64,000 nt of DNA from an uncultured Pelagibacteraceae bacterium (GTDB lineage Bacteria > Pseudomonadota > Alphaproteobacteria > Pelagibacterales > Pelagibacteraceae), in NCBI GenBank assembly GCA_902571525.1, contig CACGCL010000001.1, positions 62,001 to 126,000 on the forward strand, written 5' to 3'. Of this stretch, positions 1 to 64,000 are shown one piece after another. Position numbers and translations under genes: made by a program. The stretch's first letter is position 1, and every line of letters starts with the position of its first letter. A model generated the notes under the pieces. That model did no database searches and was not told where the DNA came from. It was given only the letters and a program-made list of their open reading frames with translations.

Positions 1-746
1 TCCCTATTTATTTTGATTTTTCCTAATTTAAATTCAATTTCAGTCGGATAATTTGAAATTTTATTTATTTCACCAGCTATTGCTGTGGCGCATGCTGCTG
101 TACCACAAGCTTTAGTTAAACCCGCTCCTCTTTCCCAATGTAAAACTTTAAAATAATTGTCATTAATTTTTTTTGCAAAAGTAACATTTACTTTTTCAGG
201 AAATAAAGGATTATTTTCAATTTTAGGTCCTATATCTTTTATCTTAATTTTATCTAAATCTTCAGTAAAAAAAATGATGTGAGGATTTCCAACATTTATA
301 GCTGTCCCTGAAAGATCCAAATTATCAACTTTTATTTCAATATTTTTGGTATCTATTTCTTTTAATAAAGGAATTTCTCTCCAATTGGTTTTGGGGATTC
401 CTATATTAGTTTGTATGTTGTTATTGTTAAGAATTTTAGATTTTAAGATACCGTTCACTGTTTCAAATATCATTTCACTTTTAGAGTTCTCTTTTGATAA
501 AAGACTTGCCACACACCTTGTGCCATTACCACACGCTCCTGAGCTGGAACCATCTGAGTTTTTAAAAATTAAAAAAGCATCAACTTTTTCACTTTTTTTA
601 ACCAATATTAGCTGATCGCAACCAATTTTTTTTCTGTCACAAATATTTTTGATTTGCGATTGACTTAATTCAAATTGACTGTTTCTTTGATCAATAATGA
701 CAAAGTCATTTCCTAAACCATCCATTTTATATGCTTTAAAATCCAT
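1..746 (-). CDS. dapF: Diaminopimelate epimerase (partial, runs off the left edge)
   Basis: Own reverse translation from ATG at 746: MDFKAYKMDGLGNDFVIIDQR...SSGACGNGTRCVA...WERGAGLTKACGTAACAT; both active-site Cys motifs present. Missing from the ORF track because it is open at the edge. Confidence 0.93.
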   Translation of the reverse strand, partial: MDFKAYKMDGLGNDFVIIDQRNSQFELSQSQIKNICDRKKIGCDQLILVKKSEKVDAFLIFKNSDGSSSGACGNGTRCVASLLSKENSKSEMIFETVNGILKSKILNNNNIQTNIGIPKTNWREIPLLKEIDTKNIEIKVDNLDLSGTAINVGNPHIIFFTEDLDKIKIKDIGPKIENNPLFPEKVNVTFAKKINDNYFKVLHWERGAGLTKACGTAACATAIAGEINKISNYPTEIEFKLGKIKINR

Positions 747-800
747 ATATTTATACTTAACTTATTTATTGACTTTTTGAACCTCTATTATAGTTTCTGT

Positions 801-886
801 GACTTCCGCAAAAAACAGCATTTTGCGGTGTCTTTGGAAACAAAGAGATCGACACCAGTCAGCGAGGGTTCGCCCACTGGTGCGAT
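801..886 (+). ncRNA. Structured leader RNA upstream of ffh (candidate cis-regulatory RNA)
   Basis: Three consecutive stems: CCGCAAAA(806-813)/TTTTGCGG(821-828); CTTTG-GAAA-CAAAG (832-845, GNRA loop); ATCG-a-CACCAGT-(cagcga)-GGG-TTCG-CCC-ACTGGTG-CGAT (848-886, UUCG loop). A -10-like TATAGT lies at 789-794 and the ffh ATG at 904. Confidence 0.75.
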
Positions 887-903
887 TATTGCTGGATTGA
901 AAT

Positions 904-2262
904 ATGTTTGAAAATTTAACAAATAAATTCGAGGGAATACTCGATAAATTTAAAAAATCACCATCACTTGATGAAAATCAGGTTGATGAAGGATTGAGAT
1001 TAATAAGACAAGCTTTATTAGAGGCAGATGTATCATTAAGTGTTGTTAAAGAGTTTGTTAATAATGTTAAGCCTAAAGTTTTAGGTAAAGAAATTTTAAG
1101 ATCTACAGCCCCAGGCCAGATGGTTGTAAAGATTGTAAATGATGAACTTGTAAATTTCTTAGGCGACAAGAATCAGGAAATTAACTTAAAGTCCAATCCT
1201 CCAATTTCAATAATGATGGTTGGATTACAGGGGTCTGGCAAAACAACAAGTACAGCAAAGTTGTCTAAATTTTTAGAAAAAAATAATAAAAAGAAAATTA
1301 TGATGGCTAGTTTGGATATTTATCGTCCTGCTGCTCAAGACCAATTAAAGGTACTTGGTGAACAAAATAACATTCAAACACTTCCAATAATTGAAGGTCA
1401 AACACCAGCTGATATTTGTAGAAGAGCTTTAACAGCTGCAAATCTTAACGGTTCAGATGTTATTATTTTTGATACTGCTGGTAGGACTCAAATTGATCTG
1501 CAGATGATGAGTGAAATAAAACAAATAGAAGAGGTCATCAAACCAACCGAAACACTTTTAGTTGCAGACTCACTAACTGGTCAAGTAGCTGCTAATGTGG
1601 CCAAAGAATTTGGAAATACAGTAAAACTTACAGGAATAATTCTTACTAGAGTAGATGGAGATGGAAGAGGTGGTGCTGCACTTAGTATGAAGCATGTTGC
1701 TAATGTGCCAATCAAATTTTTAGGAATAGGTGAAAAAATTGAAAATTTTGAGATTTTTCATCCTGACAGAATTGCAAATAGAATACTTGGTATGGGAGAT
1801 ATTGTTTCTCTAGTTGAGAAAGCATCACAAGATATTGATGAAGAAAAATTAAAAGAAGCAGAAGAAAATTTAAAAAAAGGACAATTTTCATTAGAGGACT
1901 ACCTTAAGCAGTTAAGACAAATGAAAAAAATGGGTGGAATTGAGGGAGTAATGTCTTTTTTACCAGGTGTATCAAAATTGAAATCTCAAATGGACCAAGC
2001 AGGCGTAGACGAAAAAATTATAATGCAAAATGAAGCTGTGATTTTATCTATGACAAAACAAGAAAGAGATAATCCCAAAATTATAAATGGATCTAGAAAA
2101 AAAAGAATTGCTAATGGCTCTGGTACAGATGTAGCCACTATCAATAAATTGTTGAAACAATTTAAAATGATGTCTGACATGATGAAAAAAATGTCAAAAG
2201 GAAACACAAAAGGGTTAATGGATAAAGGATTACCTCCAGAACTCTTTAATCAACTAAAATAA
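904..2262 (+). CDS. ffh: Signal recognition particle protein Ffh
   Basis: GLQGSGKTTSTAKL, DTAGRTQ and LTRVDGDGRGGAALS GTPase motifs; Met-rich M domain at the C-terminus. Confidence 0.98.
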   Translation: MFENLTNKFEGILDKFKKSPSLDENQVDEGLRLIRQALLEADVSLSVVKEFVNNVKPKVLGKEILRSTAPGQMVVKIVNDELVNFLGDKNQEINLKSNPPISIMMVGLQGSGKTTSTAKLSKFLEKNNKKKIMMASLDIYRPAAQDQLKVLGEQNNIQTLPIIEGQTPADICRRALTAANLNGSDVIIFDTAGRTQIDLQMMSEIKQIEEVIKPTETLLVADSLTGQVAANVAKEFGNTVKLTGIILTRVDGDGRGGAALSMKHVANVPIKFLGIGEKIENFEIFHPDRIANRILGMGDIVSLVEKASQDIDEEKLKEAEENLKKGQFSLEDYLKQLRQMKKMGGIEGVMSFLPGVSKLKSQMDQAGVDEKIIMQNEAVILSMTKQERDNPKIINGSRKKRIANGSGTDVATINKLLKQFKMMSDMMKKMSKGNTKGLMDKGLPPELFNQLK

Positions 2263-2275
2263 TAAAGGAGAATAA

Positions 2276-2707
2276 ATGTTAAAACTTAGACTATCAATGG
2301 GCGGTACAAAGAAAAGACCAGTTTATAAGATTGTAGTAGCAGACAGTAAGTTTCCAAGAGACGGAAGATTTATTGAAAAACTGGGATATTTCAATCCACT
2401 TTTACCTAAAGACAAAAAAGACAGAGTAGGACTGGAATCAGAAAGAATTAAATATTGGATAAGTCAAGGAGCAAAACCAACTACTAGAGTTGCGAGAATT
2501 TTAGGGGAAAATAAATTAATTGAAATGCCTGCACCTGGCAATAATCCTAATAAGGCAGTTCCTAAAAAAGATAGAAAAAAACAAGAAGGAGAAACTGAAA
2601 AAAAAGAAGAGAAAAAAGCGGATGCTCCAAAAGAAGCTCCTAAGGCAGAGGAGAAAAAAGCGGATGCTCCAAAAGAAGCTCCTAAGGCAGAGGAAAACAA
2701 GAAATAA
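2276..2707 (+). CDS. rpsP: 30S ribosomal protein S16 with charged repeat tail
   Basis: [42 protein letters not shown]-terminus; preceded by AAAGGAG RBS. Confidence 0.97.
2606..2689 (+). repeat. Two in-frame 42-bp direct repeats in rpsP ([14 protein letters not shown] x2)
   Basis: 2606-2647 and 2648-2689 differ by one base (gaa/gag). Confidence 0.95.
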
Positions 2708-3390
2708 TGTTTCAAGCAAAAATATTCACTCTTTATCCAGACTTCTTTCCTGGAATTTTGAAAAAAGGTATTTATGGCAGGGCAATGGAAAAAAGTTTGT
2801 GGAGTTTGGATGTAATTAATCTTAGAGACTATGCAGAAGATAAACACAAAACCGTAGATGATACCCCATATGGAGGTGGAGAAGGGATGGTAATAAAACC
2901 TGACATAGTAGCGAAAGCAATTGATCAAAATTTAAATAATGATGAAAAAATTATTTATCTAACTCCAAAAGGAAAATCCTTTAACCAAAATAGAGCAAAA
3001 AAATTTTTAAAAGATAAAAAAATAAACATTATTTGTGGTCATTTTGAAGGAATTGATCAAAGAGTTATAGAAACGAGAGGTATTGAAGAAATAAGTATTG
3101 GAGATTTTATTTTGTCAGGCGGAGAGACGGCTGCTTATGTAATTTTGGATAGTATTTTAAGATTAGTACCAGGAGTTCTAGGAAATGAGAATTCTTGTAA
3201 AGACGAAAGTTTTGAAAATGGTCTTCTGGAACATCCTCAGTATACTAAGCCACAAATATGGGAAAAAATAGCAGTTCCTGAGGTGCTTTTATCAGGGGAT
3301 CATAGTAAAATAAAAAACTGGCGTTTATCTCAATCAGAGGCTATAACTCGCCTCCGTAGACCAGACTTGTGGCAAAAATATAAAAAATAA
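2707..3390 (+). CDS. trmD: tRNA (guanine-N1)-methyltransferase
   Basis: [35 protein letters not shown] motifs; TAATG overlap with rpsP stop. Confidence 0.97.
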
Positions 3391-3395
3391 TTAAA

Positions 3396-3935
3396 TTGAT
3401 AAATATACAAATGAAAAATATTGAGGAAATAAATAGAGAGAATGTAAAGAAAATCTCAGCTGAAAAAAAATTACCAGATTTCTTCCCTGGAGATATTATT
3501 AAAGTAGGTGTGAGAATTACTGAGGGTAAAAGAGATAGAATTCAATATTTTGAAGGTGTTTGTATTGCAAAAAAGAATAGAGATATCAATTCATCATTTA
3601 CAGTAAGAAAAATTTCATTTGGTGAAGGAGTGGAGAGAACGTTTGCACTTTTTAGCCCAATTGTTGATACAATTAAAGTAATTAGATCAGGAAAAGTAAG
3701 AAGAGCAAAATTATATTACTTGAGAGAAAGAACAGGAAAATCTGCTAAAATTGCCGAAAAAATTAAAAAGAAAATCGGTATTGATATTGAGACAAACCCT
3801 GAGCAAGTAACAGAGGAAAATGTTATTAAACAGGTTACAAAAGACGATAAAACAGAGACAGCCGTTGATAAAAATGTTGAGTCTCTAAAAAAAGATGATG
3901 AACTTAAAGAAGATAGCGCCAAAGAGGCTAAATAA
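3396..3935 (+). CDS. rplS: 50S ribosomal protein L19 with acidic C-terminal extension (translation start may be the internal ATG at 3411)
   Basis: [34 protein letters not shown]...[18 protein letters not shown]. Confidence 0.95.
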
Positions 3936-3951
3936 AATTAAACTTTTTTAA

Positions 3952-5355
3952 ATGTCAAAAACTTTATACGATAAAATCTGGGAAGATCATTTAGTACACA
4001 CTCAAGAAGATGGTACCTCTTTATTGTTTGTCGATAGACATTTAATCCATGAGGTTACTAGTCCCCAAGCTTTTGAAGGATTAAGAAATTCTAATAGGAA
4101 AGTTAGAAACCCTGAATTAACATTAGCAGTTGCGGATCACAATGTTCCAACTACTGATAGATCTAGAGGTATTACAGATGAAGAGTCTAAAATTCAAGTT
4201 GATACACTTGGAAATAATTGTGAGGAGTTTGGAATAAAACTTTTTGGAATGTCTGACAAAAGACAAGGAATTGTTCATATAATAGGTCCTGAGCAGGGCT
4301 TTACTCAACCAGGAAATATAATTGTATGTGGAGATAGCCATACAGCAACCCACGGTGCTTTTGGTGCACTAGCATTCGGTATAGGAACTTCCGAAGTAGA
4401 ACACGTGTTAGCTACACAGACACTAGTTCAAAAAAAATCAAAAAATTTAAGAATCAATGTTGATGGAGAATTACCAATTGGAGTGACATCAAAAGATGTA
4501 ATTTTACAAATAATTGGAAAAATTGGAACTGCTGGTGGTACTGGTTATGTAATTGAATATTCTGGAGATGTTATATCATCTTTGACTGTTGAGAATAGAA
4601 TGACGATTTGCAATATGACTATTGAAGGAGGAGCAAGAGCAGGATTAATAGCACCAGATGAAAAGATATTTAAATATTTAAAAGGAAAACCTATGGCACC
4701 AAAAAATGATATTTGGGATAAAGCTTTAGAATATTGGGGAAAACTTAATTCTGATAATGATGCTGAGTTCGATAAAGAGGTTTCACTTAAAGGAGAAGAA
4801 ATTAAACCAATGGTTACTTGGGGAACATCACCACAAGATGTTATTACAATTGATGGTAAAGTTCCAAATCCTACCGATGAGAAAGATAATGATAAAAGAA
4901 GTTCAATTGAGAGATCATTAAAATATATGGGACTTAAACCAAATACACTAATAAAAGACATAAAAATTGATAAAGTTTTTATAGGAAGTTGTACAAACGG
5001 TAGAATTGAGGATCTTAGAGACGCAGCTAAAATTTTGAAAAATAAAAAAATTGCATCTCATGTTCAAGCTATGGTCGTTCCAGGTTCTGGCCTAGTTAAA
5101 GAACAAGCTGAACAAGAAGGTTTAGATAAAATATTTTTAAATTCTGGATTTGAGTGGAGAGAGCCTGGCTGCTCTATGTGTTTAGCAATGAATGCAGATA
5201 AGCTTAAACCTGAGGAAAGATGCGCATCGACATCCAATAGAAACTTTGAGGGAAGACAAGGCAGAGGTGGTAGAACTCACCTTGTCAGTCCAGCAATGGC
5301 AGCAGCAGCAGCAATTTCTGGAAACTTTGAAGATGTCAGAAAATATAAAAATTAA
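3952..5355 (+). CDS. leuC: 3-isopropylmalate dehydratase large subunit
   Basis: [31 protein letters not shown] and [12 protein letters not shown]; Fe-S cysteine motif [10 protein letters not shown]. Confidence 0.97.
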
Positions 5356-5960
5356 TGAAAAAGTTTAATAAGTTAAAAAGCATTCCTGCATATTTGCCAA
5401 TAACTAATATTGATACAGATATGATAATTCCTAAACAATTCTTGAAAACAATTAAAAGAACAGGTTTAGGAAAAAACCTTTTTTTCGAGATGAGATACGA
5501 TGATAATGGTAAAGAAATTTCTGAGTTTATTTTAAATATTAAACCTTATAATCAATCTAAAATATTAATAGCAGGTAAAAATTTTGGTTGTGGTTCATCA
5601 AGAGAACATGCCCCATGGGCACTGCTAGACTTTGGTATAACTTGTATAATAAGCTCAAGTTATGCAGATATATTTTACAATAATTGTTTTAAAAATGGAA
5701 TTTTACCAATAACTATTAAGGAAGAGGTAATTAAGGAATTATCCGAATACTCTAATAGAAAAGAAGAATTATCAATAAATTTAGAAGACCAGTCTATAAA
5801 ATTTGGCAATAACAAAATTAAATTTGAAATCGATGAGTTTAAAAAAAAATGTCTTTTGGAAGGTTTAGATGATATTTCTCTTTCATTAGCCCAGTCTTCA
5901 AAGATCTTAGCTTATGAAAGTAAAGTGAAATCATCAAAGCCTTGGATTTTTAATGATTAA
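5355..5960 (+). CDS. leuD: 3-isopropylmalate dehydratase small subunit
   Basis: [31 protein letters not shown]. Confidence 0.97.
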
Positions 5961-7062
5961 GGTAAAAAAGAGAAAAATTTTACTTTTACCTGGAGACGGT
6001 ATTGGCCCAGAGGTAATCAAAGAAGTAAAAAAAATAATTGAGTGGTTTAACAAAAATCGGTCACTCGATTTTGAAGTAGACCAAGACCTAGTAGGTGGAG
6101 CAGCTTATGATAAATTCAAGACTCCAATTACTGATGAGGTTTTTTTCAAAGCTTTGGAGTGCGAAGCAGTAATTTTAGGCGCCGTCGGTGGCCCGAAGTG
6201 GGATAATTTGGATTTTTCAAAAAAACCAGAAAGAGCATTACTCAAATTAAGAAAAGAATTAAAACTTTTTGCAAACTTAAGACCTGCGATTTGCTTTAAG
6301 CAATTAGTTGATGCTTCAAGTTTAAAGCCTGAGATAGTTTCAGGACTAGATATCATGATTGTTAGAGAATTAACTGGAGGAATTTATTTTGGTGAACCAC
6401 GAGGCATAAAACTCATTGACAATGGTGAGAGAAAAGGGATTAACACTCACACATATACCTCCACAGAAATAGAAAGAGTTGCAAAAGTTGCCTTTGAACT
6501 AGCAAAAAAAAGAAATAATAAAGTTACATCTTGTGAAAAATCAAATGTCATGGAAGCAGGACAATTATGGAAAGAAGAAGTACAGGCACTTCATAAAAAA
6601 GATTACAAGGACATAAATTTAGAACATATGCTTGCTGATAATTGTGCCATGCAATTATTGAGAAATCCTAAACAGTTTGATGTAATAGTAACAGATAATT
6701 TATTTGGAGATATTTTGTCAGATGAAGCTGCAATGTTAACAGGATCTCTTGGATTACTACCCTCAGCTTCACTTGGTGCAAAAGATAAGGATGGTAATTT
6801 AAGATCAATGTATGAACCAGTACATGGATCTGCTCCAGATATTGCTGGTAAAGGTATTGCTAATCCAATTGCGACCATTTTAAGTTTTTCAATGGCTTTA
6901 AAATATTCTTTAAATTTAGACAAAGAGTCCATAGAATTAGATAACGCAGTACAAAAAGTTTTAGATGATGGATTAAGGACAAAAGACATTATTTCTAAAG
7001 GAAAAAAAGAGGTGTCTACATCTACGATGGGGGATGCGATTATTGCGTGTTTGCAAAAATAA
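5953..7062 (+). CDS. leuB: 3-isopropylmalate dehydrogenase
   Basis: [55 protein letters not shown]. Confidence 0.97.
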
Positions 7063-7095
7063 TTAAATTAACTTAATTTAGGTATAGTAAAAAAA

Positions 7096-8862
7096 ATGAC
7101 AACTTATACAGCACCAGTTGATGACATGATGTTTCTTTTTGAGAAATTGAGAGATAACAAGAATTATAATGAGTTGGAAAAATATAAAGAAGTAAGTCCA
7201 GATCTTGTTAAAAATATTTTAGAGGAAGCTGCTAAAATAAATGAAAACCTAATTTTACCACTTGCAAAATCAGGCGATGATAATCCCGCAGTTTTAGAAA
7301 ATGGTGTAGTGAGAACACCACCTGGATATAAAGAAGTTTACCAAAAATACATAGAGGATGGATGGACTTCATTATCCTGTGATCCAAAATATGGTGGACA
7401 AGGAATGCCTAGAACTGTAAGTGCTTTTTTTGACGAGATGATATCATCAGCTAGTTTAGCATTCAAACTTTATAGTGAATTAACCCTAGGAGCTTATAAT
7501 TGTATTCATCATCACGCATCAGATGAAATTAAAGACAAATATCTTCCAAAAATGGTTGAGGGAAAATGGAGTGGCACAATGTGTTTGACTGAGCCTGTCT
7601 GTGGAACAGACTTAGGTTTATTAAAAACAAAAGCAGTAGAACAGCAAGATGGAACATATAAAATTACAGGTCAAAAAATTTTCATTACTTCTGGAGATCA
7701 TGATTTGACAGAAAATATTATTCACTTGGTAATTGCAAGAGCAGAAGACTCGCCGAAAGGAACCAAAGGAATAAGTCTATTTTTAGTGCCAAAATTTGTT
7801 GTTAAAGAAGATGGAACAATCGGTTCGAGAAATGGAATATCAACGGGATCAATAGAAACAAAAATGGGTATTAAAGGCTCAGCTACGTGTGTATTAAATT
7901 TTGATGATGCAACTGGTTTTATGATCGGTCCTAAAAATAAAGGATTAAGTCAAATGTTCACTATGATGAATTTAGAAAGAATAGTTGTTGGAATTCAAGG
8001 TTTAGGAATTTCTGAAATTGCTTATCAGAATTCATTAAGCTATGCCAAAGAAAGAAAACAAGGAAAAAGTAATAACAATAAATCTCAGAATGGAAATGCT
8101 GATTTAATTATTGAGCATGCAGATATAAGAAAATCTTTATTAAATATGAAATCAATAATCGAAGGTGAAAGAGCATTATGTTTTTGGTTATCACAACTTA
8201 CTGAAGTAAGCCTAAATCATAGTGACCAGCAAATTAAACAAGATGCAACTGATATGGTTTCGCTAATGACGCCGGTTGTAAAATCTTTATTTTCTGACTT
8301 AGGAATGGAAATAACCAGTGATGCAATGCAAATATTTGGTGGATACGGCTATACTAAAGATCAAGGTATAGAACAACTATATAGAGATAACAGAATAACA
8401 CCGATTTATGAGGGAACTAATTCAGTGCAAGCAGCTGATTTGGTTTTTAGAAAATTATCTAATAAAAATGGAAATATAATTAATAAATTTTTAGAACTAA
8501 TTAAATCAGAGACTAATTCAAATAATGAAAAAATTAGACCGTTTACTGAAGAATTTAATAATTATCTAGATATTCTTAAAAAGTTCAGTGATTGGACTGT
8601 TGAAAGAGTAAAGATAAATAAAGATGATGTGAGCGCTGCAGCAAATGATTATTTAAAGACACTTGGTTATATATCAATAGCTTTTGCATGGATTAAGACT
8701 CTTGAGGTAAGTTTCAAAGATTATGAGGAAAATAAAAAATTTTACGATGACAAAATTAGTACTGCTAAATTTTATTTTGAAAAAGTGCTACCCAGAGCTG
8801 AACAACATTATAAATCTGCGATCTCAGGAAGCTCAAACATCATGAATTTTAATTTTAATTAA
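7096..8862 (+). CDS. Acyl-CoA dehydrogenase, DmdC-like (3-methylmercaptopropionyl-CoA dehydrogenase candidate)
   Basis: 588 aa with extended C-terminal domain typical of the DmdC-type acyl-CoA dehydrogenase family; TMCLTEPVCGTDLG, QIFGGYGYTKDQGIEQLYRD; clustered with dmdB- and dmdA-like genes. Confidence 0.85.
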   Translation: MTTYTAPVDDMMFLFEKLRDNKNYNELEKYKEVSPDLVKNILEEAAKINENLILPLAKSGDDNPAVLENGVVRTPPGYKEVYQKYIEDGWTSLSCDPKYGGQGMPRTVSAFFDEMISSASLAFKLYSELTLGAYNCIHHHASDEIKDKYLPKMVEGKWSGTMCLTEPVCGTDLGLLKTKAVEQQDGTYKITGQKIFITSGDHDLTENIIHLVIARAEDSPKGTKGISLFLVPKFVVKEDGTIGSRNGISTGSIETKMGIKGSATCVLNFDDATGFMIGPKNKGLSQMFTMMNLERIVVGIQGLGISEIAYQNSLSYAKERKQGKSNNNKSQNGNADLIIEHADIRKSLLNMKSIIEGERALCFWLSQLTEVSLNHSDQQIKQDATDMVSLMTPVVKSLFSDLGMEITSDAMQIFGGYGYTKDQGIEQLYRDNRITPIYEGTNSVQAADLVFRKLSNKNGNIINKFLELIKSETNSNNEKIRPFTEEFNNYLDILKKFSDWTVERVKINKDDVSAAANDYLKTLGYISIAFAWIKTLEVSFKDYEENKKFYDDKISTAKFYFEKVLPRAEQHYKSAISGSSNIMNFNFN

Positions 8863-8863
8863 A

Positions 8864-10492
8864 ATGAGCCATTACGATACTAATTTAGAAAAAAACGACG
8901 CAAATTTCATTCCGTTAACTCCACTAAGTTTTCTTGAAAGAGCAAAAGATATTTATCCAGATTATGAAGCTTTAATTTACGAAGATAGATCTTACACATG
9001 GGAACAAATTTATAAAAGATGTATAAAATTTGCGAGTGCATTAGAGAAAATTGGTATTAAAGAAGGTGACACTGTTTCAGTGATGGCTTTCAATACGCCT
9101 GAAATTTTTGAAACACACTATTCTGTTCCTATGGCTGGTGCGGTTTTAAACACCATAAATACTAGATTAGATGCAAAAACTGTTGCTTATATTATTGATC
9201 ACAGTGAAGCAAAAGTATTAATAGTTGATAGACAACTTCATTCTATTTTAAACAAAGCTTTGGAGATGTCTAAAAACAAACCTTTAATAATTGATATACA
9301 AGATAAATTTGCGGACCAATCTTTGCTAAAAAAAATTGGTGAAACAGAGTATGAGGATTTTTTAAATACTGGTGACGAAAATTATGCTTGGAAGAAACCG
9401 AAAGACGAGTGGCAGGCAATATCCCTTAGTTACACTTCAGGAACAACTGGCAATCCCAAAGGTGTAGTTTATCATCATCGAGGTTCTTATTTAATGTCTA
9501 CTGGAAGTGCTATTGCATGGAATATGCCTAATAGATTGAATTTTTTAACTGTTGTCCCAATGTTTCATTGTAATGGGTGGGGATATCCATGGACAATTCC
9601 AATGTTAAACGGCAGGACAATTTGCTTAAGAGCAATCGATATTAAAAAAATATTTGAATTAATTGATAAATTTAAGATAACGCATTTTGGTGGAGCACCG
9701 ATTGTTTTAAATATGATTACCGGTGCCTCTGAAAGTGAGCGTAAAAAGCTAAATCATAAAGTTTATGTTTTAACAGCAGGAGCACCGCCTCCAAGTATAA
9801 TATTTAAAAAAATGGAAGCTTTGGGGTTTGAGGTAATGCATGTGTATGGTCTTACCGAAACTTATGGACACATACTTCAGTGCGCATGGAACGAAAATTG
9901 GAATTCTTTTGATGAAGATAAGAAAAATGAAATTAAAGCTAGGCAAGGTGTGAGGTATCCTAATACCGAGGATGTTATGGTAATGGATCCTGAAAGTATG
10001 AAGCCCGTACCAAAAGATGCAAAAACTATTGGGGAGATTATGATTAAAGGCAATATTGTTATGAAAGGTTATTTTAGAGACAAAGATGCGACTGATAAGG
10101 CAATGTCCCATGGATGGTTTCACTCTGGGGATTTAGCTGTAGTAAATCCTGATGGATATATAAAAATAAAAGACAGATCTAAAGACATAATTATTTCGGG
10201 GGGAGAAAATATTTCCTCAATAGAAATTGAAAATACTTTATCCAAACATCCATCTGTTTCAATCGCAGCAGTTGTGGCTAAACCCGATGAAAAGTGGGGA
10301 GAAGTTCCTTGCGCTTTTATCGAAAAAGTTAAAGATAAAGATGTAAGTGAAAAGGAATTGATAGATTTTTGTAGAGAAACCTTAGCAGGCTTTAAAATAC
10401 CAAAAAAAGTTGAATTTTGTGAGCTTCCAAAAACCTCAACTGGTAAAATTCAAAAATTTGAGCTTAGAAAAAAGGCCAAGGAAACTAATTGA
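8864..10492 (+). CDS. Acyl-CoA synthetase, DmdB-like (3-methylmercaptopropionate-CoA ligase candidate)
   Basis: SLSYTSGTTGNPKGVVYHHRG AMP-binding motif; VYGLTETYGH; KTSTGKIQKFELR C-terminal Lys motif. Confidence 0.85.
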   Translation: MSHYDTNLEKNDANFIPLTPLSFLERAKDIYPDYEALIYEDRSYTWEQIYKRCIKFASALEKIGIKEGDTVSVMAFNTPEIFETHYSVPMAGAVLNTINTRLDAKTVAYIIDHSEAKVLIVDRQLHSILNKALEMSKNKPLIIDIQDKFADQSLLKKIGETEYEDFLNTGDENYAWKKPKDEWQAISLSYTSGTTGNPKGVVYHHRGSYLMSTGSAIAWNMPNRLNFLTVVPMFHCNGWGYPWTIPMLNGRTICLRAIDIKKIFELIDKFKITHFGGAPIVLNMITGASESERKKLNHKVYVLTAGAPPPSIIFKKMEALGFEVMHVYGLTETYGHILQCAWNENWNSFDEDKKNEIKARQGVRYPNTEDVMVMDPESMKPVPKDAKTIGEIMIKGNIVMKGYFRDKDATDKAMSHGWFHSGDLAVVNPDGYIKIKDRSKDIIISGGENISSIEIENTLSKHPSVSIAAVVAKPDEKWGEVPCAFIEKVKDKDVSEKELIDFCRETLAGFKIPKKVEFCELPKTSTGKIQKFELRKKAKETN

Positions 10493-11265
10493 TTTTAGAA
10501 ATTGACAATAAGCAAGTCTTTGCTTCTAACGCTGGCAAAGACTTAGACAAGAATAAAGAAACTGTCTTTTTATTGCATGGCAGTGGGCTAACGCATATTG
10601 TTTGGTCCCTAACAGAGCAGTATTTATCAAATAAGAATTACAATATATTGTCTATTGATTTGCCAGGGCATGGAAATTCTGATGGGCCTTGTTTAAGTAC
10701 AATAGAACAAATTTCAGATTGGCTAGATTTAGTTCGGGATCATATAAATGTAGATAAAATATCAATCGTTGGTCATTCTCAAGGGTGTCTAGAAGCAATA
10801 GAATACGGATCAAAATATAAGGACCGAGTGTCAAAACTAGTACTTCTGGCCGGTTCTTATAAAATGCCGGTAAATCAAGACCTTATAGACTTAGCAGACT
10901 CAGGTGACAAAAAAGCTGTGCACCTGATGATGAAATGGGGATATGAAGGATCAAAAAAATTTATTGGTGGAAACCCTGTTGAAAAAATTATCAATTCGTC
11001 AAGAGAGGTTAAAGATATACTAGCTGTAGATCTTAAAGCTTGCAACGACTATCTAAATGGCAAGAAGGCTTCAAGTAAAATTGAGTGTCCAACATTTCTA
11101 ATATTTGGCTCTCTTGATAAAATGGTCCCAGCTGAAAATAGAAAAAAATTTGCTAATTTAATAAAAAACTCAAAAATTGAGATTTTAAGCGAATGCGGAC
11201 ACATGATTATGTTTGAAAAAGCTTTTGAAATGAGAGAAAAGGTGTTTGAATTTTTGAAAAAATGA
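10489..11265 (+). CDS. Alpha/beta hydrolase fold protein
   Basis: [23 protein letters not shown] nucleophile elbow, ECGHM catalytic His. Starts TTG in the track (4-bp overlap with the upstream gene); a first Met is implied by the alternative start codon. Confidence 0.88.
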
Positions 11266-12371
11266 AAAATTTTCCAATTGTAAAATCAAGAAGATTAAGA
11301 AGCACGCCTTACACTGACAGAGTAGAAGCTCAAGGCGTAACTGGTTATACAGTCTACAATCATATGTTACTTCCAGTTTCATTTAAATCAATTGAGTCGG
11401 ACTACGAACACCTAAAAAAATTTGTGCAAGTTTGGGATGTTGCAGCAGAAAGACAAGTACAAATCTCCGGCAAAGACTCAGCAAAATTAGTTCAATTAAT
11501 GACATGTAGAGATTTATCAAAATCACAAGTAGGAAAATGTTATTATGCACCCTTAATTGATGATCAAGCAAATTTAGTAAATGACCCAATAATAAATAAA
11601 CTTGCAGATGATAAATGGTGGCTTTCCATAGCCGACTCAGATGTGATATTTTTTGCAAAAGGTTTAGCTGCTGGTAATAAATTTGACGTAGAGATAACAG
11701 AACCAAACGTAAATATTTTAGCTGTTCAAGGACCTTTTTCAGATAACCTTATGGCAAAAATATTTGGTGAAGAAATAAGACAATTAAAATTTTTTAATTT
11801 TAAATATTATGAATTTAAAGGAAACAAATATTTTATTGCTAGATCTGGGTGGTCCAAACAAAGTGGTTTTGAAATATATGTTGAAGAAAATAAAGCTGGT
11901 CAAGATTTATTTGATTATCTATTTGAATACGGAAAAGAATTTAATGTTAAAGCAGGATGTCCAAATTTAATAGAAAGAATAGAGTCAGCTTTATTATCTT
12001 ATGGAAATGATTTTGATAACAGAGATAATCCTTTTGAAGCAAATTTTGATAAGTTTGTTAATTTAGAGTCGGATGTAAATTTTTTGGGTAAAGAAAAATT
12101 AAAGAAAATTAAGCAAAACGGTATTAAAAGAAAATTAATGGGTGTTAAGATTGATCATAATAAAATTGATATGTATTGCGAAAAGACATTATATGATGAC
12201 GATAATAATGTAGTTGGTCATGTCAGATCTGCAGCATATTCCCCTACATTTAAAAAAGTTATTGGAATTGCAATGATTAATAAACCTTATTGGGATGCGA
12301 AACATCAATTTAAAATTGATATTAATGAAAAAATATTTCTAGGAACAGTTTGCGATTTACCTTTCATTTAG
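11262..12371 (+). CDS. dmdA: DMSP demethylase-like aminomethyltransferase (DmdA family)
   Basis: GcvT-fold: [58 protein letters not shown] and [19 protein letters not shown] resemble Pelagibacter DmdA as recalled; adjacent to dmdB/dmdC-like genes. Confidence 0.82.
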
Positions 12372-12386
12372 TATAACTTTATTACC

Positions 12387-13379
12387 ATGAATATAGCAAT
12401 TGTAGGAGCGACAGGAAATGTTGGAAGAAAGATTATAGAAATCTTGGAAAGAAAAAAATTTTCAGTGACTAATCTATACCTTCTTGCATCTTCGAAAAGT
12501 ACAGGATCAAAAGTTAAATTTAAGAATAGAGAAATTGATGTAATTAACTTAGAGAACTTTGATTTTTCAAAAGCTGATATTACATTTTTTTCTGCTGGTG
12601 GAAAAATTTCAGAAAAATATGCACCTACAGCAGCAAAACATACAGTTGTTATAGATAATTCTAGCTATTTTAGAATGGACCCTGATGTACCTTTAATTGT
12701 TCCTCAAGTTAATTCTAAAGAAATAAAAAATATGAAAAAAAATATTATAGCCAATCCAAATTGCTCAACTGCTCAACTTGTAATAGTTTTAAAAAATTTA
12801 AACGATATTTTTAAGATTAAAAGATTGGTAATATCAACCTATCAGTCTACATCAGGTGCTGGGAAAAAACCTATGGACGAACTTCTGGATCAGACAAAAA
12901 AAGTCCTTGAAAATAAAGAAATTAAAAGTGAAAATTTCACTAAACAAATAGCATTTAATGCTATACCGCATATAGATAAATTTAGTACAGATGGATATAC
13001 GAAAGAGGAAATTAAAATGATACAAGAGTCTAATAAAATTTTAGGCTCTAATATTAATATAACCGCAACATGTGTTAGAATTCCAGTTTTAATTTCACAT
13101 GCGGAGTCAGTGAATATTGAATTTGAGAGTGAGCCTTCAATTGATAAAGTTAGAGAAATCTTAAGCCACTCGCCTGGTTGTAAAGTAATTGATGATAGAA
13201 ACGATGGTGGATATATTACCCCAATAGAAGCTGAAGGTAAAAATGAAACTTTTATTTCAAGAATAAGAAAAGATAATAGTAAAAAAAATACTATTAATAT
13301 GTGGATAGTTTCAGATAACTTATTAAGGGGAGCTGCTTTAAATGCAGTAGAAATCGCAGAGGCATACGTTAAAATATAA
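12387..13379 (+). CDS. asd: Aspartate-semialdehyde dehydrogenase
   Basis: IVGATGNVGRKIIEIL; IANPNCSTAQLV active-site Cys; YQSTSGAGKKPMDEL. Confidence 0.96.
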   Translation: MNIAIVGATGNVGRKIIEILERKKFSVTNLYLLASSKSTGSKVKFKNREIDVINLENFDFSKADITFFSAGGKISEKYAPTAAKHTVVIDNSSYFRMDPDVPLIVPQVNSKEIKNMKKNIIANPNCSTAQLVIVLKNLNDIFKIKRLVISTYQSTSGAGKKPMDELLDQTKKVLENKEIKSENFTKQIAFNAIPHIDKFSTDGYTKEEIKMIQESNKILGSNINITATCVRIPVLISHAESVNIEFESEPSIDKVREILSHSPGCKVIDDRNDGGYITPIEAEGKNETFISRIRKDNSKKNTINMWIVSDNLLRGAALNAVEIAEAYVKI

Positions 13380-13381
13380 TT

Positions 13382-13765
13382 ATGAAAGATAACAATCCCA
13401 TTTCTCCACATATACAAGTTTACAACTGGCATATATCATCACTTGTTTCAATCTCGCATAGAATTACGGGGGTATTAAATTTTGTATTACTAATATTAGT
13501 TTGTTTTTGGGTAATTAGTTTAATATTTGGTTCAGAAAGTTATCAATATTTTAAAATTTTTTCTAATTCAATTGTAGGTAAGTTTTTTATTATTGGATTT
13601 ATTTGGTCATATATATTTCAAATTTTAAGTGAGATTAGACACTGGTTTTGGGATTTGGGTTATGGTTTTGAATTGAAAACAACAAAGATAACAGGTGTAT
13701 TAGTAATATTAGGATCATTTACTTTAACAATAGTATTATATTTATTCAATGGAGTTTTGGTTTAA
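13382..13765 (+). CDS. sdhC: Succinate dehydrogenase cytochrome b556 subunit
   Basis: PISPHIQVYNWHISSLVSISHRITGV motif, TM segments, heme His region RHWFWDLG; operon context. Confidence 0.93.
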   Translation: MKDNNPISPHIQVYNWHISSLVSISHRITGVLNFVLLILVCFWVISLIFGSESYQYFKIFSNSIVGKFFIIGFIWSYIFQILSEIRHWFWDLGYGFELKTTKITGVLVILGSFTLTIVLYLFNGVLV

Positions 13766-14088
13766 TGTTACAAGCTACAAAAAAGTGGATATTTCAAAAA
13801 ATCACTTCTGTAATTATGGTACCTTTTATGATTTGGTTCTTGATAAATATTATTTCAATATTTAGTGGAAGTTACGATGAAGTTGTCAATTTTTTTACCT
13901 CTCAGCCTTCTAAAATATTATTTTCTATTTTTATAGTAAGTATGTTTTTTTACTCAGCGCTAAGTATAAGTGAGATATTTGAAGACTATATTAAGCACGA
14001 AAATGCAAAAAAATACGCAAATTTGGGTGTTTTTTTGTCATCTTTAATTATCCCGATAATTACAATAATTACTGTTATAAATTTATAA
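13765..14088 (+). CDS. sdhD: Succinate dehydrogenase membrane anchor subunit
   Basis: ~107 aa TM protein between sdhC and sdhA; EDYIKHENAKKYANLG. Confidence 0.88.
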   Translation: MLQATKKWIFQKITSVIMVPFMIWFLINIISIFSGSYDEVVNFFTSQPSKILFSIFIVSMFFYSALSISEIFEDYIKHENAKKYANLGVFLSSLIIPIITIITVINL

Positions 14089-14091
14089 ATT

Positions 14092-15867
14092 ATGAAATCT
14101 TACAAAATAATTGATCACGAATATGATGTAGTTGTATTAGGTGCTGGAGGATCTGGTCTAAGGGCAGCAGTTGGTTTGAGTGAAGCAGGACTCAAAACAG
14201 CTTGTATTTCAAAAGTTTTTCCAACTAGAAGCCACACTTCTGCAGCTCAGGGTGGGATTTCTGCAGCTTTGGGTAATATGGGTGAGGATGATTGGCGTTG
14301 GCACATGTATGATACAGTGAAAGGTGCAGACTGGTTAGGCGATCAGGACTGTATAGAGTATCTTTGTAAAGAAGCTCCAAGAGCTGTTTTAGAATTAGAA
14401 AAATATGGCGTCCCTTTTAGTAGGACAGATGATGGTAAAATTTATCAAAGACCCTTCGGTGGAATGACGAAAAATTATGGCAATGAACCAGTTCAAAGAA
14501 CGTGTGCAGCAGCAGATAGAACTGGTCATGCAATACTACACACTTTATATGGTCAAGCTTTAAAACATAATACTGAGTTTTTTATTGAATATTTTGCTTT
14601 AGATCTTTTAATGAAAGAAGGTGTATGCAAAGGTTTAATTGCTTGGAATTTAAATGATGGCACAATCCATAGATTTAGATCTCATATTACAATAATAGCA
14701 ACAGGTGGGTATGGAAAAGTTTATTATTCAGCAACTTCTGCACATACTTGTACTGGCGATGGAAACGCAATGGTTTTAAGAGCAGGCTTACCTTTACAAG
14801 ATATGGAGTTTGTACAATTTCATCCAACAGGTATTTATGGTCATGGAACTTTAATATCTGAGGGAGTGAGAGGTGAAGGAGGTTATCTATTAAACTCTAA
14901 AGGTGAAAGATTTATGGAGAGATATGCTCCTAAAGCAAAAGATTTAGCTTCAAGGGATGTTGTTAGTAGATCTATTGCTGTTGAGATAAATGAAGGAAGA
15001 GGAGTTGGTAAGGATAAAGATCACGTTCATTTACATTTGGATCACCTAGACAAAGCAGTAATAGAAGAAAGATTACCTGGAATATCAGAGTCTTCCAGAT
15101 TATTTGCAAATGTTGATGTCACTAAAGAACCAATACCAGTAGTACCAACTGTTCATTATAATATGGGAGGTATACCTACTAATTATAAAGCGGAGGTTCT
15201 TACGCTTAATGGTTCCGAAAAAACAGTGCCGGGATTGATGGCTATCGGCGAGGCCGCATGTGTATCTGTTCACGGAGCAAATAGATTGGGATCTAATTCA
15301 TTAATTGATTTAGTTGTTTTTGGCAGAGCAGCTGCAAAAAGAGCATCTGAATTAGTAAAACCTGGTCAACCACATGAAGATATTTCAAAGTCAGAGACTG
15401 ATAAATGTCTAGCAAGATTTGATAAACTTAGAAACTCTAGTGGCGCTAATAATACAGCAGATTTAAGACTATCGATGCAAAAAACAATGCAGTCTAAATG
15501 TGCAGTTTTTAGAACTGAAAAAACATTAAAAGAGGGTGTTGACCAAATAAGAAAACCCTTTGAAGGAATGGATGATCTATCAGTTAAAGATAAATCTTTA
15601 ATTTTTAATACAGATTTAGTTGAAACATTGGAATTTGACAATTTAATTAGGCAAGCTATTACAACAATGGACTCTGCTTACCATAGAAAAGAAAGCAGAG
15701 GTGCTCACGCTCGAGAAGATTATCCAAAAAGAAACGATGAGAAATACATGCAACACACATTATCATGGTGTGAGGGCAAAAAGACTAAAATAGATTATAG
15801 GCCAGTCCACAGGTCAACTCTAACTAACGACGTGCAGTACTTTCCACCTCAAGAAAGAATCTACTGA
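14092..15867 (+). CDS. sdhA: Succinate dehydrogenase flavoprotein subunit
   Basis: [77 protein letters not shown]. Confidence 0.98.
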
Positions 15868-16640
15868 TGGTTCAAATAAGTTTACCCAAGAATTCAAAGC
15901 TTCAAAAAGGTAAATATTATAAGGACAAAACTGGCTCTAAAAATTTAAGAAAAGTTAACGTTTATAGATGGGATCCATCCACTGGGGAGAATCCTAGAAT
16001 TGATACATATGAAGTCGATATGGATAATTGTCCGACCAAAGTTCTAGATGTTCTAAATAAAATTAAAAATGAAATTGATCCATCTATTGCTTATAGAAGA
16101 TCTTGCGCACATGGTGTTTGTGGTTCCTGTGCAATGAACATGGACGGAAAAAATGGTTTGGCATGTACTAAACCTCATTCAGAAATCAAAGGAGATATAA
16201 ATATTTATCCTTTACCACATTTAAAGGTGTTAAAAGACCTAATTGGAGATTTAAGTACACTTTATAAACAATATGAATCAGTTGAACCGTGGTTAAAAAA
16301 TTCAAATAATTCTGGTAAGACTGAAAACTTACAGTCAAAAGAAGATAGAGCTAAACTGGATGGTCTTTATGAGTGTATTATGTGCGCGTGCTGTTCCACA
16401 GCTTGCCCTAGCTATTGGTGGAATGGCGATAAATATCTTGGCCCAGCTGTCTTACTACAAGCTTACAGATGGATAATTGATTCTAGAGATGAGGATAGAA
16501 AAGAAAGATTAAAAAAGGTAGCCGATGAACTAAAATTATATAGATGCCATACAATCATGAACTGTACAAATGCTTGTCCAAAAGGTCTTAATCCCGCAAA
16601 AGCTATAGCATCTATAAAGAAAATGCTTGCAACAAGCTAA
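15867..16640 (+). CDS. sdhB: Succinate dehydrogenase iron-sulfur subunit
   Basis: [46 protein letters not shown]. Confidence 0.98.
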
Positions 16641-16658
16641 TTAGTTAATTAAATAATT

Positions 16659-19134
<2,476 letters not shown>

Positions 19135-19135
<1 letters not shown>

Positions 19136-20295
19136 TGAATATTCACGAACATCAAGCAAAAAAAATTTTAAAAAAATATGGCGCAAATGTTCCCGAAGGT
19201 GATTTTGCCTTCACAGTAAAAGAGTTAATTGAAAAAGCAAAAAAGATAAAGACAGAAAAATATGTTTTAAAAGCACAGATACACGCAGGAGGCAGAGGTA
19301 AAGCTGGAGGGGTTAAAATACTTAACAATATTGAAGAATTAACTGGTGCTGCAAAAGAGATGTTGGGCAAAACTCTTATTACTCATCAAACTGGCCCAAA
19401 TGGCAAAGAGGTAAAAAGACTTTATATTGAAGAGTCATCGAAGATCAAGAAAGAATTCTATTTGTCTTGTCTTATTGATAGAGCCAGTTCAAAAATTGCA
19501 TTTATTTCTAGTGATCAAGGGGGAATGGACATCGAAGAAGTAGCAAAGACAAATCCTGAAAAAATTATTACTACTAAAGTAGATTACCTTGAGAGTATTG
19601 ACGAAGATAGTTGTAAAAAAATCATCAAAATTTTTAATCTAAAAAACAATATAGAGGTACAAGGAATAAATCTAATTAAATCAATTTACAAAATGTTTAT
19701 ATCTACTGATGCAAACCTGGTAGAAATTAATCCATTAATATTGACAGAGGATGAAAACCTAATCTGTTTAGATGCCAAAATGAATTTTGATGACAATTCA
19801 ATTTTTAGGCAACCAGAGATCCAAAGTTTAAGGGACTTAAATGAAGAGGATCCATCAGAAATTGAAGCAAGTAAATATGATCTAGCCTATATTAAGTTAG
19901 ATGGATCGATTGGTTGTATGGTAAATGGAGCAGGATTAGCAATGGCAACTATGGATATAATTAAATTATTTGGGCAAGAACCAGCAAATTTCCTAGATGT
20001 TGGTGGTGGAGCTTCAAAAGAAAAAGTTTCTGCAGCTTTTAAAATTATACTTTCAGATCCAAATGTTAAAGGAATACTAATAAATATTTTCGGAGGAATT
20101 ATGAGGTGTGATATTCTTGCTCAAGGGGTTGTTGAAGCTGCAAAAGAAATAAATATTAACGTGCCACTTGTAGTTAGATTAGCTGGAACAAACTATAAAG
20201 AAGGTAAATTAATATTAGATAACTCTGGGTTAAAAATAATTTCAGCCTCAGATTTATCAGAAGCCGCAAGCAAAATTGTAAAAGCAATAAAATAA
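19135..20295 (+). CDS. sucC: Succinate-CoA ligase (ADP-forming) beta subunit
   Basis: [19 protein letters not shown]-grasp; [17 protein letters not shown]. Confidence 0.98.
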
Positions 20296-21170
20296 TGTCT
20301 ATTTTAGTAAATAAAGAAACCAAAGTAATTTGCCAAGGATTTACAGGATCCCATGGCACATTTCACTCTGAACAAGCTATTAAGTATGGAACTAATCTTG
20401 TTGGTGGTGTTACTCCTAAAAAAGGAGGCCAAGAACATTTGAGTAGACCAGTCTTTAACACTGTTAAAGAAGCTAAGGATAAGACTGGTGCAAATGCTTC
20501 AATGATTTATGTTCCAGCAAAATTTGCAGCTGCTGCAATAATTGAGGCGTTAGATGCATCTATAGAATTGATTGTTTGTATCACTGAGGGAATACCAATA
20601 TTAGACATGCTAAAAGTTAAGCAAAAATTATCAAAATCTAAATCAAGATTAATTGGTCCTAACTGTCCAGGTATTATTACACCTGATGAATGTAAAATTG
20701 GAATAATGCCAGGAAATATTCACAAAAAAGGAACAGTTGGAATAGTTTCTAGATCAGGTACATTAACATATGAAGCAGTTGCTCAAACTACCGAAAATGG
20801 ACTGGGTCAATCGACTTGTATAGGTATTGGAGGCGATCCAATAAATGGAACAAATTTTATTGATTGTCTTGATCTTTTTTTAAAAGACAATGATACAAAG
20901 TCTATACTAATGATTGGAGAAATTGGTGGTTCTGCAGAGGAAGAAGCTGCCGAATTTATAAAAAGTCATTCTATCAAAAAGCCCATGGTTGGATTTATTG
21001 CAGGAGTAACAGCACCACCCGGTAGAAGAATGGGGCACGCTGGAGCAATTATTTCTGGAGGCAAAGGTAGTGCAAAAGACAAAATAAAAACTATGGAAAA
21101 AGCAGGTATTACTATAGCTAATTCTCCTGCTGAGTTAGGCAAGACACTTATAGATAAATTGTCTCTTTAA
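20295..21170 (+). CDS. sucD: Succinate-CoA ligase alpha subunit
   Basis: [54 protein letters not shown]. Confidence 0.98.
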
Positions 21171-21205
21171 ATAAAGGAACTTTGTATTATAACTAATAAA
21201 TATAA

Positions 21206-24073
21206 ATGAGTTCCTCAAACAACTTGGAAAATAAAGATGCAACTTTTTTAAATAAATCCAACAGTGGATTTATTGAGGAAATGTATGTAAAATTTATAGA
21301 AGGAGATACAAATTTACCTGAAAGTTGGAGAAGCTATTTTGAGAGTATAGATGATGATCTAGAAGTCATTACCAAAGAAATACAAGGTCCGAATTGGAGT
21401 CCTAAAAAAATAAAAATTAACATAAATAATTTAAACTATAAAAATAATATCCCCACAGAAAATGTTAATGCAGATAAAAAAGTTTCAGATTCTATAAGAG
21501 CTATAACACTAATAAGAGCTTACAGAACAAGAGGCCATTTGATTGCAAATTTAGACCCTTTAGGTTTAATGAAAAGGGAGTATTTACATGATTTACATCC
21601 AAAAGATCATGGATTTACTACAGATGATCTAAATAGAAAAATTTTTTTAGATAACTATATGGATATAGGACATGCAACAGTTAAAGAGATAACAAATAAT
21701 TTAAAAAAAATCTATTGTTCGACAATTGGTGCAGAATTTATGCATATTACAGATCCAGCTGAAAAAATCTGGTTTAGAGAAAGAATGGAAAAAAAAGAAA
21801 ATCAATTGAATTTTACCAGAAATGGAAAAATAGCAATTATGAACAAAATAATCCAAGCAGAGGGATTTGAAAAATTTTTAGCAAAAAAATATGTTGGAAC
21901 GAAAAGATTCGGTCTAGATGGTGGTGAGTCTTTAATACCATCTTTAGAGCAAATAATTAAACGTGGCGGTCAATTAGGTGCAAAAGAGATTAAAATTGGA
22001 ATGCCTCATAGAGGAAGGTTAAATGTTTTAGCAAATGTTTTACAAAAGTCGTATAAAAGAATTTTTAATGAATTTGCAGGTGAATTTTCAGCTACACATG
22101 ATGATTCTACAGGTGATGTAAAATATCATTTAGGGGCATCTTCAGATAGAGAATTTGACGGGAATTCTGTTCATGTGAGTTTGACAGATAACCCATCACA
22201 TTTGGAGGCAGTCAATCCTATAGTGCTCGGTCAAACTAGAGCAAAACAATTTTTTCATAAGGACAAAGAAAGAAAAAAGGTAATACCGGTTCTAATTCAT
22301 GGAGATGCTGCTTTCGCTGGACAAGGTGTAGTAGCAGAATGTTTTGCAATGTCAGGTCTTAAAGGACATAATATTGGAGGTACTATTCATATAATTGTAA
22401 ACAACCAAATTGGATTCACAACTAGCCCAAGATTTGCAAGATCGAGCCCATATCCCTCTGATTTAGGTAAAGTTGTGGAGTCACCAATTTTACATTGCAA
22501 TGGAGACGATCCAGAGTCTGTTGTGCATTGTGCGAAAATTGCAATAGAATTTAGGCAAAAATTTAATAAAGATGTTGTTATAGATATGATTTGCTATAGA
22601 CGTTTTGGTCATAATGAGGGAGATGAGCCTTCATTCACTCAGCCATTAATGTATAAAAAAATCAGATCACACCCAACTACATTAAATATATATGGCAAGA
22701 AACTTGTCCAGGAAGGAACTTTGTCTGAACAGGAGTTTGATAAAATGAATTTGGATTTTAAACAACTTTTAGATAATCAATTCAAAAGTGCAAAAGATTA
22801 TAAACCAAAAATAAATTGGTTCGAAGGAACTTGGTCACGATACCAACCAACTAAAGGTAAAGATAAAAAAGGGATTACCGGGGTAAGTAATGAGAAAATT
22901 AAGAGAATATCAGAAAAAATAAATTTAATTCCCTCAAATATTTTCTCTCATAAAACTATAGAGAGAGTTTTGCATCAAAGAGGTGAGGCAGTTAAGGAAG
23001 GCAAAAATATTGATTGGTCCACTGCTGAAAGCTTGGCCTTTGGTACTTTATTAGAGGAAGGTTTTCCAGTAAGGTTAGTTGGACAGGACTCAGGCAGAGG
23101 TACATTTAGCCAAAGACATTCAGTTATTAGAAATCAAAATGATAATTCTAGGTATATACCGTTGAATAATATTTCAAACAATCAAAAAAAATATGAAATA
23201 GTTGACAGTCTTTTATCTGAGTTGGCTGTTTTAGGTTTTGAATATGGTTATAGTTTAGTTGAACCAGAAACACTAACTATATGGGAGGCTCAATTTGGAG
23301 ATTTTGCAAATGGTGCACAAGTTGTTATTGATCAATTTATAGCGTCTGGAGAAAGAAAATGGTCAAGGGCATCAGGTCTTGTAATGCTTTTGCCTCATGG
23401 TTATGAAGGACAAGGTCCAGAGCATTCATCTGCAAGGTTAGAGCGTTTTTTACAATTATGTGCTCAGGAAAACATCCAAGTTATTAATTGCACAACACCT
23501 GCCAATTACTTTCATGCTCTTAGAAGACAAATTCATAGGGAATTTAGAAAACCATTAGTTGTTATGACACCCAAATCTTTATTAAGGCATAAATATTGCG
23601 TATCAAATTTAGATGATTTTAATAAATCTAACTTTTTCCATAGAGTTTTAGAAGATCATGCTTTGATAAAAAATTCTAAGTTTATAAAAATTAAAAAAGC
23701 TAAAAAAGTAAGGAAAATTATTATTTGTTCAGGGAAAATTTACTTTGATTTACTCGAGGCAAGAGAAAAAAATAAAGTTGATGATGTAATATTTATAAGA
23801 ATTGAAGAGCTATACCCTTTTCCTGTAAAATCTTTAACTAAGGTTATTAAACCTTATGTCTCAAATTCACAGTTTTTTTGGTGCCAAGAGGAGCCCAAAA
23901 ATATGGGTGCATGGTCATCAGTAAGAGATTATATTCAATGGACTTTAGATAATTTAGGAGTTAAAAAGAAATTGGATTATATTGGCAGAAAAGCCGCAGC
24001 ATCGCCTGCTACTGGATATGCTAATAGACATATTAAACAACAAAAAGAAATTTTAGATAAAGTATTTAGATAG
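21206..24073 (+). CDS. sucA: 2-oxoglutarate dehydrogenase E1 component
   Basis: RFGLDGGESLIPSLEQ; GMPHRGRLNVLANVL; GQDSGRGTFSQRHSV; LPHGYEGQGPEHSSARLERFLQLC. Confidence 0.98.
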   Translation: MSSSNNLENKDATFLNKSNSGFIEEMYVKFIEGDTNLPESWRSYFESIDDDLEVITKEIQGPNWSPKKIKININNLNYKNNIPTENVNADKKVSDSIRAITLIRAYRTRGHLIANLDPLGLMKREYLHDLHPKDHGFTTDDLNRKIFLDNYMDIGHATVKEITNNLKKIYCSTIGAEFMHITDPAEKIWFRERMEKKENQLNFTRNGKIAIMNKIIQAEGFEKFLAKKYVGTKRFGLDGGESLIPSLEQIIKRGGQLGAKEIKIGMPHRGRLNVLANVLQKSYKRIFNEFAGEFSATHDDSTGDVKYHLGASSDREFDGNSVHVSLTDNPSHLEAVNPIVLGQTRAKQFFHKDKERKKVIPVLIHGDAAFAGQGVVAECFAMSGLKGHNIGGTIHIIVNNQIGFTTSPRFARSSPYPSDLGKVVESPILHCNGDDPESVVHCAKIAIEFRQKFNKDVVIDMICYRRFGHNEGDEPSFTQPLMYKKIRSHPTTLNIYGKKLVQEGTLSEQEFDKMNLDFKQLLDNQFKSAKDYKPKINWFEGTWSRYQPTKGKDKKGITGVSNEKIKRISEKINLIPSNIFSHKTIERVLHQRGEAVKEGKNIDWSTAESLAFGTLLEEGFPVRLVGQDSGRGTFSQRHSVIRNQNDNSRYIPLNNISNNQKKYEIVDSLLSELAVLGFEYGYSLVEPETLTIWEAQFGDFANGAQVVIDQFIASGERKWSRASGLVMLLPHGYEGQGPEHSSARLERFLQLCAQENIQVINCTTPANYFHALRRQIHREFRKPLVVMTPKSLLRHKYCVSNLDDFNKSNFFHRVLEDHALIKNSKFIKIKKAKKVRKIIICSGKIYFDLLEAREKNKVDDVIFIRIEELYPFPVKSLTKVIKPYVSNSQFFWCQEEPKNMGAWSSVRDYIQWTLDNLGVKKKLDYIGRKAAASPATGYANRHIKQQKEILDKVFR

Positions 24074-25408
24074 ATGCCAGAAAAAATATTTGTTCCTGTT
24101 CTTGGAGAGAGCATAACCGAGGCTACAGTTTCTAAATGGCTCAAAAGCAAAGGCGATTCTGTTGAAGTAGATGAACCAATTGTTGAATTAGAAACTGATA
24201 AAGTAAATTTAGAGGTACCTTCACCTTCCGAAGGTGTTTTAGGAGAAATTAATTTTGAAGCAGGGTCCACTGTAGAAGTTGGCGCAACACTAGGATCTAT
24301 TTTAGGAAGTCAAACTGCTACTAAAAGTGGTAAAATTGAAAAAATAAAGGCAAAAACAGATTCACCAATTAATAAAAATGATAATATAATAAAATTAGAT
24401 GATGAAAGAGACACTAAACTTTTTGATAATACTACTGAACCAGAAATTTTTAAAAATCAACTCGATGAAAATGTAAATCAAGAACCTAAGGAAGATCCGT
24501 TAATTTTAACCGAGGAAGTAAAAAATGATGAGAAAGTTAAAATAGGAAAAGAAAAGGTTATATCACCCGCTGTTAGAAAAATAGTAACCGAGAATAATAT
24601 AGATATAAACGATATTAAAGGATCAGGAAAAGATGGGATGGTTCTTAAAGGAGATTTATTGAGTTTAATGGGTGTTAAACCTGCTCCGTCGGAGAGAAAA
24701 TTAAAGTTTGGTGAAGAAGAAAAAATTAAGATGTCCAGGTTAAGAATGACAATTGCTAAAAGATTAAAACAATCTCAAGAAAATGCAGCAATGTTGACTA
24801 CTTTTAATGAGATAGATATGACAAACATAATGAATATGAGAAAAGAAAATCAGGAAAATTTTCAAGATAAATTTAATATTAAATTAGGTATGATGTCATT
24901 CTTTGTAAAGGCTTGTGTTGTTGGACTTAAGTTATTTCCAGCTGTTAATGCTGAAGTAGATGGTGAAAACATAATTTATAAAAATTACTACAATATTAGC
25001 TTTGCTGTAGGAACAGAAAAAGGATTAATAGTTCCGGTTCTTAAAAATGCTGATGAAATGTCTTTTGCAGATATTGAAACAAATATAAAAAATTTATCAG
25101 ACAAAGCTAGAGATGGAAAAATTATAATTGATGATCTGCAAGGTGGAACTTTCACGATTAGCAATGGAGGAGTTTATGGATCCATGTTATCTACTCCAAT
25201 TTTAAATTTACCACAATCGGGAGTTCTAGGTATACATAATATTGTCAGCAGACCATATGTTGTTAAAAATGTAATTGAAATTAGACCAATAATGTATTTA
25301 GCATTGTCTTATGATCATCGGATTATTGATGGAAAAGAAGCAGTCTCTTTTTTAAGAACTGTTAAAGAAAATTTAGAAGATCCAAGAAGATTATTTTTGA
25401 ATTTATAA
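24074..25408 (+). CDS. sucB: 2-oxoglutarate dehydrogenase E2 component
   Basis: Lipoyl motif [13 protein letters not shown]3-binding [31 protein letters not shown]. Confidence 0.97.
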
Positions 25409-25412
25409 ATCT

Positions 25413-26813
25413 ATGTCTGAAAAATTTGACGCAATTGTTATAGGAGGTGGCCCAGGCGGTTACGTTTGCGCAATTAGACTTGCTCAACTAGGAAAAAAAA
25501 CTGCTTGTGTAGAGTACAGAGGATCTTTAGGTGGAACATGTTTAAATATTGGATGTATCCCATCTAAAAATTTATTAAATCTCTCAGAAAATTTTCAAAA
25601 AGCAAAAAATTTCTCGAAAATAGGAATTGAGATAAGTGAAATTAAACTAAATCTCGATAAAATGATGAAGAACAAAGATAAAGCAGTTACTATATTAACT
25701 AAAGGTGTAGAATTTCTATTTAAAAAAAATAAAGTTACCTACTTCAAGGGTTTTGGAAATTTCATTTCTGATAAAAGAATAAAAATTAAAGATGCTGATG
25801 GTAAAGAGACTGAAATTGAGGGAGAAAATTTAATTATAGCAACAGGCTCAGAGCCTTCCAAGATGCCAAATATTAAATTTGACGAGGAACAAATAGTATC
25901 TTCAACAGGCGCACTATCATTAAAAAAAGTACCTAAAAAAATGATTGTTATTGGTGGTGGCTATATAGGATTGGAAATGGGTTCTGTTTGGTCAAGATTA
26001 GGTGCTGATGTGCACGTAATAGAATATTTAGATCATATAACCCCTGGTATGGATAAAGAAATTTCAAATGAATTTATGAAAATTTTAAAAAAACAAAATT
26101 TAAAATTTCATATGAACACTAAAGTAGAAAATATTACAAAACAAAACGAAAATGTACAGATAGATACCGTAGATAGCAAAGGAGAAAAAAAATCTCATAT
26201 TTGTGATGTTGCTTTAATTTCTATAGGGAGAAAAGCTTTCACTGAAAATCTTAATCTTGAAAAAATAAATATAAAAACCGATGAGAAAGGAAGAATAAAA
26301 GTTGATAAAAATTTTAGAACAGATAAAAAAAATATATTTGCTATAGGTGATGTAATCCAGGGGCCGATGTTAGCGCATAAGGCTGAGGAAGAAGGTATAG
26401 CTGTTGCAGAAATTATAGCAGGTCAATCTGGACACGTAAATTATGATTTAATTCCTGGAGTTATATATACTTCTCCGGAGGTAGCAAGTATAGGAAAAAC
26501 AGAAGAACAATTAAAAAAACAAAATATAAATTATAAAATAGGTAAGTTTCCTTTCATGGCAAACTCTAGAGCTAAGGCAATCGATGAACCTGAGGGTTTT
26601 GTTAAAATTTTAGCAGATCATTCAACAGATAAAGTTTTAGGAGTTCATATTATAGGCCCACATGCAGGTGAAATGATAGCAGAAATGGCAATTGCAATGG
26701 AATTTGGTGCAAGTTCTGAGGATATAGCAAGGACATGCCATGCTCACCCTACATTTTCTGAGGCAATCAAAGAAGCCGCATTATCTGTAGACAAAAGACA
26801 AATTCATTCGTAA
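25413..26813 (+). CDS. lpdA: Dihydrolipoyl dehydrogenase
   Basis: GGTCLNIGCIPSKNLL redox motif; AIGDVIQGPMLAHKAEEEG; HAHPTFSEAIKEA. Confidence 0.97.
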   Translation: MSEKFDAIVIGGGPGGYVCAIRLAQLGKKTACVEYRGSLGGTCLNIGCIPSKNLLNLSENFQKAKNFSKIGIEISEIKLNLDKMMKNKDKAVTILTKGVEFLFKKNKVTYFKGFGNFISDKRIKIKDADGKETEIEGENLIIATGSEPSKMPNIKFDEEQIVSSTGALSLKKVPKKMIVIGGGYIGLEMGSVWSRLGADVHVIEYLDHITPGMDKEISNEFMKILKKQNLKFHMNTKVENITKQNENVQIDTVDSKGEKKSHICDVALISIGRKAFTENLNLEKINIKTDEKGRIKVDKNFRTDKKNIFAIGDVIQGPMLAHKAEEEGIAVAEIIAGQSGHVNYDLIPGVIYTSPEVASIGKTEEQLKKQNINYKIGKFPFMANSRAKAIDEPEGFVKILADHSTDKVLGVHIIGPHAGEMIAEMAIAMEFGASSEDIARTCHAHPTFSEAIKEAALSVDKRQIHS

Positions 26814-26874
26814 TTAATTTTTAGTCTAAATTTTACTTATGTCAAAACGCGCTCTTACTAATCAAAAATAAATC

Positions 26875-26880
26875 TATAAT
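26875..26880 (+). promoter_or_regulatory. Perfect -10 hexamer (TATAAT) 10 nt upstream of the oxygenase ATG
   Basis: aatcTATAATagtagtttaaATG; no convincing -35 found. Confidence 0.45.
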
Positions 26881-26890
26881 AGTAGTTTAA

Positions 26891-27886
26891 ATGAAAAACC
26901 CCAATATCAATTTAAATTCTAAAATATGTGATGACACCGATATCAGTAAACCATGGGATAAGGATAATCAGGCCTGGTGGGACTGGTATGTTAGTCTTGC
27001 TGATAATGATGTTAAAGAAGATGAAATCATTAATGTCGATCCCTTACCAGATATTGAAATACCCACAGATGATGAGGTTATCTCGGAATTAGCTGAACCC
27101 TATCTTTTAACTAATGATCAAATTAATTCTTTTAAAAAAAACGGATTCATAAAACTTAAGAGGGTTTTCTCACCTGGGGCTGTGCTAAAACTTCGAGCTG
27201 AGTTAATTAATCTGTTAAAAGAAAAGTTTAATATTGATCCAGATGAAGGGGCACATAACCGTTTCCTTAGTCTTGAAATAATTTGGCCTGATAACGCACT
27301 TCTTCGCGCTTATGTGTTATCACCTCGTCTAGGGCAAATCTCAGCTAATCTTCTTGAAGTACCTGCTGTTAGGCTTTACCATGATAATGTACTAGCTAAA
27401 CAAGCTGGTTGTGGTCGTACCCCATGGCACTTTGACGATCATCATTTTCCTCTAAACACTAATGATGTAATTACCGCTTGGGCGCCAGCACAACCAACAC
27501 CTCTTGAGATGGGACCACTCTCTTTTGCTTATCCACTAGATGTCCACAAATTAATTGATGCTGTTAAGTTTGAAAAGACTGGCACTGGATATGACCGTGG
27601 AGTCTCGGATATTTTTTCAAAAAATAATGTGAGTGTAAATGAAACCCCATTTGAGCTGGGTGAAGTTAGCTTTCATCATAATTTAAATTTTCATACAGCA
27701 TCACGTAACCGTACTAATCGTAGCCGAGTGGTTCTAGCCAATACTTATTACCGAGATGGAGCTAGATTAGTCAATGCTCCTACGATGGTTTCTGGTGACT
27801 GGCAAAAATTTATGCCTAATGTCAAACCAGGAAATGTAGCTGCTAGTCCACTAAATCCAATTTGTTGGCCAATTAAAGACAAATAA
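26891..27886 (+). CDS. Phytanoyl-CoA dioxygenase superfamily (2OG/Fe(II)-type) oxygenase, substrate unknown
   Basis: YLLTNDQINSFKKNGFIKLKRVFSPGAV N-terminus typical of PhyH family; HxD in TPWHFDDHHF and distal HTASRNRTNRSR. Confidence 0.82.
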   Translation: MKNPNINLNSKICDDTDISKPWDKDNQAWWDWYVSLADNDVKEDEIINVDPLPDIEIPTDDEVISELAEPYLLTNDQINSFKKNGFIKLKRVFSPGAVLKLRAELINLLKEKFNIDPDEGAHNRFLSLEIIWPDNALLRAYVLSPRLGQISANLLEVPAVRLYHDNVLAKQAGCGRTPWHFDDHHFPLNTNDVITAWAPAQPTPLEMGPLSFAYPLDVHKLIDAVKFEKTGTGYDRGVSDIFSKNNVSVNETPFELGEVSFHHNLNFHTASRNRTNRSRVVLANTYYRDGARLVNAPTMVSGDWQKFMPNVKPGNVAASPLNPICWPIKDK

Positions 27887-28806
27887 TGAAAAACATAAAT
27901 AATCAGAAGGGATTGAATTCACTCTGGACTGACAGTCTTACTCAAAATCTTCATCCTGATGGAAATGCCTTAGTTGATCATTTAAGAACTATACATCAAG
28001 AACATACTGGATTTACTGAAGCGTGCGCAAGTTCTTGTCGAGATGAAGTTGGACGTAATAGTTATGAATGGTTGGCTGAACTTGTTCCTAATAAAGAAGG
28101 TTTGCGAGTATTAGATCTTGCATGTGGGTCAGGGCCGTTATTAAAAATCTTATATGACCGTAATAAAAAAATGAATTTAAAAGGTATAGACATGTGTCCT
28201 GAGGAATTAGCTTTAGCTAAGTCTCGTTTTACAAACAGTGGAGTTAACCTAATTGAGTCAAAAGCACAAAATTTAATTTCAATCAATGATAACTCTATAG
28301 ATATAGTCTTATGTCATTGGGCTTTAACATTGATGGATCCAGTAACTCCTGTATTAAATGAAGTCAGACGAGTTTTAACTTCTGAAGGTCGGTTTGTTGC
28401 TTTAGTTGATGGACCGATGAATGCAGCACTTGGCTATAGAGAGATACACAATTTAATTTATAGTTATGTTAAGGAAGAAATACCTTGTTATGGAGAAATT
28501 GATTTAGGTGATCCAAGGATACGAGGATCTGATAGTTTAAGTAACCTCGTACAAAGGGTTTTTCCAGAAGCAAATGTAACTATTGAAACAAATGTTGTGT
28601 CTATGGTGGGACCAGTTACCCAAATAGCTGAAATTGCAGCAGGATTTTTTTATGCCGCATATATCTTAAATCCTAAGAAAAGAAAACTAATGATCACAAG
28701 CCTATCTAACTTACTCGAAATACCTAAAGAAACCTCTAATGCTAAAAGACAAGGTCGATTTTCAATGCCAATTAATCGTCTTTTAGTTGCGCCTGGTATA
28801 AAATGA
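27886..28806 (+). CDS. Class I SAM-dependent methyltransferase, substrate unknown
   Basis: Motif I VLDLACGSGPLLKIL; motif II GIDMCPEELALAKSRF; motif IV IDIVLCHWALTLMDPV. Confidence 0.85.
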   Translation: MKNINNQKGLNSLWTDSLTQNLHPDGNALVDHLRTIHQEHTGFTEACASSCRDEVGRNSYEWLAELVPNKEGLRVLDLACGSGPLLKILYDRNKKMNLKGIDMCPEELALAKSRFTNSGVNLIESKAQNLISINDNSIDIVLCHWALTLMDPVTPVLNEVRRVLTSEGRFVALVDGPMNAALGYREIHNLIYSYVKEEIPCYGEIDLGDPRIRGSDSLSNLVQRVFPEANVTIETNVVSMVGPVTQIAEIAAGFFYAAYILNPKKRKLMITSLSNLLEIPKETSNAKRQGRFSMPINRLLVAPGIK

Positions 28807-29726
28807 AATCGTTTTTACAAGAAGTAAGTCTCGGTTTAAATAAAAAAAACAAGAAGTTAAGTTCTAAATGGTTTTATGATTTTCATGGATCCAAACTTTT
28901 TGAACAAATTACTAAGCTGAAAGAATATTACCCAGCACGAACGGAAATAAAAATTTTAAATGATAATAAAATTGAAATTGCAAATAAAATAGGTAGAAGT
29001 GCAGTTTTAATTGAACCAGGTGCTGGTGACATTAAAAAAATAGAAATTTTTCTGAGCAGCTTAGATAAGCCAAAAAAATATGTACCGTTAGATATTTCCA
29101 AAGACTATATGATCAAAATATCTAAAGGTTTTAAGAAAAAATTTCCGAAAGTAGTCATAACTCCAAAAGGATATGACTTTTCCGGAAATAATAAACTGCC
29201 ATTTAAAATTAATTCATCAGAAAATATAATTATTTTTTTTCCAGGATCAACCATAGGTAATTTTGAAAAAAAGGATGCTATTAAATTTTTAAAAATGCTT
29301 AAATTTAAATTTAAAGCAAAAAAAATTATCATTGGTGCCGACTTAATTAAAAATATTCCAACTCTAATTTCCGCTTACGATGATAAAAAAGGTGTAACTG
29401 CAAAATTCAACAAAAATATTTTAAAAAGAATAAATACAGAATTAGGTGGAGATATAAACCTAAATTTCTATAAACATCTAGCGATTTATAACAAATCAAA
29501 AAAAAGAATAGAGATGAGATTAAAAGCTAAAAAAAATAATACTATCAGTATCAATGGTTCAAAATATTTAATTAAAAAAAATGAGGAGATTCACACTGAG
29601 AATTCTCATAAATATACGATAAGATCGTTCAAAAATTTAGCAAATAAAGCAGGGTGGAGAATCAAGAAAACCTGGGTCGATGACAAAAAACTTTTTAGTG
29701 TTCATTTTCTAGATCTAGCTCTATAA
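28803..29726 (+). CDS. EgtD-like (histidine Nalpha-methyltransferase family) methyltransferase
   Basis: KWFYDFHGSKLFEQITKLKEYYPARTE, LIEPGAGDIKKIE, FFPGSTIGNF are EgtD-family signatures; 4-bp overlap with the preceding gene. Confidence 0.85.
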   Translation: MKSFLQEVSLGLNKKNKKLSSKWFYDFHGSKLFEQITKLKEYYPARTEIKILNDNKIEIANKIGRSAVLIEPGAGDIKKIEIFLSSLDKPKKYVPLDISKDYMIKISKGFKKKFPKVVITPKGYDFSGNNKLPFKINSSENIIIFFPGSTIGNFEKKDAIKFLKMLKFKFKAKKIIIGADLIKNIPTLISAYDDKKGVTAKFNKNILKRINTELGGDINLNFYKHLAIYNKSKKRIEMRLKAKKNNTISINGSKYLIKKNEEIHTENSHKYTIRSFKNLANKAGWRIKKTWVDDKKLFSVHFLDLAL

Positions 29727-29797
29727 GTCTAGTTTTTGCTTTGTTATACTTAAAATTATTTCTGGCGCCGATATAAGTTTTAACCAAATACTTGATT

Positions 29798-29827
29798 GAC
29801 ATATATTCTATAAGCACCGAACATAAT
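29798..29827 (+). promoter_or_regulatory. Candidate sigma70 promoter in the long intergenic region
   Basis: TTGACA (29798-29803), 18-nt spacer, CATAAT (29822-29827). Confidence 0.4.
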
Positions 29828-30045
29828 TAGAATAGAATTTAAATTTTCTTGCTCATTATAAGAAGTTAAACTAAAGTTTAAGGATAGCTAGGATTGTTTA
29901 GAAATATTTTAATTAGACGATAAGTCTTGATATAATCTTGGCACTTAAAGTAAAATGAAAATAGCGCTTTTAGAATTATTGTATATCAATATAAATAGAG
30001 CGAAAATAAATTACTGATGCACTCTTAATATATTTTATATTATAA

Positions 30046-32007
30046 ATGAACTTTCCTATTCTTATTCCAAATATATTTGATTATCCATTTACTTATACTT
30101 CAGACATTAATTTAAATGTTGGAGATTATGTTGAGGTGCCCTTTGGGAAAAAAAAAATCAATGGTGTAGTTTGGAATGAATTTGAAAATACAAAATCAAA
30201 AAATTTTACATTAAAAAAAGTAATAAAAAAACTAGATGTTAATCCACTAAAAATATCAACCATAAATTTCTTGAATTGGTTTTCAAGATACAACATAGTT
30301 CCTAAAGGAATGGCTTTAAAACTTCATTTGTTGAGTAATTATGCTATTGAAAATAAGTCAAATGATAATTTCATTGAATATGAGCTAAAAGTAAAAAGTT
30401 CTATTTATGAATTAAACAATGAGCAGCTTAAGTGTTTTTCAGGATTATTGAAGAAAAATAATAAATTCAACGTTAGTGTTCTTCAAGGAACAACTGGCTC
30501 AGGAAAAACTCTAGTATATTTCAATTTAATTAAGGATAAAATTAAAAAAAATAAACAAGCGCTAATACTATTACCTGAAATAGGTTTAGTAGGTGAATTT
30601 CAGAAAAAATTTATTGATTTTTTTGGTTTCAAACCTGCAGTCTGGCATTCTGGAATAACCCTAAAAAATAAAAAAAAAATATGGAATGGTTTAAGTAATG
30701 GAAAAATTAAAGCGATTATTGGGGCAAGATCCTCTCTTTTTTTACCTTTTAAAGAGTTGGGAGTTATAATTGTTGACGAGGAACACGACCAATCCTTTAA
30801 ACAAGACGAGGGTGTATCATATAATGCAAGAGATATGGCTATATCAAGAGCTTCTTATGAAAATATTCCAATAAACCTAATATCTGCAGTTCCATCAATT
30901 GAAACGTATAATAACATAATAAAAGGTAAATATTTCTCTTATAGAATTTTAAATAGATACAAAAATGCAAAATTACCAGAATATGAGCTAATTGATTTGA
31001 CAAAAGAAAAAAAAAATACAGGTAATTTACTTTCAGAAAAAATTGTAGATAGGGTTGAATATCATTTAAAGAAAAATGATCAGGTACTTTTTTTTGTTAA
31101 TCGAAGAGGATATTCTCCTTTTGTCATTTGTAAAAAATGTTTAAAGACCTTTACTTGTCCAAAGTGCTCTATAAATCTTGTCTATCATAAAAAAATAAAT
31201 AAAATTTTATGTCATTATTGTGGTTATAAAAATAATTTAGATACAAATTGTAAAAAAAATCATAAGGAACAATGTGAATTTATTTATAGTGGCTCAGGTG
31301 TCGAAAAAATATTAGAGGAGGTAAAAAAGAAATTCCCAGGAAAAAAAACTGTTATTTTTTCAAGTGATACAATTAAAAAGAAAAATTCACAATATGAGAT
31401 AGAAAAAATTATTAATAATGAAACTAAAATTTTGATTGGAACTCAACTTATTTCAAAAGGTTTTCATTTTCCAAATTTAAATTGTATAGTTATTTTAGAT
31501 TTAGACTTTGCATTAAGAGGCTTTGATATAAGAAGCGTAGAAAAAACAGTGCAGTTATATCATCAATTATCGGGTAGAGCTGGCAGAGAGGGAAAGCCAT
31601 CAAAAGTATATTTTCAAACAATCAACAAAAAAAACAATATGATATCGCAAATTACAAATCCTGACCCAGATGTTTTTTTGAAAAAAGAACTTGAATTAAG
31701 AAAAAAATTTAGTTTACCGCCCTTTGAAAGATTCGTATCAATTATAATCAGTTGTAAGAGAGCCGATATGTCAGAAAAGATCGCATATAATTTAGTAAAC
31801 TCTCTTAAAATAAAAACACAAGGAAATATTTTAGGTCCTGTTAATGCTCCAATTTATAAAATAAGAGGTAGATATAGAAATAGAATACTTATTAGATCAA
31901 GTAAAAATATTAAAATTCAACAACAAATACTAAATACTATTAAAAATTTTAAACAACCAGCTGAAATAAAACTTTCAGTTGATGTTGATCCAATAAACTT
32001 CAATTAA
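30046..32007 (+). CDS. priA: Primosomal protein N' (PriA helicase)
   Basis: LQGTTGSGKTLVYF; VDEEHDQSFKQDEG; zinc-binding CKKCLKTFTCPKCSINLVYH..CHYCG; LSGRAGREGKPS. Confidence 0.96.
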   Translation: MNFPILIPNIFDYPFTYTSDINLNVGDYVEVPFGKKKINGVVWNEFENTKSKNFTLKKVIKKLDVNPLKISTINFLNWFSRYNIVPKGMALKLHLLSNYAIENKSNDNFIEYELKVKSSIYELNNEQLKCFSGLLKKNNKFNVSVLQGTTGSGKTLVYFNLIKDKIKKNKQALILLPEIGLVGEFQKKFIDFFGFKPAVWHSGITLKNKKKIWNGLSNGKIKAIIGARSSLFLPFKELGVIIVDEEHDQSFKQDEGVSYNARDMAISRASYENIPINLISAVPSIETYNNIIKGKYFSYRILNRYKNAKLPEYELIDLTKEKKNTGNLLSEKIVDRVEYHLKKNDQVLFFVNRRGYSPFVICKKCLKTFTCPKCSINLVYHKKINKILCHYCGYKNNLDTNCKKNHKEQCEFIYSGSGVEKILEEVKKKFPGKKTVIFSSDTIKKKNSQYEIEKIINNETKILIGTQLISKGFHFPNLNCIVILDLDFALRGFDIRSVEKTVQLYHQLSGRAGREGKPSKVYFQTINKKNNMISQITNPDPDVFLKKELELRKKFSLPPFERFVSIIISCKRADMSEKIAYNLVNSLKIKTQGNILGPVNAPIYKIRGRYRNRILIRSSKNIKIQQQILNTIKNFKQPAEIKLSVDVDPINFN

Positions 32008-32119
32008 TTAAGAAAAAAACCTGTTTTTTTTCACCTCTAGCTTGATCAGATCTAGGCGATATGCTAATTAATTCGAAATTTAACCGCTAAGTAAATATAA
32101 CTAACTTATTTAAAAAAAA

Positions 32120-32650
32120 ATGACCTTTAATAGTTACTCACAAGCTTTGTACGAATTATCGATAGATTACGACATATTAAACGAAATTGAAGATCAGGCT
32201 AAATCTGTTTTGAAAGCTTTGGAAACAATAAAAGTGTTTAATGATTTTATCAAAAATCCCCTTTTTACTCAGAATGACCATACTCAAATAATAAATGCTA
32301 TTTCAAAAGAGTTTAGCTTTGATCCAACACTAGAAAAATTTTTAAAATTATTAGTTAGTAAGCGAAGACTTTTTTATTTAGATAAAATTTTAAAAGATTT
32401 TATGACTTATTGTTCTTTTAAAAGAGGTGAAGTAAAAGCAAAATTAATATCATCAAAAGAACTTAAAGACGATGAAATAAATGATATTAAAAAAGAATTA
32501 TTTAATAAATTTGGATCAAAAATTAATCTTGATTATAAAATAGATAAAGATTTAATTTCAGGATTAATAATTCAAGTAGGAAGTGTTATGATAGATAATT
32601 CAATGAAAAACAAGCTTAAGCAAATTAAATCACAAATGATAGAGGTTTAA
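32120..32650 (+). CDS. atpH: ATP synthase subunit delta
   Basis: YSQALYELS N-term; LISGLIIQVGSVMIDNSMKNKLKQIK C-term; operon position. Confidence 0.95.
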   Translation: MTFNSYSQALYELSIDYDILNEIEDQAKSVLKALETIKVFNDFIKNPLFTQNDHTQIINAISKEFSFDPTLEKFLKLLVSKRRLFYLDKILKDFMTYCSFKRGEVKAKLISSKELKDDEINDIKKELFNKFGSKINLDYKIDKDLISGLIIQVGSVMIDNSMKNKLKQIKSQMIEV

Positions 32651-34183
32651 ATGGATATTAATCCTTCAGAAGTAACTAAAATATTAAAAGAACAAATTAA
32701 AAAGTTTGGAGATAAATCAGAAGTAACTGAAATCGGTCAGGTTTTATCTGTTGGTGATGGAATTGCTAGAATTTATGGATTAGACAATGTTCAAGCCGGA
32801 GAAATGGTAGAGTTTTCTGACGGATCCAAAGGCATGGCATTAAACCTCGAGAATGATAATGTCGGGGTTGTAATATTTGGAGACGATAGAGCCGTTAAAG
32901 AAGGTGACACAGTTAAAAGAACAGGTGCAATTGTAGATACGCCAGTTGGTAAAGAATTGTTAGGTAGAGTGGTAGATGGTTTAGGAAATCCTATCGATGG
33001 GAAGGGTTCATTAGATAAAGGAGTAAAGAGAACAAGAGTTGAGGTAAAAGCTCCCGGAATAATTCCACGTAAATCTGTTAACGAACCTATGCAAACTGGG
33101 CTAAAATCAATTGATAGTTTAGTCCCGATCGGAAGAGGACAAAGAGAGCTAATAATTGGTGACAGACAAACTGGAAAAACAGCTGTTGCAATTGATACAA
33201 TAATTAATCAAAAGAAAATAAATCAGTCTGGAGACGAAAAGCAAAAGTTGTATTGTGTTTATGTTGCAATCGGCCAAAAAAGATCAACTGTTAGGCAAAT
33301 TGAAAAAACTTTAGAAGAAGCAGGTGCAATGGAATATACAACAATAGTTGCTGCAACAGCATCAGATGCAGCGCCACTTCAATTTTTAGCACCTTACACA
33401 GGTTGTGCTATGGGTGAATATTTTAGAGACAACGGAATGCATGCTCTAATTATTTATGATGACTTATCAAAACAAGCTGTTGCATACAGACAAATGTCTT
33501 TACTCTTAAGAAGGCCACCAGGGAGAGAAGCTTACCCAGGAGATGTATTTTATCTGCACAGCAGATTGCTAGAGAGAGCTGCTAAATTAAGCGACGATCA
33601 CGGTGGCGGATCATTGACTGCGCTTCCAATAATTGAAACACAAGGCGGAGATGTGTCAGCATTTATACCTACAAATGTAATCTCAATTACTGATGGACAA
33701 ATATTTTTAGAAACAGAATTATTTAACCAAGGAATTAGACCAGCAATTAACGTTGGACTATCAGTATCAAGAGTTGGATCTTCAGCTCAAACAAAAGCGA
33801 TGAAAACTGTATCTGGATCAATGAAACTTGAGCTAGCTCAGTATAGAGAAATGGCAGCCTTTGCTCAATTTGGATCAGACTTAGATGCATCTACGCAAAA
33901 ATTATTAAATAGAGGTGCAAAACTTACAGAGCTTTTAAAACAAAAACAATATTCACCAATGACGGTTGCGGAACAAGTGATTTCAGTATTCTGTGGTGTC
34001 AAAGGATACTTGGACGATGTTGAACAAAAAGATATTTCAAGATTTGAAACAACCATTATTGAAAAATGTAGATCAGATAGACCTGAAATAATTGACTCTA
34101 TATCCTCATCAGGGAAACTTGATGAAGAAAGTGAAAAATTATTAAAAGAATTAATTCTAGGTCTAAAGAAAAGTTTTAACTAA
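32651..34183 (+). CDS. atpA: ATP synthase subunit alpha
   Basis: [38 protein letters not shown]. Confidence 0.99.
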
Positions 34184-34188
34184 TTAAA

Positions 34189-36484
<2,296 letters not shown>

Positions 36485-36880
36485 ATGGAACAATTTAATT
36501 TGGAAATAATAAGTCCTGAGAAATCCTTTTTAATAAAGAATGATGCTTTAGAAGTGGTTGTTCCTGCCATCGAGGGTTATATGGGCATACTTAAAGATCA
36601 TACACCAATAATTTCATTCTTAAAACCTGGAATTATTGATGTAAAATTAAATAATGAAAGCTTAAATTTTTATGTTGATGATGGAGTTGTTGAGTTTAAA
36701 AATAACACTTTGTCAATACTGACTAGTAATATTTTTGATATAAAAGACATTAATAAGAACAATGTTGATATAATTATAAAAGATGCTGAGGAAGAATTGA
36801 AAAAAGAAAATATTAAAGATCAAGATCGATTTATTTTAGAAAAAAAAATAGAGGTATTGAATTCTCTAAATATTAATTAA
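36485..36880 (+). CDS. atpC: ATP synthase subunit epsilon
   Basis: MEQFNLEIISPEKSFL; VVVPAIEGYMGILKDHTPIIS; operon position. Confidence 0.95.
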   Translation: MEQFNLEIISPEKSFLIKNDALEVVVPAIEGYMGILKDHTPIISFLKPGIIDVKLNNESLNFYVDDGVVEFKNNTLSILTSNIFDIKDINKNNVDIIIKDAEEELKKENIKDQDRFILEKKIEVLNSLNIN

Positions 36881-37352
36881 TTATAATCTTTTTAACCTCT
36901 GACTTTAAATTTTTATATACTTCAGTTTTAAAATCCACGACATAATTAGTGATTTCGTCTATATCTACCCATCTCCATTCTGAAAACTCTGGTTTTTTAG
37001 TTTTAATGTTAATCTCTGTGTCTTTGCCGTTAAATTTCATACAAAACCATTTCTGTTTTTGTCCTTTATATTTACCTCTCCAAATTATACCAAGAAGATT
37101 TTTAGGCAAAAAATAAGTTTGATAACCGTCAATTTCTTTAATTAAATCTACATTTTTTACACTAGTTTCTTCCTCCAGCTCTCTAAGTGCTGCATCTAAA
37201 AATTTCTCATTTCCGTCAACTCCGCCTTGAGGCATTTGCCAATAATTGTTTGGATTATCTAATCTCTTTGCCACAAAAACTTTATTATGTTTATTTAAAA
37301 GAATAATGCCAACACCCATTCTTAAGGGTAAATTTTTATATTTTCCTTGCAT
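36873..37352 (-). CDS. rppH: RNA pyrophosphohydrolase (Nudix)
   Basis: LPLRMGVGIILLN; Nudix box GGVDGNEKFLDAALRELEEETSV. Start set at internal ATG 37352 (MQGKYKNLPLRMGVG) because the longer track ORF overlaps ctpA. Confidence 0.9.
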   Translation of the reverse strand: MQGKYKNLPLRMGVGIILLNKHNKVFVAKRLDNPNNYWQMPQGGVDGNEKFLDAALRELEEETSVKNVDLIKEIDGYQTYFLPKNLLGIIWRGKYKGQKQKWFCMKFNGKDTEINIKTKKPEFSEWRWVDIDEITNYVVDFKTEVYKNLKSEVKKIIIN

Positions 37353-37356
37353 AAAA

Positions 37357-38493
37357 TTATCCAGTGAATAATTTTCTTGCAAATTTAAGCTGATTGTCAT
37401 TTTCAGAAAGAATTCGAAAATCCTCAGATATCTCTTCAACAGTTATATCAGGGCTCACCCCAACTTCGGAAATTGATTTTCCTGATGGTAAATAATACTT
37501 GGATATAGTAAGCCTAATTGCACCTCGATTTTTTAAAGGTATAATCGATTGAACTGATCCTTTTCCATAACTCTTGTCACCAATTAAAATAGCACGCTTA
37601 TGATCTTTTAATGCTCCAGCAACTATTTCTGATGCAGATGCAGAACCTTTATTTATTAAAACTATAAGAGCCTTACCATCAATAATATCTCCTTCTCTGG
37701 CAAACCATTTTTGATTTTCATTTCTTTTTCTTCCTTTAGTGGAAACTATTTCACCATCATCTAAAAAAAAATCAGATATCTTAATTGCTTGACCAAGTAA
37801 ACCACCTGGATTATTTCTTAAATCTAAAATATATCCTTCTATTTTTTTATTTTTTTTAAATTGTTTTATTTCTTTTTTTATCTGATCATCACTGTTTTCA
37901 TTAAATGAGGTAAGACGTATGTATCCAATTTTTTCGTCAAATACCTCAGATTTAACAGATGCCACCTCAATTATTTCTCTGGTTATATTGAATACTAAAG
38001 ATTTTCTTAGCCCAATTCTTCTTATAGTGATTTCTAAAGTTGAGCCAACTGGCCCTCTCATTAATTCGACTGCTTCATTAAGAGTTTTTCCTTGAACTTG
38101 AGTATTATTAATTTTGACTATGTAATCTCCAGCTTTTACCCCTTCTCTTTCTGCAGGCGAGTTGTCAATAGGTGATATAACCTTTACAACACCAGCCTCC
38201 ATACCAACTTCTATACCTAAACCCCCAAACTCTCCTTTGGTATCAGTTTGCATTTCCTCTAAATTTTTAGGAGATAAATATGAGGAATATGGATCTAACG
38301 ATTGCAATACACCATTAATCGCAGCATCCATTGTGTCTGATTGATCTACTTCTTCAACATATTCTTTATTTATTTTGTCTAAAACTTCTCCAAAAAGATC
38401 TATTTTGTCATAAACAGTTTCCTCTTGGGCCATTACTTTTTCTAAAAACAAAATTGAAAAAATTAACAACGTAAAAACCTTTACTTTATTCAT
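37357..38493 (-). CDS. ctpA: Carboxyl-terminal processing protease (S41)
   Basis: PDZ domain GDYIVKINNTQVQGKTLNEAVELMRGPVGS; VLINKGSASASEIVAGALKDHKRA; start set at ATG 38493 (MNKVKVFTLL signal peptide). Confidence 0.93.
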   Translation of the reverse strand: MNKVKVFTLLIFSILFLEKVMAQEETVYDKIDLFGEVLDKINKEYVEEVDQSDTMDAAINGVLQSLDPYSSYLSPKNLEEMQTDTKGEFGGLGIEVGMEAGVVKVISPIDNSPAEREGVKAGDYIVKINNTQVQGKTLNEAVELMRGPVGSTLEITIRRIGLRKSLVFNITREIIEVASVKSEVFDEKIGYIRLTSFNENSDDQIKKEIKQFKKNKKIEGYILDLRNNPGGLLGQAIKISDFFLDDGEIVSTKGRKRNENQKWFAREGDIIDGKALIVLINKGSASASEIVAGALKDHKRAILIGDKSYGKGSVQSIIPLKNRGAIRLTISKYYLPSGKSISEVGVSPDITVEEISEDFRILSENDNQLKFARKLFTG

Positions 38494-38843
38494 TAAACTA
38501 TCACTCTTTCTTTTGGTATTAATTCTGACCATATCTTTTCAAGTTCATAAAACTTCCTTTTTTCAGGATTAAAAATATGAACAATAATATCTATACCATC
38601 AACAAGCTTCCACTCAGTGCTATCTTTTCCTTCAATTTTGCATTGACTTAATCCATATTCTTTAAACTTATTCATTACTTGCTCTGATAATGACTGTATG
38701 TGTCTAGATGAAGTTCCACTTGCGATTATCATATAATCTGCGATTGATGATTTATCTTTTAAATCGATTGATACTATGTCAAGTGCTTTGTTACTATCTA
38801 GAGTTTTAATTATTATCTTTTTTAGATTGGTATTTTTAACCAT
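38493..38843 (-). CDS. rsfS: Ribosome silencing factor RsfS
   Basis: DYMIIASGTSSRHIQSLSEQV; EWKLVDGIDIIVHIF. Confidence 0.95.
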   Translation of the reverse strand: MVKNTNLKKIIIKTLDSNKALDIVSIDLKDKSSIADYMIIASGTSSRHIQSLSEQVMNKFKEYGLSQCKIEGKDSTEWKLVDGIDIIVHIFNPEKRKFYELEKIWSELIPKERVIV

Positions 38844-38858
38844 TAATAATTAATCATA

Positions 38859-39407
38859 TCAAAAATTTTTGATATTAGAAGAAGAAATATTTACTTTTTT
38901 AAAATTAATGTAAATAAGACCTTTATTTTTAAATGTCCTATACGCAAGTGATTTTTTTGACTTTGCTCTAAAATTATTTCTATCAAAAACTGCTAATTTA
39001 CAAAATTTTGGTATTTTTTTCCAATTATTCCATTTATGAAAATTTATTAAATTATCTGCTCCTAGTAAAAAATATATTTCTTTTTCTTTATTTTTATTTT
39101 TAAAATATTTAATGAGATTTAGCGTCTTGTTTGAATTAATCTTTTTTTCAAAAAAACCAATTTGAATATATTTTTGGTTCTTTGTCATATTTTTTGAAAA
39201 TTTTATTCTTTTATTCAAATCAAAATAACTTTTTCTTTTAAATGGGCTTTTTTTTGTAATTGCCCAAATAATTTTTTTTAGGTTAAATTTTTTTTTTGCT
39301 ACCTGAGATATTTTTAAATGACCTTTATGCGGTGGATCAAATGAACCACCTAGTATGCCAATTTTATCTTTGAAGTTATTCTTTGATTTATTTTCTGATT
39401 TGACCAT
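38859..39407 (-). CDS. nadD: Nicotinate-nucleotide adenylyltransferase
   Basis: IGILGGSFDPPHKGHLKIS; FLLGADNLINFHKW. Confidence 0.93.
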   Translation of the reverse strand: MVKSENKSKNNFKDKIGILGGSFDPPHKGHLKISQVAKKKFNLKKIIWAITKKSPFKRKSYFDLNKRIKFSKNMTKNQKYIQIGFFEKKINSNKTLNLIKYFKNKNKEKEIYFLLGADNLINFHKWNNWKKIPKFCKLAVFDRNNFRAKSKKSLAYRTFKNKGLIYINFKKVNISSSNIKNF

Positions 39408-40638
39408 CGCCAGCTACATAATATTTATACGATACTAATTGATTTAACCCAACAGGACCTCTAGGTGGTAGTTTATTTGTAGAAATCCCAACCTCACCTC
39501 CAAAACCTAGTTCACCTCCATCAGCAAATTGCGTAGATGTATTATGCATAACGATAGAGCTTTTTACACTTCTTACGAAAAAATTAGCAGACTTAATATC
39601 CATCGTTATTATCGAGTCAGTATGCATAGTTCCAAATTTATTGATATGCTTAACAGCTTCAACAACATTTTTTACAATTTTTACAGAAATCTTTGCATCA
39701 AGGTATTCTGTACTCCAATCTTTGTTTGTCGCATTTTTAAGATTGCCATTAAAAATTTTTCTAGTTTTGTCGTCAGCGTAAATTAAACAACCATTAAATT
39801 TTAAACCATTGAGTATAAAATTTATTTTTTTTTTTGGACAATCTTTATGTATCAATAAAGTTTCGGTAGCACCACATATGCCAACACTCCTCATTTTTGC
39901 ATTTATAACTATATCTCTTGCCATTTTTGAATTTATATTTTTATCTATAAATATATGACAAATTCCCTCTAAATGACCTATTACTGGAACATTGCATAAT
40001 TCTTTGACAGTTTTAACAAGATTTTTACCTCCTCTTGGGATAATAACGTCAATATAATTCCCCATATCTTTTAAGAAGTTCTTAACAATTCTTCTGTCTT
40101 TTTTATTAATAAATTGAACATAATTAATATCTACTTTATAGGCTTTTAAAGACTCTCTAAATAAGTTAATAAATATTTGATTTGTAAAAAAAGCCTCTGA
40201 TCCACCTTTAAGAATAACTGAATTACCAGATTTAAAACAAAGACAACAGAGATCAACAGTTACATTTGGCCTACTTTCGTAAATTACTCCAATAACACCT
40301 ATGGGGATTGATATCTTTTTAATTCTCAAACCATTTGGTCTTTGCCATTTATCTAGAATAACCCCTACCGGGTCCTTTAACTTAGTAATTTCAATAATTG
40401 TCTTAATTATGTAATCCAGCTTAGTTTTATCTATCTCTAATCTTGCAATCAGGTTTTTGTTAATATTTTTAGTTTTAGCAAATTTGATATCTTTATTGTT
40501 TTGCCTTAATATTTCACAAGCATTTTTTTTTAGAAGATAACTAAACTTTAACAAAACTTTATTTTTAATTTTGGTATCCACTTTATATAAACTTGCTTTA
40601 TAAGCTGCATGACCTAATTTTTGTAAATATTTTTTCAT
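39388..40638 (-). CDS. proA: Glutamate-5-semialdehyde dehydrogenase (gamma-glutamyl phosphate reductase)
   Basis: GVIGVIYESRPNVTVDLCCLCFKSGNSVILKGGSEAF; STQFADGGELGFGGEVGISTNKLPPRGPVGLNQLVSYKY. Start set at MKKYLQKLG. Confidence 0.96.
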   Translation of the reverse strand: MKKYLQKLGHAAYKASLYKVDTKIKNKVLLKFSYLLKKNACEILRQNNKDIKFAKTKNINKNLIARLEIDKTKLDYIIKTIIEITKLKDPVGVILDKWQRPNGLRIKKISIPIGVIGVIYESRPNVTVDLCCLCFKSGNSVILKGGSEAFFTNQIFINLFRESLKAYKVDINYVQFINKKDRRIVKNFLKDMGNYIDVIIPRGGKNLVKTVKELCNVPVIGHLEGICHIFIDKNINSKMARDIVINAKMRSVGICGATETLLIHKDCPKKKINFILNGLKFNGCLIYADDKTRKIFNGNLKNATNKDWSTEYLDAKISVKIVKNVVEAVKHINKFGTMHTDSIITMDIKSANFFVRSVKSSIVMHNTSTQFADGGELGFGGEVGISTNKLPPRGPVGLNQLVSYKYYVAGDGQIRK

Positions 40639-40639
40639 T

Positions 40640-43003
<2,364 letters not shown>

Positions 43004-43029
43004 AATTTTATTTTATTATTCTATAATAT

Positions 43030-43422
43030 TTATTTTTTAAATTCTTCTTTTATTTCTTTTTTAACTTTACTTACTTTTTCAGCTTCCGACAATACCTTAC
43101 CATCCTTCGACATTATCTTATTTACTCTAATTAATGCATATTGCTGTCTATGGCCATTTTTTCTTCTAGAATTTTTTCTTCTTCTTTTTTTGAATATAAG
43201 AACCGTTCTATTTTTTGAGTTCTTTAAGAATTCAGCTTCAACTTTCGCACCTTGAACAATCGGTAAACCTACCTCAATATTTTTATCGTCACCATAAGCT
43301 AATATTTCTTTAAACTCCACAATTGTATTTGGCTTTTGATCTCCAAATTTTTCTATTTTAATTATTTCACCAGCCTTAACTTTATATTGTTTTCCACCAG
43401 TTTGTATTATTGCAAATGACAT
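43030..43422 (-). CDS. rplU: 50S ribosomal protein L21
   Basis: MSFAIIQTGGKQYKVKAGEIIKIEK; FKKRRRKNSRRKNGHRQQYALIRV. Confidence 0.97.
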   Translation of the reverse strand: MSFAIIQTGGKQYKVKAGEIIKIEKFGDQKPNTIVEFKEILAYGDDKNIEVGLPIVQGAKVEAEFLKNSKNRTVLIFKKRRRKNSRRKNGHRQQYALIRVNKIMSKDGKVLSEAEKVSKVKKEIKEEFKK

Positions 43423-43445
43423 AAATTATTATTAAAAACCAGTGC

Positions 43446-43473
43446 AATATATAATTAGGCTTTTTATAGTCAA
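43446..43473 (-). promoter_or_regulatory. Sigma70-type promoter for rplU-rpmA-obgE
   Basis: Minus strand TTGACT - 16 nt - TATATT, about 24 nt upstream of the rplU ATG. Confidence 0.6.
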
Positions 43474-43483
43474 GATGAATTAA

Positions 43484-44200
43484 TTAAAAATTGTCCTTTA
43501 AATCCCTTAGTTTTGCAAAGGTTTCTATATTTTCTGCTTTTAAAAATATATTACATTCAAGTTCATCTTTTAAAACACATGGAGTTGTTGGTATCCCTGC
43601 TTTTATATTTTTATTAATTTCAAGTATCTTTTTTTTAAGATTTTCATTATCAGGATCATAATTTATACAGAATTTAGAATTACTTAATGTATATTCATGT
43701 CCAAAATAAATTAAAGTATCTTTATCAAAAGTTTTAATTAGTGATAACGATTTATACATATCTTCGTAAGTACCTTCAAATAACCTACCACAACTCAATG
43801 AAAATAAAGTATCTCCTGTAAATAATTTTTTTTCTTCAAAAAAATGATAACATATATGTCCTAAAGTATGACCTGGTGTGTGGTATACTTTAAACTTAAA
43901 ATTTCTTTCACTAAATATTTCCTCGTTTTTTAAGCAAATATCAATCCCAGGTATTCTTTTCGAATCATCCTCAAAACCGATAATTTTACAATTATATTTT
44001 TCTTTTAAAACTGAATTACCATCAACATGATCAAGATGATGATGGGTATTCAATATATATTTCAATTTTAATTTCAGTTTTTTTAATAATCGGTCAATAG
44101 GTTTTGCCTCACTCGGATCTACAACAATTGCTTCATCATTATTATGAATTATATAAGAAAAATTGTCTTTTAAGCAATTTACAATTTCAACTTTTATCAT
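43484..44200 (-). CDS. gloB: Hydroxyacylglutathione hydrolase (glyoxalase II)
   Basis: NTHHHLDHVDGN metallo-beta-lactamase motif; HTPGHTLGHICYH; FTGDTLFSLSCGRLFEGT. Confidence 0.93.
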   Translation of the reverse strand: MIKVEIVNCLKDNFSYIIHNNDEAIVVDPSEAKPIDRLLKKLKLKLKYILNTHHHLDHVDGNSVLKEKYNCKIIGFEDDSKRIPGIDICLKNEEIFSERNFKFKVYHTPGHTLGHICYHFFEEKKLFTGDTLFSLSCGRLFEGTYEDMYKSLSLIKTFDKDTLIYFGHEYTLSNSKFCINYDPDNENLKKKILEINKNIKAGIPTTPCVLKDELECNIFLKAENIETFAKLRDLKDNF

Positions 44201-44793
44201 TTCTCTATTAAAAAAATTCCAAGCTCCGAAGTTAAATTTTTTAAATTTAAATTAAATTTATTTATTGAAGATACTTTATTATTTGTGAGAGCTAAAGATT
44301 TAAATAAATTAATTTTTCTTTTATTACAAAAGTTAACAAAATCTTTAATTGAACACATATGTAGATTGGGTGTATTATACCATTCATTGGGCAACGTTTT
44401 TGTAACAGGCATAGTGCCACTAAATAACAAGTTTAATCTTACTTTCCAAAAACCAAAATTTGGAATAGTTACAATTGAAGTCTTTCCTATCCTTAATAAA
44501 TCACTTATTACTTTTTCTGGATATAAAAAAGCTTGTAAGGTTTGGCTTAAAATCACGTAATCAAAACTATTACTTGGGAATTGCTGTAAATCAATTTCTG
44601 CATTACCCTCAATTACAGTAAGTCCTTTTTGAATACATTTTTGAACATTTTCTTTTGATATTTCTAAACCTCTGATTTTTTCAGATAAATTTTCATAAAT
44701 AAATTTCATTAATTCACCATCTCCACATCCCACATCTAATACTGATTTATTTTTTTGTATGGAACTTGCAATAATTTTAAATTCTTCCTTCAT
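44197..44793 (-). CDS. metW: MetW family methyltransferase-like protein
   Basis: VLDVGCGDGELMKFI; GLEISKENVQKCIQKGLTVIEGN; SFDYVILSQTLQAF; directly follows metX. Confidence 0.92.
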   Translation of the reverse strand: MKEEFKIIASSIQKNKSVLDVGCGDGELMKFIYENLSEKIRGLEISKENVQKCIQKGLTVIEGNAEIDLQQFPSNSFDYVILSQTLQAFLYPEKVISDLLRIGKTSIVTIPNFGFWKVRLNLLFSGTMPVTKTLPNEWYNTPNLHMCSIKDFVNFCNKRKINLFKSLALTNNKVSSINKFNLNLKNLTSELGIFLIEK

Positions 44794-44795
44794 AT

Positions 44796-45911
44796 CTATT
44801 TCTTATGTGAATTATCTACAAAATTTTTCATTGCATTTAAAAAGTCTGGAATATCCAACAAAAATGAGTCATGTCCCTTGTCAGATTTTACCTCTAAGAA
44901 TCCTACATCAGCATTGAGTGCGTTTAAAGCAATTACTATTTCTCTATTCTCAGCTGTTGGATAAAGCCAATCAGAGGTAAATGAAATTATTAAAAATTTA
45001 GTTTTTGAGTTTTTAAACACTTTTGATAGGTTCCCATCAAAGTTTTTAGCTAGATCAAAATAGTCCATTGCTCGCGTTATATAAAGATAGCTATTTGCAT
45101 CAAATCGATCAACAAATATTGATCCTTGATATCTTAGATAACTTTCGATTTGAAAGTCAGCATCAAAACCAAATTTGATTTTGTCACGCTCTTGAAGTTT
45201 TCTACCAAATTTTTCCTGCAGACCTTTTTTAGATAAATAAGTTATATGCGCTGCCATTCTCGCAACAGATAAACCTTTTGATGGAGATATATTTTCTAAC
45301 TCATAGTTTCCATTTTTCCAGTTTTCATCAGCCATTATTGCTTGCCTACCTAATTCATTAAAAGCAATATTTTGAGCTGAATGACTAGCAGAACATGCTA
45401 TGGGAATAGCTATTTTTGATTTATCAGGATAGCTTGCAACAAATTGCAAAACTTGCATCCCCCCCATTGAACCACCAGTTACACACAATAATTTTTTTAT
45501 ATTAAAATGATCAAGTAAATTAATTTGAGCATTAACCATATCATTTATTGTTATTACTGGAAAATTAATACCAATTTTTTTTCCACTTTTTTCATCAACA
45601 GAACTTGGACCATATGATCCCATACAACCACCGATGACATTTGCACAAATTATGAAATATTTATTAGTGTCAAGTGCCTTGTCTGGACCAATAACATATG
45701 ACCACCATCCATCTTTACTAGTAACAGGATTTTTACCTGACGCGAATTGATCTCCTGTAAGCGCGTGGAATACCATTATCGCATTATCTTTATTTTGGTT
45801 TAGATTTCCGTAAGTTTCATAAGCTAAAGGATAATTTGAAATAGTAACACCGCAATCTAATTTTAGCGATTTATTAATAATAATTTTTTTAATGTTATCA
45901 AACTTGTTCAT
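44796..45911 (-). CDS. metX: Homoserine O-acyltransferase (acetyl or succinyl donor not determined)
   Basis: VFHALTGDQF; VIGGCMGSYGPSSV; VTGGSMGGMQVLQF; SDWLYPTAENREIV. Confidence 0.95.
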   Translation of the reverse strand: MNKFDNIKKIIINKSLKLDCGVTISNYPLAYETYGNLNQNKDNAIMVFHALTGDQFASGKNPVTSKDGWWSYVIGPDKALDTNKYFIICANVIGGCMGSYGPSSVDEKSGKKIGINFPVITINDMVNAQINLLDHFNIKKLLCVTGGSMGGMQVLQFVASYPDKSKIAIPIACSASHSAQNIAFNELGRQAIMADENWKNGNYELENISPSKGLSVARMAAHITYLSKKGLQEKFGRKLQERDKIKFGFDADFQIESYLRYQGSIFVDRFDANSYLYITRAMDYFDLAKNFDGNLSKVFKNSKTKFLIISFTSDWLYPTAENREIVIALNALNADVGFLEVKSDKGHDSFLLDIPDFLNAMKNFVDNSHKK

Positions 45912-45940
45912 AATATCTGATTTGAATTGAGAGAAAAAAA

Positions 45941-45991
45941 CTTATTTAGCGGTTTTTTTAAAGCGCTCGCAATTCAGGTAAATCAGCGCAA
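45941..45991 (-). promoter_or_regulatory. SAM-II/SAM-V-type riboswitch in the metX leader
   Basis: Minus strand GCGCTGATTTACCTGAATTGCGAGCGCtttaaaaaaaccGCTAAATAAG: P1 GCGC(T)/(A)GCGC, TGATTT, ACC, ATTGC and 3' GCTAAA match the SAM-II consensus as recalled; located 30 nt upstream of metX. Confidence 0.87.
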
Positions 45992-45997
45992 AAATCT

Positions 45998-46024
45998 TTT
46001 ATAGCATGTTATTCATTATGTCAA
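45998..46024 (-). promoter_or_regulatory. Candidate metX promoter immediately upstream of the riboswitch
   Basis: Minus strand TTGACA (46024-46019), 15-nt spacer, TATAAA (46003-45998); predicted TSS falls near 45990 at the aptamer 5' end. Short spacer lowers confidence. Confidence 0.5.
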
Positions 46025-46085
46025 TTACAACCAATCGTTGTTTAATTTTATTTCAATTATTTTATTATTATTTATATATATCATT

Positions 46086-47168
46086 ATGCAAAAAGTAATT
46101 TTTAGGAAAATTGGTGTTAAAAGTTATAAACCTGGCAGATCAGTACTTTTAAACAAAAAGAAGGTAATAAAGTTATCAGCCAATGAATCTGCTTTAGGTT
46201 TTTCATCAAGAGTAAAAAAAAAATTATCAAAAATTGGTTTATTATCTAAATACCCAGACTCAGAGTCTAAAAGTTTACGTAGAGAAATTTCAAAAAAATT
46301 TAATTGTAATTTTGATCAAATAATTTGTGGCTCAGGATCAGATGAAATTATTCAATTGATTTGTCAATTATTCTTAAGAAAATCAGATGAAGTAATTGTG
46401 CCGAAATTCAGCTTCCTAATGTATAGAATTTATTCAGGAATAGTTGGAGCTAAAATTGTATATTCAAAAGAAAAAAACTTTAAAGTATCAGTTAATGATA
46501 TTTTAAAAAGAGTAAACCGAAAAACTAAAATAGTATTTTTAGCGAATCCAAATAATCCAACAGCTACTTATTTATCTGCATTGGAATTAAAAGATTTAAG
46601 AAAAAAACTTAGATCTAATATCTTATTGGTAGTTGATGATGCTTACGAAGAATATATGTTAAATAAGGATTATAAGTCTGGACTTCAATTGTTTAAAAAT
46701 AAAAATAACGTTTTTATTCTTAGAACTTTTTCAAAGATTTACGGGTTAGCATCTTTGAGAGTTGGATGGGGTTATGGTTCAAAAGAAATAGTAAAGGCCT
46801 TAATGAAAATTAAACCACCATTCAACGTTACAAAAATAGGTGAGTTATCTGCTTTAGAGTCTTTAAAAGATAAAAAATTTATAAAAAAATCAATTAAACA
46901 CAACAAAAAATGGGCGGAAATACTTAAAAGTAAATTTGAAAAATTTGGCATAAATACAAACGATGTATCTGCAAACTTCTTACTATTAAATTTTGATAGA
47001 TGTAAAATTTCTGCACAAAAATTTAAAAAAAAACTTGAAGAAAAAGGTATTATAGTTAGAAGCCTTGAGGTATATGGTATAAAAAATAAGTTAAGAGTAA
47101 CAATAGGAAACTCTAAAGAAAATAATTTTTTGATTAAAACTTTAAAATCTATTTTTTCAAATGTTTAA
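46086..47168 (+). CDS. Histidinol-phosphate/aromatic aminotransferase (HisC-like)
   Basis: KLSANESALGFS; NPNNPTATYLS; RTFSKIYGLASLRVGWGYG PLP-lysine motif; next to tyrA. Start set at ATG 46086 rather than the ORF-track 46038 (hydrophobic upstream extension). Confidence 0.9.
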   Translation: MQKVIFRKIGVKSYKPGRSVLLNKKKVIKLSANESALGFSSRVKKKLSKIGLLSKYPDSESKSLRREISKKFNCNFDQIICGSGSDEIIQLICQLFLRKSDEVIVPKFSFLMYRIYSGIVGAKIVYSKEKNFKVSVNDILKRVNRKTKIVFLANPNNPTATYLSALELKDLRKKLRSNILLVVDDAYEEYMLNKDYKSGLQLFKNKNNVFILRTFSKIYGLASLRVGWGYGSKEIVKALMKIKPPFNVTKIGELSALESLKDKKFIKKSIKHNKKWAEILKSKFEKFGINTNDVSANFLLLNFDRCKISAQKFKKKLEEKGIIVRSLEVYGIKNKLRVTIGNSKENNFLIKTLKSIFSNV

Positions 47169-48066
47169 TAATATATTAATTGTTGGATGCGGACTTATAG
47201 GATCTTCAATTTTAAGAGGCTCAATAAGTAAAAATATTTCAAAAAATATATATGTTTTTGAAAAATCTAAAAAGAATATAACTTTTATAAAAAAAATTAG
47301 TAAAAAAATTAAATTTCTTAATAATATAAATCATCAGGTGTCTAATATGGATCTAATTGTACTTAGTACTCACATGAGTCAATATAAGATTATAATTAGA
47401 AAATTACAAAAATATGTCTCCTCAAAAAACACAATAACCGATACAGGATCTACTAAACGCAATATTGAAAAGTTAATTGATAAAAACAAAAAATTTAAAG
47501 AAATATTTGTACCAAGCCATCCAATTGCTGGATCAGAAGTTAGCGGACCTGAGCATGGAAATAAAAACTTATTTAAAGATAAATGGTGTATTATTTTAAA
47601 AAATAGAATCAAATCTAAGAATAAATTAAAGAAGGTTGAAAGATTTTGGAAAAAACTTGGATCAAAAATAATATTCATGAATTCTGTTGATCATGATAAA
47701 ATTTTTTCGATAACTAGTCATTTACCACATTTAATTGCATACAATCTAGTTAAAACTGCTATTGATTTTCAAAAGAGGAATAAAAAGAATATAATAAAAT
47801 ATAGCGCTGGTGGTTTAAGAGATTTTTCAAGAACAGCAGCATCTAATGAAATAATGTGGCGTGATATTTTCTTCGAAAACAAAGATAATATTATTAATTC
47901 AATCAATATTTTTATTAAAAACTTAAATAGTTTTAAAAAACTTATTGAAAATCAAAACAATAAAAGCATCCTTAAAATATTGAAAAATTCAAAAAAAGTA
48001 CGTAAGGAAATAATTGACTTGAAACAAGATATATCAAAGCCTAATTTTGGCAGAGACATACTTTAA
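47161..48066 (+). CDS. tyrA: Prephenate/arogenate dehydrogenase
   Basis: IVGCGLIGSSILRG; PSHPIAGSEVSGPEHGNKNLF; FSITSHLPHLIAYNLV. Confidence 0.93.
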   Translation: MFNNILIVGCGLIGSSILRGSISKNISKNIYVFEKSKKNITFIKKISKKIKFLNNINHQVSNMDLIVLSTHMSQYKIIIRKLQKYVSSKNTITDTGSTKRNIEKLIDKNKKFKEIFVPSHPIAGSEVSGPEHGNKNLFKDKWCIILKNRIKSKNKLKKVERFWKKLGSKIIFMNSVDHDKIFSITSHLPHLIAYNLVKTAIDFQKRNKKNIIKYSAGGLRDFSRTAASNEIMWRDIFFENKDNIINSINIFIKNLNSFKKLIENQNNKSILKILKNSKKVRKEIIDLKQDISKPNFGRDIL

Positions 48067-49580
48067 ATCAGACTTTTTAATGCTGTAAGATAATTCTCAT
48101 ACCCATTATATGATTTGAGAGATGTACTATAAATCGGCCTTCTAGCTTGATTAAAACTTATTGTTTTTATTACTCTTTTATTTTCGTGATGTTTAAGACA
48201 GTTTTCATCCCAGTCTAAAGAACAAAATTTTAGTAATTTTTTAATTTCGTGATCGGTATTTTTCACAAGGTTTTCATACTTCAGATCATAAATCTCATTT
48301 GAGAAAAATCTTTTCCAAAAAAGCATTAAATCTTGATATGATTTGTAATATTTAGATAAATCATTTAGGTCATTTCCAAAATCTATTTTTGTTGGAAAGT
48401 AATTTTTGTAAATTGACCAACAATTATCAATAGGATTTCGCACAATATTTATAAATTTGGAATTTGGTAGAAATTTGAGAATAAATCCTACATAAAAAAA
48501 ATTCAATGGAGCTTTATCCGTAAAAACTTTGTTTGAATCATTAATATTGGATACAAAATTCAAGTATTCCTTATTGCATTTTAACAAGTCATTATTATTT
48601 AAATTTTTTTTCGTTTTAAAATAATCATTATATATTTTTTGTATATAAGGTAATTCACCTCCACCGATTACATTCTTATGGGATGATAAAATTTGTTCAG
48701 TCAAAGATGTACCTGATCTTGGCATGCCTATAATAAATATAAATTTTCTATTTTGTATATTCAATCTACAATCATCTAAAGACTCAAATTTCTCTTTGAT
48801 TGCATCGAATCGCTTTTTACTTTTCTCAAAATTATAGTTACTAATTTTTTTGGATATATCGTTAGCTTTTTTATAATTATCAAAAGACTCAACATAGTTT
48901 TTTTGGTCCCCATATGCTTTTCCTAGAGCAAAATACAAATGTACTAGCGAATTTTCCTCGAGTTTCATATTAGATAATTTTTCTTTTAGATTTAAAAAGT
49001 GTTTATGTTTAGAATCATATTTTTCCATTTGTGAAATTAACCTATCTGCCTCAGTAAAATCAGATTTAATCTTTAACATCTGAAAATATAATTTTTTAGA
49101 CTTTTCAAATTTACCTAAGCTGTTGTACAAACCTGCCAAGTTGTACATTACTAGTAAAGCATCTGATTTTATAGATAAAATTTTTTCATAAATAATTACA
49201 GCTTCGTCAGCTTGATCTAAATCTTTTTTTAAATTAGCTAAATTATTTAATAAACTTAAATTATTATTATCTATTTCCAGACCCTTTTTATATTTTGCTT
49301 CAGCTTTTTTGTATTCATAAATATTTGAGTAAAACATTCCTAAATTATTTAAAAAATCACTATTTTTAGGACTTTTTTTTAATGCCTTGTTCATTATATC
49401 AATAGCTTTATAAGTTTCACCTTTGTTATTGTAAGCCAAACATATTAAATTATAAAAAACGTCTATATTATTATTTTTTAAGATCAAGCTACTTTCCTCA
49501 ATGACTTCATCATATTTTTTTTCTAAAAATTTTTTTTTTAATTCTTCAAATTTTTTTTTTAACAAAGTCCGCTCAGTCAT
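48063..49580 (-). CDS. TPR-repeat sulfotransferase family protein (copy 1)
   Basis: N-terminal TPR units; PAPS-binding-like IIGMPRSGTSLTEQILSSH; KFINIVRNPIDNCWSIYKNYF. Confidence 0.88.
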   Translation of the reverse strand: MTERTLLKKKFEELKKKFLEKKYDEVIEESSLILKNNNIDVFYNLICLAYNNKGETYKAIDIMNKALKKSPKNSDFLNNLGMFYSNIYEYKKAEAKYKKGLEIDNNNLSLLNNLANLKKDLDQADEAVIIYEKILSIKSDALLVMYNLAGLYNSLGKFEKSKKLYFQMLKIKSDFTEADRLISQMEKYDSKHKHFLNLKEKLSNMKLEENSLVHLYFALGKAYGDQKNYVESFDNYKKANDISKKISNYNFEKSKKRFDAIKEKFESLDDCRLNIQNRKFIFIIGMPRSGTSLTEQILSSHKNVIGGGELPYIQKIYNDYFKTKKNLNNNDLLKCNKEYLNFVSNINDSNKVFTDKAPLNFFYVGFILKFLPNSKFINIVRNPIDNCWSIYKNYFPTKIDFGNDLNDLSKYYKSYQDLMLFWKRFFSNEIYDLKYENLVKNTDHEIKKLLKFCSLDWDENCLKHHENKRVIKTISFNQARRPIYSTSLKSYNGYENYLTALKSLI

Positions 49581-49634
49581 TTAATTCAAATAATTCTTAT
49601 TGTAGGTGTTTCCTTTATCAATCTAGTAAATTTT

Positions 49635-51149
49635 TTAGATTAATTCTTTAAGAGGTTCAAGATAATTTTCATATCCACTAAATGATTTTATGGATGATTT
49701 GTAAATTGGTTTCCTAGCCTGATTAAAACTTATAGTTTTGATTGCTCTTTTGTTTTTATAATGACTTAAACAATTTTCGTCCCAATCTAATGAACAAAAC
49801 TTTAACAATTTTTCTACTTCAAATTTAGTATTAACAACTAAATTTTCATATTGAAGGTCGTAAATATGACTCGGAAAGGATTTTTTCCAAAAATTCATTA
49901 AACTTTGATATTGTTTATAATAATTAACTAAATCTTCCAAATCGTCAGCAAAATTAATCTTCGTAGGAAAACAATTCTTATACATAGACCAGCAATTATC
50001 TACTGGATTCCTGATTAAATTAATAAATTTAGAATTTGGTAAAAATTTTAGAATAAACCCCAAGTAGAAAAAGTTTAATGGTGCTTTATCTGTAAAAAAT
50101 TTGTTTGAGTCATCAAGATTTGATGTGAATTCAATATAATCTTTCTTACAATTAAGCAAGTCATCCTCAACTATATTTTCTTTTTTCTCAATATATTTTT
50201 TAAATATTTTCTCTAAGTATGGTAATTCACCTCCACCAAATACATTTTTATGAGATGAAAGAATTTGTTCAGTCAAAGAAGTCCCAGATCTTGGTAAACC
50301 AATGATAAATAGAAAATTCCTACTGTTTGTATTTAATTGTGCTTTGCTTAATGAACAAAACTTATTTTTAATTAAAACAAATTTTTTTTTATCTCTTTCA
50401 AATTTATATTTACTTAATCTTTTTGACAGGCAATTAGCCTTTTTATAATTATCAAAAGACTCTTTAAATTTTTTTTGATCATTATATGCTTTTCCTAAAG
50501 CATAATGTAAATGCAATAATGATTTATCGTCTAGTTTCTTATTAGATAATTTTTTCTTCATATTCAGAAAATGCGGATGATTTCCATCATATTTTGTAGT
50601 TTGTGAAATCATCCTATCCGCCATTGTTAGTTCCGTTTTAATACTTAACATTTTTTCTAATAATTTTTTTGATTCTTTGAATTTTCCCATTTGGTTATAT
50701 AAAAGTGCCAAGTTATAAATAACAATAATCGCGTTTGGTTGAATAGATAAAATTTTTTTAAAAATTTCGACAGCTTCTTCAGACTTGTATAAACTTTTTT
50801 TTAAATTTCCTAAATTATTTAATATTTCAAGATTGTTTTCGTCAATTTCTAAACCTTTGTTGTAAAATTCCTCAGCCTTCTTGTACTTATATATATTTGT
50901 AAAACTCATTCCGATGTTATTATAAAAGTCAGCATTTTTTGAGTTATGGCTTAATGCCTCGTTCATTATATCAATAGCTTTATAAGTTTCACCTTTGTTA
51001 TTAAATGCCAAACACAATAAATTATAAAAAACATCTATTTTATTTTCTTTTAATATTTTTTCACATTCTTTAATTACCTCATCATTTCTATTTTCTAAAA
51101 ATTTTTTTTTTAATTCATCAAATTTTTTTTTTAAATGCAATGTACTCAT
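49635..51149 (-). CDS. TPR-repeat sulfotransferase family protein (copy 2, tandem paralog)
   Basis: Same architecture and extensive identity to copy 1: IIGLPRSGTSLTEQILSSHKNVFGGGELPYLEKIF. Confidence 0.88.
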   Translation of the reverse strand: MSTLHLKKKFDELKKKFLENRNDEVIKECEKILKENKIDVFYNLLCLAFNNKGETYKAIDIMNEALSHNSKNADFYNNIGMSFTNIYKYKKAEEFYNKGLEIDENNLEILNNLGNLKKSLYKSEEAVEIFKKILSIQPNAIIVIYNLALLYNQMGKFKESKKLLEKMLSIKTELTMADRMISQTTKYDGNHPHFLNMKKKLSNKKLDDKSLLHLHYALGKAYNDQKKFKESFDNYKKANCLSKRLSKYKFERDKKKFVLIKNKFCSLSKAQLNTNSRNFLFIIGLPRSGTSLTEQILSSHKNVFGGGELPYLEKIFKKYIEKKENIVEDDLLNCKKDYIEFTSNLDDSNKFFTDKAPLNFFYLGFILKFLPNSKFINLIRNPVDNCWSMYKNCFPTKINFADDLEDLVNYYKQYQSLMNFWKKSFPSHIYDLQYENLVVNTKFEVEKLLKFCSLDWDENCLSHYKNKRAIKTISFNQARKPIYKSSIKSFSGYENYLEPLKELI

Positions 51150-51863
51150 TCACCTAATTCCTATAACTTTTAATTTTGCTGTTCTTTTAATCAATTTGAA
51201 TGTTTTTTTTATATCCATGTACAGTACTTTTTTTTTTGGTCCATAAGCGTGTATTAATTGTGTCTTCGATAGACAAACCGCAACATGTCCTTTCCAAAAG
51301 ATAATAGAATTTTTTTTTATTTTTCTTTCTTTCTTGAAATATTTTATTTGATCTTTAGTATCTCTAGGACAATATAGGTTGTTGAATTTAAAAAAAATTT
51401 GGACTAAAGCAGAACAATCTATTCCTCTAAAGGTTTTACCGCCCCATTTGTAGGGCATATTTTTAAACATTTTAATATCTTTAAAAATTTGTTGCTTATA
51501 ATTTATTGGCACAACATTTTTTTTTTTAATCCAATAATTTCTGAATTTATAAAATTTTTTATTTGCTTCAGTTACCGAGATATTCGAACAAAATGGTAGT
51601 TTAGTATCAAGTAAAAATTTTTCTTCTGGCTTTGAGTATAGATTGGCATTTAGGGATGAAACTTTATGTGTAATTTTAATATTTTTCGAAAATTTTTTTT
51701 TTTTAATAAAACCAATATATTTATCATATGAAGTCTTAATTTTTAACCAGCCTTTTTTTGTATTTAATATTTGAAACTTTTCACCGTAAATTAATTGTGA
51801 TGACAATTTGGATTTCAAAGAATTTTTTTCATAAATGTTTACAATAGGATAATTGTTCATCAT
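51150..51863 (-). CDS. NlpC/P60 peptidoglycan hydrolase with SH3-like region
   Basis: YKWGGKTFRGIDCSALVQIFFK (Cys), FWKGHVAVCLSKTQLIHAYG (His). Start placed at ATG 51863 (ATGA overlap with ampG stop) rather than the longer track ORF. Confidence 0.88.
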   Translation of the reverse strand: MMNNYPIVNIYEKNSLKSKLSSQLIYGEKFQILNTKKGWLKIKTSYDKYIGFIKKKKFSKNIKITHKVSSLNANLYSKPEEKFLLDTKLPFCSNISVTEANKKFYKFRNYWIKKKNVVPINYKQQIFKDIKMFKNMPYKWGGKTFRGIDCSALVQIFFKFNNLYCPRDTKDQIKYFKKERKIKKNSIIFWKGHVAVCLSKTQLIHAYGPKKKVLYMDIKKTFKLIKRTAKLKVIGIR

Positions 51864-53323
51864 TTGATTGGTGCTACTTTTGCAATATATATTATTAAAA
51901 ATAAAACTGGTATTCCAATTATAGCAGTAGTTATGAAGTAGTTTTGATAACCCATTACATCTACCCAAGCTCCAGAGTAACCTGCTATAAGTTTTGGTAA
52001 AAATAACATTAAAGAACTGAAAAGTGCATATTGAGTGGCAGTAAATCTTACAGATGTTAATCCAGATAAGTAAATTACAAACGCGGCTCCTGCAAAACCG
52101 CTAGAAATATTGTCAGCTGTAATTACAGAAATTAAATATTTAATATTAGTCTCTGTAGTTGCTAACCAAGCAAAAAGGAGATTACTTAATGATGCTATAA
52201 GAGCACCAATAAAAAGTGTTATCATAGTTCCAAATCTCATAGCAAAATATCCTCCAAATAATCCTCCCACAATCGTAGCAAAAACTCCAAAAAATTTCGA
52301 ATATGTTGCAATTTCACTAATACTATAACCTTTTTCTAAATAAAAAATATTTGCCATTACCCCCATAACAATATCTGCAATTCTGTAAAGTGATATCAAA
52401 AGTAAAACAAGTAGAGCTAACTTCCCGTACCTATCTATAAAATTTTTAATTGGATTGAAGTAACTTTCTTTAACCATCGAACTATCTTGAAACTTCAATT
52501 TTATAAGTAAAAAAATATATAAACTGCTGCATAAAAAACAAATAATTAATTTTAAAATTGTAAAGAAAAAACCAAATAAGTTTTTGTCTGCAAGAGGATT
52601 CTTTATACTCGAATAAACAAGTATAAAAATAATAACTGAAATTAAAATATTTATGAAAAATTTAAAATGTACTTTTGACTTATTTGAAAACATCCTTTTT
52701 TGCATTGGTTCATGGGATATAAAATTTGCTATAATTCCAATGAACATTAATAATGACATGGTCAAATAAACTTTTCTCCACACGTTATGTGTATAATCAT
52801 CAGTTCCCCAGTAAGAAGCTAACCATAAACTTCCAGCTCCACCAACTAACATACCAATTCTGTAACCAGCTATATAAGTAGATGAGAGCGATCCTTGTAA
52901 CTTTTGGTCTATGGACTCAATTCTATAAGCGTCAATTATTATATCTTGAGTAGCACTAAAAAATGCAACAAGTGTTATACAAACAGCCGTAATATAGATA
53001 TTATTTTGAGGATCATTTATAGATGTAAGAATTAGTGAGAAAATTATTAAGATCTGACTTACAAGCAACCAACCCCTTCTATGTCCCATATTAGAAAAAA
53101 AAGGAATGCGAACTTTATCTACTAAAGGTGACCATAAAAATTTAAATGCATATGCAAATCCAGCCCAACTGAAAAGTGTGACAGTGCTTCTTTCAATGCC
53201 AGCTTTAGTTAACCAAACCGATAAAGTAGAAAACACTAGAAGTATAGGTAAACCTGATGAGAAACCTAACATAACCATTTTTAATGGTTTCTCAGAAAAG
53301 AAAAATAGAAAGTTTTTATTCAA
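51860..53323 (-). CDS. ampG: AmpG-type MFS transporter (muropeptide permease candidate)
   Basis: GFSSGLPILLVFSTLSVWL; FKFLWSPLVDKVRIPFFSNMGHRRGWLL; SATQDIIIDAYRIE. Confidence 0.9.
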   Translation of the reverse strand: MNKNFLFFFSEKPLKMVMLGFSSGLPILLVFSTLSVWLTKAGIERSTVTLFSWAGFAYAFKFLWSPLVDKVRIPFFSNMGHRRGWLLVSQILIIFSLILTSINDPQNNIYITAVCITLVAFFSATQDIIIDAYRIESIDQKLQGSLSSTYIAGYRIGMLVGGAGSLWLASYWGTDDYTHNVWRKVYLTMSLLMFIGIIANFISHEPMQKRMFSNKSKVHFKFFINILISVIIFILVYSSIKNPLADKNLFGFFFTILKLIICFLCSSLYIFLLIKLKFQDSSMVKESYFNPIKNFIDRYGKLALLVLLLISLYRIADIVMGVMANIFYLEKGYSISEIATYSKFFGVFATIVGGLFGGYFAMRFGTMITLFIGALIASLSNLLFAWLATTETNIKYLISVITADNISSGFAGAAFVIYLSGLTSVRFTATQYALFSSLMLFLPKLIAGYSGAWVDVMGYQNYFITTAIIGIPVLFLIIYIAKVAPIK

Positions 53324-54778
53324 TTATTTTCTCCAAAAAGAGGGTAAAAAAATTATTAGTACAGCAAATATTTCAAGTCTTCCTAAGATCATTCCTGCTG
53401 AAAGTAACCATTTAGACTCGTCAGGAAGTCCTGAATAATTACTATTAGGTCCAATTTCACCTCCTAAACCTGGACCAACATTGGATAAAGAAGATGCAGC
53501 TCCAGAAATTGAAGTAATAAAATCTAAACCTGTCAAAGTTAGTAGTGAAGCTAATACAAAAAATATTAATATATAAAGATATATAAATGATATTATTGAA
53601 GCTATTAGCTTATCTTCGACTTTGTTGTAATTATATTTTAAATTTATTACTGCCCTAGGGTATATAATTTTTAGCAATTGATTTCTTATAAAATAATACA
53701 ATATATGAACTCTGAATATTTTAATTCCACATGTAGTTGATCCAGCACAACCCCCAACGAACATCAGTATTAAGAAAAAAATTAATGGAAAATTACCCCA
53801 TTGATCGAATTCTTTAGTTACATATCCAGTTCCTGTTAAAATTGAAACAACATTAAAAATTACTGATCTTAGGTGAATTTCAAAAAAATTTTGATTAACA
53901 ATTATAAGGTAAACAAACAATATCAAAATTGAGACTAAAGTTATTTTAAAAAATAGTTTTACTTGTTCGTCTTTAAAAATAATTTTTTTGTCATCAGAAA
54001 TAAATTTTATGTATAAAATAAATGGAATACTACCAAGTAAAATAAATATAATAGAGATAATTTCTATATAAGGATTATCGAAGTATCCAATTGATTGATC
54101 ATAATTAGAGAAACCTCCTGTCGCGATAGTTGTCATTGAGTGCGTAAAACTATCAAAAAAATTCATTCCAAAAATTTTATAAAAAAATGCACATAAAAAA
54201 GTTAATGAAACATATACAGTAATTAATCTTAGGGAGATTTCTTTTGACTTTGGCAATACTTTTTCTGAAGTATCATAGGATGATATTTTTAATAATTGCA
54301 TTCCGCCAATGTTCATAATTGGCATTAAAGTAATTGCCATCAAAATAACTCCTATTCCACCAAGCCATTGCAGCATTGATCTCCAAACAAGTATACCTTT
54401 AGGGGAACTTTCAATATTATTTAAAATTGTTGCTCCCGTTGTAGTTATTCCTGACATACTTTCAAAAAAAGAGTCAGTAATAGATAAATTTAATCCTGAA
54501 AAAAAAAATGGTATTGACCCAAATATTGCTATACTTAACCACGAAAGCGCAGTTAGCAAAAAAGCCTGTTGTGTATTTATTAGTTTTAAATGGTCAATGT
54601 TGGACAGAAAAAATAATATACCAAATGTAATTGTAATTATGCTTGAAATAATGAAAGTCGAGTCAAATTCCTTATAAATTAATTGGAATGCCACCGGAAC
54701 CATCATGGCAACTCCTAAAATAATTAACAAAATACCTAAAGTAAAAAATACTGTTTTATAATTGGACATTTTTATCAA
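53324..54778 (-). CDS. trkH: Trk-type potassium transporter membrane subunit TrkH
   Basis: ESMSGITTTGATIL; RSMLQWLGGIGVI; TGTGYVTKEFDQWG; GGCAGSTTCGIKIFR; filter-like motifs in four positions. Confidence 0.93.
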   Translation of the reverse strand: MIKMSNYKTVFFTLGILLIILGVAMMVPVAFQLIYKEFDSTFIISSIITITFGILFFLSNIDHLKLINTQQAFLLTALSWLSIAIFGSIPFFFSGLNLSITDSFFESMSGITTTGATILNNIESSPKGILVWRSMLQWLGGIGVILMAITLMPIMNIGGMQLLKISSYDTSEKVLPKSKEISLRLITVYVSLTFLCAFFYKIFGMNFFDSFTHSMTTIATGGFSNYDQSIGYFDNPYIEIISIIFILLGSIPFILYIKFISDDKKIIFKDEQVKLFFKITLVSILILFVYLIIVNQNFFEIHLRSVIFNVVSILTGTGYVTKEFDQWGNFPLIFFLILMFVGGCAGSTTCGIKIFRVHILYYFIRNQLLKIIYPRAVINLKYNYNKVEDKLIASIISFIYLYILIFFVLASLLTLTGLDFITSISGAASSLSNVGPGLGGEIGPNSNYSGLPDESKWLLSAGMILGRLEIFAVLIIFLPSFWRK

Positions 54779-54854
54779 ACATTATTTTATGGAAATTAAA
54801 TTTCAACATTATATGAATAAAATATGCTCTTAAAATACAGGATTTTTTGAAACA

Positions 54855-56423
54855 ATGATAAATATAAAAAAAGAAGATATAGAAAAGTCTAACTCATGGC
54901 CATTTGTTGAAGCAAAGAAGATACTAAAAGAGAGAAAAAAAAATATTGAGAAAAAGGGAAAAGTTATACTTCAAACGGGATATGGTCCCTCTGGACTGCC
55001 TCATATTGGGACTTTTGGAGAAGTTGCAAGAACAAGCATGGTAGTTAATGCTTTGAATTATTTAACAGATTTGCCAAAAGAAATTATAACATTCTCAGAT
55101 GATTTAGATGGATTAAGGAAAGTCCCTGATAATGTGCCTAATAAAGATATATTAGAAAAAAATTTACATAAACCTCTGACAAATATTCCTGATCCTTTTG
55201 AAAAATTTAATAGTTTTGGTGAACACAATAACGAAATGTTAAAAAAATTTTTGGATGAATTTAATTTTGATTACAATTTTATGAGTTCAACAAATTTATA
55301 TAAATCCGGATTTTTTAATTCTACATTGGAAAAAATTCTTGATAACTATGAAGGTATAATGAATATAATTATTCCTACATTAGGAAAAGAAAGACAGAAA
55401 ACATATTCACCTTTTTTACCGATATGTAATGAGACTGGCAAAGTATTAGAAATACCAATTTTAGAGATCAACAAAAAAAACTCGTCTTTGATTTTTGAAA
55501 ATAATGGAAAAAAATTGGAGGCTAGTATTTTTGATGGAAACTGTAAATTACAATGGAAAGTTGATTGGGCAATGAGATGGTACACCCTTGATGTTGATTT
55601 CGAAATGTATGGTAAAGATTTAATTGAAAGTGCAATACTATCCACTAAAATAATTAAACTCATGGGTAAAAATAATCCATCAGGTTTTGCTTATGAATTA
55701 TTTCTTGATGATAAAGGTGAAAAAATATCAAAGTCTAAAGGTAATGGAGTAACTATTGAGGAATGGTTGAATTATGCTTCACCTGAAAGTTTATCATTAT
55801 TTATGTATCAAAATCCCAAAAGAGCAAAAAAACTTTATAAAGAAATTGTACCAAAAGCTGTAGATGAATACTTAGATTTAATCGAAAAAAGCAAAAAACA
55901 AGATGCTCGAGAGCTTTTATTAAATCCTTTGTGGCATGTGCATAACGGCAAAATACCCTTTGAGGAAAATATAATGAGCTTTTCCATGTTGTTAAATTTA
56001 GTTGAAACAAGCAATGCTTCCTCGGAGGATATACTTTGGAAATTTGTAAGTAATTATAAAAAGGATATTGATAGAAATGATTTTCCAATATTTAACAACT
56101 TAATAAGATATTCAATTAAATATTTTAAAGATATTGTAAAAAAAAATAAAAAATATAAAAAGCCCAACAGTATTGAAATGAAAGCTTTATTAGATTTAAT
56201 CTCAACTTTAGAAAATTGTTCAGATGATATGAAGCCAGAGGACATTCAAACACAAATTTATACAGTCGGCAAGAACAACGGCTATAAAGAAAATCTTAGA
56301 GAATGGTTTAAACTAATATATGAAGTTGTCTTCGGAGTAGAAAATGGCCCAAGGTTAGGATTTTTCATAAGTTTTTTTGGAAGAGAAGAAATGATTTCAC
56401 TTATCAAAGAGAAAATAAATTAA
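54855..56423 (+). CDS. lysK: Class I lysyl-tRNA synthetase
   Basis: GYGPSGLPHIGTFGEVARTSMV (HIGH-type); KISKSKGNG (KMSKS-type); WKVDWAMRW. Confidence 0.96.
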   Translation: MINIKKEDIEKSNSWPFVEAKKILKERKKNIEKKGKVILQTGYGPSGLPHIGTFGEVARTSMVVNALNYLTDLPKEIITFSDDLDGLRKVPDNVPNKDILEKNLHKPLTNIPDPFEKFNSFGEHNNEMLKKFLDEFNFDYNFMSSTNLYKSGFFNSTLEKILDNYEGIMNIIIPTLGKERQKTYSPFLPICNETGKVLEIPILEINKKNSSLIFENNGKKLEASIFDGNCKLQWKVDWAMRWYTLDVDFEMYGKDLIESAILSTKIIKLMGKNNPSGFAYELFLDDKGEKISKSKGNGVTIEEWLNYASPESLSLFMYQNPKRAKKLYKEIVPKAVDEYLDLIEKSKKQDARELLLNPLWHVHNGKIPFEENIMSFSMLLNLVETSNASSEDILWKFVSNYKKDIDRNDFPIFNNLIRYSIKYFKDIVKKNKKYKKPNSIEMKALLDLISTLENCSDDMKPEDIQTQIYTVGKNNGYKENLREWFKLIYEVVFGVENGPRLGFFISFFGREEMISLIKEKIN

Positions 56424-57460
56424 TGTTTGAAAAAGTCAGATCTTTAATATTTAAACTAGACCCCGAGTTGGCGCACTCATTAGCTATAAAAGCATTAAAA
56501 ACTAATTTATTTGTTAAACAAAAAATTTCAGAAAATGTTCTGCTGAGGTCTGATTTATTTGGAAAAGAAGTAAATAGCCCAATAGGAATTGCTGCTGGTT
56601 TTGATAAAGATGCTGAGGTTTACAACTCATTATTTAATTTAGGTTTTAGTTTTGTAGAAGTAGGTACTGTTACACCACTAAAACAATATGGAAATAAAAA
56701 ACCAAGAGTTTTTAGATTAGAGGAAGATGAGGCTTTGATTAATCGTCTCGGTTTTAACAACTCGGGTTCTGAATCTGTAAGCACAAGAATAAAAAAAAAC
56801 AAACCCTTAGGTGTGCTTGGTGTTAATATTGGACCTAATTGGAATAGTAAAGATAGAATTAAGGATTACCTTATAGGTTTCAACAAATTTGAAAATTTAG
56901 CAGATTATGTGACAATAAATATTTCATCACCTAATACTGAAAATTTGAGAGACTTTCACGATTTGACTGAATTAGAGAATTTACTAGAAAAAATTTTTAT
57001 AGAAAAAAAAAAATTAAATAGCAATACACCGATTGCTTTAAAGGTCTCACCGGATATTAACTTTAATCAGATTAAGGAAATGTCAAAAATTTTAATAAAA
57101 TACAAAGTTGATGCTTTGATAGTTTCAAACACAACTGACCAAAACAGAGATAAATTAATAAATCATCAAAAATTTCAAAAAGGAGGTTTATCTGGAAAAC
57201 CTTTAAATGATCTATCGAATAATTTAATAAATAGATTTTTTAAAAATTTAAATGGAGAGATAAAGATAATTGGTGTTGGCGGAGTGAACTCTGGGGAAAC
57301 TGCGTTTAAAAAATTTTTAAATGGAGCTAATTTTGTTCAGCTTTATACTGGCATGGTCTTTAGAGGTCCTAAAATTGCAATTAAAATTAGTGAAGAACTT
57401 AAGAAAATTTTGAGAGAAAAAAATATAAAAAGATATTCTGATATTATAGGTAAATTATAA
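56423..57460 (+). CDS. pyrD: Dihydroorotate dehydrogenase (quinone, class 2)
   Basis: SPIGIAAGFDKDAEVY; FVEVGTVTPLKQYGNKKPRVFRL; NISSPNTENLRDF; GVGGVNSGETAF. Confidence 0.97.
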   Translation: MFEKVRSLIFKLDPELAHSLAIKALKTNLFVKQKISENVLLRSDLFGKEVNSPIGIAAGFDKDAEVYNSLFNLGFSFVEVGTVTPLKQYGNKKPRVFRLEEDEALINRLGFNNSGSESVSTRIKKNKPLGVLGVNIGPNWNSKDRIKDYLIGFNKFENLADYVTINISSPNTENLRDFHDLTELENLLEKIFIEKKKLNSNTPIALKVSPDINFNQIKEMSKILIKYKVDALIVSNTTDQNRDKLINHQKFQKGGLSGKPLNDLSNNLINRFFKNLNGEIKIIGVGGVNSGETAFKKFLNGANFVQLYTGMVFRGPKIAIKISEELKKILREKNIKRYSDIIGKL

Positions 57461-57462
57461 AC

Positions 57463-57491
57463 TTGACTGCGTTTAAAAGTACATTTATATA
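57463..57491 (+). promoter_or_regulatory. Sigma70-type promoter for rpmB
   Basis: TTGACT (57463-57468), 17-nt spacer, TATATA (57486-57491); ATG only 8 nt downstream of the -10. Confidence 0.65.
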
Positions 57492-57499
57492 GCTTCATC

Positions 57500-57781
57500 A
57501 TGTCAAAAAAATGTGAATTAACTGGGAAAAGACCTTTAAAGGGACACAAAGTAAGTCATGCAAATAATAAAACTAAAAGAAGGTTCTTACCAAGTATAAA
57601 AAAAGTCAGTTTTAAAAGTGAATTATTAAACAAAAGTTTAAAAATAAGAGTATCTAATGCAGCAATGAGATCAATAGATAAAAAAGGAAGTTTTGATCAA
57701 TTCATGAAAACTGTAAAGTCAAAAAACTTGTCTATAAGATTGAAAAAAATCAAAAAAAGTATAATTCAAAAATCTGCGTAA
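57500..57781 (+). CDS. rpmB: 50S ribosomal protein L28
   Basis: MSKKCELTGKRPLKGHKVSHANNKTKRRFLPSIKKV. Confidence 0.97.
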   Translation: MSKKCELTGKRPLKGHKVSHANNKTKRRFLPSIKKVSFKSELLNKSLKIRVSNAAMRSIDKKGSFDQFMKTVKSKNLSIRLKKIKKSIIQKSA

Positions 57782-58329
57782 TGAACAGGGCGTACTTAAT
57801 CTTATCCCTAATAATGGGATTTGTAGTTTTAGTTTCAAATTTTCTAGTTCAGTTTCCAGTTAAGTTTTATAATTTAGAGGAGATTTTAACTTATGGAGCT
57901 TTCACTTATCCAGTTGCTTTTTTAGTTACTGATTTAGCAAATAGATTTTTTGGTAAAATAATAGCTAAAAAAATTGTATATTTTGGTTTTGCAATTGGAA
58001 TATTTTTCACCTTAATATTTTCAACAAATTTTAACGATTTAATTTCAATGAGAATAGCAGTTGGATCTGGTACCGCATTTATAGTAGCACAATTATTAGA
58101 TGTTCAAGTTTTTGATAAACTAAGACATAAAACTTGGTTTATTGCTCCGTTATTTTCATCGCTAATTGGTTCAACTGTAGATACTTTTTTATTTTTTTCT
58201 ATTTCGTTTTATGGAACAGGAGTACCTTGGATAACACTCTCCCTTGGTGATTTAGCAGTGAAAATATTTATTGCATTAATAATGTTAATACCTTTTCGTT
58301 TGTTATTAACAACTTTAAAACCAGTTTGA
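57781..58329 (+). CDS. VUT/YhhQ family membrane protein (queuosine precursor transporter family)
   Basis: TYGAFTYPVAFLVTDLANRFFGKIIAKKIVYFGF and LRHKTWFIAPLFSSLIGSTVDTFLFFSISFYG. Confidence 0.88.
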   Translation: MNRAYLILSLIMGFVVLVSNFLVQFPVKFYNLEEILTYGAFTYPVAFLVTDLANRFFGKIIAKKIVYFGFAIGIFFTLIFSTNFNDLISMRIAVGSGTAFIVAQLLDVQVFDKLRHKTWFIAPLFSSLIGSTVDTFLFFSISFYGTGVPWITLSLGDLAVKIFIALIMLIPFRLLLTTLKPV

Positions 58330-59400
58330 TCAAATATCTGGTTCTTGCTGTGTCATACAATGTATAGCACCAAAGCCCCATATTAAATTACTACAATCAA
58401 TTGTAATAATTTTTTTATACTTAAAAAAATTTTTAAAAATTTTTAAAACCTTAATATCATTTTTATCGTTAAAAACTGGAAGTAGTATTGCTTTATTTGC
58501 AATAAAAAAGTTAAGATAGGTCGCTGGGACTCTTACTTTATCAATATATTTAGCCTTTGGCATTGGAATTTTAATTATTCTAAATTTTTTACCATTTATA
58601 TCTCTTGCATTTTTTAAAATTTTTAAATTTTCATTCAATTTTTTGTGATTTTTCTCTTTTTTGTTTTCCTCAATACTTGTCATTATAGTATTATTTGAGA
58701 CAAATCTTGATATATCATCGATATGCCCATGAGTATCGTCACCTTCAATACCTTTATTTAGCCAAATAAAGTTTTCAACACCCAGATATCTCTTTAAAAA
58801 TATTTGGTAGTCTTTTTTACTTAAGCCGGGATTTCTTTCTTGTTTTTTACTTAGCAAGCATTCTTTCGTTAGTAAAATAGAACCATTTCCATTAACATCA
58901 AATGCACCTCCTTCAAGGACAGGGTAATATTTTTTCTTTTTATTATCTATATATGGGGTTACCTCTTTTACTTTAGTCAATTTAGATATTTCAGATGGAA
59001 TTTTATTATCGTTTTCAAAATTTTGATATTTTGACCATCCATTAAAACTAAAGTTTAAAATCGTTTTTTTACCGTCGAGTTTACTTTTTACATAAATAGG
59101 GCCCGAATCTCTAATCCAAATCCTATCAGTATTAATCCTATAAAATTTGACATTAGACTTTTTGTAATTTTTTTCATTCAAAAGTTTCAAAATTGTATTT
59201 TTATTTTCTTTTTTTTGAATTATTAAATTAACTTTTTGCGAATTTGATATTTTGGATATTATGTTAGCAATAGTTAAAGGAATACCATTAAAATACCCTG
59301 GCCAGTCATCTTTATTATGTGGCCAAGCAATCCACACTAATTTCTGTTTTTCAAATTCAGCAGGCATAATAAAGCTACCGTCTTTTATAGCTCTATTCAT
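58330..59400 (-). CDS. aguA: Agmatine deiminase
   Basis: MPAEFEKQKLVWIAWPHNKDDWPG; IWIRDSGPIYV; EGDDTHGHIDDISRFV; WGFGAIHCMTQQEP. Confidence 0.92.
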   Translation of the reverse strand: MNRAIKDGSFIMPAEFEKQKLVWIAWPHNKDDWPGYFNGIPLTIANIISKISNSQKVNLIIQKKENKNTILKLLNEKNYKKSNVKFYRINTDRIWIRDSGPIYVKSKLDGKKTILNFSFNGWSKYQNFENDNKIPSEISKLTKVKEVTPYIDNKKKKYYPVLEGGAFDVNGNGSILLTKECLLSKKQERNPGLSKKDYQIFLKRYLGVENFIWLNKGIEGDDTHGHIDDISRFVSNNTIMTSIEENKKEKNHKKLNENLKILKNARDINGKKFRIIKIPMPKAKYIDKVRVPATYLNFFIANKAILLPVFNDKNDIKVLKIFKNFFKYKKIITIDCSNLIWGFGAIHCMTQQEPDI

Positions 59401-60274
59401 CTTTAGGATTTTTCAATATGTTTTTATAAGAGTCAATTCTTCTATCTCGCAAAAAGGGCCAATGTTGCCTAGCACTTTCAACTTTTTTTAAATCTATTTC
59501 TGCAATTAAAACTCCCTCTTTTTTGTTTCCCAATTTACTTATAACTTTACCACTTGGATCTGATATAAACGAGTTACCCCAAAATTCAATTTTAGCTTTA
59601 CCTTTAGTTTCAACACCCACTCTGTTCGTTGCTGCAATGTAAACACCATTTGCTATTGAATGTGATCTTTGAATAGTTATCCATGAGTCAAGCTGGTTTT
59701 TTCCAAATTTTTTCTTCTCTTTTGGATGCCATCCTATCGCAGTAGGATAAAAAATAATATCTGCACCTTTCAAAGCAGTTATCCTTGCTGCTTCTGGGAA
59801 CCATTGATCCCAACAAATAAGAGATCCGATATTACAATACTTAGTTTTAGTATTTTGAAAACCAAGATCACCAGGTGTAAAATAAAATTTTTCATAATAA
59901 CCAGGATCATCTGGAATATGCATTTTTCTGTATTTGTTGATTATCCTGCCTTGTTCATCAATTATAATAACTGTATTGTGATACATACCAGAAATTTTTT
60001 TTTCAAATAGAGATAAAATTAAAATAACTGAAAATTGTTTTGCAATTTTGGAAAAAATTTTGGTTGTTTCGCTTGGAATTTTTTCAGCTAATTTAAAGTT
60101 ATGATGTTTTTCAGATTGACAAAAATATTGAGATAAGAATAGTTCAGGAACACAAACAATTTTTGCTCCTCTTTTTGATGCAATTTTGATTTTGGAAATA
60201 GCATTTTTTATATTTTTGTCTAAGTTTTTTGAAATCTTTAATTGAATTAAACCAATCTTGGTTTTTTTTGCCAT
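59393..60274 (-). CDS. aguB: N-carbamoylputrescine amidase (nitrilase superfamily)
   Basis: VCVPELFLSQYFCQ; KYRKMHIPDDPGYYEKFYFTPGD; GSLICWDQWFPEAAR. Start set at MAKKTKIGL (60274). Confidence 0.92.
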   Translation of the reverse strand: MAKKTKIGLIQLKISKNLDKNIKNAISKIKIASKRGAKIVCVPELFLSQYFCQSEKHHNFKLAEKIPSETTKIFSKIAKQFSVILILSLFEKKISGMYHNTVIIIDEQGRIINKYRKMHIPDDPGYYEKFYFTPGDLGFQNTKTKYCNIGSLICWDQWFPEAARITALKGADIIFYPTAIGWHPKEKKKFGKNQLDSWITIQRSHSIANGVYIAATNRVGVETKGKAKIEFWGNSFISDPSGKVISKLGNKKEGVLIAEIDLKKVESARQHWPFLRDRRIDSYKNILKNPKDE

Positions 60275-60275
60275 T

Positions 60276-61313
60276 TTATGAAAATATTTTTGAAAAGTTT
60301 TTTCTTTGTCTTTTTTTCCAAGCACCTCTGTGAAATGCATCACTAGCTATAAGAGGTAACACACTGGTAGCCTCAGCAAAAACCATTTGTTCTTTAGAAG
60401 TATCTACTTTGCCCCAAGAGCTTGCCTCTTTTAAAGTTGAGCTACTGCATGCTCCATCTCGAGAGTCTGCAACTGTAATTTGAACAGCATATTTGTGCAT
60501 TTCCACGTTTTTACCTAAGAGTTCTGCACAAATAACCGTATCTTGAATAAAATTTTTTGGAACCCCTCCACCAATCATCAATAAACCTGATCCTTTCGAT
60601 TTAATTTTAATCTCTGTTAGTTCTCTAAATTCTTTTATTGAGTCGATAGTCATATGATTTTTAGGATTTCTCTCTTGATGCATTACCAGACCGAATCCAG
60701 CACTTGAATCAGTGAAAGCAGGACAAAATATGGGTACATTATTGTCATATGACATTTCAATTAACGACTCTTTTTTCTTTGAATTTTTTTTTAAATATTT
60801 GCCTAATTCATAGATAAATTCTCTTGATGTATAGGGTCTTGGATCGAGTTTATCTGCAATTTCTCCAATTACTTTATCACAATGCTGAAGTTCTTCTTCA
60901 TCAATGTAAGTATCATATATTCTATCAATATAGTTATTTCTTAATTCAGCATCGTCTTGAAATTGAGACCCTTGATAATGCTTAAAACCTAAAGCTTCAA
61001 AGAAATCCATGTCAATAATCGACGCTCCAGTTGCAACTATTGCATCGACCATATTATATTTAACTAAATCCCTATAAATGTGCATACATCCAGCAGCAGA
61101 TGTTGATCCTGCAAGAGTCAAAAAAATTGTACAATCTTTTTCATAAAGCATTTCATTATAAATTTTTGCAGCATTAGCAGTCTCTCGAGACACAAAAGAC
61201 ATCTTTTCCATTGAAGAAATTATTGGTCTTGCATCAAACTTTGTAATATCGATATGTTCAATTGGTTTATTGAGAAAATCTTTTTTTCTGTTGTGACCAA
61301 GGTTTTTTTTCAC
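60276..61313 (-). CDS. Deoxyhypusine synthase-like protein (possible homospermidine/polyamine synthase)
   Basis: DHS-fold motifs FLTLAGSTSAAGCMHIYRDLV, VATGASIIDMDF, MIGGGVPKNFIQDT (conserved Lys), ITVADSRDGACSSSTLKEASSWGK. Confidence 0.88.
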   Translation of the reverse strand: MKKNLGHNRKKDFLNKPIEHIDITKFDARPIISSMEKMSFVSRETANAAKIYNEMLYEKDCTIFLTLAGSTSAAGCMHIYRDLVKYNMVDAIVATGASIIDMDFFEALGFKHYQGSQFQDDAELRNNYIDRIYDTYIDEEELQHCDKVIGEIADKLDPRPYTSREFIYELGKYLKKNSKKKESLIEMSYDNNVPIFCPAFTDSSAGFGLVMHQERNPKNHMTIDSIKEFRELTEIKIKSKGSGLLMIGGGVPKNFIQDTVICAELLGKNVEMHKYAVQITVADSRDGACSSSTLKEASSWGKVDTSKEQMVFAEATSVLPLIASDAFHRGAWKKRQRKNFSKIFS

Positions 61314-61319
61314 AGGATT

Positions 61320-62498
61320 TTAAGCAACTAGAGAACTTTTACTTTTATCTTTGTCATACATTGTCATGATAGGCTCATCCTCAACCTCAAAAATTTTATC
61401 AGAGTAAAAACCATTAAACTGAGTTCTAAACGTAAGTCCGTAAGCGCCTAACTGTCCTAATTCTATGTAATCATTTTCTTTTATATTGTTCGGAAGCAAA
61501 AATGGTCCTTTCATATAATCCATACTGTCACAAGTAGGCCCATAAAAATCATAGGCAGTCATTTTTTTTGAAATCATTCTACCATTAGTAATTAATCTTG
61601 ATGGATAAACAATATTTGGAACTCCTCCATCAAAGAGCGATCCATAGGTCCCGTCATTAATATGAAGTTTTTGTTTTTTTCTTAAATTTACTCTTACAAT
61701 AGTTGATCCTGATTCTGCAACTAACGCTCTTCCTGGCTCACATATAATTTCTGGAAGTTTAGTTAGTTTGAGATTATTTAATCCTTTTTTAATTTCTTCG
61801 AAATAATTGTCTAAAGATTGAGGTATTAAATCTGGATATATGGTTGGAAAACCACCTCCAATATTTATTATGTCAGGAACTATTTTTGTTTTTCTTATCA
61901 AATTTCCTATTTCTGTAATACTTTTAGTATAAGAAATAGGGTGCATACATTGAGAACCTACATGAAAACTTAAACCTAACTTTTTAGTATATTGATTTGT
62001 TAGCCTGATAAGTCCAGTTGCTTCACCGCTATTAACACCAAATTTTTTTGAGAGATCAATTTCTGCATGCTCATTAGATACAGCAATCCTGACAAATAAT
62101 TCTAAGTCTTTAGCATGATTTGTAGCTTCTAAGATTTTTACTAATTCATCTTTTGTATCTAAAGAAAATGCTTTAATACCGAATTTAAAATAAGCTTCTT
62201 TTATAGCTTCTCTACTTTTCACCGTATGCATGTACGAACATTGTAAAGAATTATCTATTTTTTTTATCTCCTGGATTTCTTTTATTGATGCAACATCGAA
62301 GTTTTTTATTCCACTTTCAATTAAAGTTTTAATTACCTCATTGTTTGGATTAGTCTTTACAGCATATAAAATTTTACCTGGAAATTTCTCTACAAAGAAT
62401 TTTGAAGCTTTTTTTATGGAGTTTTTTCTGATGCAGTATACTGGATCAGATGGCTTTAAATCATTAATAAGCTCATAAACTGTTTTAAATTTTTTCAC
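61320..62498 (-). CDS. Fold III PLP decarboxylase, ornithine (lysine/ornithine) decarboxylase-like
   Basis: KILYAVKTNPN PLP Lys; FHVGSQC; GGGFPTIYP; EPGRALVAESG; FYGPTCDSMDYMKGP active-site Cys/Asp; strong AAGGAG RBS. Confidence 0.9.
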   Translation of the reverse strand: MKKFKTVYELINDLKPSDPVYCIRKNSIKKASKFFVEKFPGKILYAVKTNPNNEVIKTLIESGIKNFDVASIKEIQEIKKIDNSLQCSYMHTVKSREAIKEAYFKFGIKAFSLDTKDELVKILEATNHAKDLELFVRIAVSNEHAEIDLSKKFGVNSGEATGLIRLTNQYTKKLGLSFHVGSQCMHPISYTKSITEIGNLIRKTKIVPDIINIGGGFPTIYPDLIPQSLDNYFEEIKKGLNNLKLTKLPEIICEPGRALVAESGSTIVRVNLRKKQKLHINDGTYGSLFDGGVPNIVYPSRLITNGRMISKKMTAYDFYGPTCDSMDYMKGPFLLPNNIKENDYIELGQLGAYGLTFRTQFNGFYSDKIFEVEDEPIMTMYDKDKSKSSLVA

Positions 62499-62533
62499 AT
62501 TTAGCTCCTTAAAAAAAATTTAACAAAAAAAAA

Positions 62534-62552
62534 TTGCATAACTTATATGCAA
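62534..62552 (-). promoter_or_regulatory. Inverted repeat followed by U-tract in the leader of the decarboxylase gene
   Basis: Minus strand TTGCATA-taagt-TATGCAA followed by a long T run, ahead of the AAGGAG RBS. Confidence 0.55.
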
Positions 62553-62621
62553 ATTTTGTATCTCGTTTTTTACCTATTAAGAAAGGCCTGTAAAGAAAAT
62601 TATGAGGTTTTTTTGATTTTT

Positions 62622-62650
62622 TTGACTATTGAAATTTAAATATTTATGAC
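62622..62650 (+). promoter_or_regulatory. Sigma70-type promoter for the response regulator gene
   Basis: TTGACT (62622-62627), 17-nt spacer, TATGAC (62645-62650). Confidence 0.5.
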
Positions 62651-62665
62651 CATATGTATTTCAAT

Positions 62666-63226
62666 ATGGAGACTGAAAAACTAAAAAATATAAACGAATT
62701 TGAGGACAAATCTCTTCTAATAGTTGATGATGATAATCCTTTTAGAGAAAGGCTCGCAAGAGCTATGGAGAAAAAAGGGTTTAAGGTATCACAAGCAGAG
62801 GGTGTAAAAAAAGGTTTAGATGCTGTTAAAAATAACAAACCCGCTTTTGCTGTTGTTGATCTAAGACTAGGAGATGGCAATGGGTTAGAGGTTGTAAAGG
62901 AAATACAAAATTCTAACGCAAATAGCCGTGTAGTAATGTTAACAGGTTATGGTAATATTCCAACTGCTGTTGCGGCTATCAAACAAGGAGCGATAGATTA
63001 TTTGGCAAAACCAGCTGATGCAGATGATGTTGAAAAAGCACTTTTAGCAAATCCAAATAAAAAAGCAGATCCACCAGAAAACCCCATGTCAGCTGACAGA
63101 GTTAAGTGGGAACATATTCATAGAGTATTCGAGCTTTGCAATAGAAATGTATCTGAAACAGCTAGAAGATTAAAAATGCACAGAAGAACCTTGCAACGAA
63201 TTTTATCAAAAAGATCCCCTAGATAG
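62666..63226 (+). CDS. RegA/ActR/PrrA-type redox response regulator
   Basis: SLLIVDDDNPFRERL; VVDLRLGDGNGLEVVKEI; C-terminal Fis-type HTH WEHIHRVFELCNRNVSETARRLKMHRRTLQRIL. Start set at second ATG (62666), see finding. Confidence 0.92.
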   Translation: METEKLKNINEFEDKSLLIVDDDNPFRERLARAMEKKGFKVSQAEGVKKGLDAVKNNKPAFAVVDLRLGDGNGLEVVKEIQNSNANSRVVMLTGYGNIPTAVAAIKQGAIDYLAKPADADDVEKALLANPNKKADPPENPMSADRVKWEHIHRVFELCNRNVSETARRLKMHRRTLQRILSKRSPR

Positions 63227-63770
63227 TTTTTCTAAATTTTACAAGTTTTGATGCTAGAAAAGTTAAAATTAGTATTTTGAACAATTCAGCCAATAAAAAA
63301 GGCTTTGCACCTAATTCGAAAATAGGTTTATCCCATCCAATTAAAGTTGCTAACCAAATTAATCCCAAAATATAAATTGTAGAAACTGACAAAAGTATTT
63401 TAAAAAAATTGTTAAATATGTTCTTTCCAAATTTAAAATATCCTGAGAGAAAAACTGCACTTAAAAACCCGATTAAATATCCCATAGTTGGACCAGTAAA
63501 ATAAATTAATCCCACTCCTTTCTCAGGAGAATTAGAAAAAACTGGCAGACCCAGGATACCTTCAAGTAAATATACTGATATTGTTGCTAAACCAATTTTG
63601 TATCCAAAAGTTATTCCTAATAATAAAACTACAAAAGTTTGCATCGTCATCGGCACAGGGTAAAACGGGATTTTTATTTTTGCAGATATAGTTAATGCTA
63701 AACTACCTAAAATTATAATAAAAAAATTTTTTAAAATTTTTTGATTTTGATTTAATTCAATTTTTTCCAT
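63219..63770 (-). CDS. bioY: Biotin transporter BioY
   Basis: ALTISAKIKIPFYPVPMTMQTFVVLLLGITFGYKIGL; TGPTMGYLIGFL. Confidence 0.94.
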   Translation of the reverse strand: MEKIELNQNQKILKNFFIIILGSLALTISAKIKIPFYPVPMTMQTFVVLLLGITFGYKIGLATISVYLLEGILGLPVFSNSPEKGVGLIYFTGPTMGYLIGFLSAVFLSGYFKFGKNIFNNFFKILLSVSTIYILGLIWLATLIGWDKPIFELGAKPFLLAELFKILILTFLASKLVKFRKTI

Positions 63771-63802
63771 AATTAAATTATATATATTTGTACAGAAATA
63801 AT

Positions 63803-64000
63803 CTAGTTTTTTATCAACTTTACAAATACATCTTCCAAATCAGGATCTCTTGATTGTACATCAAAAATGTCAATTTTTTGACTTTTGACTAAATCAATTA
63901 TCTCTTGAATGTTGATGATATTTTTTTCATAAGATACGATTAACTCTTTTTCGTTATTTTTAATTATTTTTATTTGACTTTTTAAGTTATCAATTAATTT
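63803..64000 (-). CDS. ABC transporter ATP-binding protein (C-terminal fragment, runs off right edge)
   Basis: Own reverse translation ...KSQKIDIFDVQSRDPDLEDVFVKLIKN*, a C-terminal motif typical of ABC-2-type exporter ATPases; open at the edge so absent from the ORF track. Confidence 0.6.
   Translation of the reverse strand, partial: KLIDNLKSQIKIIKNNEKELIVSYEKNIINIQEIIDLVKSQKIDIFDVQSRDPDLEDVFVKLIKN

Follow-up and report, generated by a model that had tools for sequence, protein, structure and literature searches.

The junction between the core genes lpdA and priA of an uncultured member of the Pelagibacteraceae (SAR11) carries three overlapping genes, encoding a PhyH-family Fe(II)/2-oxoglutarate oxygenase (PhyH), a class I SAM-dependent methyltransferase (MT, or MT-A) and the L-histidine N-alpha-trimethyltransferase EgtD, whose product is hercynine, and the horizontal mobility of this cassette is well supported. 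The genes probably serve to make a histidine-derived betaine and then to modify it. From gene content, linkage and co-occurrence, all observed directly, we infer substrates, chemistry and product, and rate at somewhat under an even chance the reading that this mobile operon constitutes a hercynine-tailoring, histidine-betaine pathway. No marine bacterial group is more abundant than SAR11, and small betaines are a main currency between it and phytoplankton; if the reading is true, a mobile pathway starting at histidine and ending before ergothioneine would point to an unknown seawater metabolite. The window analysed is a stretch of 64,000 nucleotides, to which the coordinates in Table 1 refer.

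Table 1. Features of the cassette and of the lpdA-priA junction in the window
Feature	Coordinates	Strand	Evidence
lpdA, core gene, 3' end = insertion point	25413..26813	+	
Conserved 5' element, TGTCAAAACGCGCTCTTACTAAT...TATAAT	26840..26880	+	kept upstream of PhyH across insertion sites
PhyH-family Fe(II)/2-oxoglutarate oxygenase (PhyH), 331 aa	26891..27886	+	PF05721 E=1.4e-11, HxD...H...R motif
Class I SAM-dependent methyltransferase (MT, MT-A), 306 aa	27886..28806	+	Methyltransf_11 E=8e-17
EgtD, L-histidine N-alpha-trimethyltransferase (product hercynine)	28803..29726	+	TIGR03438 345.9 bits, residues kept
Insertion scar, displaced ancestral lpdA 3' end (..CACTCTTAA), 17 nt before priA	30006..30028	+	match to empty-site lpdA 3' ends
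priA, core gene, far side of junction	30046..32007	+	17-33 nt after lpdA in 17/28 informative genomes

An earlier, sequence-only reading had described a two-gene cassette of PhyH and MT. Both ORFs were recovered with the boundaries that it gave, and the unit proved to be larger, consisting of three overlapping genes and extending through EgtD to position 29726. MT and EgtD overlap by 4 bp (ATGA), and PhyH/MT and MT/EgtD overlaps of 1-4 bp occur in most copies, at several sites. The PF05721 match of PhyH reaches 45.6 bits, against a cut-off of 22, and H180-x-D182, H268 and R279 do not vary among 25 homologues, whose identity goes down to 70%. PhyH shares its fold family and the HxD...H...R motif with SnoK/SnoN, EctD and phytanoyl-CoA hydroxylase, SnoK (5epa) being its nearest PDB sequence (E=1.8e-10), although it gives only weak sequence and profile matches to characterised members and its clade is distinguished from them by a conserved N-terminal block, PWD-DNQAWWDWY. 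The predicted PhyH structure, with a pLDDT of 45, was too poor for pocket inspection and was not used. For MT, the family profile search matched no equivalog, and a fold search with its AlphaFold model (pLDDT 89) returned generic small-molecule methyltransferases as the best PDB folds. EgtD lies above the curated equivalog cut-off of TIGR03438 (345.9 bits against 290.9) and keeps the equivalents of all five of N166, Y206, M252, E282 and S284, which we take to be the histidine-binding residues in the M. smegmatis EgtD structure. An Rfam search gave no match inside the cassette; elsewhere in the window, an ffh sRNA (RF01793) lies at 838-890, directly ahead of ffh.

The proposal that the genes occupy a core-genome junction with variable cargo was borne out by comparing the lpdA-priA interval among SAR11 genomes. 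Among 28 informative junctions, 17 were empty (spacing as in Table 1), nine carried other cargo and two the cassette, and an empty site, a filled site and boundary marks, which together characterise a mobile insertion, are provided by the 17 empty junctions and the scar. The latter was detected by local matching with the lpdA 3' ends of genomes whose junction is empty, none of 300 shuffles being as good, and it is found at the distance from priA of the true lpdA stop in those genomes. Most cassette-bearing genomes retain such a remnant of the older lpdA 3' end ahead of priA; it is clearer in L096 (30 nt), L112 and L068, and weaker in the window, where it is seen only against empty-site relatives, whereas L077, L099 and L105 have no detectable remnant at this position. 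A direct repeat between the window lpdA and its own spacer did not reach significance, 183 of 200 shuffles doing as well. The displaced lpdA end before priA therefore suggests that insertion took place at the end of lpdA, which the incoming DNA supplied anew, the old end having been left behind as the scar; the insertion itself may have occurred by site-specific or homologous recombination. The ORFs that lie between lpdA and priA include no integrase or transposase gene, and a search of viral contigs and phage records yielded no relatives.

The lpdA-priA junction is a hotspot: L211, L212, L214, L215, L220, L224, L228, L234 and L236 carry different cargo there, including a 214-aa methyltransferase-like gene and TPR proteins; no lpdA scar was found at those of the other-cargo sites where this was tested (L211, L212, L220 and L224). 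Elsewhere in the window, at 48063-51149, two similar TPR proteins whose C-terminal part is sulfotransferase-like are encoded in tandem, apparently as the result of a duplication. The polymorphic gene indels of SAR11 core regions (PMC2217521) are likewise small insertions between core genes, present or absent by genome, but the cassette differs from them in its lpdA 3'-end scar, its travelling 5' element and its several unrelated sites.

This 5' element, TGTCAAAACGCGC...TATAAT, lies ahead of PhyH at lpdA, EgtB and other sites, and TCAAAACGC was found no more than 70 nt upstream of PhyH in 44 of 48 copies from these sites; beyond it, the upstream sequence is dissimilar between insertion sites. 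At the lepA site the element has a degenerate form, and the superoxide dismutase site lacks it. Allowing up to two mismatches, TGTCAAAACGCGCNNTTA occurs exactly once in nine of ten cassette genomes and in none of the five others searched, and the idea that the pattern marks a regulon was rejected, as none of the 15 genomes has a second one. The TATAAT that had been read as the cassette's own promoter is present at 26875-26880, although it is not among the sites listed by a consensus promoter scan, which gives no excess of sites over shuffles; a promoter upstream of PhyH is supported because the region is kept across insertion sites. The element may serve as a promoter/operator or mark a recombination end; in the favoured reading, the operon brings its own promoter/operator-like element. 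Comparison across sites revealed no conserved 3' end of the cassette. Together, scar and travelling 5' element offer a concrete and checkable view of the way in which small operons are acquired by streamlined genomes.

A scan of named genomes located 80 loci, of which 73 are Pelagibacteraceae copies, and copies of 70-84% identity occur in Marivita, Rhodosalinus, another member of the Rhodobacteraceae, Thioalkalivibrio, a 'Burkholderiales' genome and two uncultured proteobacteria. Relatives on plasmids (H1-H3, at 30-43% identity) were set aside, their neighbourhoods being unrelated. PhyH and MT adjoin in every SAR11 copy examined, in contexts that include the lpdA-priA junction, an EgtB-glutathione locus, the lepA and superoxide dismutase sites, and others. 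In the PhyH tree the SAR11 copies are nested among those of non-SAR11 marine proteobacteria, and the lpdA-site copies are not united in one clade, although several deep branches are weak and starred branches are compatible with a single origin. PhyH identity is 0.86 at priA identities of 0.62 and 0.83 alike, and cassette divergence is thus decoupled from that of the core. It is on this decoupling, the tree, the variable junction, the scar and the travelling 5' element that the case for horizontal mobility rests; vertical descent of both genes across all of SAR11, under one codon bias, is at odds with the decoupling and with the presence of PhyH in 25 of the 398 genomes of the order.

The hand counts of the sequence-only reading were exact: CGN accounts for 11 of 14 Arg codons in PhyH and 10 of 17 in MT, against 1/7 in EgtD, 0/10 in lpdA and 52/604 (8.6%) in the 46 other window genes summed. 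Relative to those 46 genes the excess is highly significant for PhyH (Fisher p = 1.5e-9) and MT (p = 5e-7), whereas the EgtD share is no different (p = 0.47). Codon-usage z values are -6.3 for PhyH and -2.7 for MT, with a standard deviation of 1.2 for other window genes; ranked by codon usage, the window's second most atypical gene is an alpha/beta-hydrolase gene at 10489-11265 (z -4.1, CGN 2/5). The impression that the two genes are visibly richer in G/C holds in so far as their GC contents, 0.38 (PhyH) and 0.35 (MT), exceed the mean of 0.30 (sd 0.04). The excess sits mostly at codon positions 1 and 2 and therefore mostly reflects amino-acid content; at four-fold sites, GC is 0.22 in PhyH and 0.15 in MT, near the 0.10-0.21 found across nine core genes, and these sites are largely ameliorated to host values.

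The Arg bias is common to all 73 SAR11 copies found, at many genomic sites, with 70% CGN overall in PhyH and 63% in MT, and it falls at the same alignment columns among some 73-74 copies, which differ from one another at a median of 42% of four-fold sites (59% for core genes). Since the bias is common to all SAR11 copies and third positions are near host values, the Arg codons of PhyH and MT are a slow-fading fossil; they fade slowest because a change from CGT or CGC to AGR takes two substitutions. The 'relatively recent' acquisition earlier deduced from them does not stand. A recent, single acquisition by the window lineage would account for codon usage unlike that of the flanking genes and for the scarcity of PhyH in the order, yet it is very improbable given the sharing of position-specific Arg codons among copies so diverged, the near-complete amelioration of four-fold sites and the erosion of the scar. 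In our reading, SAR11 gained PhyH-MT well before the window genome diverged and the pair then spread among lineages. The fossil also illustrates why codon bias by itself misdates transfers of such genes.

EgtD is of native, SAR11-like composition and its sister in the tree is an EgtB-linked SAR11 EgtD; the operon is therefore probably chimeric, with foreign PhyH-MT joined to a resident EgtD. A PhyH-MT pair from other marine proteobacteria would have been joined to a SAR11-type EgtD and have spread among SAR11 lineages, entering several sites, the lpdA 3' end included. The PhyH-adjacent EgtDs fall into three groups, and a test rejected their forming one clade (p=6e-5); PhyH-MT therefore joined EgtD independently at least three times. 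Across the 398 genomes of the order, an EgtD-family gene is present in 24 of 25 PhyH carriers and in 26 of 373 others (p=1.4e-23, a value which, like the other co-occurrence p-values, is inflated by physical linkage and shared ancestry). Removal of four variant carriers of the SAR11 subgroup g283, whose M252->G change was assigned from the subgroup, the variant residues having been read in five g283 genomes, gives a conservative count for canonical EgtD of 20/25 against 24/373.

Cassette EgtD resembles that of the ergothioneine pathway (EgtD with EgtB) in its profile score and histidine-binding residues, and in some SAR11 genomes the PhyH-MT pair lies between EgtB and EgtD. About 20 SAR11 loci show the gene order GCL-GshB-EamA-MFS-EgtB-PhyH-MT-EgtD and L139 the order EgtD-PhyH-MT-EgtB, arrangements which could mean that PhyH-MT acts on ergothioneine, after EgtB, rather than on hercynine. 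This is unlikely, because 17 of the 24 PhyH carriers with an EgtD-family gene are without EgtB, including G670, scored as 100% complete, and none of the 15 lpdA-site genomes, among them that of the window (78% complete), has EgtB (TIGR03440); SAR11 genomes are mostly 70-90% complete and single absences are weak. PhyH occurs in 17 of 20 genomes with EgtD and without EgtB and in 7 of 30 with EgtB (p=3e-5, g283 variants counted in). The absence of EgtB from the 17 carriers and the 15 lpdA-site genomes therefore favours hercynine, not ergothioneine, as the branch point, and ergothioneine is not the likely end product. To our knowledge, PhyH and MT are part of no known ergothioneine pathway. A literature search found no such pathway with PhyH and MT, and nothing relevant joining hercynine with PhyH, or ergothioneine with SAR11.

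A stronger competitor is that PhyH-MT constitutes a pathway of its own with a non-hercynine substrate, often carried together with EgtD since both belong to betaine/methyl metabolism. Rhodosalinus holds PhyH-MT with no EgtD at all and g283 holds it with EgtD only as the M252->G variant at another locus, and these are real counter-examples to strict hercynine dependence; the g283 genes had been considered as unlinked support for the EgtD association and were discounted at the residue check. Moreover, in a clade of 56% identity the partners of PhyH-MT are a second methyltransferase, MT-B, and SSS and MFS transporters instead of EgtD. Set against this are the presence of EgtD elsewhere in all five genomes of that clade, the three independent physical pairings with EgtD and the frequency of PhyH in genomes with EgtD and without EgtB, and we consider a separate substrate a real, if minority, possibility. 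MT-B was found in 11 of 11 non-SAR11 carriers and in none of 26 SAR11 genomes tested (25 of them PhyH carriers), a difference that counts against the hercynine reading; the SAR11 version may therefore be a shortened pathway. Members of the MT-B family are encoded at L058 4671-5507 (-), with homologues in L237-L247.

For the hercynine-tailoring reading, the steps would be as follows. EgtD would trimethylate histidine to hercynine, a step strongly indicated by its family and residues; PhyH would oxidise hercynine; and MT would methylate either hercynine or the oxidised intermediate, the outcome being a modified, sulfur-free hercynine formed without EgtB. That SAR11 possesses an undescribed, EgtB-independent pathway from hercynine to a new oxidised, methylated histidine betaine, encoded by a mobile operon which enters and regenerates the lpdA 3' end, is put forward tentatively as a serious possibility.

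Several other loci merit mention. A combined glutathione/ergothioneine gene set, comprising glutamate-cysteine ligase, glutathione synthase, two transporters, EgtB, PhyH, MT and EgtD, is present at L053 9813-16013, in L072 and L085, and in others. In g283 (L249 2704-5277, L259 2256-8285 and L260 5052-10852), the M252->G EgtD-like gene adjoins an apparent ProX/ProW betaine transporter and genes that, on reading the sequences, resemble a TmpA/TmpB pair; this EgtD-like gene may encode a betaine-forming methyltransferase for another substrate. At L254 1704-6064 and L055 2553-6938, SAR11 EgtB-EgtD pairs adjoin genes which, by eye, resemble those of GcvT-type folate-dependent enzymes and MetF.
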